DNA of 46,432 nucleotides from a virus. Shown here piece by piece: positions 1 through 46,432 of this stretch. The first letter of the stretch is position 1. Every line of letters starts with the position of its first letter. The notes beneath the pieces are model-generated. The model worked only from the letters and a program-made list of their open reading frames with translations. It did not search any database and was not told the origin of the DNA. The DNA is taken from the IMG/VR virus record IMGVR_UViG_3300038455_000038, positions 1 to 46,432 of that record. One strand, 5' to 3'. Position numbers and translations under genes: made by a program.

Positions 1-127
1 TTCTTTTTACAGTTGGAACATCGTAAATGATACCAATGACCTTTACTCATTGTTCACCCCTCTTAGTGTTTCGCTGGCAGTCGGGACATAACCAGCCGTA
101 TTTTCGGGTATTCTTCCATCCTGCTTT
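1..127. repeat. Direct terminal repeat, left copy
   Basis: Bases 1-127 are identical to 46306-46432. A repeat of exactly 127 bases at both contig ends is what a de Bruijn assembler with k=127 leaves when a molecule is circular or circularly permuted, so I infer a complete genome with a unique length of 46,305 bp. It could instead be a genuine short terminal redundancy. The repeat lies inside coding sequence of leftward genes. Confidence 0.95.
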
Positions 128-163
128 ACAAGCTTCTTCTTTGGCTAAGGGCCTAGTTGAGAT
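47..163 (-). pseudogene. Zinc-ribbon reading frame of 38 codons without a start codon
   Basis: An open frame between a TGA at 164-166 and a TGA at 47-49 encodes 38 codons and contains the stretch KYGWLCPDC, typical of the C-terminal half of small phage zinc-ribbon proteins. It has no ATG, GTG or TTG. Its stop overlaps the start of the next leftward gene in an ATGA arrangement (start at 50, the same gene as 46149-46355), as for translationally coupled genes. It may be a 5'-truncated gene, or be read by frameshifting from the 91-aa gene just upstream (145-420), whose 3' end overlaps it. Confidence 0.35.
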
Positions 164-420
164 TCAAGATCACGAATATGCTTGATCATTTTGATGATCA
201 TATATCCGGGTATTGTTGGCAGAATGTAGGTTCGGCCCGGATCAAGAATCGATTGGCGAATATCGATGATCCCGCGTTCTACCAGCGCTTTACGCGTCGA
301 TACATGGAGGTCCTCTTGGCTGAGTAGGGACGTTTCGCGTTCAATTCTCAGCAACGCTTCAATCATGGTTTCGGTAAGTCCGAACCACCGTTTGAATTTG
401 AAATTGAATTTATCTGACAC
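145..420 (-). CDS. Hypothetical protein, helical, possible winged helix
   Basis: A 91-aa protein starting at a GTG (418-420) behind AGAGGA. The composition is helical and charged, with a segment (about residues 25-60: EREТ-like helix, then LVERGIID, then a hairpin-like ILDPGRTYIL) that resembles the end of a winged helix. I do not recognise the family. It is in the leftward operon downstream of the HNH gene, and its 3' end overlaps the startless zinc-ribbon frame at 47-163. Confidence 0.6.
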   Translation of the reverse strand: MSDKFNFKFKRWFGLTETMIEALLRIERETSLLSQEDLHVSTRKALVERGIIDIRQSILDPGRTYILPTIPGYMIIKMIKHIRDLESQLGP

Positions 421-468
421 TTCATCCTCTTTCTGGGGCAGGGCGATCCCGGCCCTCTATGTATGCGT

Positions 469-1239
469 TTACCACAGTGCCATCTGTTCAAATTCTTTAA
501 CGCCTTTTGCTAGATTGCAATCAGCGCATAATGTTTGAAGATTTTCAATCTCAGTTAATCCGCCATGCGCAATCGGTTTAATATGGTCAACATGTAACAC
601 AACACCATGATCACGCGGATTGCGCCCGCAGACTCGGCATGAAAAATTATCTTTTTCAAGTATTTGAAATCTAAGGGATATTGTCATTTTAGAACGTTCA
701 ATCTCTGCGGGAGTTTGTGTTTTATTCCCAGTATTAGGCAACTCAAAAACGGGCGCTGGCAAAGAATATTTAATTCTGCATTGTTCACAAACCCATTTTC
801 CACCCATAAAATAAGATGGTGTATCTCTGGTCATCTGTTCAGATAAAAGAGGATTAACGCAGTTCGGATTCTCGCACGGTCTAATACTTTCCGTAGGTGT
901 TATATTGATTAAGGCGCTTTGAATAATTAAATCAAAAGATTGCATATCATAATCCGAAAATTGCTGGTCACGGCAGAGCAATCTAAACTCATCCCATCCA
1001 CTCATCCCCCAATCGCCATTTAATGCCTTGTTATGATTAATGTATAAATACATGCAGCCATAGTTAAAACTATATCTCCAAGTCATTAGACTCCAATCAA
1101 TGGGCTTATACCATATGTTAGTTCTAGTTCCAACACTTTTTGCTCCCTGCAAATACGCCGCCATTTCAATAAAGCGCATCAAAAAAGCGAATAATTCAGA
1201 ATATATTACTTGCTTTGATATTATTCTTGTGTAATCCAT
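469..1239 (-). CDS. HNH endonuclease with extra zinc-binding cysteines
   Basis: A 256-aa protein. The C-terminal HNH domain is clear: C201-x2-C204, HVDHI at 216-220, N233, then C238-x2-C241. This is the metal-dependent nuclease fold of homing and phage HNH enzymes. A second cysteine set (C122, C127, C151, C154) looks like another zinc knuckle. The N-terminal 115 residues are not recognised. The gene is visibly richer in A/T than its neighbours, which suggests a recent arrival (moron or free-standing homing nuclease). ATG at 1239 with GGGGGAT upstream. An extended -10 promoter and interleaved inverted repeats lie just upstream. Confidence 0.85.
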   Translation of the reverse strand: MDYTRIISKQVIYSELFAFLMRFIEMAAYLQGAKSVGTRTNIWYKPIDWSLMTWRYSFNYGCMYLYINHNKALNGDWGMSGWDEFRLLCRDQQFSDYDMQSFDLIIQSALINITPTESIRPCENPNCVNPLLSEQMTRDTPSYFMGGKWVCEQCRIKYSLPAPVFELPNTGNKTQTPAEIERSKMTISLRFQILEKDNFSCRVCGRNPRDHGVVLHVDHIKPIAHGGLTEIENLQTLCADCNLAKGVKEFEQMALW

Positions 1240-1282
1240 TTATCCCCCTAAAACACGCCGCCCCATACATTGATCGCCAGGG

Positions 1283-1375
1283 TGTCGAGTCCGTAGCAGG
1301 AATGTACAGGGCGGAATGTGGGCGATTATCTGCCTGAACTGGACTCGACAAGAGATATTATACCAGATAATCGCC
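1283..1375. other. Two interleaved perfect inverted repeats (pseudoknot topology)
   Basis: TGTCGAGTCC (1283-1292) is complementary to 1341-1350, and GGCGATTATCTG (1321-1332) is complementary to 1364-1375. The arms occur in the order A-B-A'-B', so a transcript could form an H-type pseudoknot of 10-bp and 12-bp helices, or alternate between two hairpins. The element lies between the HNH gene and the 122-aa gene. A leftward -10 element (1357-1362) sits between A' and B', so a transcript starting there contains A/A' but only the B arm of the second pair. Confidence 0.7.
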
Positions 1376-1384
1376 AAAAGTGAA
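1357..1384 (-). promoter_or_regulatory. Leftward extended -10 promoter for the HNH gene
   Basis: On the minus strand there is TGGTATAAT (1365-1357), an extended -10. TTCACT (1384-1379), 16 bp upstream, matches the -35 consensus at four of six positions. Transcription would start near 1350 and run into the HNH gene (start 1239) with a structured leader of about 110 nt. Confidence 0.55.
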
Positions 1385-1391
1385 TGGAAGG

Positions 1392-1760
1392 CTATTTCTC
1401 CGCTAACTTTCGCGTACTTTCACGAGAAGCTAATTCCGCAATCCACGCGCCTAACTGTTGGATGGTTTCGAAGTCCTCGGTCAACTGGGAAGTCAGCTTG
1501 TCGTTGATAACTTGGAGTTGTTTAATTTCCAAGCCATCATCACGAAGCAACTTATTGGCGGTTTCCCGAACCAGGGATAATTCATTGTTTAGATTATCGA
1601 CCAGTGCCAGCAGCGCGGCGATGTCTGCCGGGGCATAGAGCGCCATATTTGCCAACTCGGCACTCGTGGTAATTAATTCATCTCCTCGCTTATGCCATTT
1701 GCATTCAGATGATTCAACTTCTGCCAGCCGATCCCGGATGGCCTGTAAGTTATCGGTCAT
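1392..1760 (-). CDS. Hypothetical coiled-coil phage protein
   Basis: A 122-aa protein, mostly helical, with heptad-like Leu/Ile spacing from about residue 45 to 115. The stretch DIAALLALVDNLNNEL resembles small accessory phage proteins of the Ead/Ea22-like type, which sit in early operons and have no defined activity. Its start overlaps the stop of the upstream 74-aa gene by 11 bases, so the two are probably translated together. Confidence 0.65.
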   Translation of the reverse strand: MTDNLQAIRDRLAEVESSECKWHKRGDELITTSAELANMALYAPADIAALLALVDNLNNELSLVRETANKLLRDDGLEIKQLQVINDKLTSQLTEDFETIQQLGAWIAELASRESTRKLAEK

Positions 1761-1974
1761 GATTTTTTTCCCCCCCCAACTCTTTCAATGTCTGAATACC
1801 ATAGGGCGTAATTTTCAGAACACTCGCCCCGTGTTCCTCTGCTATTTTAGTGATTAGCCCATTGCGCCGTAGAATACACTCCGTTGACCAGGGAATACAC
1901 ATGTCTTTTCCCTCTGGAAACTTCGCCACGATAGACAGATACGTGATACTGCGCTTACTTAGTTTGAGTTTCAT
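1750..1974 (-). CDS. Hypothetical protein, winged-helix-like
   Basis: A 74-aa protein. The order helix (STECILRRNGLITKIAE) followed by a short strand pair (ASVLKITPYGIQTLKEL) looks like a small winged-helix domain, in which the last segment reads like a typical 'tp.G...L' ending. It could be a DNA-binding accessory protein, but no family is recognised. Its start overlaps the end of the zinc-ribbon gene upstream. Confidence 0.6.
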   Translation of the reverse strand: MKLKLSKRSITYLSIVAKFPEGKDMCIPWSTECILRRNGLITKIAEEHGASVLKITPYGIQTLKELGGEKNHDR

Positions 1975-2167
1975 GGTTCCCTCTCCTGACGATCATATTC
2001 TGCACGCCCTGGCGGTTGATCCGCGTCGGTGCTTTCTCAACCCAGGTCGAATCGCATTTCCGGCAGTGGCATTTCGCGATATACCACAATGGCGTGATGT
2101 CGTTGAGACACGCCAGGATGTCTCCTGGATGTGTGGCGTACTCGTGGCACACTGGGCAGCGGCGCAT
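1955..2167 (-). CDS. Small zinc-ribbon protein
   Basis: A 70-aa protein with two knuckles, CPVC at residues 4-7 and CRKC at about 35-38, which would bind one zinc. I chose ATG at 2167 because it overlaps the stop of the upstream gene in a TAATG coupling. The longer frame, starting at 2314, lies entirely over that upstream gene. Function unknown. Confidence 0.65.
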   Translation of the reverse strand: MRRCPVCHEYATHPGDILACLNDITPLWYIAKCHCRKCDSTWVEKAPTRINRQGVQNMIVRRGNHETQTK

Positions 2168-2403
2168 TATACCCACTCCAATATAAAACCCTTGCGCGTC
2201 AGCGCTTCGGCGGTTTTCAGTTGAGTAACGGCATGGCGGCGATCCGGGGCGCGCAGTACAGCGTAATCTGTCCTGTGGGCAATCCAGCGCGCCGGAGCTG
2301 TGGATAAGTCCCATTCTGAATATTCTGATATGGTTGCGCGCTTAATGGCATATTTTTTCGCACGCTCGAAAGACTCAGGGCCAAACATATAAATCTGTTT
2401 CAT
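2167..2403 (-). CDS. Hypothetical protein
   Basis: A 78-aa basic protein of unknown family. It starts in an ATGA overlap with the 121-aa gene upstream and ends in a TAATG overlap with the zinc-ribbon gene downstream. This tight coupling supports expression as part of the leftward operon. Confidence 0.6.
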   Translation of the reverse strand: MKQIYMFGPESFERAKKYAIKRATISEYSEWDLSTAPARWIAHRTDYAVLRAPDRRHAVTQLKTAEALTRKGFILEWV

Positions 2404-2765
2404 TTCATCCCCTCCCCTTTCCTTACCATATCTTCAGCACAAGTCCATGCCGGTATTCCCAACTGCCGAGCCATGTGATTACGCTCATTGACGAACTGGG
2501 TGTACATCCGTTGGTAGTGTTCGGCGCGCAACCGATAAATCTCGGACGCGCCCGCTTGTGCCGCCAGGTGTCTGATCCGGCTCACGAGATCGCCGGATGT
2601 TTCCCCCGCTTCGACCAGGGCCGCGCGCACGGCGTCAAGTCCTGCTTTCAGATCGCGTGCCTCTTGATCGCCCGTCGGCATGTAGTAGGCAGGCGCGGGG
2701 GTTAGTGGAACCACGTTCACAGCATACTGGATGGGTTGGGTTGGGACTGTCGGGCTGATCATCAT
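2400..2765 (-). CDS. Hypothetical protein with Pro-rich N-terminus and helical C-terminus
   Basis: A 121-aa protein. Residues 1-30 are rich in Pro, Val and Thr. Residues 34-105 are helical and probably coiled coil (for example LKAGLDAVRAALVEAGE). The ATG at 2765 has a good AAGGAG ribosome site. It lies directly downstream of the putative annealing protein, separated by a perfect hairpin. No family recognised. Confidence 0.65.
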   Translation of the reverse strand: MMISPTVPTQPIQYAVNVVPLTPAPAYYMPTGDQEARDLKAGLDAVRAALVEAGETSGDLVSRIRHLAAQAGASEIYRLRAEHYQRMYTQFVNERNHMARQLGIPAWTCAEDMVRKGEGMK

Positions 2766-2777
2766 CGTATCTCCTTA

Positions 2778-2795
2778 AGGGGCATCGCTGCCCCT
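2778..2795. other. Perfect 7-bp hairpin with tetraloop
   Basis: AGGGGCA (2778-2784), loop TCGC, then TGCCCCT (2789-2795). It sits between the annealing-protein gene and the next leftward gene, just upstream of that gene's ribosome site. There is no T-run, so it is more likely an mRNA processing, stability or translation element than a terminator. Confidence 0.55.
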
Positions 2796-2799
2796 ATGA

Positions 2800-3729
2800 T
2801 TAGCTCTCAGTTTCAGGTTGATCATCTTGCGGGATAATTGTTCCCTCAATCACCGGGCCGGGCGCTTTGAAAACATAGTCGCCGTCCTCAATTACAGCCC
2901 CTTGAATGGGGGCGTATTTGAGTCGAAAATCGGCAATCTTATTGAGCGCGTCGCGAGCGGCGGCTTTCCAAGCCATCCACGCCCCGTCCCTGCCGTTGGC
3001 CACGTCGTTATCAACTCGTTTGCCAGTGAGTTGCTTTTTCTTTTTATCGGAGCCATCGGGTTTTTTCTCGCCCGTCGCTACCCACTCTGTCTCATCTTTT
3101 TTGGCCGCCCACCATCCATAGCCCGTAATGGGGGGATATTCAACCCCGGCGTTTTTGCACAGGATGGCTTTTTGAAGGTCGATTACCTGGACTTCGTAGG
3201 CAATTGACCCTTCATCAATATCTTGCTGCGGAATTCCACGCGCTTTCATTTCATCGGCGGTCAGGCGGCGATCTTTGGTGACGTGATAATCTTTGATGGC
3301 CAACGCAAACAGTGACTTATAGTCGGGAGAAATCACCAGTTTGCTATCTTGTTTCCAGGCGTGCAAGCCCCATTCGGGATGTAGACCGGTGGCCAGGGCG
3401 ACCGCCGTCACGTAGTTGTGTTCGGCGTCGTTAAGGTCTTTATATTTGGGAGACTTCTTGACCATTGCCAGGGCATCGTTGAAATTCGCCTGACCGCCAT
3501 AGAGGGCCATTTGATACTTACTCTCGTTCAAGTGACGTTCAGCTTTTTTGGCAGCAACAATCGCGTCCTCAAGTTCGGCAATCCGGCGATCTTTCTCTGC
3601 TAATTGACCTTCGTAACGTTCACGGACTTTAAGCGCCCATACAGGCCATTCAGCAGGTGGCTGATCTGTCTTGGGTGTGGCGGCGTGCTGATCTCCGGTA
3701 ATGCGGCGGGGGTTGGTTGGGAGTGTCAT
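2800..3729 (-). CDS. Putative single-strand annealing protein (RecT/Bet-like)
   Basis: A 309-aa protein. Residues 25-75 form a coiled coil. The core contains VALATGLHPEWGLHAWKQ followed by SPDYKSLFALA, which matches in order and spacing the RecT/Bet pattern 'A...GL.P....' then 'i.YKgl..lA'. Family members anneal complementary single strands during phage recombination. The C-terminus is acidic (DDQPETES), like SSB-type tails. The start shares an ATGA with the upstream coiled-coil gene. The assignment rests on pattern alone; a divergent Erf-like protein is the main alternative. Confidence 0.45.
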   Translation of the reverse strand: MTLPTNPRRITGDQHAATPKTDQPPAEWPVWALKVRERYEGQLAEKDRRIAELEDAIVAAKKAERHLNESKYQMALYGGQANFNDALAMVKKSPKYKDLNDAEHNYVTAVALATGLHPEWGLHAWKQDSKLVISPDYKSLFALAIKDYHVTKDRRLTADEMKARGIPQQDIDEGSIAYEVQVIDLQKAILCKNAGVEYPPITGYGWWAAKKDETEWVATGEKKPDGSDKKKKQLTGKRVDNDVANGRDGAWMAWKAAARDALNKIADFRLKYAPIQGAVIEDGDYVFKAPGPVIEGTIIPQDDQPETES

Positions 3730-4199
3730 TTCGGTTCCTCTTTCTTAGGCAAGTAAGCGGACAAATCGCCCGCAATGTACACCTTGGGTTCCTTTACCAC
3801 CTCGCCCGGCATGGAACCAAAAACGGCGGTCAGGGTTTTGTTGCCGCGCACTTCCCGCAGCAATTTGTCATAAGCCTTGACATCCAGGGTTAACAGCGCG
3901 GCGGCGTTGGAAATCGCCCATTGATGCGCGGCGACTTTGTCGAATGTCGCGCTATCCACTTGCTTGATCTCAATGCCGTCGTGTGGCTTTGGATTCTCGT
4001 CAATTTTGAACGAGTCTAGAACGGCATCACGAAGTGAATTATCCCGCAACTCAAGTTCCTTGCGGTAACTTTCAACCTTGCTGATAAGATGGGCGTTGCG
4101 CTCGTCAAACGCCTTTCGTTCGGCGTCCAATTCAGCTTTGGCCTGTTCGAACTCAAGTCTTGCTTGTGCCAGTAGTTCAATATGTAAGCGGGTTAACAT
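3726..4199 (-). CDS. Hypothetical coiled-coil protein, partner of the annealing protein
   Basis: A 157-aa protein. An N-terminal coiled coil (about residues 8-60, many Glu/Lys) is followed by a conserved-looking alpha/beta module (TFDKVAAHQWAISNAAALL...LDVKAYDKLLRE) and a short tail containing AGDLSAYLPK. Similar two-part proteins sit beside RecT or Gam genes in phages, so a role in recombination or nuclease inhibition is possible but unproven. I chose ATG at 4199, with AGGAG 8 bases upstream, over the GTG at 4208. The start overlaps the previous stop (ATGTTAA). Confidence 0.6.
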   Translation of the reverse strand: MLTRLHIELLAQARLEFEQAKAELDAERKAFDERNAHLISKVESYRKELELRDNSLRDAVLDSFKIDENPKPHDGIEIKQVDSATFDKVAAHQWAISNAAALLTLDVKAYDKLLREVRGNKTLTAVFGSMPGEVVKEPKVYIAGDLSAYLPKKEEPK

Positions 4200-4519
4200 G
4201 ATACACACTCCTGAACTAAACTCACGGACTTTTTTACTTCCAACTTCCGTTCCCTGCTGCGCTGTATCTCTCCGGCAATCTCTTCGATCAACCTACCCAA
4301 CTCCATTGCGCTCATGCGGTCCTTATCGAACCGCCGGATCAAGCGCTTGGTTTTTTCATGCCGGACCATCACGCCGTTCTTAGCCGCGATCAGCGAAAGC
4401 GGGTGATTGTGGGTCTTCGCCCCGATGAAGAATTCGCGGCCCGACCCACTCCGGCGGCGGAACAGGTCATGGGTTGCCAGGGCCACGATTAAGTAGTTAC
4501 GCAGGGGTTGGGAGGCCAT
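4193..4519 (-). CDS. Hypothetical basic protein
   Basis: A 108-aa protein, strongly basic (KTKRLIRRFDKDR, ERKLEVKK). Its middle part may be a two-helix bundle. No family recognised. The ATG at 4519 follows GAGGTG; a GTG three bases upstream is the alternative. It lies in an uninterrupted chain of leftward early genes. Confidence 0.55.
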   Translation of the reverse strand: MASQPLRNYLIVALATHDLFRRRSGSGREFFIGAKTHNHPLSLIAAKNGVMVRHEKTKRLIRRFDKDRMSAMELGRLIEEIAGEIQRSRERKLEVKKSVSLVQECVSC

Positions 4520-4521
4520 CA

Positions 4522-4845
4522 CTACACCTCAATGCTGTATGGGCATTCGTGGTACAGCCCCAACTCGCGGTGGGTATCGGCGTACACCGCGTAGAAGTTG
4601 GCGATCACGATGTTGGCGGCGGCGGCGTAATCGTCCCAGGTGTCGGAAATGGACCATGCATCTCGCGATCCTTCGTAGAGCATCTTGTACTGTTCCAGAA
4701 GGTCGGGATCGTCGGTCACGGTTTTAATCAGGGCACGAAACCGATCCATCAGGCGATCATAAGCCGCAAGGGCCACCGGCAGATTGTACCCGCCGCGCGC
4801 GATTTTAAACTCGCTGATGAAATACTGAATAGCGGTGATGTTCAT
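4522..4845 (-). CDS. Hypothetical helical protein
   Basis: A 107-aa acidic, aromatic-rich protein (several Tyr and Trp) with predicted helices through most of its length. No conserved motif recognised. It stands between the 66-aa and 108-aa leftward genes with gaps of only 2 bases, which supports an operon. Confidence 0.6.
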   Translation of the reverse strand: MNITAIQYFISEFKIARGGYNLPVALAAYDRLMDRFRALIKTVTDDPDLLEQYKMLYEGSRDAWSISDTWDDYAAAANIVIANFYAVYADTHRELGLYHECPYSIEV

Positions 4846-4847
4846 GA

Positions 4848-5048
4848 CTATTTCATCTCCGGTGGCTTTGATTCTTCCTGTTCAAGCAACCACATCTCAA
4901 TACAATCTGAAATGAGGCCCCCGCTAAAACCCTGCTTTTTTCCTACGGACTGTACAAGTTGAAGCAGGGCAGGCGGAAAATCCTTCATAGGTTTGTACAT
5001 TAATTCGCTCTGACGTTTCTTCTGTTCGTTCGTTAATTCGCGAGGCAT
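4848..5048 (-). CDS. Hypothetical small protein
   Basis: A 66-aa protein. The basic N-terminus (PRELTNEQKKRQSELMYKP) precedes a helical segment with GFSGGLISDCIEMWLLEQ. The overall shape is reminiscent of small ribbon-helix-helix-like or plasmid-type regulators, but no strand motif is clear. Leftward early operon. Confidence 0.5.
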   Translation of the reverse strand: MPRELTNEQKKRQSELMYKPMKDFPPALLQLVQSVGKKQGFSGGLISDCIEMWLLEQEESKPPEMK

Positions 5049-5060
5049 CTTTACTCTCTC

Positions 5061-5252
5061 CTAGGATAACTTCTTAAACCATGTGGCCGTGATTTCATGG
5101 CCATCGTCGTATTCGATCCACTCGTACAGCGTGTGCTGAAAATCAATCCTGGTGCAGATGTAGACCATAGATTCCCCGTGCCGCTCAATTAACCGGCGGC
5201 TCAATATGCGGGTGATGTCGGGTTGGAATAGGGATTCGACGTGGTCGTTCAT
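5061..5252 (-). CDS. Hypothetical small protein
   Basis: A 63-aa protein with a helix followed by a beta-rich half (MVYICTRIDFQHTLYEWIEYDDG). No family recognised. Its start overlaps the stop of the preceding 86-aa gene by 4 bases. Confidence 0.5.
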   Translation of the reverse strand: MNDHVESLFQPDITRILSRRLIERHGESMVYICTRIDFQHTLYEWIEYDDGHEITATWFKKLS

Positions 5253-5509
5253 TTGTTCCTCGCATCCAACTCCGTAAGCCGAGTCGCCGCCGCGTTGCCG
5301 GCTTCGATCTTCGCCAGAATGTCACGGGCAATTGCGCGGTGGTTATACAACGAATCCTCTTCAATGGCCGCGTCCCAGTCATTGAAGTACCCGGTCAGGC
5401 GGTCTACTTCGCCAGCCAGGGCGGCGATGGTTTCGAACTGTGCGCGGGCAGCAGCGATAACGTCCGCTCCCAGGGTGTTGGTGATTTGTTGCGCTTGTGC
5501 GTTGGTCAT
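5249..5509 (-). CDS. First leftward early gene, hypothetical helical protein
   Basis: An 86-aa protein, all helical, with Ala/Glu-rich heptads (AGEVDRLTGYFNDWDAAIEE). It is the promoter-proximal gene of the leftward arc; its start is about 35 bases downstream of the -10 at 5543-5548. Function unknown. Confidence 0.6.
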   Translation of the reverse strand: MTNAQAQQITNTLGADVIAAARAQFETIAALAGEVDRLTGYFNDWDAAIEEDSLYNHRAIARDILAKIEAGNAAATRLTELDARNK

Positions 5510-5542
5510 TGACGGGCCTTTCTGCTCTCAATCGATACCGTA

Positions 5543-5571
5543 ATTATAAGGGAGTATGCACCGGATGTCAA
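5543..5571 (-). promoter_or_regulatory. Strong leftward sigma-70 promoter
   Basis: On the minus strand, a perfect TTGACA (5571-5566), a 17-bp spacer and a perfect TATAAT (5548-5543). It faces the leftward early operon. Its -35 lies inside one arm of an inverted repeat shared with the rightward promoter. Confidence 0.9.
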
Positions 5572-5624
5572 GACGCAAAGCCCCCAATTCATGGGAGTTT
5601 CACGAGTTGCTTGACATCCGTTGC
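5558..5624. promoter_or_regulatory. Inverted-repeat operator candidate shared by the divergent promoters
   Basis: GCACCGGATGTCAAG (5558-5572) and CTTGACATCCGTTGC (5610-5624) are reverse complements at 14 of 15 positions. Each arm covers the -35 of one promoter plus the next 8-9 spacer bases. Conservation beyond the -35 hexamer suggests a protein binding site. One regulator could therefore control both arcs. The HTH protein at 5690-5917 is the obvious candidate. Confidence 0.6.
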
Positions 5625-5638
5625 GAAGCGACTATAAT
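5611..5638 (+). promoter_or_regulatory. Strong rightward sigma-70 promoter
   Basis: A perfect TTGACA (5611-5616), a 16-bp spacer and a perfect TATAAT (5633-5638). It drives the HTH gene at 5690 and probably the noncoding RNA region and replication genes beyond. Confidence 0.9.
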
Positions 5639-5689
5639 TAAAGGTAGTGAAATGAAATCATTCTCGCCAGCCTAGTGAAGGGATCGCCT

Positions 5690-5917
5690 ATGCCGCCTAA
5701 TGGTACTTTTTCCGCTCTGGCTCGCAGTATGAACCTCACCCCGGCAGCTTACGCGCTGGCGCTGGTTAAGGCGCACCACAGCATCAACGCAGCATCCAAG
5801 GCGAGTGGGTTTGCGCGGGGTACTATCGCGTGGCATTTGGAGCACGCTGGGATTAAGGTCAGGGTGGAACAGCGCTCCGTTGCGATCATCACGGAGCCAG
5901 AAGAAACAACCGCGTAG
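5690..5917 (+). CDS. Small helix-turn-helix DNA-binding protein
   Basis: A 75-aa protein. Residues 23-55 read as a helix-turn-helix: the helix VKAHHSINAASKASG, then FARGTIAWHLEHAGI as turn and recognition helix. The pattern resembles Fis-type or resolvase-type HTH domains ('..i.aAa..lg.sr.ti...l...Gi'). It is the first gene after the rightward promoter, which suits a regulator acting on the 15-bp inverted repeat between the divergent promoters. I chose ATG at 5690 with GAAGGG upstream; a GTG at 5675 is the alternative. Confidence 0.7.
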   Translation: MPPNGTFSALARSMNLTPAAYALALVKAHHSINAASKASGFARGTIAWHLEHAGIKVRVEQRSVAIITEPEETTA

Positions 5918-6054
5918 TGTAGGGAAACACGCCGCTAACAAGCGGAAATCCCGACTGTTCAAGGGGTCGGGCGCGGTTTTACCCCCTCTTCGTCACGGTC
6001 CAGGGGGTAACCGGCGGGGATGACACAGCAGGCCCCGCCCCATCTAACAATCAT

Positions 6055-6136
6055 GCGGATATGGCGGAATGGTAGACGCAACCGACTTAAAATCGGTGGC
6101 TCCTGAAGCATACAGGTTCAATTCCTGTTATCCGCA
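6055..6136 (+). tRNA. tRNA-Leu (anticodon UAA)
   Basis: Cloverleaf: acceptor GCGGATA (6055-6061) pairs perfectly with TATCCGC (6129-6135), with discriminator A at 6136. The D arm is GCG/CGC with GG in the loop. Anticodon stem ACCGA/TCGGT encloses loop CTTAAAA, giving anticodon TAA. A short variable arm (GCT/AGC stem) marks a class II tRNA. The T arm is ACAGG-TTCAATT-CCTGT. CCA is not encoded. It probably supplements a host Leu tRNA for UUA/UUG codons. Confidence 0.93.
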
Positions 6137-6365
6137 CGAGGCCGAGGCCCCGCGCCTGAAAGGGTGCAGCCAATGACCAGCATCGACGTTTCATTGAGGC
6201 TATCTGGCCGCGAGTTTTCCACCGACTACTAGGGACACTTGAACTGAGGTGGTCGCAGCTTAAAGCGGGGCACACAAATTGATGGGTCGGATCGCGCGTG
6301 GATACTGATCGCCACTCATAAAGGCCCGACCCGGCGGGTAATCCGGGACTTTAACAACTTCATAC

Positions 6366-6572
6366 GGGGCGGCGGCGTGATGGGATAGACACGCTTGCAT
6401 TGCGGTGCTGCGAAACGCTGTGAGACGGTATAACCCTGGCTAGTATGGGCCGTAGAGGGAACGCAGTAGAATCGGGTCGGTTATCCTAGGCACTAACCCA
6501 CGAGGCAAGGCGCAATGCAGTACACAACGCAGCGTTAAGGTTGGTTAATCGGTTCGAGTCCGATCCGCCCCA
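6366..6572 (+). ncRNA. 207-nt RNA with tRNA-like ends and a long internal insert
   Basis: The 5' end GGGGCGG (6366-6372) pairs perfectly with CCGCCCC (6565-6571), followed by A (6572) and CC. Directly inside the 3' strand is a canonical T arm: ATCGG-TTCGAGT-CCGAT (6548-6564). A D-arm-like element GCGT...ACGC (6375-6394) has GGG in its loop. Next, TGCATTGCG (6396-6404) pairs perfectly with CGCAATGCA (6511-6519), closing off 106 internal bases. Another 28 bases lie between this helix and the T arm. It could be a tRNA with an intron-like insert in the anticodon loop, a tmRNA-like molecule (too short, no convincing tag frame), or a new tRNA-mimic. Confidence 0.6.
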
Positions 6573-7053
6573 CCTACCCCGTCGTACAGTTTAGGCCATG
6601 CGCAAGTTGGCTATAGCGGGGTATTTATAGAAAACGGGCGTCGTGCTGCCGACAGGCTTAGCAGTAAAGATCGGGGAACTAGCCCACCCCCATCCTGGAC
6701 CCGACCAGTATCCAAAATCGGGCGCATTGGTTTTGCACCGGCCCTGTGAACACCCTGAATCCCTTCCTTATCACCCGCCGTCCGGTTTCTGTAGACCCCT
6801 AGACGCTGACCTGGGTACATATGCACAAAGCTGGGTTAAGCGCGACGCTCCAATGATCGCAAGATGAGAGGGGTGCGGGGATTACCATCTTGACGCTGCT
6901 GAGGCCGCTGGCGGAACGTAGCCGCCCCAAGTCCCGCGAAATAGGGAGCAAAACCGACAACGTACTGCCGAGAGGTAGACTTTTCGGGGACAAGCACAGT
7001 GTGGCGGCCAGCGCAGCGATTATCGTAAACTTAGTTCGAGGGGCAATTTAAAG

Positions 7054-7296
7054 ATGAACAAGAATAAGATTGAGAAACAGCAGAACCGCAATAACCCGGA
7101 TCGTTTTGTTGCCAAGTGCTGCGTTTGTGGCAAAAGCGCCGCCAGTGTTCACGGCTATTTTTGTGCGTCGTGCTGGAATGAGATCGGTGCTGAGCAGCAG
7201 AGTAGCATTAACGAAGCCATCCGGCGGGGTGATATCGCCGGGGATCACCGGACATTCACGACCAGACGGAAGTGTGGCCGGAATGAGCAAGGCTGA
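7054..7296 (+). CDS. Small zinc-ribbon protein
   Basis: An 80-aa protein. CCVCGK at about residues 22-27 and CASCW at about 37-41 form a four-cysteine zinc ribbon, followed by a charged helical tail. A GAGGGG ribosome site lies about 13 bases upstream of the ATG, which is rather far. It is the first protein gene after the structured RNA region. Its 3' end overlaps the next start by 14 bases. Function unknown. Confidence 0.65.
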   Translation: MNKNKIEKQQNRNNPDRFVAKCCVCGKSAASVHGYFCASCWNEIGAEQQSSINEAIRRGDIAGDHRTFTTRRKCGRNEQG

Positions 7297-7555
7297 TCAG
7301 CAGCGGGCACTGGCTGAACTGGCCATGAATACCGCCCACGCCAAAGACGTGATGCTGCGGGCTATTCTTCTGGCCACTAAGGACGTGGACAATCCCCGCC
7401 TGGACCACTGGGCACTGCGGGATCGCTTGCGCAGTTTACGACGCCTGGCGGAACAAATTCGGGACACGGGCACGGCGGCGCATGAGCCCGCCCTGTTGGT
7501 CCTGGAAGATGACGATGATTACGAATCGGCGCATGGTAAAGAGGTTGAGGATTAG
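7283..7555 (+). CDS. Hypothetical helical protein
   Basis: A 90-aa protein, helical with an acidic C-terminus (LEDDDDYESAHGKEVED). I start it at the ATG at 7283, because an upstream extension of the frame to 7070 overlaps the zinc-ribbon gene completely. Not recognised. The basic helices around LRDRLRSLRRLAEQIRD could bind nucleic acid or another protein. Confidence 0.55.
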   Translation: MSKADQQRALAELAMNTAHAKDVMLRAILLATKDVDNPRLDHWALRDRLRSLRRLAEQIRDTGTAAHEPALLVLEDDDDYESAHGKEVED

Positions 7556-7569
7556 CCGATAAATCACTA

Positions 7570-7610
7570 CGGAACCGTTACGGAAGCGAGTACCGGAACC
7601 GTTACGGAAG
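7570..7610. repeat. 17-bp direct repeat upstream of an RHH-like gene (operator candidate)
   Basis: CGGAACCGTTACGGAAG occurs twice, at 7570-7586 and 7594-7610, with a 24-bp period. Each copy contains the palindrome CCGTTACGG. The pair ends 10 bases before the GTG start of the ribbon-helix-helix-like protein at 7620. Paired short repeats upstream of their own gene are the usual arrangement for autoregulated RHH proteins. Confidence 0.6.
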
Positions 7611-7619
7611 GGGTGTAAG

Positions 7620-7955
7620 GTGGCACGCAAAAAGAGGGGCCGTAAGCGTATTGAATTTATCCTGGATGGCAACAGCCAGCGCGATCTTGAAATTTGGGAT
7701 CATCTTGATCGACTCGCGCGGCATGGCGATGCAGGGGAATTTATCCGCGCGGCCTGTTACGCGGCCTTGCACCCCCAACCCGTAAGCAACCCAGACGATG
7801 AAATCATTGAACGCCTGGAACGCATTGAGCAAGCCATGAGCAAACTTAAGGCGGGCGCTGTGCTTCCAGAACCGGAGCAAAACCAGGACGATCCCCGGAT
7901 TGCGCGGGCCAAAAACGCCTTACTCAATCTGAACTTTGGAGAATTGGATAACTGA
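7620..7955 (+). CDS. Ribbon-helix-helix-like protein
   Basis: A 111-aa protein starting at GTG. Residues 8-15 (KRIEFILD) look like the DNA-binding strand, followed by helices DLEIWDHLDRLARHG and DAGEFIRAACYAAL. This matches the RHH layout of CopG/Arc-type regulators, with the typical 'seaIReAl' second helix. A coiled-coil segment (IIERLERIEQAMSKLKAG) and an acidic tail follow. The start follows an A/G-rich leader and the direct repeat 7570-7610, its likely operator. The stop overlaps the next ATG (TGATG). Confidence 0.55.
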   Translation: MARKKRGRKRIEFILDGNSQRDLEIWDHLDRLARHGDAGEFIRAACYAALHPQPVSNPDDEIIERLERIEQAMSKLKAGAVLPEPEQNQDDPRIARAKNALLNLNFGELDN

Positions 7956-8152
7956 TGGCAACCTGCTTATTCTGCAATGTCAAAACGAAATTGATCGAAT
8001 ACCCCGACTTCCTCGGCGTGCATGTCTGCGCTTATGCCTTGCGAGAACGCAAGTTATGGCCGGACGCGCCGCAGTTGTGGACGCATCCCTATATCGATGT
8101 GTGGATTAATCCCCGCGTGTCCGAGATTGTGATACTGGAGCGGAAACGATGA
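7955..8152 (+). CDS. Hypothetical small protein
   Basis: A 65-aa protein with CLFC at residues 4-7 and a single later Cys (C26), so at most a partial metal site. The C-terminal half is rich in Trp, Pro and Ile. Coupled to the gene before it (TGATG) and the gene after it (ATGA). Function unknown. Confidence 0.55.
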   Translation: MATCLFCNVKTKLIEYPDFLGVHVCAYALRERKLWPDAPQLWTHPYIDVWINPRVSEIVILERKR

Positions 8153-8307
8153 TCCCCCGCATCATTCCCGACACCCTTCACCGCGTCTACTGTGAGCACT
8201 GTAAGCGCGTGCGTACCGGGCGCATCTGGGGCGCGCAGTTTGAGTGCTGGGGCTGTGGACACATAACGAAAATCAAGGTGGTATCGAAATGGAGCCGAGA
8301 GAAATGA
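8149..8307 (+). CDS. 52-aa zinc-ribbon protein
   Basis: A very short gene recognised by its four-cysteine zinc ribbon: CEHC at residues 15-18 and CWGC at 33-36, followed by a basic tail (HITKIKVVSKWSREK). It begins in an ATGA overlap with the preceding stop and ends in an ATGA overlap with the next start, so spacing and motif both support it. The role is unknown; such ribbons often act as nucleic-acid or protein adaptors. Confidence 0.6.
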   Translation: MIPRIIPDTLHRVYCEHCKRVRTGRIWGAQFECWGCGHITKIKVVSKWSREK

Positions 8308-8540
8308 ATAACGCAGAGCAACAATCTATCCTAAAAGTAGCAGCGTGGTTTGAGGCAATGGAGTTGCCGCGTATGCTGCGTCACTTTCAGGCGGGGTCTG
8401 CCTTATGCGTTACATTCGAGAGCGGTCTGTCCTCTGAACAGATCAACCAAATTGAGGCTCTAAACCTCAAGGTAACGCGCACATTATTCGAACGTAATTT
8501 TATTTTTGAGTTTATGCCAGGGAAAGATGATGAGGAATGA
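8304..8540 (+). CDS. Hypothetical protein
   Basis: A 78-aa protein with an alpha/beta pattern (two helices, then the strands ALCVTFES and FIFEFMPG). I chose ATG at 8304 because it makes an ATGA overlap with the zinc-ribbon gene. ATG at 8289 is possible; a further extension is unlikely. It overlaps the next gene by 4 bases. Confidence 0.55.
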   Translation: MNNAEQQSILKVAAWFEAMELPRMLRHFQAGSALCVTFESGLSSEQINQIEALNLKVTRTLFERNFIFEFMPGKDDEE

Positions 8541-8752
8541 TCACCCCCGCCGCGCGTTATATCTATCTTGGAGATCGTCTTACCGATCCAACCTTAAGAG
8601 GAATGTTGTGTAATCCGGTGCGGAACGAGCAAGGAAAGTGTATTATCAGTGTCCCGATGGCTACGGCGTTAGTTGAGGATTTAAGAGGAAATCGTTTCGT
8701 GGTGCTCCGCCGTCGATTACGCTTGACGAAAGGAGAACAAGCACAGCGATGA
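8537..8752 (+). CDS. Hypothetical protein
   Basis: A 71-aa basic, beta-leaning protein (ISVPMATALVEDLRGNRFVVLRRRLRL). Its start and stop both overlap the neighbouring genes by 4 bases, immediately before the adenine methyltransferase. No family recognised. Confidence 0.5.
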   Translation: MITPAARYIYLGDRLTDPTLRGMLCNPVRNEQGKCIISVPMATALVEDLRGNRFVVLRRRLRLTKGEQAQR

Positions 8753-9408
8753 TCGCTCCCGCCGCGTTGGAACGTGCTCAAGAGTACGCTGTGATTTACG
8801 CCGATCCGCCTTGGGAGTTTAGAGTCTGGGGTGAAGATTCAGATAAGACACAAAAGCATAACCACAGCGCAGCGCGATATTATCATACCATGTCCACCAA
8901 CGATCTTTGCGCGTTACCCATTAGCGATCTAGTCGCCCCCGACTGTTGCCTGTTCATGTGGGCGTGCTGGCCTACCTTGCCCGACGCTCTACGACTCGGC
9001 GCGGCGTGGGGATTTGAGTACAAGACTCTTGCATTCGACTGGCTGAAACGTTCCCCCAACGGCGGAACATGGCATACAGGTATGGGCTACTGGACACGGG
9101 CCAATTCTGAACCATGCCTACTGTTCGTGAAGGGATCGCCTAAGCGCAAAAGCAAGAGCGTGAAACAGTTGATCGCCGATGTCGGACAAGCCGAACTCTT
9201 CCCGCCGATTGTAGAGTCGATCACTGTCCACAGCGCTAAACCCTTCGAGGCCTACCGGCGGATTATGGCGCTGGTCGAAGGTCCATACCTGGAACTCTTC
9301 GCAAGGGTGAAGTACCCCGGATGGGATGTCTGGGGGAACGAAGCACCGGGCGCGATAGGGTGGATGCCGGAAAAGATCGCCCTTGACGCTAGCGGCGATC
9401 CGGGGTAG
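8749..9408 (+). CDS. MT-A70-like N6-adenine DNA methyltransferase
   Basis: A 219-aa enzyme. The catalytic DPPW is at residues 19-22 (YADPPWEF), followed by CLFMWACWP, which is equivalent to the 'lflW.t...l' strand of the MT-A70 fold, then TRANSEPCLLFVKG and a terminal KPFEAYRRI...ELFAR. Family members transfer methyl from SAM to adenine N6. It lies with the C5 methyltransferase at 10463, so the phage probably marks its own DNA against host restriction. No cognate restriction gene is beside it. Confidence 0.88.
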   Translation: MIAPAALERAQEYAVIYADPPWEFRVWGEDSDKTQKHNHSAARYYHTMSTNDLCALPISDLVAPDCCLFMWACWPTLPDALRLGAAWGFEYKTLAFDWLKRSPNGGTWHTGMGYWTRANSEPCLLFVKGSPKRKSKSVKQLIADVGQAELFPPIVESITVHSAKPFEAYRRIMALVEGPYLELFARVKYPGWDVWGNEAPGAIGWMPEKIALDASGDPG

Positions 9409-9462
9409 GATCATTTGTAGGTAGGCGCGGAGAAATCGCGCAACGGGTTGTGGCGGCCCGTC

Positions 9463-9548
9463 GGCAAGGAAAATCAGACTCCTGTCTTTTGGGGGAGAAC
9501 TTGGAAGCCCAATCCTTGCCGGGCACGCCAATGATTTTCCAAGCTCCC
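9463..9548 (+). promoter_or_regulatory. Leader RNA with mutually exclusive helices
   Basis: GGCAAGGAAAATCA (9463-9476) can pair with TCCTTGCC (9513-9520) or with TGATTTTCC (9532-9540). Alternatively GGGAG and CTTGGAA (9493-9506) pair with TTCCAAGCTCCC (9537-9548), enclosing a GCCC/GGGC hairpin. Because 9537-9540 is shared, the long helices compete, as in attenuators. The element ends about 35 bases before the ATG of the cysteine-rich protein, which has a strong GAGGAGG site. The gap 9409-9583 holds no gene. Confidence 0.5.
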
Positions 9549-9583
9549 GCCCAAACGATAGGAGTTTTCATTGAGGAGGTATC

Positions 9584-9865
9584 ATGAAAGATAAAGACGG
9601 TTTTGATCTCTGCGAACACGAAGGATGTACGGAACCGGGAAACGAATGTACATATCCTGACGGTAGCACTATGATTTGCTGCGATGCCCACAAATACGAA
9701 GAGGGATTTTGTTTGTATTGTGGCTATTTCAGCGCCGGAATAGAATCTTTCCATTTCTGGCACCCTCGCGGACTCTGCGACAACTGCCGGTTTGAAATCG
9801 AGGCGGAATACGAACGGAAAGATTACGATTATGCCTGCGACTTTGATCCCTATGAGGATAAATAA
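9584..9865 (+). CDS. Cysteine-rich acidic protein, likely multi-zinc
   Basis: A 93-aa protein with about eleven cysteines: CEHEGC, CCDAHK, CLYC and CDNC clusters plus histidines, enough for two zinc sites. The C-terminus is very acidic and Tyr-rich (EYERKDYDYACDFDPYEDK). The strong GAGGAGG ribosome site and structured leader suggest regulated, high expression. Not recognised; it could mimic DNA or bind a host protein, which is speculation. Confidence 0.65.
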   Translation: MKDKDGFDLCEHEGCTEPGNECTYPDGSTMICCDAHKYEEGFCLYCGYFSAGIESFHFWHPRGLCDNCRFEIEAEYERKDYDYACDFDPYEDK

Positions 9866-9867
9866 TC

Positions 9868-10278
9868 ATGACTATCCACGATGATCTGTCAGCCAAATTC
9901 TTTCAAGCCCTTTCCGAAAAGTTAGATCAAGACCTTATGAACGCGCTTAGTCTACCCACTCAGGATACCGCGCCAGTTAGTTTTGAAGACCAACTCGAAC
10001 TCATTCGAAAACAACTTATGGCTGAACGCGGACCGCAACTTCGCCTGACGGTCATTCACCCTGATGACTGGGAAGAAATGGTCATGATGATGACGGAAGT
10101 GGGAGATTTTATCATCCCGCATGGCGACGACGATGATGGCTGGCGTTACCAACTGGTACATTGTTATGAGCATGGATGGTCCCATACCGTTGACCTCTGC
10201 CTGCTGGATACCGCCCCGAAGGGAGAGTATACCCTGATTACCGAGACGCCCCGTTTTATATTTGGGAGAAAACCATGA
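9868..10278 (+). CDS. Hypothetical acidic protein
   Basis: A 136-aa protein. The helical, acidic N-terminal half is followed by a beta-rich part with GDFIIPHGDDDDGWRYQLVH. No family recognised. It begins 2 bases after the cysteine-rich gene and ends in an ATGA overlap with the 63-aa gene. Confidence 0.6.
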   Translation: MTIHDDLSAKFFQALSEKLDQDLMNALSLPTQDTAPVSFEDQLELIRKQLMAERGPQLRLTVIHPDDWEEMVMMMTEVGDFIIPHGDDDDGWRYQLVHCYEHGWSHTVDLCLLDTAPKGEYTLITETPRFIFGRKP

Positions 10279-10466
10279 CCACCATCACCAACGCCGATCA
10301 ACTACTCGCCTTCAATGCCACGCTGCCCAGCTTGGCCCTGGAAGCGGCCAAGCTGGGCGACATCCATCTAGCACGGTCCTACATCCGGGTGGCCAAACAG
10401 CGCGGGGTGCAATGCGGGGAAGTGGAGCGGCAGATCGAGAGTACGGCGGAACGAGGTAAATCATGA
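10275..10466 (+). CDS. Hypothetical small helical protein
   Basis: A 63-aa protein reading as two or three helices (ALEAAKLGDIHLARSYIRVAKQRG), similar in feel to a tetratricopeptide-like hairpin. Unknown role. Its stop overlaps the start of the cytosine methyltransferase (ATGA). Confidence 0.55.
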   Translation: MTTITNADQLLAFNATLPSLALEAAKLGDIHLARSYIRVAKQRGVQCGEVERQIESTAERGKS

Positions 10467-11056
10467 GGATACTGGTCGCTTGTGAGTTTTCGGGCGTGGT
10501 TCGTCAGGCGTTTATCATGGCAGGACATGAGGCGATTTCGTGCGATCTCCTACCATCCGAGTTGCCCGGCCCGCATTATCAGGGGGATGTCTTAGATGTT
10601 CTGGATGAGGGCTGGGATATGATGATCGCTTTTCCGCCGTGTACTTATCTGGCGGCATCGGGCGCGCGCTGGTGGAAGGATCGCCAAGATGAGCAGTTGG
10701 CGGCGCTTGAATTTGTGCGGGCGCTGATGAATGCCCCTATCCCCCGGATTGCCATTGAGAACCCGATTGGTAAAATCAGCACAACTATCCGCGCGCCTAG
10801 CCAGATTATTCAACCCTGGTGGTTTGGACACGGTGAAGTCAAAACCACCTGTTTATGGCTCAAGAATTTACCATCGCTCAAAGCAACCAATATCGTTGAT
10901 GGTCGCTGGCAGAAGTGCTGGCGCATGTCAGAAAGTAAAGATCGGAGCAAGGACCGCAGTCGAACATACCCCGGCGTAGCACAGGCAATGGCCGCACAGT
11001 GGGGCACGCTAGAGCGCCAGAAGAGACGAGTTTTGGGCTTGACTGAACTTTCATGA
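10463..11056 (+). CDS. C5-cytosine DNA methyltransferase-like protein, short form
   Basis: A 197-aa protein. The SAM-binding start is MRILVACEFSGVVRQAF (motif I, 'E.sG..r.af'), with GDVLDVL as motif III. The catalytic PPC is at residues 58-60 (FPPCTYLAASG) and ENP at 99-101. It is much shorter than classical C5 enzymes (over 300 aa) and has little room for a target-recognition domain. Short phage relatives with this layout are common, and their specificity is mostly untested. Together with the MT-A70 gene it suggests dual DNA methylation. Confidence 0.8.
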   Translation: MRILVACEFSGVVRQAFIMAGHEAISCDLLPSELPGPHYQGDVLDVLDEGWDMMIAFPPCTYLAASGARWWKDRQDEQLAALEFVRALMNAPIPRIAIENPIGKISTTIRAPSQIIQPWWFGHGEVKTTCLWLKNLPSLKATNIVDGRWQKCWRMSESKDRSKDRSRTYPGVAQAMAAQWGTLERQKRRVLGLTELS

Positions 11057-11117
11057 TCTGCTACGATCTATTTGGCACGATAACAAAGAAGTGCCCGGCC
11101 CTCGGCAAGCCGTTCCC

Positions 11118-11229
11118 AGCGTAGAGCAAGACACCTATTTTCTCTTGGGCGGTCTTGGCACATGCCATGCTACGCTGTGGTAATTGCCGAACCGCTAAGG
11201 CCGTCCGAGAGAACGTAGGTGTTTTATTT
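11118..11229 (+). ncRNA. Long hairpin with pseudoknot-capable loop, ending in a T-rich run
   Basis: Bases 11128-11156 pair with 11197-11225: 28 of 29 positions can pair, five of them as G-U, with one mismatch. The 40-base loop contains GGCA/TGCC and CTACGCT (11170-11176), which is perfectly complementary to AGCGTAG (11118-11124) just 5' of the helix, so a pseudoknot can form. The helix runs into TTTTATTTT, as in an intrinsic terminator. It fills the gap between the cytosine methyltransferase (ends 11056) and the gene at 11243. It could be an attenuator, an RNase III processing site or a small RNA. Confidence 0.65.
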
Positions 11230-11242
11230 TCTGAGGTGGAAT

Positions 11243-11560
11243 ATGGATAGTCTTGAATACGAACACCTCCAATCCCAGGCCCGATCCCTGCGTGCGCAAA
11301 AGGCAGCGACGATGCAGCGCGTTCTGGAAAAGAACGGTATTGGTTGCTCCGATTTCCCGGATACCGATAGCCTGTATTGGTGCGTTATCGCTGCCTGTGA
11401 ACGTCTCACCGCGCTAGGGTGCTCCCTGGATGATTGGTTTGCATGGGGGCAGGTATGGCCCACCGTGAGGCAGGAGCCAAACCGCGATCCGAATGGGGTT
11501 AATCTGAAAGATTTATTTCAGTCCTTGAGTGAGGTTAGCAATGGAACAAAAAGAACGTAG
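11243..11560 (+). CDS. Hypothetical protein upstream of the replication genes
   Basis: A 105-aa protein: N-terminal basic coiled coil (EYEHLQSQARSLRAQKAATMQRVLEKNG), then a helical part with DSLYWCVIAACERLTALG. I chose ATG at 11243 with GAGGTGG upstream. It overlaps the start of the initiator-like gene by 20 bases. Function unknown; the position suggests a replication accessory role. Confidence 0.55.
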   Translation: MDSLEYEHLQSQARSLRAQKAATMQRVLEKNGIGCSDFPDTDSLYWCVIAACERLTALGCSLDDWFAWGQVWPTVRQEPNRDPNGVNLKDLFQSLSEVSNGTKRT

Positions 11561-12470
11561 TTTCGAATCGCGCTGGGGAGACAATGAACTTGACTCCGGC
11601 TATGTTATGATTCCCGGTTTCATTCTAAAGCACTGCGCGGCGGCGGGGGTTACTCCTGACGAGTTGGCCTTTATCGTACAGGCTATGTCCTTTAAATGGG
11701 ATGTACCAGGATCGCAATCCAGACCGTCTATCGGCACGCTTGCGCAGCGGTTGGGAAAATCCGTAGATACGGCGCGGCGCATCAAAAACAGCCTGATTGA
11801 TAAGGGGTTACTCAACATTCAACCCCAGACGGCAGATAATGGATTTTCTAACGCCCCGGATATTCTGAACTTTGGAAAGCTCGTTCGGCAATGCCGGGCA
11901 CTTGAAAATACCCCCCCTCTTGCAGATTTGCCAGTCCCCCCTCTTGCAGATTTGCAAGACGAAGATTTAGAATCTAAGAGTTATAAGCCACAAGCTTCTG
12001 AACCTCCTAAAAAGCAGGAGGTTCAGGCAGAAACCACCTTTTCAGATGACAAGCCGGCCATTCAGCCCCATGTCGCTCTAATTGATGCCTACTGGTCAGG
12101 ATTACCCGGTGGCCAACCTATTTCGGAAGATTACCCGCGCCACGTGAGACTCGCTTCAAAGGCAGTGGGGAAAATCACCCCTGAACAAATCACCGCTTTT
12201 ATGGCTGATCTTTACGATCCCAAAACGGAAGTTTTTACCTACAGGCAGTGGCATCACAAGGTTATTCCTTTTGAGGATGTGATCAAACTCATCAAGCCCT
12301 GGATTGCCGAACATACTCCCCGACCTGTTCCGGTTTACGTGGTTCCGCCTGGCTGGATTGATGGCCAGCAGGATCGCATGATGGCTAAATATCGTTCCCC
12401 CGACATGCAAGCGCGGGTGTTATCAGAAATTCAGAGCCGACAGGCGGAGCGAGACGCACAACATGACTAA
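11541..12470 (+). CDS. Replication initiator/DnaD-like protein with winged helix
   Basis: A 309-aa protein. Residues about 10-100 form a helix-turn-helix: GFILKHCAAAGVTPDELAFIV, then RPSIGTLAQRLGKSVDTARR (recognition helix), then LIDKGLLNI as a wing. A Pro/Asp-rich linker (about 125-175) with a repeated PPLADL follows, then a helical C-terminal domain. This layout, directly before a DnaB-type helicase with an 8-base overlap, is typical of phage replisome organisers that bind the origin and load helicase. ATG at 11541 is preferred over an in-frame GTG 12 bases upstream. Confidence 0.65.
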   Translation: MEQKERSFESRWGDNELDSGYVMIPGFILKHCAAAGVTPDELAFIVQAMSFKWDVPGSQSRPSIGTLAQRLGKSVDTARRIKNSLIDKGLLNIQPQTADNGFSNAPDILNFGKLVRQCRALENTPPLADLPVPPLADLQDEDLESKSYKPQASEPPKKQEVQAETTFSDDKPAIQPHVALIDAYWSGLPGGQPISEDYPRHVRLASKAVGKITPEQITAFMADLYDPKTEVFTYRQWHHKVIPFEDVIKLIKPWIAEHTPRPVPVYVVPPGWIDGQQDRMMAKYRSPDMQARVLSEIQSRQAERDAQHD

Positions 12471-13923
12471 TCCTGCTGTTAACCCAGGTCCGGGACCGGG
12501 CCAACCGATTTCCTCCAAACTTAACCGACCTGATCGGATGCCCCCATGCAGCATCGAAGCAGAAGAGGGCTTGATCCGTGATCTCTTTTCGGGCAGCGAG
12601 ATTGAGGTGGCTGTTTCTGAAGGTCTGAAAGCATCCGATTTTTATATCACTCAAAACGGCTGGGTGTATCAAGCGATGGTGGACATTCATACTGCCGGGC
12701 AAGAACTCACCTTCATTATGGTGTGTGAACGCCTCAAACAGGTCGGGCAGTTAGAACAGCTTTCGCGGGACGGCATCACGGGAGAATTTGCCTTAGCATC
12801 CCTGGCGAAAGCCTATACTTTGTACGATACCTCAAAGACGGTGCGCTCTTATGCTCAAATCATCAAGGATAAAGCCCTGCGGCGCACAGCACTCGCTCAA
12901 GCCAGCCTACTGGCGCAAGCGGCCTATGATGAATCGACTGCGCTTCACATCCATCTTTCCCGGCACGAGCGGGCCATGACCGCCTTAAAGCCCGTCGATC
13001 TGAACCAGGAATTTGTGTTCGGGTCGAAAGCACAAACGATTTATGATGACATGTTAGCGGAACTGGCGCGGGGGCAGCACTGGTATCCCATGCCCTGGGA
13101 CTCGCTGGCGGAGCGCGTGCCATGCGTAGTAGACGGTGATCTGATTGTCGTGGTCGGCCCAGAGGGATCGGGAAAATCGGCCCTGTTGCTTAATTGGGCA
13201 CAGTTCAACGGAACGCAGAACATACGAACGGTTTACATCCATACCGAAATGAACCGTAAGGCGGTTTTTGACCGGCACGTTCTGGCGACCAGCAAGGCCA
13301 TTAGCAACCGCCATTTACAGAAACCAGAAGAGTTAACCGATGCGGAATGGTCGGCATTGTACCAGGAGGATATGCTCAAGTCCTGGTCTCCGGCGCTTGA
13401 TTTCTGGCATTGCGGGCTGGTCGAAGAAAGCAAACTGTTTGCCACGATGCAGCGTATGGTGGATGATTTCGGCACGAAGTGGTTTATTATTGATTATCTC
13501 AACGACGTGGTTCCTGACCGCGATCCGGGGGGTAATTCCGCTAACGGCTGGCGGAACTTCTTAGCCCGCTGCGAGAATTTCAACAACAAAAACCACACGG
13601 TAATTCTCACGGCGGCACAACTCAACGACCAGGGCAATGCCTATATGATTGGCAAGGCCCTGCGTCAAAAAGCCATGTTGTTTTTACGGCTTAAACCTGA
13701 TGTCCTGGAATACGAACATAGTTTTGAGTACGACGGGGTTCCTTACCAATACGTTCCAGGGGATTATCACCCGGTTATTCCGATGCATGTGGAAAAGTAT
13801 CGTAGTGGGGGGCGAGGTGTGGTTCCGCTGTTATTTGTCGGCCCGCGTTATTTGTGGGTTGATCAACCGAAAGAATTCCAAAGAACACGTAATTATGTGC
13901 AAGGTATCGACAATGACCGATAG
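12463..13923 (+). CDS. DnaB-type replicative helicase
   Basis: A 486-aa protein. The N-terminal domain begins with PPCSIEAEEGLIRDLFSGS (residues 27-45), the DnaB signature 'P.s.eaE..lLg.l'. The RecA-like domain has Walker A GPEGSGKS at 232-239, Walker B WFIIDYL with D344, and NNKNHTVILTAAQLND as motif H4. It would unwind the replication fork as a hexamer. The length fits the family. It is paired with the initiator-like gene, but no phage primase or polymerase was recognised, so host enzymes are probably used. Confidence 0.88.
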   Translation: MTNPAVNPGPGPGQPISSKLNRPDRMPPCSIEAEEGLIRDLFSGSEIEVAVSEGLKASDFYITQNGWVYQAMVDIHTAGQELTFIMVCERLKQVGQLEQLSRDGITGEFALASLAKAYTLYDTSKTVRSYAQIIKDKALRRTALAQASLLAQAAYDESTALHIHLSRHERAMTALKPVDLNQEFVFGSKAQTIYDDMLAELARGQHWYPMPWDSLAERVPCVVDGDLIVVVGPEGSGKSALLLNWAQFNGTQNIRTVYIHTEMNRKAVFDRHVLATSKAISNRHLQKPEELTDAEWSALYQEDMLKSWSPALDFWHCGLVEESKLFATMQRMVDDFGTKWFIIDYLNDVVPDRDPGGNSANGWRNFLARCENFNNKNHTVILTAAQLNDQGNAYMIGKALRQKAMLFLRLKPDVLEYEHSFEYDGVPYQYVPGDYHPVIPMHVEKYRSGGRGVVPLLFVGPRYLWVDQPKEFQRTRNYVQGIDNDR

Positions 13924-13935
13924 AAAGGGGCTTCT

Positions 13936-14088
13936 ATGTTCGATCTTCCGTTCGTGTATACCGTGTTCACCGTTTCAGCCATCGTGCTGGCGGGGTTCGT
14001 GCTGGTTTTGGCGTGGGCCACGCGGGATGTGCAGCCGCCGGACCTGTGGCCAGAGAGTGAAGTGAGGGGGACTGATGGGCAAGAGTAA
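13936..14088 (+). CDS. 50-aa single-span membrane protein
   Basis: A very short gene with AAGGGG upstream of ATG at 13936. Residues 8-27 (YTVFTVSAIVLAGFVLVLAW) are a clear transmembrane helix, followed by a short, mostly acidic tail. It overlaps the next gene by 14 bases. Function unknown; small inner-membrane proteins in replication blocks may tether complexes or alter host physiology. Confidence 0.55.
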   Translation: MFDLPFVYTVFTVSAIVLAGFVLVLAWATRDVQPPDLWPESEVRGTDGQE

Positions 14089-14815
14089 CATTTCCTGGAC
14101 TGAAAGCACCTGGAACCCGTACACCTGGAATTGCAACAAAATCAGTCCGGGTTGCCAGCATTGTTATATGTTTGAGATGTCACGGCATTTGAAAGCCCTG
14201 GATGCGGCGGGCGCTCCCCGCTGGCGAGACTCGGCCCTCAAAGAACTTCCCAAACTTGCGCCCGGTCCGGTGTTCGTGAACTCCATGAGTGACACCTATC
14301 ACGAAGGCGCAGCGCTGCCCTGGATACACCGCATTCACAATATTGCCCGCCAGCATCCACACCTGACAATGCTGCTGCTCACGAAACGGATCGAACGTGC
14401 GGCGGCGCTGGCCCCTTACCTGGATTGGCCGGGTAATCTGTGGATCGGAACGACCGTTGAGAGTCAGGATTATCTATGGCGATTGGATTACTTACGCCAG
14501 ATCAAACGGGCGGCGGGGCGATTTGTGAGCTTCGAACCATTACTAGAAGCGGTTTCTCCGATCCTGACAGGCGTAAACTGGGTCATCGTGGGCGGGGAGA
14601 GCGGGTTAAAGCGTCGCGAGTTTGACAAAGACTGGGCCTGGATTATCCAATTGAACGCCCGCGCTAATCACATCCCGTTCTTTTTCAAGCAGGGATCGGA
14701 TCGTTATCCTGGTTATGATCGTCTGCTCCATGATCGGGAATGGAATGAAGTCCCGACGGCGTTCCATTGGACGCCAGTTACCCATCATTCGGATATTCAA
14801 TTAACCATGTTCTAG
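14075..14815 (+). CDS. DUF5131 (phage Gp37/Gp68) family protein
   Basis: A 246-aa protein with the family signature ISWTESTWNPYTWNCNKISP followed by GCQHCYMF. The three cysteines (C26, C34, C37 by my count) form a cluster-like motif resembling radical-SAM or spore-photoproduct-lyase-type binding sites. Later elements VFVNSMSDTYHEG, LLLTKRIERA, WIGTTVESQ and VIVGGESG match the family's TIM-barrel-like strand ends. The reaction is not established. It is widespread in phages and prophages. Confidence 0.85.
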   Translation: MGKSNISWTESTWNPYTWNCNKISPGCQHCYMFEMSRHLKALDAAGAPRWRDSALKELPKLAPGPVFVNSMSDTYHEGAALPWIHRIHNIARQHPHLTMLLLTKRIERAAALAPYLDWPGNLWIGTTVESQDYLWRLDYLRQIKRAAGRFVSFEPLLEAVSPILTGVNWVIVGGESGLKRREFDKDWAWIIQLNARANHIPFFFKQGSDRYPGYDRLLHDREWNEVPTAFHWTPVTHHSDIQLTMF

Positions 14816-14827
14816 AGAGAGGGAATA

Positions 14828-15193
14828 ATGCCAACCTTACAGTATCGAAGCAAACAAGCGAAGAACTTCAAGGACCTGCCCGACGGCGTGCTGCTTCAGT
14901 GCTATCCGAGTTCCGAAAGCGCCAACGATCTGATCATCGAATGTGACACCCAGGAGGTGTACACCAATCGCCTTGATCTCGTGTTCACGTCCTGCCTGTG
15001 GTTACATGACGGCATAATCTATGAGACGCGGTTCACCGACACCAACGGGCGGGCGGGCAATTTCGCTATCCGGGCGCAGCGGTTGGCGGCGGAGTCCGAC
15101 GGAATGAATCGGGTGTATGAACGGGAATGGCGGCGGGAGCAAGACAATACGCTGCGGGCCTTGCGTGAGATCGCAGACAAGGTGGCGAAATGA
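14828..15193 (+). CDS. Hypothetical protein
   Basis: A 121-aa protein with a beta-rich first 80 residues (GVLLQCYPSSESANDLIIEC, LDLVFTSCLWLHDG) and a helical, charged C-terminus (EREWRREQDNTLRALREIAD). GAGAGGG precedes the ATG. No family recognised. Confidence 0.6.
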   Translation: MPTLQYRSKQAKNFKDLPDGVLLQCYPSSESANDLIIECDTQEVYTNRLDLVFTSCLWLHDGIIYETRFTDTNGRAGNFAIRAQRLAAESDGMNRVYEREWRREQDNTLRALREIADKVAK

Positions 15194-15426
15194 ATGACCG
15201 AGAACTGATTGAGCATTTTATCGGCGTGCTGGGAAATATCCAGTCTTTTCACATCGAGGACTGGAAAATAATTTCGGTACACGTAGACGCAGGGGACCTG
15301 GCGCGGTTGTGTGATTTGGCCATGCGCAGCGTTCAGGGGACGATGGATGGCAGCGATCAGGAGACAGGACGCTTCGAGTTTGCGCGGGTCGTAGACATCA
15401 ACCCGGCGGCGGGAGAGGGGGAGTGA
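15190..15426 (+). CDS. Hypothetical protein
   Basis: A 78-aa acidic alpha/beta protein (IISVHVDAGDLARLCDLAMRS). It overlaps the stop of the previous gene by 4 bases and the next start by TGATG. Not recognised. Confidence 0.55.
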   Translation: MNDRELIEHFIGVLGNIQSFHIEDWKIISVHVDAGDLARLCDLAMRSVQGTMDGSDQETGRFEFARVVDINPAAGEGE

Positions 15427-15608
15427 TGATCGCCTTACTGGCTGTTTATTGTATCGGCGCTATAGCCGGACTCTTGGCAGGGGGTATGCTTGTATCTGCT
15501 ACCTATGCTCGCCTAGTGCGCCAAGCATATGGGCTTGGGGATGTTCCAAATGTTGCGCACTATCTCAAAATGAAGGCGATTAAGCGCGGATTGGATATAA
15601 AGAAATGA
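15426..15608 (+). CDS. Small membrane protein
   Basis: A 60-aa protein. Residues 2-24 (IALLAVYCIGAIAGLLAGGM) form a transmembrane helix with small-residue GxxxA/G spacing, followed by a basic cytoplasmic-looking tail ending KAIKRGLDIKK. The start is ATG at 15426 (TGATG overlap). Role unknown. Confidence 0.55.
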   Translation: MIALLAVYCIGAIAGLLAGGMLVSATYARLVRQAYGLGDVPNVAHYLKMKAIKRGLDIKK

Positions 15609-15859
15609 ACGAAACACTTGAGCAGTACATGACACGACTGGGTTTTACTCCTGAGCAGCAAACCGAACTACTGAAACTGTGCTATGCTTTGGGTTGGTCC
15701 GTATCGCAAGTGGCGACGGCGCTCAATGCCCTTGTCATTTCTAGTATAGATTACATCGTCTTTGACGTTTCATCTCCCAAGGCGCAGGCGCGACTCCGCA
15801 GTAAACAGGACTTGGAGCGCAAGCGCCGTCCGGGGAAATATCGCTGGGGAGGAAAGTAG
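15605..15859 (+). CDS. Hypothetical protein before the late promoter
   Basis: An 84-aa helical protein with a basic C-terminus (SKQDLERKRRPGKYRWGGK). The part GFTPEQQTELLKLCYALGWSVSQVATAL resembles a small helix-turn-helix or UBA-like fold. As the last gene before the late promoter it could be a late-gene activator, but nothing in the sequence proves that. Confidence 0.5.
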   Translation: MNETLEQYMTRLGFTPEQQTELLKLCYALGWSVSQVATALNALVISSIDYIVFDVSSPKAQARLRSKQDLERKRRPGKYRWGGK

Positions 15860-15865
15860 TCTGGC

Positions 15866-15894
15866 TTGACGCGCTATATACCACATGGTATACT
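15866..15894 (+). promoter_or_regulatory. Late-operon promoter with overlapping palindrome
   Basis: TTGACG (15866-15871), a 17-bp spacer and TATACT (15889-15894). A perfect palindrome TATACCACATGGTATA (15877-15892) covers the downstream half of the spacer and most of the -10, an ideal repressor site. Transcription would begin about 100 bases before terS and cover the whole virion cluster. Confidence 0.8.
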
Positions 15895-16005
15895 GCTATC
15901 AGCGCGCGGAATCGCTTCGGACGGTTGTATAAAGGCCGCGCGCACTCTCTCACAGATGCCCCGTCGTTCTAGGCGCGTTAGCGGCGGGGCAAAGAGGAAA
16001 AGCGA

Positions 16006-16512
16006 GTGGCGCTCACCAATAAGCAGCAAGTTTTCATCGATGAATACCTTCAATGCTGGAACGCTACTCGTGCCGCGCGTGTGGCTGGCTATAAAATCCC
16101 CCGGCAGTCCGGTACTGAGAACCTAGCAAATCCTGTCATTAAAGCAGAAATCAATCAGCGTATTCAAGAAAAACATATGCAGGCCGATGAAGTGTTAGCG
16201 CTTCTGGCCCAGCAGGCACGCGGCGCGGCTCAAGACTTCATTGAGATTAAAGGCACGCTCCCGTTTATGAACTGGGAAAAGCTTGAAGCGGCGGGCGGCC
16301 TGAAACTAATCAAGAAAATCAAATACGACAGCGAGGGGCGACCAGAGGTTGAATTTTACGACGCACAATCAGCGCTCAACCTGATTGGCAAACACCTGGG
16401 ATTGTTCGTAGATCGTCAGGAAGTCACCGGCAAGGACGGCGGGCCGATTGAACATCGCATCACTGGGCTAGAGGACATGGCAGACGATGATCTCAAGCGC
16501 CTTATCGAATAA
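16006..16512 (+). CDS. terS: Terminase small subunit
   Basis: A 168-aa protein with GTG start behind AGAGGAAAAGCGA. Residues 1-60 carry the Terminase_2 signature: LTNKQQVFIDEYLQCWNATR, then AARVAGYK, then NPVIKAEINQRIQE. This domain recognises the packaging site on phage DNA, and the C-terminal part oligomerises and contacts TerL. The order terS-terL with a 26-base overlap is standard. It is the first gene of the late operon. Confidence 0.88.
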   Translation: MALTNKQQVFIDEYLQCWNATRAARVAGYKIPRQSGTENLANPVIKAEINQRIQEKHMQADEVLALLAQQARGAAQDFIEIKGTLPFMNWEKLEAAGGLKLIKKIKYDSEGRPEVEFYDAQSALNLIGKHLGLFVDRQEVTGKDGGPIEHRITGLEDMADDDLKRLIE

Positions 16513-17944
16513 GCCCTTCAAGACACCCCGCCGCCGCGCCCTGGAAGAGTTAGCCCTGCGCAAGGCTCGCCACTCCCTGACCGCCTTCAAGCGCCTGATG
16601 TGGAAGCGTTATCAACACGCGCCGCACCTCGAAGCGTTGGATCGGGCGTTGGAGCAGTGTGTTCGCTGCTACGAAACGCACGGGCGCGAGGGGTATTCTC
16701 ACCTGATTATTCAACTTCCACCACGTCACGGCAAAACGCTGACCGTATCCCGCTTTCTTCCTGCGTGGTTCCTGGGCAATCATCCTGACGCCCGCGTGAT
16801 TATGGCAAGCTACGGGGCGACGCTGGCGGAAAAGAACAGCCGCTACGCGCGCAAGGTCGTGCAGACCAAGCGCTATCAATCCACCTTTCCGGGCGTAACC
16901 CTTGACCCCGTGAGCCATGCGGCTGATGCGTGGGATATTTTGGATCGCGAGGGGGGCGTTGATGCATTAGGCGTGGGTGGCGGCGTAACTGGCAAGGGCG
17001 GCGATCTCATTGTCTGCGACGATGTGATCAAGTCCAGGGCTGAAGCCGAGTCGGAGATATACCGACAGAAAACCTGGGATTGGTTTACGGACGATCTCTA
17101 CACCCGCCGCAATGATGAGTATGCGCCCATCGTGGTTTGTATGACCCGCTGGCAAACGGATGATCTCGCAGGGCGACTGTTACGCGAGCAACCCGGCAAG
17201 TGGCACATTCTCAATCTGCCTGCTTTGGCGGAAGAGAACGATGTGCTTGGACGGCAGCCCGGCGATCCGCTCTGGCCAGAACGATTCTCGCTAACCATGC
17301 TCCAGGATATTCAGGACACGTTAGGGGAATACTCGTGGAACGCCCTCTACCAGCAGCGGCCCATCGCCGCCGAAGGGGGTATTTTCAAGCGGGCTAACTT
17401 TGGGATCATCCAGTCCGTGCCGGAATGCTCCGTGATCGTGCGCTATTGGGACCTCGCCATGTCCGAGAAAACCAGCGCCGATTACAGCGTGGGTGTCAAA
17501 ATGGGCATGGGCCTGGACGGCAGGACCAAAATCCTGGATGTTGCCCGCCGTCGCGTTGAATGGGATCAACTGGCGGCGTTTATGGCCGATGTCGCTTTGC
17601 AAGATGGCCCGGAGTGCCAGATCGGGTTTGAGCGTCAAGGCTACATGACTCGTGCCGGTCAGGCGCTGGCGCAAGACTCACGCTTGCACCATTATGCCAT
17701 CTGGGGGTACACTAAAGACAAGGATAAGTTGACCAACGCGCTTCCCTTTGCGGCCCGCGTGGGTTTGCAGATGGTGGATGTTGTAGAGGCCCAGTGGACA
17801 CGCGATTTCTTAGACGAACTATGCAGTTTTCCGCGCGGTGCCCATGATGACCAGGTGGACGCCGGGGCCGGAGCTTACGAGATGTTAGGCGGGGACGTGA
17901 TGGTTGGAGCCTTGAACTATGCGGACGAATCAGGAATTGCTTGA
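16487..17944 (+). CDS. terL: Terminase large subunit (ATPase/nuclease)
   Basis: A 485-aa packaging motor. Walker A-like PPRHGKT is at residues 78-84, Walker B DLIVCDD at 173-179, and VVCMTRWQTDDL follows as the coupling region. The RNase H-like nuclease begins at YWDLAMSEKTSADYS with D322 and ends at HDDQVDA with D455 and D458. The enzyme cuts concatemers and pumps DNA into the prohead. Both domains are intact. The packaging mode cannot be read from the sequence alone. Confidence 0.95.
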   Translation: MISSALSNKPFKTPRRRALEELALRKARHSLTAFKRLMWKRYQHAPHLEALDRALEQCVRCYETHGREGYSHLIIQLPPRHGKTLTVSRFLPAWFLGNHPDARVIMASYGATLAEKNSRYARKVVQTKRYQSTFPGVTLDPVSHAADAWDILDREGGVDALGVGGGVTGKGGDLIVCDDVIKSRAEAESEIYRQKTWDWFTDDLYTRRNDEYAPIVVCMTRWQTDDLAGRLLREQPGKWHILNLPALAEENDVLGRQPGDPLWPERFSLTMLQDIQDTLGEYSWNALYQQRPIAAEGGIFKRANFGIIQSVPECSVIVRYWDLAMSEKTSADYSVGVKMGMGLDGRTKILDVARRRVEWDQLAAFMADVALQDGPECQIGFERQGYMTRAGQALAQDSRLHHYAIWGYTKDKDKLTNALPFAARVGLQMVDVVEAQWTRDFLDELCSFPRGAHDDQVDAGAGAYEMLGGDVMVGALNYADESGIA

Positions 17945-18131
17945 CCGCCTGGAACGGTTAGCTGAACGCATCCGGCGCGAAAGCGGTGAGGCGTTGCCCA
18001 GTCTCCTGGTATGCTTCGATGACTTGTGGAACATTCAGGACGGCGGAGGATATTCCGGGACGTTGGATCACCGCCCTGATTTTGTGAAAGCCGATGACGC
18101 CCGACGGGGCAAAGGATTAGAAGATGCTTAA
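17919..18131 (+). CDS. Hypothetical small protein
   Basis: A 70-aa protein: a basic N-terminal helix (ELLDRLERLAERIRRESGE), then FDDLWNIQDGGG. It overlaps the end of terL by 26 bases and the next gene by 8 bases. Not recognised; it could be a packaging accessory factor by position only. Confidence 0.5.
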   Translation: MRTNQELLDRLERLAERIRRESGEALPSLLVCFDDLWNIQDGGGYSGTLDHRPDFVKADDARRGKGLEDA

Positions 18132-18525
18132 TCGCGGGGAAACCATACGCGCTTATTTTGAAACCGCTGTGACCCTGGCCAGTGGCGCGGCAGTCAGTAC
18201 GGAATTCAACATGTCGGGCTATACGTTGGGATGGGTCTATCTCGCCAGCGGGGTTACGGGGTTGGCGCTAGGCGCGCAAGGTGCACCTGTTCAGGCCCCT
18301 GGCGGCGGGGCGGGATCGTTCACAACCCTGGTTGATCGCTCCAATCTGTATGGGATCGATGTCTCCTGCGTGCTCCCGACAGCGCGGCTGACGGATCAAT
18401 TTGCTGTGCCCATGCCTCCTTTTTGGTTTGGGGCCGGGCGTATCAAGTTGCTGCTTCACGATCTCTCAGGGTCGGGTATCCCGCAACCCAGTGCGACGCT
18501 GGCCGTCATTACCATGAAGTCATAA
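18124..18525 (+). CDS. Hypothetical structural protein
   Basis: A 133-aa, Gly/Ala/Ser-rich, beta-leaning protein (AAVSTEFNMSGYTLGWVYLASG) without a signal peptide. Its composition resembles phage decoration or neck proteins, and it lies between terL and the portal. Function inferred only from position. Confidence 0.5.
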   Translation: MLNRGETIRAYFETAVTLASGAAVSTEFNMSGYTLGWVYLASGVTGLALGAQGAPVQAPGGGAGSFTTLVDRSNLYGIDVSCVLPTARLTDQFAVPMPPFWFGAGRIKLLLHDLSGSGIPQPSATLAVITMKS

Positions 18526-18538
18526 AGGAAAAAAAACT

Positions 18539-18895
18539 ATGCATGTACTGACTTGGCGAGCGGGGTATCTGGCGAGTGCAGTATCGGGAAATAACACAGG
18601 AGCCGCACTAGATTTGCGCGCGGCCCAGGCGTTCGGACAGTTGCGTTGGGAATGTGGCAAACTCGGATCAGGAACGGGAGCCAGCGCGATCTTTACCATC
18701 CAGGAAAGTATCGACGGCGAGCGTTACAACAATGTCGCTACCTACACCGCGACAGCCACCGAAACGGGCACGGCTCAATACGTGGGTTATTATCCCTATT
18801 TGCGAGCGGTGGTCGGTCCTGTTTATACCGCTACCGGCGCACTGGGCACCGGCACGGCCAATATGTACATCTTTTATGCGGCGGGTATCCTGTAA
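18539..18895 (+). CDS. Hypothetical beta-rich structural protein
   Basis: A 118-aa protein with a beta-sandwich-like pattern and many Thr/Ala/Gly/Tyr (IFTIQESIDGERYNNVATYT...YLRAVVGPVY). AAAGGA precedes the ATG, and the stop overlaps the portal start (TAATG). It may be a virion decoration protein. It is similar in character, but not clearly homologous, to the 133-aa protein before it. Confidence 0.5.
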   Translation: MHVLTWRAGYLASAVSGNNTGAALDLRAAQAFGQLRWECGKLGSGTGASAIFTIQESIDGERYNNVATYTATATETGTAQYVGYYPYLRAVVGPVYTATGALGTGTANMYIFYAAGIL

Positions 18896-20499
18896 TGAAT
18901 TGGTGGCAGCGCCGAAAGCGCGATTACCGGCTATGGCAATCTCGTCAGCAGAGCGCCATTTCTGAGTTAATCCAGAACAGTTCACAGCCCTGCATTGTGG
19001 ACGGCGTGGATTATCGCCAGCCGCCCATTGTACCAGGTCCGGTACGCGCTCAGGGGGCCACTGCCGTCAAAAACCATTTGACGGAGTCCCGCGAATATTA
19101 TCAAGGGCAGTTCGATCCCCCCAACCGGAGCAGTGCAAGCAATCCTGTGACCATGCCCCTGGATGATCCGCTGGCGGAATGGGATTACAACACCCGCCGG
19201 GCGGTGCTCGAAAACTGCCACGCGGCGTATCATCGTAACCCACTGGCCAAACGGGCAGTGGACGTAACCCGGCAGTTTGCGGTCGGTAAGGGTCACACGG
19301 TGACGGCGCAAAACCAGGACGTACAGGCGATTATTGATGAATTCCGCGCCAACCCTGAAAACAATATTCTAGGGTATGACCGGGGCTTTGTTCAGGACCT
19401 GCAAATAGACGGCGAACTCTTTATTCGCTTTTTCAACGGGGCGAATGGCCAGGTGGTGATTGTTCCGATCCCGCCCTGGCATATTCCAGAAATATGCTGC
19501 GCACCGGGCTTTTTCCGGCGTATCCTCCACTATCATTTGTCTTACACCTGGACCAATCCCAACGATAACCAGGGCGAAATACTTCCGATTGATGAAGAAA
19601 TCGCCCCGGCGGATATGTTGCACGTCGCGATCAATAACCACACTTATGAGTTGCGCGGGCGGCCTGACCTGTTCGTAATCTTGCCTTGGCTGAAAGCGTA
19701 TCACGATTGGATAGAGGATCGCTATCGCCAAAACAAATGGCGCGGGGCGCTGTTGTGGTGGGTGAAAGTTGCCGGGGCCGCGCCGGGAGCCATTGCGCAG
19801 AAAGTGACTCAGTGGAAGAAACCCCCCACGCCCGGATCGGCGTATGTCAGCAGTGATAAAGAAGAGGTGCAAGCCCTGACGAATCCTGTGGCCGCCAATG
19901 ACGCCAGTGAAGACGGGCGGCAAATCAAACTGATGGTTGCCGTCGGGGTTGGACTGCCTGAATTTATGCTGTCCGACGGGCAAAACAGCAATCTTGCCAG
20001 TGCCACTGCTCAACAGATGCCCGCGTTGTGGAAGTTCGTCGATGCGCAACAGTTGATGCAAGAACAGGTTTGGGAGCCAGTCTACCGCCGCGTGATACAA
20101 GCCGCGATTGATGCGGGCCGGTTGCCCGAAATGGTGATTGTTCAGGATGCTGACGGCGATCCGGTGGAAGGGCAGACCCCAATCAAGGCAGTAGAGTGTT
20201 TCAAGGTCGAGTATCCCGAATTGCAGAGCGACGATCCGAAGACGGTCAGTGAAGCGCTGGCGATTGATCTATCCGGCGGGCTGGTTAGCAGGGAAACGGC
20301 GCGGGGATTGAAGGGGTACGATCACCTCCAGGAAACCAAGCGCATTCAGAAAGAAGCTGAAGAGGATCGCGATAACCCAACCGTTCGCACGCCTGAAAAA
20401 GAGGGGTTAGTCTGGAATTCCAATACGCAGCAGTGGGAAAACCCGGACACCCAACCTACGGGATCGGGTGAAGAGGATCGCAATGCCGAACCTGCCTGA
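18895..20499 (+). CDS. Portal protein
   Basis: A 534-aa protein. The region NPLAKRAVDVTRQFAVGKGHT (about residues 118-138), then DLQIDGELFIRFF and VPIPPWHIPEI, follows the portal pattern seen in siphophages: 'N..ak..v......vG.G', 'd....Ge.f' and 'i.p..i'. The dodecamer forms the DNA gate at the capsid vertex. I start it at 18895 (TAATG coupling), not further upstream. It is followed, with a 17-base overlap, by the MuF gene, as usual. Confidence 0.87.
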   Translation: MNWWQRRKRDYRLWQSRQQSAISELIQNSSQPCIVDGVDYRQPPIVPGPVRAQGATAVKNHLTESREYYQGQFDPPNRSSASNPVTMPLDDPLAEWDYNTRRAVLENCHAAYHRNPLAKRAVDVTRQFAVGKGHTVTAQNQDVQAIIDEFRANPENNILGYDRGFVQDLQIDGELFIRFFNGANGQVVIVPIPPWHIPEICCAPGFFRRILHYHLSYTWTNPNDNQGEILPIDEEIAPADMLHVAINNHTYELRGRPDLFVILPWLKAYHDWIEDRYRQNKWRGALLWWVKVAGAAPGAIAQKVTQWKKPPTPGSAYVSSDKEEVQALTNPVAANDASEDGRQIKLMVAVGVGLPEFMLSDGQNSNLASATAQQMPALWKFVDAQQLMQEQVWEPVYRRVIQAAIDAGRLPEMVIVQDADGDPVEGQTPIKAVECFKVEYPELQSDDPKTVSEALAIDLSGGLVSRETARGLKGYDHLQETKRIQKEAEEDRDNPTVRTPEKEGLVWNSNTQQWENPDTQPTGSGEEDRNAEPA

Positions 20500-22066
20500 T
20501 CTGTGGCCTGATGCGCTGTCAATTGGTCGCGCGCTGCGCAGTGATAGCCAAGCGTTGCGTGACTCTGAGGAATGGGTCCGGCGCAATATCGACCAGTTGG
20601 ATCGGGAGCAGGCCCGCTGGCTGTACGACCAGTACAAGATCGCCTATCAGCGCATGACACACATACTCGAATCGGTATACGACCAGCAGGGTAAGGCCCA
20701 TCCTGAACTTCGGGCGAAACTATTAGACCAGATTGAGCGTGAACTATGGACGCTGTACGGGATTGTCAGCGACCATCTTGATCCGATTTTCGAGGAAGCG
20801 GCGCGGCGGGGATATTACGGGCGGGCGTGGGCACTGGACATGGCGACGAACCCTGATATAGTGCCGAGTTTCAACCAGTTGCTGCCCCGTGAAGCCATCC
20901 GATCCATGCTGCTGACCGATTACCTGGGTAAGCCCTGGCATGATGATTTGGGCTATAATTTTCAGCAATATGTGGGTAAAATAAAGTCATCCCTCACCCA
21001 GAGCTTGATTAGCGGGGAGAGCATGGCGACGGCCCAAAAGCGATTGGCTGAAAATTTGGGTGTCAAGACGGGCAAAAAGGGAAAGTTTAAAGCCAACTTC
21101 GCCCGAACCTTGATGATTACCCGCACTGAAATTATGCGAGCATCCAACCTGGGAGCGCTGGCGATTTATGAACAGAATCAAGATATTTTGTCCGGTTGGG
21201 AATGGGTTGCCACCCTGGATGAGCGCACGTGTAAAATTTGCGGGCGACTGGATGGCAAGCGCTTTAAATTCGGCGATCCCATGATGGCCCCGCCGTCCGG
21301 GTCGCATATCGGGTGCCGATGTACCCCGGTGCCGGTGCTGATTGATAGCGCGTTAATGGATGCGGTGGCAGGTGTTCGGCAGACGTATGGAGAATGGGCG
21401 GCGCAGCATGGGATTGCGTTCGATGGGAAACTGGCAGATCAAAAGATTGGAAGTCTTACATCCGTTGGGTCAGCGCAAACATTGTCGGTAATTGGAAAAA
21501 CGGCAAAAGAAGCGGAGCAATGGGCACGCGCCAATGGATTTACGGTTAATTACGGCGGGAATTTAGGGGCTGGGAATTTTATAAATGAAAGTTTAAATGA
21601 GTTAAATCAAAAGGGTGTTAGAATACCAAGAAACGTAGAGTTTTTGGTATCTCCTGAAGAGTTTACGTCGGATGATCAGAGGGCATTAGTCTATGAACAT
21701 ACGCGCGGAAGAGAAATTCAAAGGATATTAATAAACCCATATCGAAATTGGGATGAGTATGCCCAAATAGCCCAAGATCAATACGATGATCATTGGTGGG
21801 CAAGTCCTAAGAAATACGGCGTCGTTATCCACGAGGTAGGCCATTCTATTGATGCATCTGCTAATGAAGATAGATATTTTAATGATCTGAAAGGTATGCA
21901 ATTATCCCTAGATCAAAAGATTATAATGGCGCGCGTCTCGAATTACGGCGCTAGAAGTCGAAATGAATTCATTGCCGAGACATTTCATGGACTTATGGCG
22001 GGCATGAAGTACGATGATGATGTAATGAATTTATATCAAACATGGAATGGACCGGGGATAGAATAA
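20483..22066 (+). CDS. MuF-type head morphogenesis protein fused to HExxH metallopeptidase domain
   Basis: A 527-aa protein. Residues about 1-290 are a minor head protein: the MuF core has TRTEIMRASNLGALAIYE, then DERTCKICGRLDGKRF (C250, C253) and HIGCRC. From about residue 310 the DNA turns visibly A/T-rich. The C-terminal domain carries HEVGH at 450-454 and NEFIAETFHG with E499, a gluzincin-like zinc site. Known MuF proteins of temperate phages often carry variable C-terminal toxin domains delivered by the virion. This one looks like a protease variant acquired by transfer. ATG at 20483 (AGAGG upstream) is preferred over GTG at 20468. Confidence 0.85.
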   Translation: MPNLPDLWPDALSIGRALRSDSQALRDSEEWVRRNIDQLDREQARWLYDQYKIAYQRMTHILESVYDQQGKAHPELRAKLLDQIERELWTLYGIVSDHLDPIFEEAARRGYYGRAWALDMATNPDIVPSFNQLLPREAIRSMLLTDYLGKPWHDDLGYNFQQYVGKIKSSLTQSLISGESMATAQKRLAENLGVKTGKKGKFKANFARTLMITRTEIMRASNLGALAIYEQNQDILSGWEWVATLDERTCKICGRLDGKRFKFGDPMMAPPSGSHIGCRCTPVPVLIDSALMDAVAGVRQTYGEWAAQHGIAFDGKLADQKIGSLTSVGSAQTLSVIGKTAKEAEQWARANGFTVNYGGNLGAGNFINESLNELNQKGVRIPRNVEFLVSPEEFTSDDQRALVYEHTRGREIQRILINPYRNWDEYAQIAQDQYDDHWWASPKKYGVVIHEVGHSIDASANEDRYFNDLKGMQLSLDQKIIMARVSNYGARSRNEFIAETFHGLMAGMKYDDDVMNLYQTWNGPGIE

Positions 22067-22245
22067 TGCCGCTACCAATAACGCGATGTAGTCGTTGTGC
22101 GTTCTTTCAGAGAGGCAATCCAAAGCTTGTATGTAAAGCGTTTCCAGATGGTATTCCGGGAGAAATATTAGATATGCGCTTTGATCATATTTATCCATTT
22201 ACAGGAGATAGAGGTATTCAATTTAAACCCATTAAAAGAAAGTAA
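22066..22245 (+). CDS. Small cysteine-rich partner of the MuF fusion protein
   Basis: A 59-aa protein with CSRCAFF at residues 8-14 and CKAFPDGIPGEILDMRFDH following, ending in YPFTGDRGIQFKP. This C-C-C-H zinc-like pattern with 'AFPdGIP.eI...dH..p..GD.Gi.F' recurs in small genes beside phage minor head proteins. It overlaps the MuF stop (TAATG) and shares its A/T-rich composition, so it arrived with the C-terminal domain. It could be an inhibitor or chaperone of the peptidase domain, by inference from toxin/partner layouts. Confidence 0.65.
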   Translation: MPLPITRCSRCAFFQRGNPKLVCKAFPDGIPGEILDMRFDHIYPFTGDRGIQFKPIKRK

Positions 22246-22314
22246 ATCAAGAGCGCTTATTCTGTGGTATCATTAAGACAAAATGAGTAGAAAGCGAAAC
22301 CAAAGGACTAAACT

Positions 22315-23370
22315 ATGAGCGCTGCCATCCTGTGCGAACAGGTTGAACTGATCGAGAATACTATCAACCGCGACTCCCGCGAGGTCGAAGTAGTGCTGAT
22401 CCGCCCCGGCTGGTCGGCCAATGGGCGCTACTATCCTCCGGCAGTCCTGGCGAAAGCGGCGGCGTTGTATGAGAATTCGCGGGCGTTTGCCAACCACCCC
22501 ACGCCGGAACAAGTACGCCGGGGCGAAAGTCGCGACGTGCGCGATCTGAGTGGGCGGTACTACAACGTGCGCGTGGGAGAAGCGGGCGAACTGCGAGGCA
22601 CGCGCAAAGTCTATGACAACCCGACCGGGAACGCGGTATGGCCGTTGATTGTGGATGCGACCGAAAGCCGCCAGCCCGTGATCGGTCTCAGCATTAACGC
22701 CGTGGGCAAGACGGCCACGGGCAAAGACCCGGACGGCAAAGAAGGGATGATCGTCGAGGAAATCACCGCCGTGCATTCGGTGGACGACGTGATCAATCCC
22801 GCCGCCGGCGGTGGCTTTGAGCGACTGGTCGCTGACAGCAATGTGCTGGCTCAGGAAGTCGTCAACGCCATGACCTATGAGGAATTTATCGCCGCCCGAC
22901 CTGACTTTGTGGAGACGATCCGTGAGCAGCAAAAGCGGGTTCGTCAGGATGAAGCGGTACGCGCGGCGTATGAAGCACGGGATCAGGCGCAAGCCGCCCT
23001 GGTCGAAGCGAAAGAACGGATCGTCACTTTGGAACAGTTGATAGAAGACCACCGGGCGGCCCATGACCAACAGGCCCGCGCCGCCGCGCTGGACACGGCT
23101 CTCAACGATGCCACGATCCCCCCGTTATGGAAAGCGGATTTGCGCGCGCAACTGGAAAGCGCCCCGGCGGATCAATGGACCGCGATCATTGACCGTGAAA
23201 AGCGCAAGGCGGCGGCGATCCAATCCACCCAACCCGTCCCCGTGACCGGCGCACCTGTTCAACAGGCGCAACCCGTCCGGGTCATTGAGCATCAAGCGGC
23301 GGTGTTGGATATGGAAAAGATCGACACGCCCGAAAAGTTGAAGCGCGAATTAGAAATTCGAGGAATATAG
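22315..23370 (+). CDS. Capsid maturation protease with C-terminal scaffold-like segment
   Basis: A 351-aa protein. Residues 1-190 match phage prohead protease folds: SANGRYYPPAVLAKA, FANHPT with H61, and PVIGLSINAVG with S126 are the probable catalytic His and Ser. Residues about 200-265 are a long coiled coil (REQQKRVRQDEAVRAAYEAR), typical of an internal scaffold fused to the protease. The tail is Gln/Pro/Val-rich. It precedes the decoration and major capsid genes, as in HK97-like phages. AAAGGA lies before the ATG. Confidence 0.8.
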   Translation: MSAAILCEQVELIENTINRDSREVEVVLIRPGWSANGRYYPPAVLAKAAALYENSRAFANHPTPEQVRRGESRDVRDLSGRYYNVRVGEAGELRGTRKVYDNPTGNAVWPLIVDATESRQPVIGLSINAVGKTATGKDPDGKEGMIVEEITAVHSVDDVINPAAGGGFERLVADSNVLAQEVVNAMTYEEFIAARPDFVETIREQQKRVRQDEAVRAAYEARDQAQAALVEAKERIVTLEQLIEDHRAAHDQQARAAALDTALNDATIPPLWKADLRAQLESAPADQWTAIIDREKRKAAAIQSTQPVPVTGAPVQQAQPVRVIEHQAAVLDMEKIDTPEKLKRELEIRGI

Positions 23371-23372
23371 TA

Positions 23373-23906
23373 ATGGCAGTTACCGCTAAGAACGCAGTCA
23401 GCGCCATCCTGGTACGCGACGATCTGTACGTGGTCGTGGATGCGTCCGGTACGGCGTTTGAAGTCAATCCCGGCGATTATGTGGCGTTTTCGGGCTTTTA
23501 TGCCGTCGCCGCGAATACCGGGGTCGCAGGATGGAAGGCCAGCGGCATTGGTATCGCCCTGGACCGCAATCCGGTCTATGATCAGGCCGGTCGCTGTGTT
23601 GTCAACTCGTCGCTGTTGGTTGCGACACATGGTATTTTCCGTGTTTCGGCCTGCTTCAGTGGGCAACCGCTGTTTGGTACGATTGTCAGCCCTGTGACGA
23701 CCGGATCGGGCGTTAATGCGCCGTCGGGTGTCACGGGCGTGGGGGCTACCTGGAATACGGGCGCTCCCCTGCTGCACTCTGGCGCAACCGCCGCCGCCGC
23801 CGCTCAAAATGGGGTTGCGCAGGTGATCAATTACTTCAACTCCGGCCCGGCGGGCACGGGGCAGCTTGACATCCGTCTCTGGCCGCGCACGTCTGACTTC
23901 TTCTAG
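23373..23906 (+). CDS. Putative head decoration protein
   Basis: A 177-aa, Gly/Ala/Val-rich, beta-dominated protein (FEVNPGDYVAFSGFYAVAANTGVAGW...GIALDRNPV). It sits between protease/scaffold and major capsid, the usual place for a capsid-stabilising cement or DUF2190-like protein, and its beta-barrel rhythm fits. The assignment is from composition and position. Confidence 0.6.
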   Translation: MAVTAKNAVSAILVRDDLYVVVDASGTAFEVNPGDYVAFSGFYAVAANTGVAGWKASGIGIALDRNPVYDQAGRCVVNSSLLVATHGIFRVSACFSGQPLFGTIVSPVTTGSGVNAPSGVTGVGATWNTGAPLLHSGATAAAAAQNGVAQVINYFNSGPAGTGQLDIRLWPRTSDFF

Positions 23907-23917
23907 GAGCTATCGCC

Positions 23918-25054
23918 ATGTCTGATAATGTACTTTCACTTGAGGCGATTGACTCCCTGGTTAAGCAAGCCAGACAATCGCAGGTTTACGAACTGGAATG
24001 GAACGGGGAAGGTAATCCCGTTCGCATCAAACCCGCTAACCTCCAACCGGGACGGCAGTCTCTGTCTGAGAACCTGATCCCCTATCCCCGTGATCGGCAC
24101 GGGCATCTGACCGCCAACCCTGATCTGGCCGTCTTGCAAGAATCGAGCGGTGCGGGATCGATTGCGAATTTCCCCGATTTGCTGCGCCAGGGCGTGATGT
24201 TTGACGTTTTCTCTGGCTACAACGAAGCGCCGGTCGTCTGGCCACAGTTGGTGAACGAAGTCGGCTCGAATAAACCGCAAGAGGAATATTTGCGGGACGC
24301 GGGTATTGGATTGCTCCCTATCGTGACCGAGGGCAAGCCTTACCCAGAAGCGGCACTGAACCTGGATGACGGCGTAATCATCAAGAACAATAAATACGGG
24401 ATGATTGTTCCCGTGACTGAAGAAATGCGCCGTTTCGACCAGTTGGGCAAAGTCCGCGACATCGCCAATCTGCTGGGCCGCGCCGCGCGTCTGACCGAAG
24501 AGCAGGCCGTCATGAATGTTCTGACCACTACCGGGAATTACACCCGCACAGTGGCAGCAGGTGATAACACGACAGGCAGTAACACGGTGGGAACAGCCTT
24601 CAACGCTGCGAACTTCATCATTGCCTGGAATACGCTTACCACCATGATGGATCGCAAAACTCAGCAGATTATCGGTGTGCAACCCGATACGTTGATCTGT
24701 GCCCCCAGTGTGTGGTTTGTCGCCAAAATGCTCTTACAATCCCCCTCTCTGGTGCGCGCGGGCGGGAACACGACCGCCGAAGTGTACGGCACGGGCGAAA
24801 TGAATCCGCTCAGTATCGTCAAGCGGATCGTAGTGTCACCCTATTACGGTGCGGCCTCTGCCTATGCGTGGGGCTTGCTCGAAAGCAACCGGGCGCTTAA
24901 ATTCCAGCGCGTCGATCCGGTCCAGGTCCTGCCGCCGGAATACGGTTACACGGACGATACCTGGAAGTACCGGGTACGCACATGGTTTGGCGTTGGCATG
25001 AAGGATGATCGGTTCGCTTTCTACAACACCGGTTCGGCTCCGACGGTTGTTTAA
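23918..25054 (+). CDS. Major capsid protein (HK97 fold)
   Basis: A 378-aa protein behind AGGAG. The N-terminal arm is about 80 residues, short of the full delta domain of HK97. The following stretches fit the HK97 fold: NKYGMIVPVTEEMRRFD as the spine-helix entry, ARLTEEQAVMNVL, the P-loop-like PDTLICAPSVWFVAKMLL, and a C-terminal RVRTWFGVGMKDDRFAFYN. Its position after protease and decoration genes, its length and its strong ribosome site all support the call. Confidence 0.85.
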   Translation: MSDNVLSLEAIDSLVKQARQSQVYELEWNGEGNPVRIKPANLQPGRQSLSENLIPYPRDRHGHLTANPDLAVLQESSGAGSIANFPDLLRQGVMFDVFSGYNEAPVVWPQLVNEVGSNKPQEEYLRDAGIGLLPIVTEGKPYPEAALNLDDGVIIKNNKYGMIVPVTEEMRRFDQLGKVRDIANLLGRAARLTEEQAVMNVLTTTGNYTRTVAAGDNTTGSNTVGTAFNAANFIIAWNTLTTMMDRKTQQIIGVQPDTLICAPSVWFVAKMLLQSPSLVRAGGNTTAEVYGTGEMNPLSIVKRIVVSPYYGAASAYAWGLLESNRALKFQRVDPVQVLPPEYGYTDDTWKYRVRTWFGVGMKDDRFAFYNTGSAPTVV

Positions 25055-25066
25055 CGTTTAGGTAAA

Positions 25067-25097
25067 CTATGGGGGCGGGCTATCCTGCCCCCTATAG
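25067..25097 (+). other. Strong stem-loop after the major capsid gene
   Basis: CTATGGGGGC (25067-25076) pairs with GCCCCCTATAG (25087-25097) apart from one bulge. No T-run follows, and an AAAGGTG ribosome site comes next. Such a structure can stabilise the capsid mRNA 3' end or cause partial termination, adjusting capsid against connector levels. Confidence 0.5.
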
Positions 25098-25108
25098 AAA
25101 GGTGCATC

Positions 25109-25558
25109 ATGATTGACGCAGAGAACACCAAAAAAACGTTGGAATGGCTTAAGGGATTGTGCGAATTAGCCATCGAGGAATCGCGCAAGGGGAACACCAT
25201 CCCGGCCCACAAGTTGGGGAGCAGCCCCACAACGGCGTACTACTTTCATAATGTTCACGTGCTGCGGACCATAACCCCCGAACAGTGGGCACTGAATTAC
25301 GCCGCCGATCTTGAGGATATTGATAATCAACGCCAGTTCCAGGAACAGCAGATCGCGGCGGCTGAAAACACAGGGAAAATCAAACTGTTGGAAGATCAAA
25401 ACGCCGATCTGGTTGCCAAGCTGGACGAACTGACCAAACAATTCGCGGCGTTTGTGGCCGCACAGCCCAAACCACGCAAGACCAAACCCGCCCCGGCGGA
25501 AACTGAGGCAGAAGGCGACGAACCGCCCGCCGAACCCACCGGCGAGGGGGAACAATAA
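25109..25558 (+). CDS. Hypothetical coiled-coil protein after capsid
   Basis: A 149-aa protein. Helical throughout, with a coiled coil at about residues 70-115 (EEQ...KIKLLEDQNADLVAKLDELTKQFAAF) and a Lys/Pro/Glu-rich disordered C-terminus. It lies between capsid and connector genes. It may be a head-completion or assembly factor; not recognised. Confidence 0.55.
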   Translation: MIDAENTKKTLEWLKGLCELAIEESRKGNTIPAHKLGSSPTTAYYFHNVHVLRTITPEQWALNYAADLEDIDNQRQFQEQQIAAAENTGKIKLLEDQNADLVAKLDELTKQFAAFVAAQPKPRKTKPAPAETEAEGDEPPAEPTGEGEQ

Positions 25559-25559
25559 C

Positions 25560-26081
25560 ATGACTCTTTCGACCGCCCAGGCCGTGCGGTTGCGCATTCA
25601 AGATATTCCGGCGATCTTCGATAAACAACTCTCGTTCGATGGCACGGCAACGCAGTACGCGATTGGTTATCTCAATACAACCAGCGCCAGCGCATATGTC
25701 ACAGCGTCTGGCGGCGCGGCCTGGACTGCGACTGGCGCGACATTTGATACCTCTGGCTGGGTGGCATTTTCAGCCGTTCAGGCGGCGGGCGTGCCCTTCC
25801 GTGTACGCGGGGTGTATTCCGTCTTCAGCGACGAGGAGATCGGGCAGTTTACCGCCGTCGGGGGCAGTGTTGCCGGGGCCGCGCTTGAGGCCTGCCGGAC
25901 TCTGATGTTTGATGCCCTCAAGCGGGCCAGTTGGGCTGCGCCTGATGGCACGCGCTATGATGATACCCAGGCGCAAGGCCATCTGATGAAAATGCACGAC
26001 GCGCTTAAGGCCGAACTTGAACAAGACCAGATCGGGGACGGCGGCTATGTCAGTTGGTCTGAGGGACAGGGGGATTGGTAA
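25560..26081 (+). CDS. Putative head-tail connector protein
   Basis: A 173-aa protein. The start is ATG at 25560, two bases after the previous stop. The C-terminal half (EEIGQFTAVGG...ALEACRTLMFDALKRASW) resembles gp6/gp15-type head-tail adaptors, helical bundles that begin with ordered 'l...l.' helices. The first 95 residues are beta-rich. Position supports a neck role; family assignment is uncertain. Confidence 0.5.
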   Translation: MTLSTAQAVRLRIQDIPAIFDKQLSFDGTATQYAIGYLNTTSASAYVTASGGAAWTATGATFDTSGWVAFSAVQAAGVPFRVRGVYSVFSDEEIGQFTAVGGSVAGAALEACRTLMFDALKRASWAAPDGTRYDDTQAQGHLMKMHDALKAELEQDQIGDGGYVSWSEGQGDW

Positions 26082-26482
26082 TGTCCTATCGAGGACCCTC
26101 CAATACCGGACGTATAATGTCCCAATTTGAGGACATCGTACAAAACGCCGGGGAGTCTGTGATCTGGCGGCAGTATGCCAGCGCCGTTACCGCTTCGACC
26201 AGCGCCTATTTTGCAGGCGGTGGTGTCACGGCATATTATCGCGAATCTACGATCACGGGACTGATGCACGCCCCGCGCACGCCTTATGATCTGGCACAAT
26301 TTCCGGGCGGCGAAATGGTGGACGGCGATACATTCATCAGCACTGTACAACCACTGGGCAAACAAGATATAATAGTATGGCGCGGCGCGAATTACCGCGT
26401 GTGGAGTAACGCCATTCCGACCCACTTAGGCGGGCGGTTGTGGTGGAGATCGATTATCCGTTACGGCGACGTAACGGGGTAG
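26081..26482 (+). CDS. Putative head-tail joining protein
   Basis: A 133-aa beta-rich protein, coupled by TAATG to the gene before it. The ending PLGKQDIIVWRGANYRVWSN resembles phage head closure proteins, small barrels that end with a hydrophobic 'd.i...g..y.V..' stretch. The position between connector and tail genes fits. Confidence 0.55.
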   Translation: MSYRGPSNTGRIMSQFEDIVQNAGESVIWRQYASAVTASTSAYFAGGGVTAYYRESTITGLMHAPRTPYDLAQFPGGEMVDGDTFISTVQPLGKQDIIVWRGANYRVWSNAIPTHLGGRLWWRSIIRYGDVTG

Positions 26483-26508
26483 AGCGCAAGCTAGAAAGCT
26501 TAAAGGAG

Positions 26509-26913
26509 ATGTCAACATTAAAATCATGGTTCAATTCTCTTCGTGGCACTGATGAACCGCCAGAACCGCAACCGCAATTTGTAAGAAACCTTTCTGCGCC
26601 AGTTACTGCCAGCGGCCTGAATCCCGCACCTATTTCTCGTGAATTTTATTATGCATCTTATGGTAGCCCGACAGCCTCCGGTTTGCCACCGACTTCTAAC
26701 CCAAGTTCCAAACCCTGCTTGACTTCCCATAATCCCCTGACCCTTACGGGCATCGCTACGATTGGATACAATGAGGGTTCTTGTGTCTGGTTATCCGATC
26801 TGAATTTGGCACAGGCCATCATTGATGCTTTCTTCGCCAATTTCGATTATGACTACAGAGAGCACAAGACCGGCGTCCAATTTAAAATCACTGTTGAGGT
26901 GATTGATCCATGA
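26509..26913 (+). CDS. Hypothetical protein of the neck region
   Basis: A 134-aa protein with a Pro/Ser/Thr-rich first 75 residues and an ordered, acidic C-terminus (DLNLAQAIIDAFFANFDYDYREH). The start is unclear: AAAGGAG lies directly against ATG 26509, which is too close for normal initiation. An upstream GTG at 26440, which would overlap the preceding gene, is the alternative. The gene is A/T-richer than its neighbours. Confidence 0.5.
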   Translation: MSTLKSWFNSLRGTDEPPEPQPQFVRNLSAPVTASGLNPAPISREFYYASYGSPTASGLPPTSNPSSKPCLTSHNPLTLTGIATIGYNEGSCVWLSDLNLAQAIIDAFFANFDYDYREHKTGVQFKITVEVIDP

Positions 26914-27011
26914 AAGCTTGCAATCTGGGTTGCGCGCTATTGTTGGGCGTCCTGGCGGGATGCGCCGTGGTATCCTTTTTCGTGTACCTTGTGTTCGCCT
27001 ATCCGGTTTAG
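26910..27011 (+). CDS. 33-aa membrane peptide with lipobox-like motif
   Basis: The gene starts in an ATGA overlap with the previous stop. It encodes MKACNLGCALLLGVLAGC and a hydrophobic remainder ending FVYLVFAYPV. LAGC resembles a lipoprotein signal-peptidase box, but almost nothing would remain after processing, so a single-span membrane peptide is likelier. Spacing and hydrophobicity support it; function unknown. Confidence 0.45.
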   Translation: MKACNLGCALLLGVLAGCAVVSFFVYLVFAYPV

Positions 27012-27017
27012 TAGAAA

Positions 27018-28193
27018 GTGACGCTTGTGAATAACCCGATCAAAGTTCTCATTTTTGGCGACGTAGCAGTACCGACCGGCTTTGGGCGTATCGGGGCCGC
27101 CATTGGCAAATATCTCGTGGCACATGGCTATCAGGTTCTGGGAGCGTGCATCCAATATGATGGCCTGCTGCCCCCGCCTACGGGCGTCCCTTTCTTTGTG
27201 GCATCGCTGGCGGGCAAGGATCACGGACAAGCCATTAACGGAATTTACAACGCCTTCAGGCCGGATGTCGTGCTGAGTTTGCAAGACTTCCCCTACCACC
27301 TCATGTTGCACGAGGCCACCGGGATCGACTGGTCGACGACGGCGCATGTGGTGATCACTCCGATAGACGGCGCTCCTGTTGCTCCTGAATGGCTGTCCAG
27401 CGCCAAAACATATGACAGCCTGTTTACCATCTCGGAGTTTGGGGTTACAACCTTACGTGAAGCCGGACAGCGCGCGCTGCTGTGCCCGCCGGGCGTTGAC
27501 GCAACCGAATTTCGCCCGCTTCCATCTGAGGAACGCGCCGCACTGCGAGCCAAGTTGGACATACCCACTGATGGGTATGTGGTAGGCGTTATGGCAATGA
27601 ACCAGGGGCGTAAGGACTTCCCCGCCATGCTGTCTGGGTTCGGGATTGCCTTTAAGGACGTACCCAACGCTTACCTCTATCTCGATTGCGATGATCGCAG
27701 TCCGGCGGGGTGGTGGCAATCATCCTGGTTATTCCCCCAGATTGGAATTGATCCCGCACGAGTGCGATTCCGAGAGGCGGCGATCCGCTCCGGGGTGATC
27801 AGTCTCAATGAGCGCTATAACCTGTTGGATCAACACATGGTGATTTCCATGCGGGAGGGGTTCGGCTTGCCCCACATTGAAGCACTGGCAGCCGGCGTTC
27901 CCACCTGTTCAACCCTCTATTGCAGCGGGCCGGAAGTGACCCAGGACGGTACGGTTGGATTGCTAGTCAAGGCCGAACCTTTCCGCCCATCCACCTGGGG
28001 CGGGGCAATGGATTGGAACGCCGATATAGTCGATCTGGCAGCCAAACTTCGTTGGGCCTACGAACATCCCGCCGAACGCGCGGTAATGCGTGAGCGCGGA
28101 TTGGAATATGCCAAGTCACGTACCTGGGAGAAAGCAACAGCGGTTGTAGAGCAGGAAATCAGGGCCGTGCTAGAGAAGAGGGGCAAGAAATGA
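27018..28193 (+). CDS. Glycosyltransferase, GT4-like (GT-B fold)
   Basis: A 391-aa protein. The N-terminal Rossmann part has VLIFGDVAVPTGFGRIGAAI (a 'tGfg' donor-side loop). The C-terminal part has MREGFGLPHIEALAAGVPT, the GT4 'E.fGlp..EAlA.G.P' signature with its EX7E-type glutamates, and HPAERAVMRERGLEYAKSRTWEKA at the end. It would move a sugar from a nucleotide-sugar to an acceptor. It is the first gene of a four-enzyme cassette inside the virion cluster. GTG start at 27018; GTG at 27027 also possible. Confidence 0.85.
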   Translation: MTLVNNPIKVLIFGDVAVPTGFGRIGAAIGKYLVAHGYQVLGACIQYDGLLPPPTGVPFFVASLAGKDHGQAINGIYNAFRPDVVLSLQDFPYHLMLHEATGIDWSTTAHVVITPIDGAPVAPEWLSSAKTYDSLFTISEFGVTTLREAGQRALLCPPGVDATEFRPLPSEERAALRAKLDIPTDGYVVGVMAMNQGRKDFPAMLSGFGIAFKDVPNAYLYLDCDDRSPAGWWQSSWLFPQIGIDPARVRFREAAIRSGVISLNERYNLLDQHMVISMREGFGLPHIEALAAGVPTCSTLYCSGPEVTQDGTVGLLVKAEPFRPSTWGGAMDWNADIVDLAAKLRWAYEHPAERAVMRERGLEYAKSRTWEKATAVVEQEIRAVLEKRGKK

Positions 28194-28420
28194 CGCAATT
28201 CCATGCAGTGAAATGCGATCAATGTGGACAGGAGATGACACAACAATACAATTGGAAGACTGAAACCTATCTAATCCCTGATAATTGGATGACAATACAG
28301 TATGCTATTCCTAGCGGCGATCCGACAGCGTCGGTCTATCCCACTATTTACACTCGCGATTTTTGTTCGCTGTTCTGCCGGGACGAATGGGAAAAGAATC
28401 ATCGCAAGGTGACACGATGA
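28190..28420 (+). CDS. Small zinc-binding protein within the glycosylation cassette
   Basis: A 76-aa protein with CDQCG at residues 9-13 and CSLFC at about 59-63, forming one zinc knuckle pair. Between them is a Tyr/Pro-rich stretch. It overlaps both neighbouring glycosyltransferase genes by 4 bases, so it is translated with them. Function unknown. Confidence 0.55.
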   Translation: MTQFHAVKCDQCGQEMTQQYNWKTETYLIPDNWMTIQYAIPSGDPTASVYPTIYTRDFCSLFCRDEWEKNHRKVTR

Positions 28421-29184
28421 CCCTCCTGAGCGTTATCATCCCCGCCTATAACTGTCTGGCTGATGTGCTGCGGTGCAAGATGTCTCTTGAGCGCTACCGC
28501 TTCAATACTGACCGTGACGTCACTGAAGTGTTGATTCAGGATGACGCCAGCCCGGACTATGACGGCCCGGAGTTGTTCGGCATTTGCTGTCAACGCAACC
28601 CGGTAAATCTGGGGTTCCCTGGCAATTGCAACGCAGGGGCACGCCGCGCCTATGGAAACATTCTTCTATTTTTGAATCAGGATTGTTTAGCGCTAACCCC
28701 CAACTTCGACCGGGTGATCTGCGACTTCTTTGACGGCGATCCTGAAGTGGGGATCGTTGGTCCTACGCTGCTGTTTCCTGATGGCCGCGTACAAAGCGTG
28801 GGGGGCAGGTTCGATCTGAAGTGTCAGCCCTACCATGAATTCCTGGGAGCGTCTAACCTGGACTGGGAACCCATCAGCGTGCCCCGCCGCATGTCCTGGG
28901 TTACGGGGGCGGCGCTGGCGATCCGTCGTGAGTTGTGGGAGAAATTAGGAGGCTTCGATTTTGAATACGGTCGGGGCTACTTCGAAGATGCTGATTTATG
29001 TATCCGCGCCCAACTTCTAGGCGCGCAAGTCTGGCACCTGCCCACTGTGCGATTTCAGCACCGGGTAGGTAGCACCGGCGGTAATCCTCATTTCTCGCAG
29101 AATGCACAACTGTTTAAACGACGTTGGGTCGATACGGGCGTGCTTCTGCCGGATGTGCAGGCGGTGAAAGAGAGATTCTGGTAA
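28417..29184 (+). CDS. Glycosyltransferase family 2 (GT-A fold)
   Basis: A 255-aa protein. It opens with LLSVIIPAYNCLADVLRCKM, the GT2 'sviIp.yn' signature. VLIQDDASPD follows, then NLGFPGNCNAG and ILLFLNQDC as the DXD-equivalent. RRMSWVTGAALAIRRELWE, then FEDADLC ('W.tGa.l..rr' and the catalytic 'ED.Dl') mark the acceptor side. It is a complete, inverting-type transferase close to rhamnosyltransferase relatives. The start at 28417 overlaps the previous stop (ATGA). Confidence 0.9.
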   Translation: MTLLSVIIPAYNCLADVLRCKMSLERYRFNTDRDVTEVLIQDDASPDYDGPELFGICCQRNPVNLGFPGNCNAGARRAYGNILLFLNQDCLALTPNFDRVICDFFDGDPEVGIVGPTLLFPDGRVQSVGGRFDLKCQPYHEFLGASNLDWEPISVPRRMSWVTGAALAIRRELWEKLGGFDFEYGRGYFEDADLCIRAQLLGAQVWHLPTVRFQHRVGSTGGNPHFSQNAQLFKRRWVDTGVLLPDVQAVKERFW

Positions 29185-30095
29185 TGCGTATTCTCTTGAT
29201 TTACATTCATTACCCCTTGTCCAGCGGGCGATATTGCTCTGAAGCGCTCATTCGCATGGGCCACGACGTGCGCCACATTGGACCCTGTACCGGGCGTGAT
29301 ATTTGGGGAATCCAGGTGGATGAACAATACGTCTGGTTGCCTACCGAGATTGAGGACGGATGGATACCCGAACTGGTTATCCTTATGGACAGCGCGATTC
29401 AATTAGAAGGAAAGTTGCGCCACTTGTGGCGCTGCCCTCTAGTCGTCTACGGGGTCGATAACCATGTGCGCGATTACCATCAGTTCGATGGCATTGCGGA
29501 TCATTTCTTTCTGGGTCATGGTCATGGATTGCGCATAGGTGAACCCAATGTAACGTGGCTCCCTTGTGGCTACGATCCCGCCACCTTCACCCCCGGTCCG
29601 GCATGGAGCGAACGACCCACCGATTGGGCTATGATCGGTGTCAATTACGGACAGCGGAACGAACTAATCGGCCCATTGCTGAGTGTCAAGCAAGGCATCC
29701 GGGCCGCCTACGGGACGGGGTTGTTGTATGACGAGTATGCACAAGTCTACCAGGACAGCAAACTCTCCATCGTGCGCAGCGCGGCGGGTGATGTAGCCCA
29801 GCGAGTCTGGGAAACGGCGGCAATGGGCTGTCTGGTCGTGATGGATGAGTGTCCAGATTGCGCCGTCCTGGGATTGGTGGACGGCGAAAACTGCCTGATA
29901 TACCATTCCATTCAGGAGTGCGTTGATAAAGTACGTTGGACATTAACCCATCCCCACTTAGCAGAGGCAATGGCGCAGAATGGGCAGGAATGGGCGCAGT
30001 CGGGCACGTGGGACAACCGGTTACAGGTGATTATCGACTGGGCAGACTCCTTTGGAAAACCTGCCGACAAGCCGAGAAAGAAGAAAACTGAATGA
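29184..30095 (+). CDS. Glycosyltransferase, CgeB-like
   Basis: A 303-aa protein. It begins MRILLIYIHYPLSSGRYCSE, has LVVYGVDNHVRDYH and VTWLPCGYDPATFTP in the middle, and ends with a GT-B C-terminal pattern: SAAGDVAQRVWETAAMGCLVV, then DGENCLIYHSIQECVDKVRW. This resembles CgeB/spore-maturation-type glycosyltransferases ('R.fE..a.G.l.l.d...'). It is coupled to the GT2 gene by TAATG. Confidence 0.75.
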   Translation: MRILLIYIHYPLSSGRYCSEALIRMGHDVRHIGPCTGRDIWGIQVDEQYVWLPTEIEDGWIPELVILMDSAIQLEGKLRHLWRCPLVVYGVDNHVRDYHQFDGIADHFFLGHGHGLRIGEPNVTWLPCGYDPATFTPGPAWSERPTDWAMIGVNYGQRNELIGPLLSVKQGIRAAYGTGLLYDEYAQVYQDSKLSIVRSAAGDVAQRVWETAAMGCLVVMDECPDCAVLGLVDGENCLIYHSIQECVDKVRWTLTHPHLAEAMAQNGQEWAQSGTWDNRLQVIIDWADSFGKPADKPRKKKTE

Positions 30096-30877
30096 GGGGC
30101 GCACATCTGGGATGTGGAACCGTGATTTTACCCGGTGACAAACTGCCGGAGTCCTACCAGTTATTGCCATCTCATATCCTCTCGGACCCGGCCATTACAT
30201 GGGATAATGTAGATCGTAATCCCCAACCCGGCGTCAGTAAGTTGATCGACTTATTCAATTATCCCTGGGTAGGGCTGGATGACAACGCCTATGATTACGC
30301 GGTTTGTTCCCATCTGGTGGAACACATTCCACATGATCAGAACCATAACGGTGTGATCTCTCAGATGCACCCGGATTATCAAGACGGCTGGTTTGCTTTC
30401 TTTTCGGAAGCGTGGCGCATCTTGAAACCGGGGGGTAAACTCCTGCTGGCTATGCCCTACGCCTGGTCGAACAGCGGAATCAGCGATCCCACCCACACCC
30501 GCTATGCCACCATCGCTACGATGGCCTATTTCAACAACGCCGATGGTGATAAGTCCAGTTTTGCCTACAAAATGGGATCGCTGTGGGAACCGATCAACTT
30601 TGAACAGGATGTGATGTTTCACCCGCACATTTTGGCTCAGCAGGCTTTTCGGCGTCAACTCAACGTCCGAGAGGCAATGGACCTGTGGCTCTCGGCAGGC
30701 ACACATACGGGCATCAAGTCCGAATGGTATGACATGCTCGATATGAAAGAAGAGTGGACGCTCGAATTCCGCACAATATATTATTCATTCGTGTGGATGT
30801 CGGCTCAGACCAATCTTAACATGATCCCGGATTTTAGTATCGTGATGACGGCGAAGAAAGATGCAGATCAAGGTTAG
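30092..30877 (+). CDS. SAM-dependent methyltransferase (class I)
   Basis: A 261-aa protein. Motif I is AHLGCGTVILPG at the very N-terminus, WDNVDRNPQPGV holds the acidic motif II, and YDYAVCSHLVEHIP and EAWRILKPGGKLLLAMPY are motifs IV-VI. This arrangement is typical of glycan- or small-molecule-modifying methyltransferases found with glycosyltransferases. It could cap the added sugar. It overlaps the gp10-like tail gene by 17 bases, so the cassette is fused into the late operon. Confidence 0.82.
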   Translation: MRGAHLGCGTVILPGDKLPESYQLLPSHILSDPAITWDNVDRNPQPGVSKLIDLFNYPWVGLDDNAYDYAVCSHLVEHIPHDQNHNGVISQMHPDYQDGWFAFFSEAWRILKPGGKLLLAMPYAWSNSGISDPTHTRYATIATMAYFNNADGDKSSFAYKMGSLWEPINFEQDVMFHPHILAQQAFRRQLNVREAMDLWLSAGTHTGIKSEWYDMLDMKEEWTLEFRTIYYSFVWMSAQTNLNMIPDFSIVMTAKKDADQG

Positions 30878-31292
30878 GTTTGCCGATCTCTCAGAAGAGA
30901 AGATACTGACCGCGCGTAAAGTGCAATTGTTGATCCGCCTGATCAAACAGCATGTGCGTGAGGTGTCTTTCGCGGTGGAGCGGCGGATCAAGCCTAGTAT
31001 GCCAGTGGATACCGGACGTGCGCGGGCCAGTTGGGGACATTGGACGCCACAGGATATACACCGCATCAGTATCAATAACCCGCCTAGCCCTGGGGACGCC
31101 CTGTGGACAGAAAAGGACGATGGATATACAATAGAGCAAGGATCGAATGTGGGTTATATCGCCAGTCTCAACGATGGCAGCAGCAAACAGGCCCCGGCGG
31201 GTTTTATTGACCGGGCTGAGGAAGCAGGGCAACAAGCGATTGATGCCAAAGTTGAGGAAGCGATAGCGCGTTTCGCACGAGATGACTCATGA
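30861..31292 (+). CDS. HK97 gp10-like tail completion protein
   Basis: A 143-aa protein. An N-terminal helix pair precedes KPSMPVDTGRARASWGHW, the hallmark 'P.dTG.lr.s' of the gp10 family. YIASLNDGSSKQAPAGFIDRA is its C-terminal 'y....e.G....qp.pf...a'. It joins the tail tube to the neck. It resumes the morphogenesis order interrupted by the glycosylation cassette. Confidence 0.8.
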   Translation: MQIKVRFADLSEEKILTARKVQLLIRLIKQHVREVSFAVERRIKPSMPVDTGRARASWGHWTPQDIHRISINNPPSPGDALWTEKDDGYTIEQGSNVGYIASLNDGSSKQAPAGFIDRAEEAGQQAIDAKVEEAIARFARDDS

Positions 31293-31807
31293 CCTTTAGT
31301 CACGACCTGGGAATCTACAACATCGAAGCCAGCGTAAATGCGTGGTTGGCAGGACAATTAACTACCGCGACGCCGCTCGGCGGTACGGTTCCGGTTGTGA
31401 TCGGCTGGCCCCACAGCCCCATTGCTCCGCCGATCTTCAGTATCTATCATCTGGGCAGTGAAGGATCGCCTTCTCAATTTGAGGGGGGTAACGTGGGCTA
31501 TGAGCAGCGCGGATCGCAGCGATGGGGTATGGCGCAAATTGACTGCTGGGAAAGTTACAAGCACGAGAATTACGCCGCGCGGCTGGCGCAAATGGGCGAC
31601 CTGCTGACGAAAGCCCACGCCACCCTATACGCCAGCGGATCAAGTATCCCGGTCTATGACTTTTACAGCAATGCCAGTGCACCCGTCGCCCTGGCGTATC
31701 GTATTCGTATTGAGGATGTGCAAGAATCGCCGGTGGCTCCCGATCCTAATCCTGATCTGGTGCGCCGCCGCTTCACCTTCGTGTACCGTTGGATAGAGCG
31801 CGCTTAG
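31289..31807 (+). CDS. Putative tail terminator protein
   Basis: A 172-aa protein between the gp10-like and tail tube genes, the place of the tail terminator. The first helix IEASVNAWLAGQL, an early strand VVIGWP, RWGMAQIDCWESYKHENYAARLAQMGDLL and a C-terminal strand RRRFTFVYRWIE match the alpha/beta layout of that family. Homology cannot be confirmed here. Confidence 0.6.
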   Translation: MTFSHDLGIYNIEASVNAWLAGQLTTATPLGGTVPVVIGWPHSPIAPPIFSIYHLGSEGSPSQFEGGNVGYEQRGSQRWGMAQIDCWESYKHENYAARLAQMGDLLTKAHATLYASGSSIPVYDFYSNASAPVALAYRIRIEDVQESPVAPDPNPDLVRRRFTFVYRWIERA

Positions 31808-31826
31808 CGCATGGAGAAAGGTTATC

Positions 31827-32306
31827 ATGTCGGCTGAAACAAGAAACATGCTTGAGGGCAACCTCTACATCGTCAGTGCGTCCGGTCAGGCGACGGGATG
31901 GATTACCGCCAGTGGGGCCAGCGGCGTACTACTGGCCTATGTGCAGAACTTTACCTACACATCCGGGCGACAGATTGCAGCCATCTCAGATCGCGGTAGA
32001 GCAAAACACTTTAAAGTTACCCAATACGATCCGGTGGCCATGAGTTTTACGGTGGCCTATGGCATCACAGCGCACTATCCAACTGCTATCACCGGCAATG
32101 GATCGACTGAACCGATGTACAATATCGAATTCAAGCAGGTTGCGGCGGAACAGGGCAGCACCGCCAGCGGAATTTATCTGCAATTCTACGGTGTCGATCT
32201 GCCTTCTCAGTTGTTTACCGAAGGCTCACCCAGCAACACGCTCCAGTTCCAGAACATTCAGGCGCTGGGCATGATCGGCCCGGCGGCGACAGGATACCTG
32301 GCGTAA
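31827..32306 (+). CDS. Putative major tail (tube) protein, copy 1
   Basis: A 159-aa, Gly/Ala/Thr/Ser-rich beta protein with a good AGAAAGG ribosome site. It begins with LEGNLYIVSASGQATGW and LLAYVQNFTYTSGRQIAAI. The next protein begins in the same way (PEGNLYLITGSATASALLGYV), suggesting a duplicated tube-like fold. Position before the chaperones and tape measure supports a tube role. Confidence 0.65.
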   Translation: MSAETRNMLEGNLYIVSASGQATGWITASGASGVLLAYVQNFTYTSGRQIAAISDRGRAKHFKVTQYDPVAMSFTVAYGITAHYPTAITGNGSTEPMYNIEFKQVAAEQGSTASGIYLQFYGVDLPSQLFTEGSPSNTLQFQNIQALGMIGPAATGYLA

Positions 32307-32307
32307 C

Positions 32308-32709
32308 ATGAGCGAAGCATTTTCCTGGCCAGAGGGCAATCTCTACCTGATTACAGGCAGCGCAACGGCCAGTGCCCTGCTGGGCTACGTCAAGAGTCTG
32401 CAACTTAACCCGTTTCGCGGGTGGGAGAATTATCAGACCCTGGATGGCACCTGGCACAACCGCCAGACAGGACGGCGGATCGATGTGTCTGTGTCACTGG
32501 CTCACACGGTAGACAATGCTATCCTGGACGCTGTGTTTGATGCCAGCCATACAGCAGTCCACCTGCACCACGTGGCAGCCTACACCGGAGTATCTGCCGG
32601 GTGCATTATGTATTCCGGGGTGATTGATACGCTATCCACCAACGGCAATGAGGGCGATCTCTTTGTCCGGCAGTTTACCTATCATTGCAATAATTGGTCG
32701 GCCTACTAG
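32308..32709 (+). CDS. Tail tube-like protein, copy 2
   Basis: A 133-aa protein starting one base after the previous stop. PEGNLYLITGSATASALLGY parallels the start of copy 1, and the later VSVSLAHTVDNAILDAVF and FVRQFTYHCNNWSAY are consistent with a tube-type beta sandwich. It may be a second tube component or a specialised end ring. Confidence 0.55.
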   Translation: MSEAFSWPEGNLYLITGSATASALLGYVKSLQLNPFRGWENYQTLDGTWHNRQTGRRIDVSVSLAHTVDNAILDAVFDASHTAVHLHHVAAYTGVSAGCIMYSGVIDTLSTNGNEGDLFVRQFTYHCNNWSAY

Positions 32710-32724
32710 GCCAGAAAGCGCACC

Positions 32725-33219
32725 ATGTCCAAAACGAAAACGCAAGTGCAAAAAGGCAGACCGGCTACCTTTGCAGACTTCAAACCTCAAGTCTATGAGT
32801 TTGAGCTTGAGAATGAGGTCACGGGTGAAACACTGCTGATTCAGGCCCGGTCCCTGGATGCGTTGGAACGCGCTCAAATTTTGCTGTTTTCATCGGAACC
32901 CCGACCGCCCGAAATGAAAATCCATAACGTGGGCGGGGAAATGCTGCCCCAATACGATTATTACAACCTGGACTACCGTAAAAAACGCGAAACGTGGGGC
33001 CGGGAACGGGATAATTTGCTGATCATCCACACGCTAGTGTCACCTGAAATACCAGGGGACACGGAAGCGGAGAAAATCGAAACCTTGAATTCACAGCTTG
33101 CGCCCTGGGTCCGTGAGGCACTTTTGCGCGTGGTCGTAATGTTGTCCACAGTGGCGGAGGGCGGCGTTAAGCGCCGTCAGTTTCGATCCAATGGAGCAGA
33201 CCATTCTGAGTCTGTGTAG
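32725..33219 (+). CDS. Tail assembly chaperone, first part (gpG-like)
   Basis: A 164-aa protein between tail tube and tape measure: FKPQVYEFELENEVTGETLL, then helices. The pair of overlapping frames here is the classic gpG/gpGT arrangement. These chaperones coat the tape measure during tail polymerisation. The second frame is open from 33140, giving an 80-base overlap. TTT-CGA at 33181-33186 is a plausible +1 slip site (TTT to TTC before the uncommon CGA codon). Confidence 0.65.
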   Translation: MSKTKTQVQKGRPATFADFKPQVYEFELENEVTGETLLIQARSLDALERAQILLFSSEPRPPEMKIHNVGGEMLPQYDYYNLDYRKKRETWGRERDNLLIIHTLVSPEIPGDTEAEKIETLNSQLAPWVREALLRVVVMLSTVAEGGVKRRQFRSNGADHSESV

Positions 33220-33439
33220 TAAAAAAGGATGGTCGCTGGCGTTTTTTTTCGATCTTGATCCGAATGAGCAGCAGACCTGGGTGGATTGGGAACAGTTTCA
33301 GCAGTACGCCGTTCGAGAAGAGCAGCGCTTGATCATCGAAAGTGCCACCCGAACGGATGAAAAGGGCGATACCACCATCTCAGCAGAAATTGTGTCGGCG
33401 CTGGTAGCGCTGGCGACTGGTAGAAAGAGTGGCTGTTAA
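33191..33439 (+). CDS. Tail assembly chaperone, second part (gpT-like)
   Basis: The frame is +1 relative to the preceding gene. From ATG 33191 it gives 82 aa (EQTILSLCSKKGWSLAFFFDLDP, then a helical C-terminus), but the ATG has no ribosome site. Read continuously from 33140, a +1 shift at 33181 would yield ...RRQFDPMEQ..., which reads naturally. I therefore think it is made as a G-T fusion by frameshift rather than as a separate protein. It ends just inside the tape measure gene. Confidence 0.6.
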   Translation: MEQTILSLCSKKGWSLAFFFDLDPNEQQTWVDWEQFQQYAVREEQRLIIESATRTDEKGDTTISAEIVSALVALATGRKSGC

Positions 33440-35798
33440 GAAAGTTATCATCAGCGTTGAAGACCAGTTCAGCCGCCCGTTGCAAAATTATGAGCGGGCG
33501 ATTTCCAATGCTGAAAAATCCACCTCGCAATTCGGGCGCGCGGCCACCAATACGCAGTCGGGGTTTAGCAAGGCCGCTGCTGATTTAGCGCACCTCGGAC
33601 AATCCGCGCAATTTCTGTATCAGACTTTCTCTGGTGTTTTTAGGCAAGCCAATGAATGGGCACAGGTCGGGCTATCGGCAGAACGCAACAAAATAGCGTT
33701 CCAGTCCTTAGCAGGCAGCGCCGATGAATACGCGGCCAAGATTAAAGCCATCACGGATGCCACGCGCGGTATGGTCACGGAAGGCGAAGCGGCGGGCACG
33801 GCTTACCGCTTGCAGCGCTTTGGCCTGGCGGATACCGCTGACGAGATGGAGCGCTTTATGCGTACTGTCTCGATTGTCAGTGCCATTAATCCTCAACTCG
33901 GCGGCACGGCAGAAGCGATCAACCAAATCCAGTTAACCCTGTCCAACATGTCGTTCATGCGCCTCGACCAACTCGGCGTAAGTGCTGGGCAAGTCCGCGC
34001 GCGCATGGCAGAGTTGAAGGCTGAGGCCAAGGGACTGTCTGATGAGCAGGCGTTCCAGACGGCGGTCATGGAACAGCTTGATCAGCAGGCCAGCGCCGTC
34101 GGGGACAGCATATTGGAGATGAACGACGCCAGCGAACGTTTTGCCGCGCGCTGGCGGGGGTTCAAGGAGGACTGGGGTCTCAAGATTGCCACTGGGTTTG
34201 AGGCTATAGCTCAGTCGGCTGAAGGCGCGGCGGCAGCGATTAAAAAGGTAGGTTGGGCTGATTTCATTCAGGAGGCCGCTAACCAAACTGGGCTGGATGC
34301 TATCGGAACGGTGATTCAGACTGTCCAGGATATTCAGAAAACCACGCTACGCGATACCAGTTCCTGGCGCAATGAAATGCTGCTAGCCTCGATGGGACAG
34401 TATAGCGCCATGACGGTTAACCCTTTCCTGGGCAAACAAAAACCCTCTGTCAATTGGCAGGAGTGGGGATTGAACGCCGATCTGACCCCTCGTCGAGCCT
34501 CCATTTACGGCGGAACAACCCCCGATCTGGCTTACTATCAGTCGGGCGGCGTGGTGCAGCAACCTTTAGCAGGCTACGGTCAATACAACTCCATCCTGAG
34601 TCGCCAGCGTCAGGAATATGACCAGCAGCAGTATTATCAACTCAGGAATGCCCCGACCGTATTAACCAAGGTCTCAGGCGGTTTCCAGGGTCAGGGCGGC
34701 TTCTTCAACCTCATGGGCGGTTTTACTCCTAAAACTGGATTAGGGGATAAAGAAGGCACACCCAATTTCTCTTACGTTGAGAACCAACTCAAAAACGCGG
34801 CGGGGTATTCACGCGAGATTGAAAACAATCTGACCTCTGCATCTGATAAATGGGGCAGTCTCAATGAGAAATTCGGCATTGCTCCGGCGGGGTTGGATAC
34901 CGATCTCTTCAACAGCATGAGCGAGGCCCTACGCAGTGCGGGGATTGAAGGCGACGCCGCCGCGAATGCGATCAAGGCGTTCCAGCTTCAATCCGGCATG
35001 GCTACTGGTGCCAGCGAAGTTTTCAGCACCAAGTTGCAACTTCTGACAGAGCAGTTTGGCGCGGGTAAATTAAGCGCCGCTGAATACGCGCTCGAAGTCC
35101 AGAACCTGGGTAATATGGATTACACCTGGGTCGATTCGCTGGTTCAGGGCTTTACCAAAATTGGCGACTTGCAAGGCGCGCAAAACGCGGTCGAAGCGGC
35201 TAAAAGCACCATGACCCCCGGTGGCCAGGTACAATACTGGAATCTATTGACGCCATTGGGCCAAGGCACGGAAACCGGCGCGGGCGGGGGTGATAAATTT
35301 GCTGAAGCCGAAAATAGCATCAATTCGCTGATCTCCAAGGTCCAATCAATCCCCCTGGAAGGCAGTACGGCGCTGTTGGACTTTTCCAGCACCGCCGCTG
35401 AGCAAATGGGCGCGTTTAGTTCAGATGCCATTGAGAAAACAGACGCGGTAGTGGGATCGCTGAGTCGGCTGGAAGGCAAGCACATCAGCGTTATCATGGA
35501 TATTATTCCCGCCCTGAGTGGTGAGGGGGCCGCTCCGGTGGCTACCAGTGCCAGTGTGCCCAGCAGTGTGGAACAGTTCGCAGCGGGCGGGTTTACGGGC
35601 CGGGGTGGACGCAATGAGATCGCGGGTGTGGTACACAAAAATGAGTACGTGCTCTCTGAGAGTATGCTCAGCAACTTGAAGTGGCAGCGGGCCGGGGGAT
35701 CGGAGCGCGGCGGGGAATTTCTGCCGGTGGTAATCAAACTCAGCGACCGGACGTTGTATGACGCGATAGTAGACGTAAGAAGGCAAAAGGGGCAATGA
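33429..35798 (+). CDS. Tail tape measure protein
   Basis: A 789-aa protein, GTG start. The N-terminus (VEDQFSRPLQNYERAISNAEKS) and AGTAYRLQRFGLADTADEMER follow tape-measure patterns of long Ala-rich helices with amphipathic repeats. The middle is Gly/Gln/Tyr-rich and the C-terminus has FAAGGFTGRGGRNEIAGVVHKNEYVL, a motif common at the end of such proteins. From the usual 0.15 nm per residue, a tail of about 118 nm is expected. It starts within the chaperone's last codons. Confidence 0.85.
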   Translation: MAVKKVIISVEDQFSRPLQNYERAISNAEKSTSQFGRAATNTQSGFSKAAADLAHLGQSAQFLYQTFSGVFRQANEWAQVGLSAERNKIAFQSLAGSADEYAAKIKAITDATRGMVTEGEAAGTAYRLQRFGLADTADEMERFMRTVSIVSAINPQLGGTAEAINQIQLTLSNMSFMRLDQLGVSAGQVRARMAELKAEAKGLSDEQAFQTAVMEQLDQQASAVGDSILEMNDASERFAARWRGFKEDWGLKIATGFEAIAQSAEGAAAAIKKVGWADFIQEAANQTGLDAIGTVIQTVQDIQKTTLRDTSSWRNEMLLASMGQYSAMTVNPFLGKQKPSVNWQEWGLNADLTPRRASIYGGTTPDLAYYQSGGVVQQPLAGYGQYNSILSRQRQEYDQQQYYQLRNAPTVLTKVSGGFQGQGGFFNLMGGFTPKTGLGDKEGTPNFSYVENQLKNAAGYSREIENNLTSASDKWGSLNEKFGIAPAGLDTDLFNSMSEALRSAGIEGDAAANAIKAFQLQSGMATGASEVFSTKLQLLTEQFGAGKLSAAEYALEVQNLGNMDYTWVDSLVQGFTKIGDLQGAQNAVEAAKSTMTPGGQVQYWNLLTPLGQGTETGAGGGDKFAEAENSINSLISKVQSIPLEGSTALLDFSSTAAEQMGAFSSDAIEKTDAVVGSLSRLEGKHISVIMDIIPALSGEGAAPVATSASVPSSVEQFAAGGFTGRGGRNEIAGVVHKNEYVLSESMLSNLKWQRAGGSERGGEFLPVVIKLSDRTLYDAIVDVRRQKGQ

Positions 35799-37753
35799 CC
35801 TATACCTGTACGGTACGCATGAAGATCGTACATTTTGATTTGGGAATCATCTGGGAAGATGTGACGGCCTATGTGATTGCGGCAGAGTCGCGGATAGGGT
35901 TTTCCGGGGAAATGCAGCACACGGCAGACATCGGGCAACTTTTCCTCACCCTGGACAACAGCGATCAACGATTTTCACCAGAATACACGCCAAGCCCCTA
36001 CTATGGTTATTTGCGCCCCAGCGCCCCGGTGGAAGTCAAGATTAGCGACGGCGTAACCACGTGGTATGTTTTTAAGGGGATTATTCGGTCAATTGATCCT
36101 GATGCGGGCGTAAATGGCTCTAAGCAATGCACGGTACTCTGCGAAGACCTACTTACGATGTATCAGCCTGCTTTTGCCTTTTCGCTGCCCATCCAAACCA
36201 ATATCCGCGCTGATGAATTAATCCTCAAGATCGCTAACCAAATCCACGATGTTGATCCCTGGGCTGCCTTGATTATCTATCTCGAAAATCCAAGCGCGGG
36301 GAACAAAATATCTTTCACCACACCGCAATCAGGCACAGTAACTTATACGTACCGGAATTCGCTATCGGCGGCAGGAGATGTTTTGTTGGGGGCCGATCTG
36401 ATTGAATCGTGCTCCAATATGTTTGATGCCATGAACGGGAATGCGGTCAATTCAGGAATAACCTATCACGGCTCGACTAAACCCATCACGGCGGATATGT
36501 CCATTACTTATTTTGACGATGCCTTGACTTTTTTAGCCCTGACTCCTGGAACGTGGGCTAACATCATCGCGTATACCATCACGGGATTTAATACTTTCAA
36601 TGGTGATGTGCCCGCTTCTGATTACAGCCCGGTCGATCTACAGACCGGGGATCGCGTGTTTACATTTGCCGCCGATCTATGGGATGAAAACTCTAACGGG
36701 ATGCAGGCGGTCAATGATTGCGCCGCGTCAGAATACGGTTTTGTGTGGTTTTCGCGTAACGGGACACTAACCTTCAAGAACCGGCGGTGGGAACCGGAAC
36801 TAACCAGTGCTACCCCGACAGCGACCATCAACGGTACGCATACGGGGCAGCGGGGCGAGATGTCTATCAGCCGCCTACAGAACAAAATCACCATTACCCA
36901 TATCCCCCGCTCGCAGGTCGGGATTGGGGTTGTGGCGCACAGTTTTGCTCCGATCATGGTTCCATCAAAATCATTTGTCAGCAGCGATTCGGCACTTTGG
37001 CCGCGCACCAATCGCGATGCTCAGGGGTACGTAGGATCGTCAGGGTCGGGCGTCCCGCGTGCTGGGGATAAGATGATCCGCCTGCCCTATACGGATGAAT
37101 ACGGAAATCCGGTCAGCGCCAAAGACATTATTCAGCCCGTGATTACTACCGACTTCACCATCAATACCAGGGAAGATGGCACGGGGCAGACATTCAGCAA
37201 TGCTCAAAAGCGGATTGAAATAAGTTTGGCTCCGGGAAGTTCGGATGTTGAGGTGGCCTTTAAAAACACGCACAGCATGGAAGTATACATTCAGAACTTT
37301 CAAATTCGGGGCACGCAAATCAGACACTATTCCCCAGAAACCGCGCTATATGCCGACAGTTACAGCGTCTATCTCTACGGCCTCAAGGTTTACAATCACG
37401 ATCTGGCTTTTGGCAGTGGGGATGTGTTCACGGAGGCCCTGGGTTTTTACCTGCTCTACCGCTACAAAACCCCGCTGTATGTAATTGATACAATCGCCTT
37501 TGAGGGTCCGGCGCTGATCGGCGCGGTCAACCTGGCGGCGCTTGAAATCGGGGACACGCTGAGTATCAGCGAAACGCAAACCGCCGTCGATGCGCAGAAA
37601 TACGTTATACGCAGCATTGAAACCACCTTAGGGCAAGGTGGGGATGTCGTGAATTTCACGTTTGGCGTTAAGCGCCTTAACCCGGCGAACTTCTGGGTAC
37701 TAGGCGACGCCACTTTAGGTATTTTAGGGAGTACAACGCGGTTGGCGTTGTAA
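35795..37753 (+). CDS. Tail tip/baseplate hub-type minor tail protein
   Basis: A 652-aa protein directly after the tape measure (ATGA overlap). The N-terminus has WEDVTAYVIAAESRIGFSGE and LTLDNSDQRFSPEYTPSPY, similar to the 'v..DV......s' start and 'tL.N.dgrfsp' pattern of distal tail/minor tail proteins. The rest is beta-rich (EYGFVWFSRNGTLTFKNRRW, GDTLSISETQTAVDAQKYVI). It probably forms the tip complex. Confidence 0.7.
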   Translation: MTYTCTVRMKIVHFDLGIIWEDVTAYVIAAESRIGFSGEMQHTADIGQLFLTLDNSDQRFSPEYTPSPYYGYLRPSAPVEVKISDGVTTWYVFKGIIRSIDPDAGVNGSKQCTVLCEDLLTMYQPAFAFSLPIQTNIRADELILKIANQIHDVDPWAALIIYLENPSAGNKISFTTPQSGTVTYTYRNSLSAAGDVLLGADLIESCSNMFDAMNGNAVNSGITYHGSTKPITADMSITYFDDALTFLALTPGTWANIIAYTITGFNTFNGDVPASDYSPVDLQTGDRVFTFAADLWDENSNGMQAVNDCAASEYGFVWFSRNGTLTFKNRRWEPELTSATPTATINGTHTGQRGEMSISRLQNKITITHIPRSQVGIGVVAHSFAPIMVPSKSFVSSDSALWPRTNRDAQGYVGSSGSGVPRAGDKMIRLPYTDEYGNPVSAKDIIQPVITTDFTINTREDGTGQTFSNAQKRIEISLAPGSSDVEVAFKNTHSMEVYIQNFQIRGTQIRHYSPETALYADSYSVYLYGLKVYNHDLAFGSGDVFTEALGFYLLYRYKTPLYVIDTIAFEGPALIGAVNLAALEIGDTLSISETQTAVDAQKYVIRSIETTLGQGGDVVNFTFGVKRLNPANFWVLGDATLGILGSTTRLAL

Positions 37754-37765
37754 AAGGATAACACT

Positions 37766-38251
37766 ATGGCTTGGACAACTCCATTGACCTGGACGGCGGG
37801 TATGGTTCCCGGTGCAACTGATTTCAACACGCAGATTCGCGACAATCTGAATGCGTTGAAGTCGCCCGCGTTTGCCATTACGGGATTTTATACCACCTCA
37901 TCGGCGCGACCCACGACCACCGGCACCACCTTCGCCGCCATTACCGCGCCCCTAGCGCTGACCATTTATGCCTACGGTGGAAATTTGCACATGGGTCTTC
38001 AGGGTTACAGCGACTTCGACGGTTTTCTGCTGGGTTTTTCGGTCAACGGCACTGTCTATACGGGCAATTCGCCGTCGGGGTTGCAGAAAGTCATCTCTAA
38101 TGCGGGGTTTCATGTCCAATACTATGCCACCGGGTTCACTGCCAGCGGCAACTACACCGCCGCGCCAGTCTGGCGCGTGGCGGCGGCTACCGACACAGGC
38201 CGCATTAACACCAGCAGCCTGCAAGTAACTTTCTGGGTCCGGGAGGCGTAG
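37766..38251 (+). CDS. Tail fibre-like protein
   Basis: A 161-aa protein. MAWTTPLTWTAGMVPGATDF followed by NTQIRDNLNALK is a recurrent N-terminal module of phage tail and fibre proteins ('W..p.tw..g..vta.dlN..irdnl..L'). The rest is a Thr/Gly/Ser-rich beta domain that could form a trimeric tip. Good AAAGGA site. It lies between the tail tip and lectin-like proteins. Confidence 0.65.
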   Translation: MAWTTPLTWTAGMVPGATDFNTQIRDNLNALKSPAFAITGFYTTSSARPTTTGTTFAAITAPLALTIYAYGGNLHMGLQGYSDFDGFLLGFSVNGTVYTGNSPSGLQKVISNAGFHVQYYATGFTASGNYTAAPVWRVAAATDTGRINTSSLQVTFWVREA

Positions 38252-39166
38252 ATGGGACTGGGACTGGCTTTACGCTTGACGTCGGGATTGCTGGACGGCG
38301 ACTTATATTATTCGACCGGTACTGTCAATATCACGCCCAGCGCCGGGGCGGAACTACTGGCCAACGGCGGGTTTGACTCCTGGACGGGGGATAATCCCGA
38401 TGGCTGGTCCGTGACCGAAACTGCCCCGGATCCGGAATGCACGGAGCGCGATCCTAACCAGGGCCACGCGGATACTAAAACGGTGGGCGGCGCGGCGAAC
38501 CTGTTCAGTTCGGCGACGGCTATCCGTCCTCAACTGACTCAAAACGTCCTCACCGTTGGAAAGTTTTTTAAGATCAGCGGATCGGCCTATCGCGTGGGCG
38601 GGTCGGTCGGTGTGCGGGATGCGGCAGGTGGCTTTTCATACAACATTATTGCTTCTGGGGCATGGGATTTTACTGGCCGCGCGGCGGATACACTATTTCT
38701 CGCGCGCGGCGGCGCGGGGACCAACCTGACACTAGATGATGTCAGTGTCAAGATGCTGTCTGCTCTGGTCGAACTGCACACGCACGCGGTGGCGTATGGC
38801 GACTTCAGCGTCACGCTAACAGCAGCAGGGACGAAATATCAAGGTGGCGTCGTGTTCAATTACTCGGACGCCAACAACTACGTCCTCTGCAATTTCAACC
38901 GGATCGATGGCAAAGTATATCTGATCAAGTACGTGACCGGAACACCGACCGTGCTCGGTTCGTGGTCCGCGACATACAGCGCCGGGGCAGTCCTCACCGC
39001 GCGGCGACACAAAGACGGCACCATCGACGTGATCTACAACGGCGTGACTCTGGCGAGCGGGATCGCCGCGACCGGGCTGGCCGGGCTGCAAGCCGGGCCG
39101 TTCAAGACGGATGCCAGCGGCGTAACGATTGGATCGTATACCTGGGATGCCAGGACAACTACTTAA
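38252..39166 (+). CDS. Lectin/CBM-like tail protein (receptor-binding candidate)
   Basis: A 304-aa protein beginning right after the previous stop. Residues about 30-170 (ELLANGGFDSWTGDNPDGW ... LTLDDVSVK) look like a carbohydrate-binding jelly roll of the CBM4/9 type, which starts 'NggFE.w...pdgW' and ends 'l.lDdvs'. Residues 175-300 (YQGGVVFNYSDANNYVLCNF...TIDVIYNGVTLASG) resemble a concanavalin-like laminin-G sandwich. Two sugar-binding folds in one tail protein suggest binding to host glycans. Confidence 0.7.
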   Translation: MGLGLALRLTSGLLDGDLYYSTGTVNITPSAGAELLANGGFDSWTGDNPDGWSVTETAPDPECTERDPNQGHADTKTVGGAANLFSSATAIRPQLTQNVLTVGKFFKISGSAYRVGGSVGVRDAAGGFSYNIIASGAWDFTGRAADTLFLARGGAGTNLTLDDVSVKMLSALVELHTHAVAYGDFSVTLTAAGTKYQGGVVFNYSDANNYVLCNFNRIDGKVYLIKYVTGTPTVLGSWSATYSAGAVLTARRHKDGTIDVIYNGVTLASGIAATGLAGLQAGPFKTDASGVTIGSYTWDARTTT

Positions 39167-39182
39167 TTAAGGACGGGACCCT

Positions 39183-39680
39183 ATGACACAAGCAATTTTT
39201 GAGGCGATATGGAACGCCGCCGAGGGAATGCCCGAACTCCTGAAAGACGAGAACGGAAATTATATTCACGACGATGGCACGCCGGACTGCGGATGGCAGG
39301 TCTGTTTTAACGTTCCTGAGCCGCCGCCTCCGACCATGCCGATCATGATTCACTGTGGCGAGGACGCTATGGCGATTTTGCAGGGTTACGATGCTCCGCT
39401 ATGGCTGGATAACGTCAACACGCCGGTCCAAGATGATTATGGTCCCTTGAAGGATAACCCGCGTGTTTATCCAGATCAAACTCCGACCTGGCTTTTTGCA
39501 GGACAGGCCGAGGGGTATGTAGCCTGGTTGCAGGCAGCGGGGTGGAGCGCCGTAACTTACGCGGATGTATTTGATGCCCTGCTGGAGGCCTATTATCGCT
39601 ATGAAATCGGAAACAATATCATGGAAGGGCTGCACGGCGTGGCCTACGAAGAAATTACATGCACCATGTATGATCCGTAA
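39183..39680 (+). CDS. Hypothetical tail-region protein
   Basis: A 165-aa acidic, Trp/Pro-rich protein with DDGTPDCGWQVCFNVPEPPPP and a helical C-terminal domain. Not recognised. Position after receptor-binding genes suggests a tail or fibre accessory role. Confidence 0.5.
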   Translation: MTQAIFEAIWNAAEGMPELLKDENGNYIHDDGTPDCGWQVCFNVPEPPPPTMPIMIHCGEDAMAILQGYDAPLWLDNVNTPVQDDYGPLKDNPRVYPDQTPTWLFAGQAEGYVAWLQAAGWSAVTYADVFDALLEAYYRYEIGNNIMEGLHGVAYEEITCTMYDP

Positions 39681-39711
39681 AACCCGCACCGCGCGGGGTT
39701 AAAAGCGATCA

Positions 39712-39816
39712 ATGCGAGAGCGATTTATCGAAAAAGAAGGTCTGGTATACCGTCCGGTATGCTGTTACAATGAAACGGTGCCGCCGGACGAGGGGCCGCC
39801 CGGACATGCACCGTAG
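39712..39816 (+). CDS. Possible 34-aa peptide
   Basis: A short frame from ATG 39712 to TAG 39814 encoding MRERFIEKEGLVYRPVCCYN and a Pro-rich end. There is no clear ribosome site, and the DNA is dominated by inverted repeats, so it may not be translated. Confidence 0.2.
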   Translation: MRERFIEKEGLVYRPVCCYNETVPPDEGPPGHAP

Positions 39817-39831
39817 GACTATTATACCAGA
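39741..39831. other. Structured intergenic element with nested inverted repeats
   Basis: Outer arms TCTGGTATA (39741-39749) and TATACCAGA (39823-39831) are perfect complements. Inside them GTCCGG (39752-39757) pairs with CCGGAC (39784-39789), and GGTGC (39778-39782) can pair with GCACC (39808-39812). The right arm contains a leftward extended -10 (TGGTATAAT, 39829-39821) and shares ATTATACCAGAT with the leftward promoter at 1357-1368. It lies between the tail and lysis genes; a role in RNA folding or antisense transcription is possible. Confidence 0.5.
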
Positions 39832-39855
39832 TCGCCCCCTAGTGAGGTAGATCGC

Positions 39856-40494
39856 ATGGATATTATCATCAGACTTATTGAAAATGTGGGCTTCCCGATT
39901 ACCATATCGGCGGGTCTGCTTTATATCGTTTTCCGTTTGCTTTCTCTCATTCCCCGCCCCAAAACCATCAAAACCGATCCTGCCGATGTCATCCCCACTC
40001 AGGCCGAAACCGCCTTGCTTGTAGCGGGTACTATGAGCACACTGGTCAACGAAACGACCAAGCGGTTCGAGGAAATATCTGAGAAGGATAAACTTATCGT
40101 CCAGAGTCTTAGCCTCTTGATCGAAGGGTTGAAAAAGCATGATCAGCGGGTGGATGAAGTCAAGGAAAGCGTGAACGAAGTCAAATCCTTAGTTTCAAAT
40201 GCCGTCGGTCAAATGGTGGGGGTTGCGCAGCAACGCGATTCAATCATTGCTGCCATTCCGCAAAAGGTGGAACAGATTATGTTACCAGAAATTCATAAAG
40301 TACCAGACGAAACTAAAGCGGCGCTTGACCCGCGTTTTGATGAAGTATTGGCCGAACTGAGAACAATTCGCGAAGAGATTAAATGTGCCCCAGACAAGAC
40401 CGTTGAAAAGATAGAGCGGTCACTGGATGCGCTGACAGAGAAGATTGAACAATGGTTCAACAGTCAAAAGAGAGAGGACAAACCCAATGAATGA
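39856..40494 (+). CDS. Membrane-anchored coiled-coil protein (holin candidate)
   Basis: A 212-aa protein. Residues 8-32 (IENVGFPITISAGLLYIVFRL) form one transmembrane helix, followed by about 170 mostly helical, charged residues with long coiled coil (RFEEISEKDKLIVQSLSLLIEG). A single N-terminal span of this 'GFPi.ia..Ly' type with a charged helical tail is seen in YvrJ/BhlA-like small phage membrane proteins. Placement before the lysin suggests lysis timing or a spanin-like role. Confidence 0.55.
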   Translation: MDIIIRLIENVGFPITISAGLLYIVFRLLSLIPRPKTIKTDPADVIPTQAETALLVAGTMSTLVNETTKRFEEISEKDKLIVQSLSLLIEGLKKHDQRVDEVKESVNEVKSLVSNAVGQMVGVAQQRDSIIAAIPQKVEQIMLPEIHKVPDETKAALDPRFDEVLAELRTIREEIKCAPDKTVEKIERSLDALTEKIEQWFNSQKREDKPNE

Positions 40495-40879
40495 CATCTT
40501 TGCATCCCCTGAATTTATCCGATGGGCCGCTACCATTGCGGGCGGGGCCGTTGCGGCGGCGATCATTGCTCTGGCGCTGCGGTTGAGCGCAGGTGAACTG
40601 TTCAAAATCTGGCAATTTGTACGCGGTGAGGTTCCTGCTGTAATTGAGGCATTTGACGACCCTGACGATCCTCTTGTCCTCTGGTTAGATAAATACATTC
40701 CTGGCAATGCCACCGCCGTTATCAATCAAGCGCTGCCTGCATTCTTGCGGATCGTCGCTGATAAGCTGGATGACCAGATCAATAAGTCCGACTCTGGCGA
40801 AGCGGCAAGTGAGCCGCCGAACCTACCGGCGCAGTCTCAGGACCTGAATTGCCTGGCGTTATGCCAGGAGAGGAAATAA
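40487..40879 (+). CDS. Single-span membrane protein (second holin candidate)
   Basis: A 130-aa protein from ATG 40487 with GAGAGGA upstream. Residues 8-31 (FIRWAATIAGGAVAAAIIALAL) are a transmembrane helix rich in Ala/Gly; the rest is soluble and helical (AVINQALPAFLRIVADKLDDQI). It overlaps the previous gene by 8 bases. With its neighbour it could be a two-component holin or holin/antiholin pair. Confidence 0.55.
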   Translation: MNDIFASPEFIRWAATIAGGAVAAAIIALALRLSAGELFKIWQFVRGEVPAVIEAFDDPDDPLVLWLDKYIPGNATAVINQALPAFLRIVADKLDDQINKSDSGEAASEPPNLPAQSQDLNCLALCQERK

Positions 40880-40885
40880 ACGACG

Positions 40886-41113
40886 ATGAATAACAAAGTT
40901 CCTAAATTCCAGCAAATCTGCTATATCCTGAACAGCCTACACCTCTTCGCGCTGGCTGCGGGTATGCGCTGGCTGGCGTTCAAAATCGCGCGACCAGAAT
41001 ACCGCGATTACGGCATTCAAGATCAGGCGGGTTATCTCGGCTGGTTTGGTACACCTCAGTTAGGATGTCTGGCCTTCAAGCGCGAGGACCAGACGATACA
41101 ATTCAGGTGGTGA
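40886..41113 (+). CDS. Hypothetical small protein of the lysis region
   Basis: A 75-aa protein with a mildly hydrophobic helix (ICYILNSLHLFALAAGMRWLAF, about residues 11-32) that may be membrane-associated, followed by a beta-rich part. GAGAGGAAA lies upstream. No family recognised. Confidence 0.5.
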   Translation: MNNKVPKFQQICYILNSLHLFALAAGMRWLAFKIARPEYRDYGIQDQAGYLGWFGTPQLGCLAFKREDQTIQFRW

Positions 41114-41358
41114 TGATGAAGAAATCAGCACTCAAACAACGGATCGCCGAACTTGAGGCAGAAAATGCTGAACTTAAACGGCGCGTGGAGCAACTTGAAC
41201 AAATAAGCAAGATCATCGCATCACCCATTGCTCCCTATCCATATAAGACGGTCACTATCAAATCACCTGATACTGGCTACATTTGGTATCCCGATCCTGA
41301 CAGTACGGCATTTCCACCCCCTAAGCCAATGTGGAGAACATGGTGCAACACACAATGA
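41113..41358 (+). CDS. Hypothetical coiled-coil protein before the lysin
   Basis: An 81-aa protein. Residues 6-38 (LKQRIAELEAENAELKRRVE) are a clear leucine-zipper-like coiled coil, followed by a Pro/Tyr-rich tail. The start overlaps the previous stop (TGATG) and the stop overlaps the lysin start (ATGA). It might dimerise or bind the lysin. Confidence 0.5.
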   Translation: MMKKSALKQRIAELEAENAELKRRVEQLEQISKIIASPIAPYPYKTVTIKSPDTGYIWYPDPDSTAFPPPKPMWRTWCNTQ

Positions 41359-42638
41359 AAACAAGACTCTGGTTTACTCTCTGGTTTGTTCTTACCGGAT
41401 CATCCTTGCTGCTGATCAATGGCTACACGATTATCAGCGGCGCACAAAATATTATAGATGTCCCGACGACTACACCTACAGTTACCCGAAATATCGTCGA
41501 GATGACTATGCTGCTGGATGGCATCGTGCGCCAGTTTGACTGCATTGAGGCTACTCCCTGGTCTGAACCTACGCAGGAATCCGGCGATCTGCCCACTTCC
41601 ACCCCCACGCCTAGCCCTACACCGATCCCGCGCTGTTATGGGCTGGTCATTGCCACGTCGCTTAACGTCCGTTCCGGGCCGGGAACCGCCTACAGCGTAT
41701 CGACCACGCTCAAGATTATGGCTCAGGTGGACATCCTGAGCGCGGTAGTCAACGCCGGTGGTGAGACGTGGTACAGAATAACTAGCCCCGCCGGGTATGT
41801 GCTCAGCACCTATGTCACGATCCCGACTGATGCGGCGTGTAATTTGGCTGCCATGAGTGCCGCGCCGGTCAACAAGTTCGGGCTGCATCTTACGGTTGGG
41901 GCCAGTCAAGACGTGGTGTACGCCGCGCTGCCCAGAGTCGGACTGCTGAAAGGGACTTCTGGAACCGAGAATATCATCATCGGGGCGCGCAAGTTACGCC
42001 CCGATTTGTTAATCCTCTATCGCGTGATTGCGCCCGACTGCCCGCCCGGTTGGGGACAGGGGGACGCGCCGACGGTGGCCGATTCCTGGTGGAGCGCCAA
42101 ATACAGCCAATGGAAAGCGGCGGGGATGATCGGGATAGCAGATTTTTACGAACTGACGAATGAATGTGGATATGGCGGATCAGCTTTCGAGCGCGCGTTC
42201 TGGGGCCGGATGATCGAGCACGCCAACGCTGCGGGGGTCTGCTTAGCGCTGTTTTCGGACAGTTACGGAACACCTACCACGCTCGAATTCCAGTTCCGCG
42301 CGCCGATCTTGGACTTGGCGCTGGCGCAAGAGTGCAAACCGGGAAAACGCCATATTATTGCCATGCACAGTTACGAAGGGGTAAACAGTGGGGACTGGAA
42401 GTTTGGACGCTGGCGGCTATTCATGAGCACGATGGCCGCGAAATACAAGGCGGTTCCGATTGTGTTTACGGAATACGCTTACAATTCCGGGTCCGGGAAA
42501 GTGGATTGCGGGGCGCTATGGACGGATTGGGCACGGGCCGAAAGAGAATACAGCGCCGATCCGCAGGTGCTAGGGGCGCTGTATTTCAATGCGTCGCCGG
42601 TCGGGGGCTGGATGGATATTAGCTCTTGCCTGATTTAA
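41355..42638 (+). CDS. Putative lysin: N-terminal anchor, SH3b, clan GH-A-like glycosidase
   Basis: A 427-aa protein. Residues 5-27 are a hydrophobic N-terminal segment (signal or anchor). A Pro/Thr linker (TSTPTPSPTP) is at 81-90. A bacterial SH3 domain runs from about 95 to 158 (IATSLNVRSGPGTAYSV, then WYRITSPAGYV). A TIM-barrel-like glycosidase spans 175-427: YELTNECGY gives acid/base E270 in the 'NE' motif, and VFTEYAY gives nucleophile E373. This is unlike muramidases or amidases usual in phages. Position after membrane proteins suggests host wall or capsule lysis. The linker style resembles Chloroflexota proteins. Confidence 0.65.
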   Translation: MKTRLWFTLWFVLTGSSLLLINGYTIISGAQNIIDVPTTTPTVTRNIVEMTMLLDGIVRQFDCIEATPWSEPTQESGDLPTSTPTPSPTPIPRCYGLVIATSLNVRSGPGTAYSVSTTLKIMAQVDILSAVVNAGGETWYRITSPAGYVLSTYVTIPTDAACNLAAMSAAPVNKFGLHLTVGASQDVVYAALPRVGLLKGTSGTENIIIGARKLRPDLLILYRVIAPDCPPGWGQGDAPTVADSWWSAKYSQWKAAGMIGIADFYELTNECGYGGSAFERAFWGRMIEHANAAGVCLALFSDSYGTPTTLEFQFRAPILDLALAQECKPGKRHIIAMHSYEGVNSGDWKFGRWRLFMSTMAAKYKAVPIVFTEYAYNSGSGKVDCGALWTDWARAEREYSADPQVLGALYFNASPVGGWMDISSCLI

Positions 42639-42807
42639 ATCCGTGTGTGGATCGGGTGTCGTGGGTTTGATCCGGCCACCATAACCCGCGCTCTCTGGCA
42701 TCCGCCTCGATCAGGCGTCGAAGATACTCCGAGATGTTGCCGCCTGCTAATCTGCGCAGGGCGAGATGCTCATCATCCGTGCCCCTGAGTTGTGCTATTG
42801 TTTTCAT
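42619..42807 (-). CDS. Small ribbon-helix-helix-like protein
   Basis: A 62-aa protein. LRGTDDEHLALRRLAGGNISEYLRRLIEAD reads like an RHH domain lacking a clear first strand ('..lr.la...n.SeylR.lie.d'). Such proteins are DNA-binding or antitoxin-like. Its 3' end overlaps the lysin gene by 20 bases in convergent orientation, marking the point where the two arcs meet. Confidence 0.5.
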   Translation of the reverse strand: MKTIAQLRGTDDEHLALRRLAGGNISEYLRRLIEADARERGLWWPDQTHDTRSTHGFKSGKS

Positions 42808-42849
42808 GGTATAATTTCCTTGATGGCTCTCCCCGTTTCGGCGGGGTCT

Positions 42850-42879
42850 GATGTTGGCCCCCGGTTGCTCGCCGGGGGC
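42850..42879. repeat. Duplicated 30-bp hairpin element, copy 1
   Basis: GATGTTGGCC-CCCGGTTGCTCGC-type sequence at 42850-42879 recurs at 43199-43228 with one mismatch in 30 bases. Each copy forms a strong hairpin and lies just beyond the stop codon of a leftward gene (42892 and 43237). Confidence 0.8.
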
Positions 42880-42887
42880 CGTTTTTA
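42856..42887 (+). terminator. Intrinsic terminator for the late operon
   Basis: A 9-bp stem GGCCCCCGG (42856-42864) with CCGGGGGCC (42872-42880), then GTTTTTATT on the plus strand. It would stop rightward late transcription after the lysin gene. On the minus strand the hairpin follows the 84-aa gene but has no T-run. Confidence 0.8.
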
Positions 42888-42891
42888 TTAG

Positions 42892-43146
42892 TTAGAGTTC
42901 GAGTTCGCTTTCAATCTTGGCGACGATTGTTTTCGCCGCCGCGAGCGAGAAGACGGGCACTCCTATTGCCCGCTCGTCTGCGTGGATACGTTCCATTACT
43001 TGGGGGTCAATGTTTTCCAACTTAAACATAGAGACGATTTCTCTAGCTCGCTCTATATGCCTCTCTCTCTTGTAGCAGTGCGGACCCGCCAAGAGGAGAT
43101 GATAGAGCAAATCACTCACGTTTTTTCTTGTTTCTTGCTCGTTCAC
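42892..43146 (-). CDS. Hypothetical protein
   Basis: An 84-aa helical protein, GTG start with GGAAGAAA upstream. Basic/acidic helices (CYKRERHIERAREIVSMFKLEN, AAAKTIVAKIESELEL). No family recognised. It lies between the two copies of the duplicated hairpin, as if gene and hairpin had been exchanged as a unit. Confidence 0.55.
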   Translation of the reverse strand: MNEQETRKNVSDLLYHLLLAGPHCYKRERHIERAREIVSMFKLENIDPQVMERIHADERAIGVPVFSLAAAKTIVAKIESELEL

Positions 43147-43198
43147 TTTCTTCCAACTTTCTCTGCGTGAAGGGTGCGCAGCCCCCTATAATTCTGGC

Positions 43199-43228
43199 GA
43201 TGTTGGCCTCCGGTTGCTCGCCGGGGGC
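43199..43228. repeat. Duplicated 30-bp hairpin element, copy 2
   Basis: Second copy of the 42850-42879 element, 29 of 30 identical. It still forms a hairpin, followed on the plus strand by GATTTGTTT, a weaker T-run than copy 1. It sits a few bases beyond the stop of the 188-aa leftward gene. Confidence 0.8.
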
Positions 43229-43236
43229 TGATTTGT

Positions 43237-43803
43237 TTAGCTATTTTCCCACCCGACCTCTAAAATGGTCGCCATTTCACATGCAATCTTGCGTGCTTTG
43301 GTGATGGTGTCTGTTTCTTGACTTTCGTAGGGAGAGTGGACCTTGTAACCGCCATTCTCAAGTTTTTCAATCTGGACTTTTCCGCTGCTTGTATCGATGG
43401 TTAAAGCGCCTGTGATTTCGTCACTCCCCCAGGCATCCTCAAATTCCCGGTGCTGATAGGTCTGGCCGTTTTCTTCTTCGATTTCGGTTTCGATTTCGGT
43501 TGCGGGATTTTTCGCCGCAATCTGCTGTCCCTTGCCCTCGGTGCTGTAGTAACTGTCGGGGTCATTCGGGACAAAAAACCGCGATTGTTCAATCGGGGTC
43601 GTGGCTGCAATCTTAAAAAACTCGTTCACCCATTCCTGCGCCGCTTCGATGGTTTCAAGCCCGTCGCGAACAATACGACCCTTGAGCGTTTCGCCTGTGA
43701 TGGTCACGTCGTTACCCCAAATACGGATTTGATACCCCTGGTATTCCGCGTCGAGAACCTTGATTGACCCTTCCCATCCGATGTGCTTTTCTGTGTATTC
43801 CAT
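43237..43803 (-). CDS. Hypothetical protein, two beta-rich halves
   Basis: A 188-aa acidic protein. The first half (WEGSIKVLDAEYQGYQIRIW, then TLKGRIVRDG) and the last part (VQIEKLENGGYKVHSPYESQ) are beta-rich and joined by a Glu-rich linker (TEIETEIEEENGQ). ATG at 43803 with AGGAG upstream. It is the first gene after the palindrome-rich promoter at 43850-43884. Not recognised. Confidence 0.6.
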   Translation of the reverse strand: MEYTEKHIGWEGSIKVLDAEYQGYQIRIWGNDVTITGETLKGRIVRDGLETIEAAQEWVNEFFKIAATTPIEQSRFFVPNDPDSYYSTEGKGQQIAAKNPATEIETEIEEENGQTYQHREFEDAWGSDEITGALTIDTSSGKVQIEKLENGGYKVHSPYESQETDTITKARKIACEMATILEVGWENS

Positions 43804-43824
43804 TTTCCTTTTGCTCCTTGCTCT

Positions 43825-43884
43825 GAGCACCTGAGTGCTCTCTGATGTTGATATGATCATATCACAGATATATATCTGTGTCAA
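43825..43884 (-). promoter_or_regulatory. Leftward promoter with three palindromes
   Basis: On the minus strand, TTGACA (43884-43879), a 17-bp spacer and TATGAT (43861-43856). CACAGATATATATCTGTG (43863-43880) is a perfect 18-bp palindrome filling the spacer. GATATGATCATATC (43850-43863) is a perfect 14-bp palindrome over the -10. GAGCACCTGAGTGCTC (43825-43840) is a further 6-bp-arm palindrome downstream. Stacked symmetrical sites on a near-consensus promoter point to tight repression, possibly by more than one protein. Confidence 0.8.
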
Positions 43885-43897
43885 ACGTTTGGTCAAG

Positions 43898-43922
43898 CAA
43901 AAAGCCCCCAACTTTTGGGGGG
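43898..43922 (-). terminator. Intrinsic terminator after the 72-aa leftward gene
   Basis: Read on the minus strand, a C5-6 run pairs with GGGGG around a short AAAAGTT loop and is followed by CTTTTTGC. It would end leftward transcription coming from the BRO and 72-aa genes, just before the next leftward promoter. A second GC hairpin (CCCGCC/GGCGGG, about 43931-43946) lies directly upstream of it. Confidence 0.7.
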
Positions 43923-43970
43923 ATGAAAACCCGCCTTGCGGCGGGGGTGATATGGTACAGATTTGGTACT

Positions 43971-44189
43971 TTATCCCTCTTTATCACTTTCCTCTGCAAT
44001 GCGCAGTAATGTCTCCTCATCGAAATTTGGCTGATTTACTATCCATTCGACCAAGTAAGGAAAATCGTGCTCTCCCTCAACGCCGAGAAATGTCCCATCC
44101 TCAAATTCGATCTTGGTGAGTTTCCAGGTAGCCCCGCCTAATTCCTCGGAGATGTACCCACGAATATCCTTGATAGGTTTCCCGATCAA
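43971..44189 (-). CDS. Hypothetical small acidic protein
   Basis: A 72-aa protein: IGKPIKDIRGYISEELGGAT, then FEDGTFLGVEGEHDFPYLVE. This resembles small uncharacterised phage proteins with an alternating beta-hairpin 'feDGt...vegEHD.pYl'. The annotated start is a TTG at 44189. The frame stays open upstream to about 44222 (adding DNNYECSLAAL-type residues), so the true start may be non-standard and earlier. Confidence 0.5.
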   Translation of the reverse strand: MIGKPIKDIRGYISEELGGATWKLTKIEFEDGTFLGVEGEHDFPYLVEWIVNQPNFDEETLLRIAEESDKEG

Positions 44190-44253
44190 GGCCGCAAGAC
44201 TACACTCGTAATTATTATCCTTTACCTTGATGTCTTAATACGTAACCACGATC

Positions 44254-45096
44254 CTATCCTCCCTTGATTAACCGCTGCCCCGTGATGTGATGAATACCTA
44301 AACTATCGCAAAGTTCCTTAAGGTTCTTTCCTATCGGGCGAACATGGCGTTCTATGATGTTGAGAATTTCATCCATTGTCAGACGATCTCGGTGCTCAAA
44401 GATCAACTGCAAGCCAGCTTCAGCGGCAGTTAAGATTGCCAATTGATATGGCGGCAGTGCGTCACGGATCGATTCCGATCCCAATATAATTTTGAGGTTG
44501 GCGGCAATCTCCCCGAATAGTGCTAGATATTCAGAATTGACAAAGTGGCTGTAATTCGGTTTTTCACACACTCGGTCAACTGCTGTCATTAGACATTTGA
44601 ATGTTTCTTTGTTCTGGTGACGCTTACGGAAAAGCTGTACAGCAGGATGTTGACCATAACCCGCTGCGTCATACATCTCTAGTTCGGTTTCCCGGCGAAT
44701 GACAGCCTTTTCAGGCTTGCGTGCTTCCTCATATGCTTGATAACCCATCCCTGCCAACCAATCACGCACGAACTCAGCGTTAGGCGAGGGAATAGATTGT
44801 ACAATGCGCATCACGGTTTGACCATCTGCGCATTCCGTCAACCTCATCTTCCCATCGCGCGCTTGCAATTTCAACTTGATCACTTTCTGATCATGTTGAA
44901 AACCATCTTGAGTTAATCTGGCGCTGGTACGCCGCCATAAAACATCGGGGCGGGATTCAAGATCGGAAAATACCGCCATTAGATCAACGAGTGAAAAGAA
45001 CTCAATTCCATTGTGTTCAACGCGGCGGATATTGGCGAACTGTATTTCAATGAGGGGCATTTGACGATTGGGGGAACTGCTGGTAATATCATTCAT
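44254..45096 (-). CDS. BRO/KilA-type antirepressor-like protein
   Basis: A 280-aa protein, ATG at 45096 after AGGAGG. The N-terminal domain has IEFFSLVDLMAVFSDLESRP, then VLWRRTSARL and MRLTECADGQTVMRIVQSIP, which matches BRO-N ('wf...Dv...l.......w......l'). The C-terminal domain (EKAVIRRETELEMYDAAGYG...LKELCDSLG) resembles DinD-type extensions and ends with a helix-turn-helix-like LKELCDSLGIHHITGQRLIK. Such proteins bind DNA and alter repressor action. Confidence 0.75.
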   Translation of the reverse strand: MNDITSSSPNRQMPLIEIQFANIRRVEHNGIEFFSLVDLMAVFSDLESRPDVLWRRTSARLTQDGFQHDQKVIKLKLQARDGKMRLTECADGQTVMRIVQSIPSPNAEFVRDWLAGMGYQAYEEARKPEKAVIRRETELEMYDAAGYGQHPAVQLFRKRHQNKETFKCLMTAVDRVCEKPNYSHFVNSEYLALFGEIAANLKIILGSESIRDALPPYQLAILTAAEAGLQLIFEHRDRLTMDEILNIIERHVRPIGKNLKELCDSLGIHHITGQRLIKGG

Positions 45097-45155
45097 CAGA
45101 TAGCCTCCTGGGGCTGTCTCACTTCCCCGGCCCGACATGGCGCGGGGACTTCTGT

Positions 45156-45184
45156 ATTATACCGCAGCCAGGCCGGGGGAGCAA
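45156..45184 (-). promoter_or_regulatory. Leftward promoter for the BRO gene
   Basis: On the minus strand TATAAT (45161-45156) is preceded at 17 bp by TTGCTC (45184-45179), three of six at -35. The core GGTATAAT recurs in the promoter at 1357 and in the element at 39821. It starts transcription about 50 bases before the BRO ATG. Confidence 0.55.
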
Positions 45185-45194
45185 AATCAGCGGG

Positions 45195-45518
45195 TTAGGG
45201 ATGCTCTCTTTTCAGCCCCTTGAGAATCAATTGAAAATACGCCGGATCGTGATACCGGTAGCCCTCGTAGCGCCGGTTCCCTTCCCGGTCGATTTCGTAT
45301 ACCTGGAAGTAGTCAGGATAACCCCCGCCGATGGTCCGTTCAATCGCCGCCAGGGCGTAACGCGGGATAGCCCTGGACGTGTGGCCGTCGGAGCAATATT
45401 CAATCGGGACGCGCTGCCCGTTACGGTCGAACAGGCACTTGAAAAAGTAGTGACCGGTCGAAGAGCAGTAGACGACCTTGCGAACGAGTAGCAGTTTCCA
45501 GGCGCGCGGGTTGGTCAT
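45195..45518 (-). CDS. Hypothetical protein
   Basis: A 107-aa, Tyr-rich protein with strand-turn-strand segments (KLLLVRKVVYCSSTGHYFFK, YFQVYEIDREGNRRYEGYRY). I chose ATG at 45518 with GAGGAAACC upstream. No family recognised. Leftward block that continues across the contig join. Confidence 0.55.
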   Translation of the reverse strand: MTNPRAWKLLLVRKVVYCSSTGHYFFKCLFDRNGQRVPIEYCSDGHTSRAIPRYALAAIERTIGGGYPDYFQVYEIDREGNRRYEGYRYHDPAYFQLILKGLKREHP

Positions 45519-45528
45519 GGTTTCCTCA

Positions 45529-45870
45529 CTATCCTTCGCCCGCGAGTGCACGCTTGACTGCGTTGACTGCATATGACCACAACCAACTTGAGCCGTCTAC
45601 ATAGAGGCGTGGATAAAGAAACGGATTGTCACCGACTTTGTAACGCACGCGATCTGTTTCTAATCCAGGCATTAAAACTTCGCAGGCTTTCCCGTTTGGG
45701 GTAGTGATGATAAACCCGTAACGCCCATCACGATCAAGTGATTGAGCGCAATTGATAGGCAATTTCGTAAAGCCGCAGTCGTTGAGAAATATATCCATAT
45801 TACGAACTGCCAGATCAAAACTGGCATTCTGAATTGGTTCTGTTCCTGGGTTAATAAATGCGATGGTCAT
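45529..45870 (-). CDS. Hypothetical protein
   Basis: A 113-aa alpha/beta protein (MTIAFINPGTEPIQNASFDL, GRYGFIITTPNGKACEVLMP). GGAGG precedes the start, which overlaps the previous stop (TAATG). Not recognised. Confidence 0.6.
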   Translation of the reverse strand: MTIAFINPGTEPIQNASFDLAVRNMDIFLNDCGFTKLPINCAQSLDRDGRYGFIITTPNGKACEVLMPGLETDRVRYKVGDNPFLYPRLYVDGSSWLWSYAVNAVKRALAGEG

Positions 45871-46100
45871 TATGTCAAATCCTCCGGCGTAGGGCCGTCA
45901 TAATCATCCGGCACGCTAAAATCATCGGACATGGTAGCGGGATGATACCAGTCGTCAATGGCTTTTTCGAGTCGCAAGAGCGCATCTTCAATGACGACCC
46001 AACATTGCGGGCCGAACTTGGAATTGGTCAGGACTTCAAGATCGGCCACCATCTGACGGGCAATGTGCATAGAGATTGCAGTGGGTTGTTTCTTTGGCAA
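45870..46100 (-). CDS. Hypothetical protein
   Basis: A 76-aa protein with a TTG start behind GGGAAACC; an internal ATG at residue 11 lacks a ribosome site. A helical first half (ARQMVADLEVLTNSKFG) is followed by an acidic Asp/Pro-rich tail (SDDFSVPDDYDGPTPEDLT). Unknown. Confidence 0.5.
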   Translation of the reverse strand: MPKKQPTAISMHIARQMVADLEVLTNSKFGPQCWVVIEDALLRLEKAIDDWYHPATMSDDFSVPDDYDGPTPEDLT

Positions 46101-46148
46101 GATCGTGGTTTCCCTTTCATTCCTTCGTAGAATTCCAAGTATACAAAG

Positions 46149-46355
46149 TTAACACGCTCGAATATAACGCCGCGCCGCTTTGCTATACGATTTCCATACG
46201 TGCCCGCAGTCTAAGCACCGTATTTCGCAACACACCGGACTTACAGAACGCGCCGATAGATTTTGCCCTTCATTCCAAGTCCTTCTAATATAGGCACTGT
46301 AGTTTTTCTTTTTACAGTTGGAACATCGTAAATGATACCAATGACCTTTACTCAT
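46149..46355 (-). CDS. Small zinc-ribbon protein spanning the contig join
   Basis: A 68-aa basic protein. CSNCKK at residues 11-16 and CLDCG at about 47-51 would hold one zinc; two more Cys (about 42-43) lie between. Its first 16 codons lie inside the terminal repeat, so the gene also begins at base 50 of the left end. The start follows GAGGGG and overlaps the stop of the startless zinc-ribbon frame (ATGA). Confidence 0.65.
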   Translation of the reverse strand: MSKGHWYHLRCSNCKKKNYSAYIRRTWNEGQNLSARSVSPVCCEIRCLDCGHVWKSYSKAARRYIRAC

Positions 46356-46432
46356 TGTTCACCCCTCTTAGTGTTTCGCTGGCAGTCGGGACATAACCAG
46401 CCGTATTTTCGGGTATTCTTCCATCCTGCTTT
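46306..46432. repeat. Direct terminal repeat, right copy
   Basis: Identical to bases 1-127. Joining the two copies restores an unbroken leftward gene (46149-46355) and gives a 46,305-bp circle. Confidence 0.95.

Follow-up and report, generated by a model that had tools for sequence, protein, structure and literature searches.

A probable tRNA-framed noncoding RNA in a 46-kb phage genome, and similar RNAs that recur in unrelated phages

Introduction

Several described RNAs resemble, in one respect or another, the phage locus reported here. Species 1 RNA of phage T4 (rnaC) is a small stable RNA of 139 nt encoded in the T4 tRNA cluster. GOLLD and ROOL lie in phage stretches that lack open reading frames and have a tRNA nearby, and the phage RNAs considered in comparison with them include those of ICP1 and phage K (PMC7567579, PMC9241854, PMC12286853). 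tmRNA joins a head made of an acceptor and a T arm to a large structured insert and has no anticodon arm, while intron-containing tRNA genes, of group I or archaeal type, are interrupted at the anticodon position. YrlA is a noncoding RNA with tRNA-like D, T and acceptor arms (PMC8394870).

The DNA that we analyzed is a viral record of 46,432 bases (IMG/VR record IMGVR_UViG_3300038455_000038, positions 1 to 46,432; the whole is called the window below), whose predicted proteins include those of terminase, portal and capsid-maturation genes and a DnaB-type helicase. An earlier note, made from the letters of this DNA, had drawn attention to positions 5918-7053.

Results

A gene-free stretch downstream of a sigma70 promoter

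The stretch at 5918-7053 (1,136 nt, about 1.1 kb) carries no coding signal in any of the six frames. By codon scoring trained on the phage's own genes, the open reading frames inside it score between -0.20 and +0.01, against a gene median of +0.13, and the run of six-frame scores below zero from about 5850 to 7000 is the longest in the window. Four translations from the stretch had no match in Pfam. Together, the codon scores and the Pfam searches bear out the view of the earlier note that no credible protein gene is present, and its claim of a tRNA is confirmed as well: an ordinary tRNA-Leu(UAA) lies on the plus strand at 6055-6137 (Rfam, 64 bits), with no encoded CCA. This is the sole Rfam match, anything else at E<5 over the stretch being a reverse-complement echo of the same tRNA.

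Small plus-strand genes flank the stretch on both sides. The upstream gene (5690..5917, codon score +0.06) has a product that looks HTH-like and that matched no Pfam family, and the gene that closes the stretch (7054..7296) encodes a zinc-ribbon-like protein with two CxxC pairs and a weak match to DZR_2, under the cut-off. Further upstream, a divergent pair of perfect sigma70 -35/-10 promoters (5543..5638, both strands, 12/12 matches each) stands between the left, minus-strand and the right, plus-strand early genes, and its elements form part of an 11-bp inverted repeat. The plus-strand promoter consists of TTGACA at 5611-5616 and TATAAT at 5633-5638, the minus-strand promoter of TTGACA at 5571-5566 and TATAAT at 5548-5543. 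Transcription from the plus-strand promoter (5611-5638) would cover the HTH-like gene and then the RNA stretch.

A blastn search with the whole stretch against phages, plasmids and 36 distantly related viral records returned nothing except tRNA-Leu. Relatives of the phage itself were sought through its zinc-ribbon-like gene, helicase, capsid, terminase, methyltransferase and endolysin, and none was close, the best terminase relative standing at 42%. Elsewhere in the window, positions 41331-42638 encode a bacterial SH3 domain protein behind a TPTPSPTP-type linker, probably a lysin; we take this style of linker to suggest a Chloroflexota host, and no genome relative was found. At 27018-30877, in the space that separates head from tail genes, three apparent glycosyltransferase-like genes and one apparent methyltransferase-like gene form a run that is unusual for a 46-kb phage.

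Structure across the stretch as a whole

The folding energy of the 1,136 nt was -411.3 kcal/mol, compared with -417.7 +/- 9.4 kcal/mol in shuffles (z +0.68). Unusual thermodynamic stability was thus rejected by the shuffle comparison, with the exception of 5918-6054 (z -2.4), the only segment with an unusual folding energy; this hairpin-rich noncoding segment on the plus strand contains a 9-bp stem (5979-5987/6002-6010) and a 7-bp stem (6013-6019/6033-6039). Two further plus-strand noncoding segments, at 6138..6365 (z +0.37) and 6573..7053 (z -0.59 and -1.49), hold the hairpins at 6284-6332 and 6575-6623 respectively, each with 35 nt looped out by a perfect 7-bp stem. The stretch contains 5 perfect stems of 7 bp or more; shuffles have 2.6 +/- 1.7 and other segments of the same length 2.7 +/- 1.4. 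A long helix at 6894-6908/7004-7018 was rejected as being at chance level. The two hairpins that the earlier note had located therefore exist, but perfect stems are not in excess over chance, and a high degree of structure over the whole stretch is not supported, with the energy at shuffle level and the hairpins at chance.

The same note had raised the idea that 5918-7053 is in its entirety one large ornate RNA of the GOLLD or ROOL kind. The tRNA-like element described below would then be one domain of it. Size, the setting without open reading frames and the nearby tRNA all agree with this. The Rfam check that the note had called for, however, found no match to GOLLD, ROOL, tmRNA or group I or II introns even at E<5, the overall folding energy equals the shuffle mean, and the tRNA-like element has acceptor ends of its own, at which tRNA enzymes would cut it out. 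We consider a single 1.1 kb ornate RNA decidedly improbable.

A 207-nt element with the frame of a tRNA

Downstream of tRNA-Leu, the plus strand at 6366..6572 encodes a tRNA-framed element of 207 nt, recognized by ARAGORN with introns allowed, by a custom descriptor, by its fold and by a match to the model R1 described below. Its acceptor stem (6366-6372/6565-6571, GGGGCGG/CCGCCCC, 7/7 bp) is built from the ends of the sequence, and the D stem (6375-6379/6390-6394, GCGTG/CACGC) and T arm (6548-6564, ATCGG TTCGAGT CCGAT, with the loop at 6553-6559 and a 5/5 stem) follow in tRNA order. The discriminator A (A73) is at 6572, and no CCA is encoded. The minimum-energy fold of the segment recovers the acceptor, D and T arms unprompted. 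ARAGORN detects the element only when introns are permitted, calling a tRNA at 6366-6574 with a 121-nt insert (0/400 dinucleotide shuffles), and the custom descriptor picks out exactly two tRNA-type elements from the window, against none from shuffled DNA. With these results, the second tRNA-like RNA that had been proposed for the stretch is upheld and placed at 6366-6572.

In its unspliced form the element has no normal anticodon arm of 5 bp and 7 nt, as judged by the descriptor. A 10-bp helix (6395-6404 with 6511-6520, plus strand) occupies the anticodon-stem position instead, beginning immediately downstream of the D arm (P 0.009, in comparison with shuffles, for a helix with this starting point) and enclosing 106 nt. 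These 106 nt (6405..6510, plus strand) form an insert domain, or payload, for which the minimum-energy fold predicts an inner stem at 6406-6412/6462-6468; we found no homologues of the insert sequence. Firm observations are the tRNA-like ends, the absence of a coding frame and the presence of a helix where the anticodon stem would be. On balance we judge that 6366-6572 is a discrete tRNA-framed noncoding RNA in which the anticodon arm has been replaced by a long helix carrying a folded insert.

A different origin would be a chance insertion into a tRNA gene, the remains of which now decay in a functionless untranslated leader. An insert with no sequence homologue and the ordinary stability of most of the stretch would be expected of such a relic; against it, none of the three arms (acceptor, D and T) is damaged, the insert ends carry no flanking direct repeat of 6 nt or longer, the 10-bp helix sits exactly at the anticodon-stem position, and the architecture recurs elsewhere with covariation. 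Decay seems to us very unlikely.

The need for ARAGORN to allow introns, at its default score, also brings in a decoding tRNA-Arg(GCG) with a spliced intron of about 109-121 nt in its anticodon loop. Removal of 6405-6513 yields a 5-bp anticodon stem and a canonical UUGCGAA loop with the anticodon GCG, but the spliced form would have a variable region of about 27 nt, unusually long and unlike that of tRNA-Arg, and the insert matches no group I or II intron family. To our knowledge, about 110 nt is below the lengths of known self-splicing introns, and we know of no archaeal tRNA splicing endonuclease in bacteria. RtcB is absent from 20 records of the related RNAs described below, which argues against a ligase partner. 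Among 19 of those RNAs, joining the flanks restores an anticodon stem at no higher a rate than in shuffles (5/5 in 2 of the 19, with 22% expected), in a test that considered variable regions of 4-24 nt only and so cannot alone settle the 27-nt case of the window. Splicing is the less likely account of the window RNA, and we regard it as unlikely.

A recurrent class in viral contigs

Since the collections yielded no close relatives of the phage, we searched for the architecture instead, across 2.9 million viral contigs. The first pattern (GGGG/CCCC acceptors, D arm and T arm 140-170 nt apart) produced four viral loci, three of which (L062, L064 and L065) have complementary acceptors and no ordinary tRNA; L063 was rejected as an ordinary-tRNA coincidence. 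The second pattern, which asked for a Leu-type D arm and left the acceptor free, gave at least 120 loci; the patterns were chosen by hand, and these counts are not frequencies. Loci with tandem ordinary or tRNA-like genes (L150, L123, L124, L090, L075, L093, L175, L087 and L079) were excluded from the single-insert set, and among the matches listed 34 distinct hits with a single T loop were left after this removal. Acceptor halves are complementary at 7/7 positions in 14 of these 34 listed hits, all with 140-170 nt between D arm and T arm, whereas random re-pairing gives 0.62 (maximum 5 in 2000).

In an alignment of the ends of 18 sequences, the window RNA included, 98.6% of cells pair and 9 of the 12 pairs change on both sides. 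The 18 RNAs had been selected for acceptor pairing; the three outer T-stem pairs, which stood outside that selection, covary as well. A looser descriptor applied to all fetched loci recovered 55 extended RNAs (at least 97 nt) from 40 records with 29 different acceptors, and none from shuffled DNA. The anticodon arm is absent from 51 of these 55, and 47 of the 51 have a discriminator A. Most members of about 200 nt occupy an intergenic gap closely, as is expected of discrete RNA genes. Unrelated phages thus share a recurrent class of tRNA-framed RNAs whose acceptor halves covary.

At 207 nt and with no anticodon arm, the window element lies within the length range of the class (97-260 nt). The model R1, built from other phage tRNA-framed RNAs, matches it over its full length with 18.6 bits (E 0.006 over the window), a score far under the 43.2 bits of the window's ordinary tRNA-Leu, so the match reflects the frame and not the insert. 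The D arm of the window RNA, GGCGTGATGGGATAGACACGC, differs from the Leu-type GTGGCGGAA..ACGC of the first-collected members, although the GTGGCGGAA type was part of the search pattern and is not necessarily a defining feature of the class. With a D arm of another type and an insert that has no homologue, the window RNA is placed in the class by its architecture. Two loci with the D arm GGCGGCGTGGATAGACACGC or one near it were dropped, L185 for want of a matching acceptor and L186 because its T arm belongs to an ordinary tRNA-Thr, and the 'tRNA-OTHER' of Mycobacterium phage Myrna proved to be a suppressor tRNA of ordinary size.

Some viral contigs, up to 187 kb long, carry arrays of tRNA-framed RNAs of 85-206 nt (L129 8600-12202, L102 5300-10660, L094 2600-4450, L089, L148 and L121). 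Many array members have the acceptor AGTCAGG/CCTGACT with a different insert each, and ordinary tRNA finders miss most of them. On the reverse strand of L175, short hairpins with GGAAAGAC loops (GCTCGGAAAGACGAGC, CGGGGAAAGACCCG, AGCTGGAAAGACAGCT) are repeated between tRNA-like genes and may be signals for processing or termination. The wider set is not uniform, since L103 (3275-3403) resembles a tRNA-Leu(UAA) whose anticodon loop holds an inserted A+U-rich hairpin of about 47 nt, at what we take to be the position known for group I introns.

Cultured phages encode the same frame. Lactiplantibacillus phage Gut-P1 has it in an RNA of 114 nt and Leuconostoc phage phiLM33_01 in one of 107 nt, neither of them annotated. 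The T4-like Citrobacter phage Ci1 (OR515478.1; L197 517-751) has two adjacent tRNA-framed RNAs of 115 and 114 nt, the first with no annotation and the second annotated as tRNA-Pseudo-AAC. At the T4 locus, R1 gives a weak match inside rnaC; a comparison of T4 with the Ci1 pair found no sequence relation.

A subfamily with a covarying pseudoknot

Six members (L174, L092, L077, L129, L114 and L096), here called subfamily A, have a common insert sequence with the consensus AAGUCRGGURAAYA .. AAAAUAWUAA .. ACUAA. Over the paired segments of their alignment, pairing holds in 99.5% of cells. Changes on both sides occur at 27 of the 37 pairs, where shuffles give 12.7 and slid controls 6-9. The alignment was made by hand and its segments were picked as complementary, which favors structure; the double changes across the six sequences are the evidence. 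Both helices of the subfamily A pseudoknot have several double changes, and its two 3' strands are separated by AA and lie near the T arm. Rfam found no family at the RNA in the subfamily A loci, and one member searched by blastn against 50,697 phage records had no match.

The window RNA does not contain the insert sequence of subfamily A, and its match to R1 comes through the frame only. It does have a candidate alternative pseudoknot on the plus strand (6414-6422/6528-6536 with 6492-6498/6539-6545), with an AA spacer as in subfamily A, which crosses the 10-bp helix at 6395-6404/6511-6520. This candidate has p 0.125 unconstrained and p 0.023 with the subfamily layout, the latter imposed after a first look, and the likeness to the subfamily A pseudoknot is suggestive only.

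A tRNA-like head with no normal anticodon and a structured body might also be that of a highly diverged tmRNA or of a bacterial Y RNA (YrlA). Neither Rfam nor ARAGORN matched the element to tmRNA, the class has D stems, and no common tag frame was seen by eye. In YrlA a basal stem is formed by the ends, but the ends of the present element are its acceptor strands, and Ro60/TROVE is absent from 20/20 records of related RNAs (a control genome was positive), which argues against a Y-RNA partner. Either identity strikes us as extremely unlikely. ARAGORN did report tmRNA genes on two viral contigs, L022 (1717-2176) and L145 (6560-6908).

Discussion

What the stretch contains is probably a kind of phage RNA that has been overlooked, and not one of the known giant RNAs. 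What the earlier note had described as a structured noncoding RNA beside a phage tRNA, maybe of a new class, survives as the discrete 207-nt element and not as an ornate RNA of 1.1 kb. Searches of Rfam 15 and of open-access literature on phage tRNA-like RNAs turned up no description of the class, which is weak evidence of novelty.

We picture the following course for the window RNA. The early transcript from the perfect plus-strand promoter would be cut at the 6366-6572 RNA by host RNase P and RNase Z, CCA would then be added, none being encoded, and the stable product would expose the insert, the part that would do the work. Enzymes that act on tRNAs could bind or charge the tRNA head, or the head could serve as a decoy for host defenses that cut anticodons (anticodon nucleases); other candidate roles are those of a ligand of tRNA-binding proteins and of a carried regulatory RNA.

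More broadly, phages may widely encode an unannotated superfamily of RNAs that have the acceptor, D and T arms but no anticodon, that carry inserts 20 to 160 nt long with many different folds, and that sometimes stand in arrays. The head would be a general cassette for maturation and stability, or would give access to tRNA-binding proteins, and the inserts would be the functional payloads. The window RNA would be among the largest kind. We see the case for this generalization as evenly balanced. If it holds, phage tRNA gene surveys and noncoding RNA databases would be missing an RNA class, because standard programs skip these genes or label them pseudo-tRNAs. The tRNA scaffold is used in the laboratory for RNA production; if the frame is a natural version of it, the inserts are ready candidates for phage regulatory or counter-defense RNAs. 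Subfamily A, with its six members and covarying pseudoknot, already offers a well-defined target, and orphans of fifty years' standing such as T4 species 1 RNA would gain relatives, making comparative and functional tests possible.

Among known systems, GOLLD and ROOL share the setting of the locus, but the unit recognized in the window is a tRNA-framed RNA of 207 nt and not a long RNA that encloses a tRNA. Compared with tRNAs that contain group I introns, the window insert is too short and matches no intron family. tmRNA resembles the class in its head and large insert, and in having pseudoknots as subfamily A does; it differs from the window RNA in size (about 350 nt against 207), and the latter has a D stem and no tag reading frame that we could see. 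YrlA has tRNA-like arms, but its own ends make the basal stem that binds Ro60. T4 species 1 RNA is shorter than the window RNA and has an imperfect acceptor stem, with 5/7 pairs; its 3' end, with a perfect 5-bp T arm and a TTCGAAT loop, appears from these features of the frame to be related to the class.
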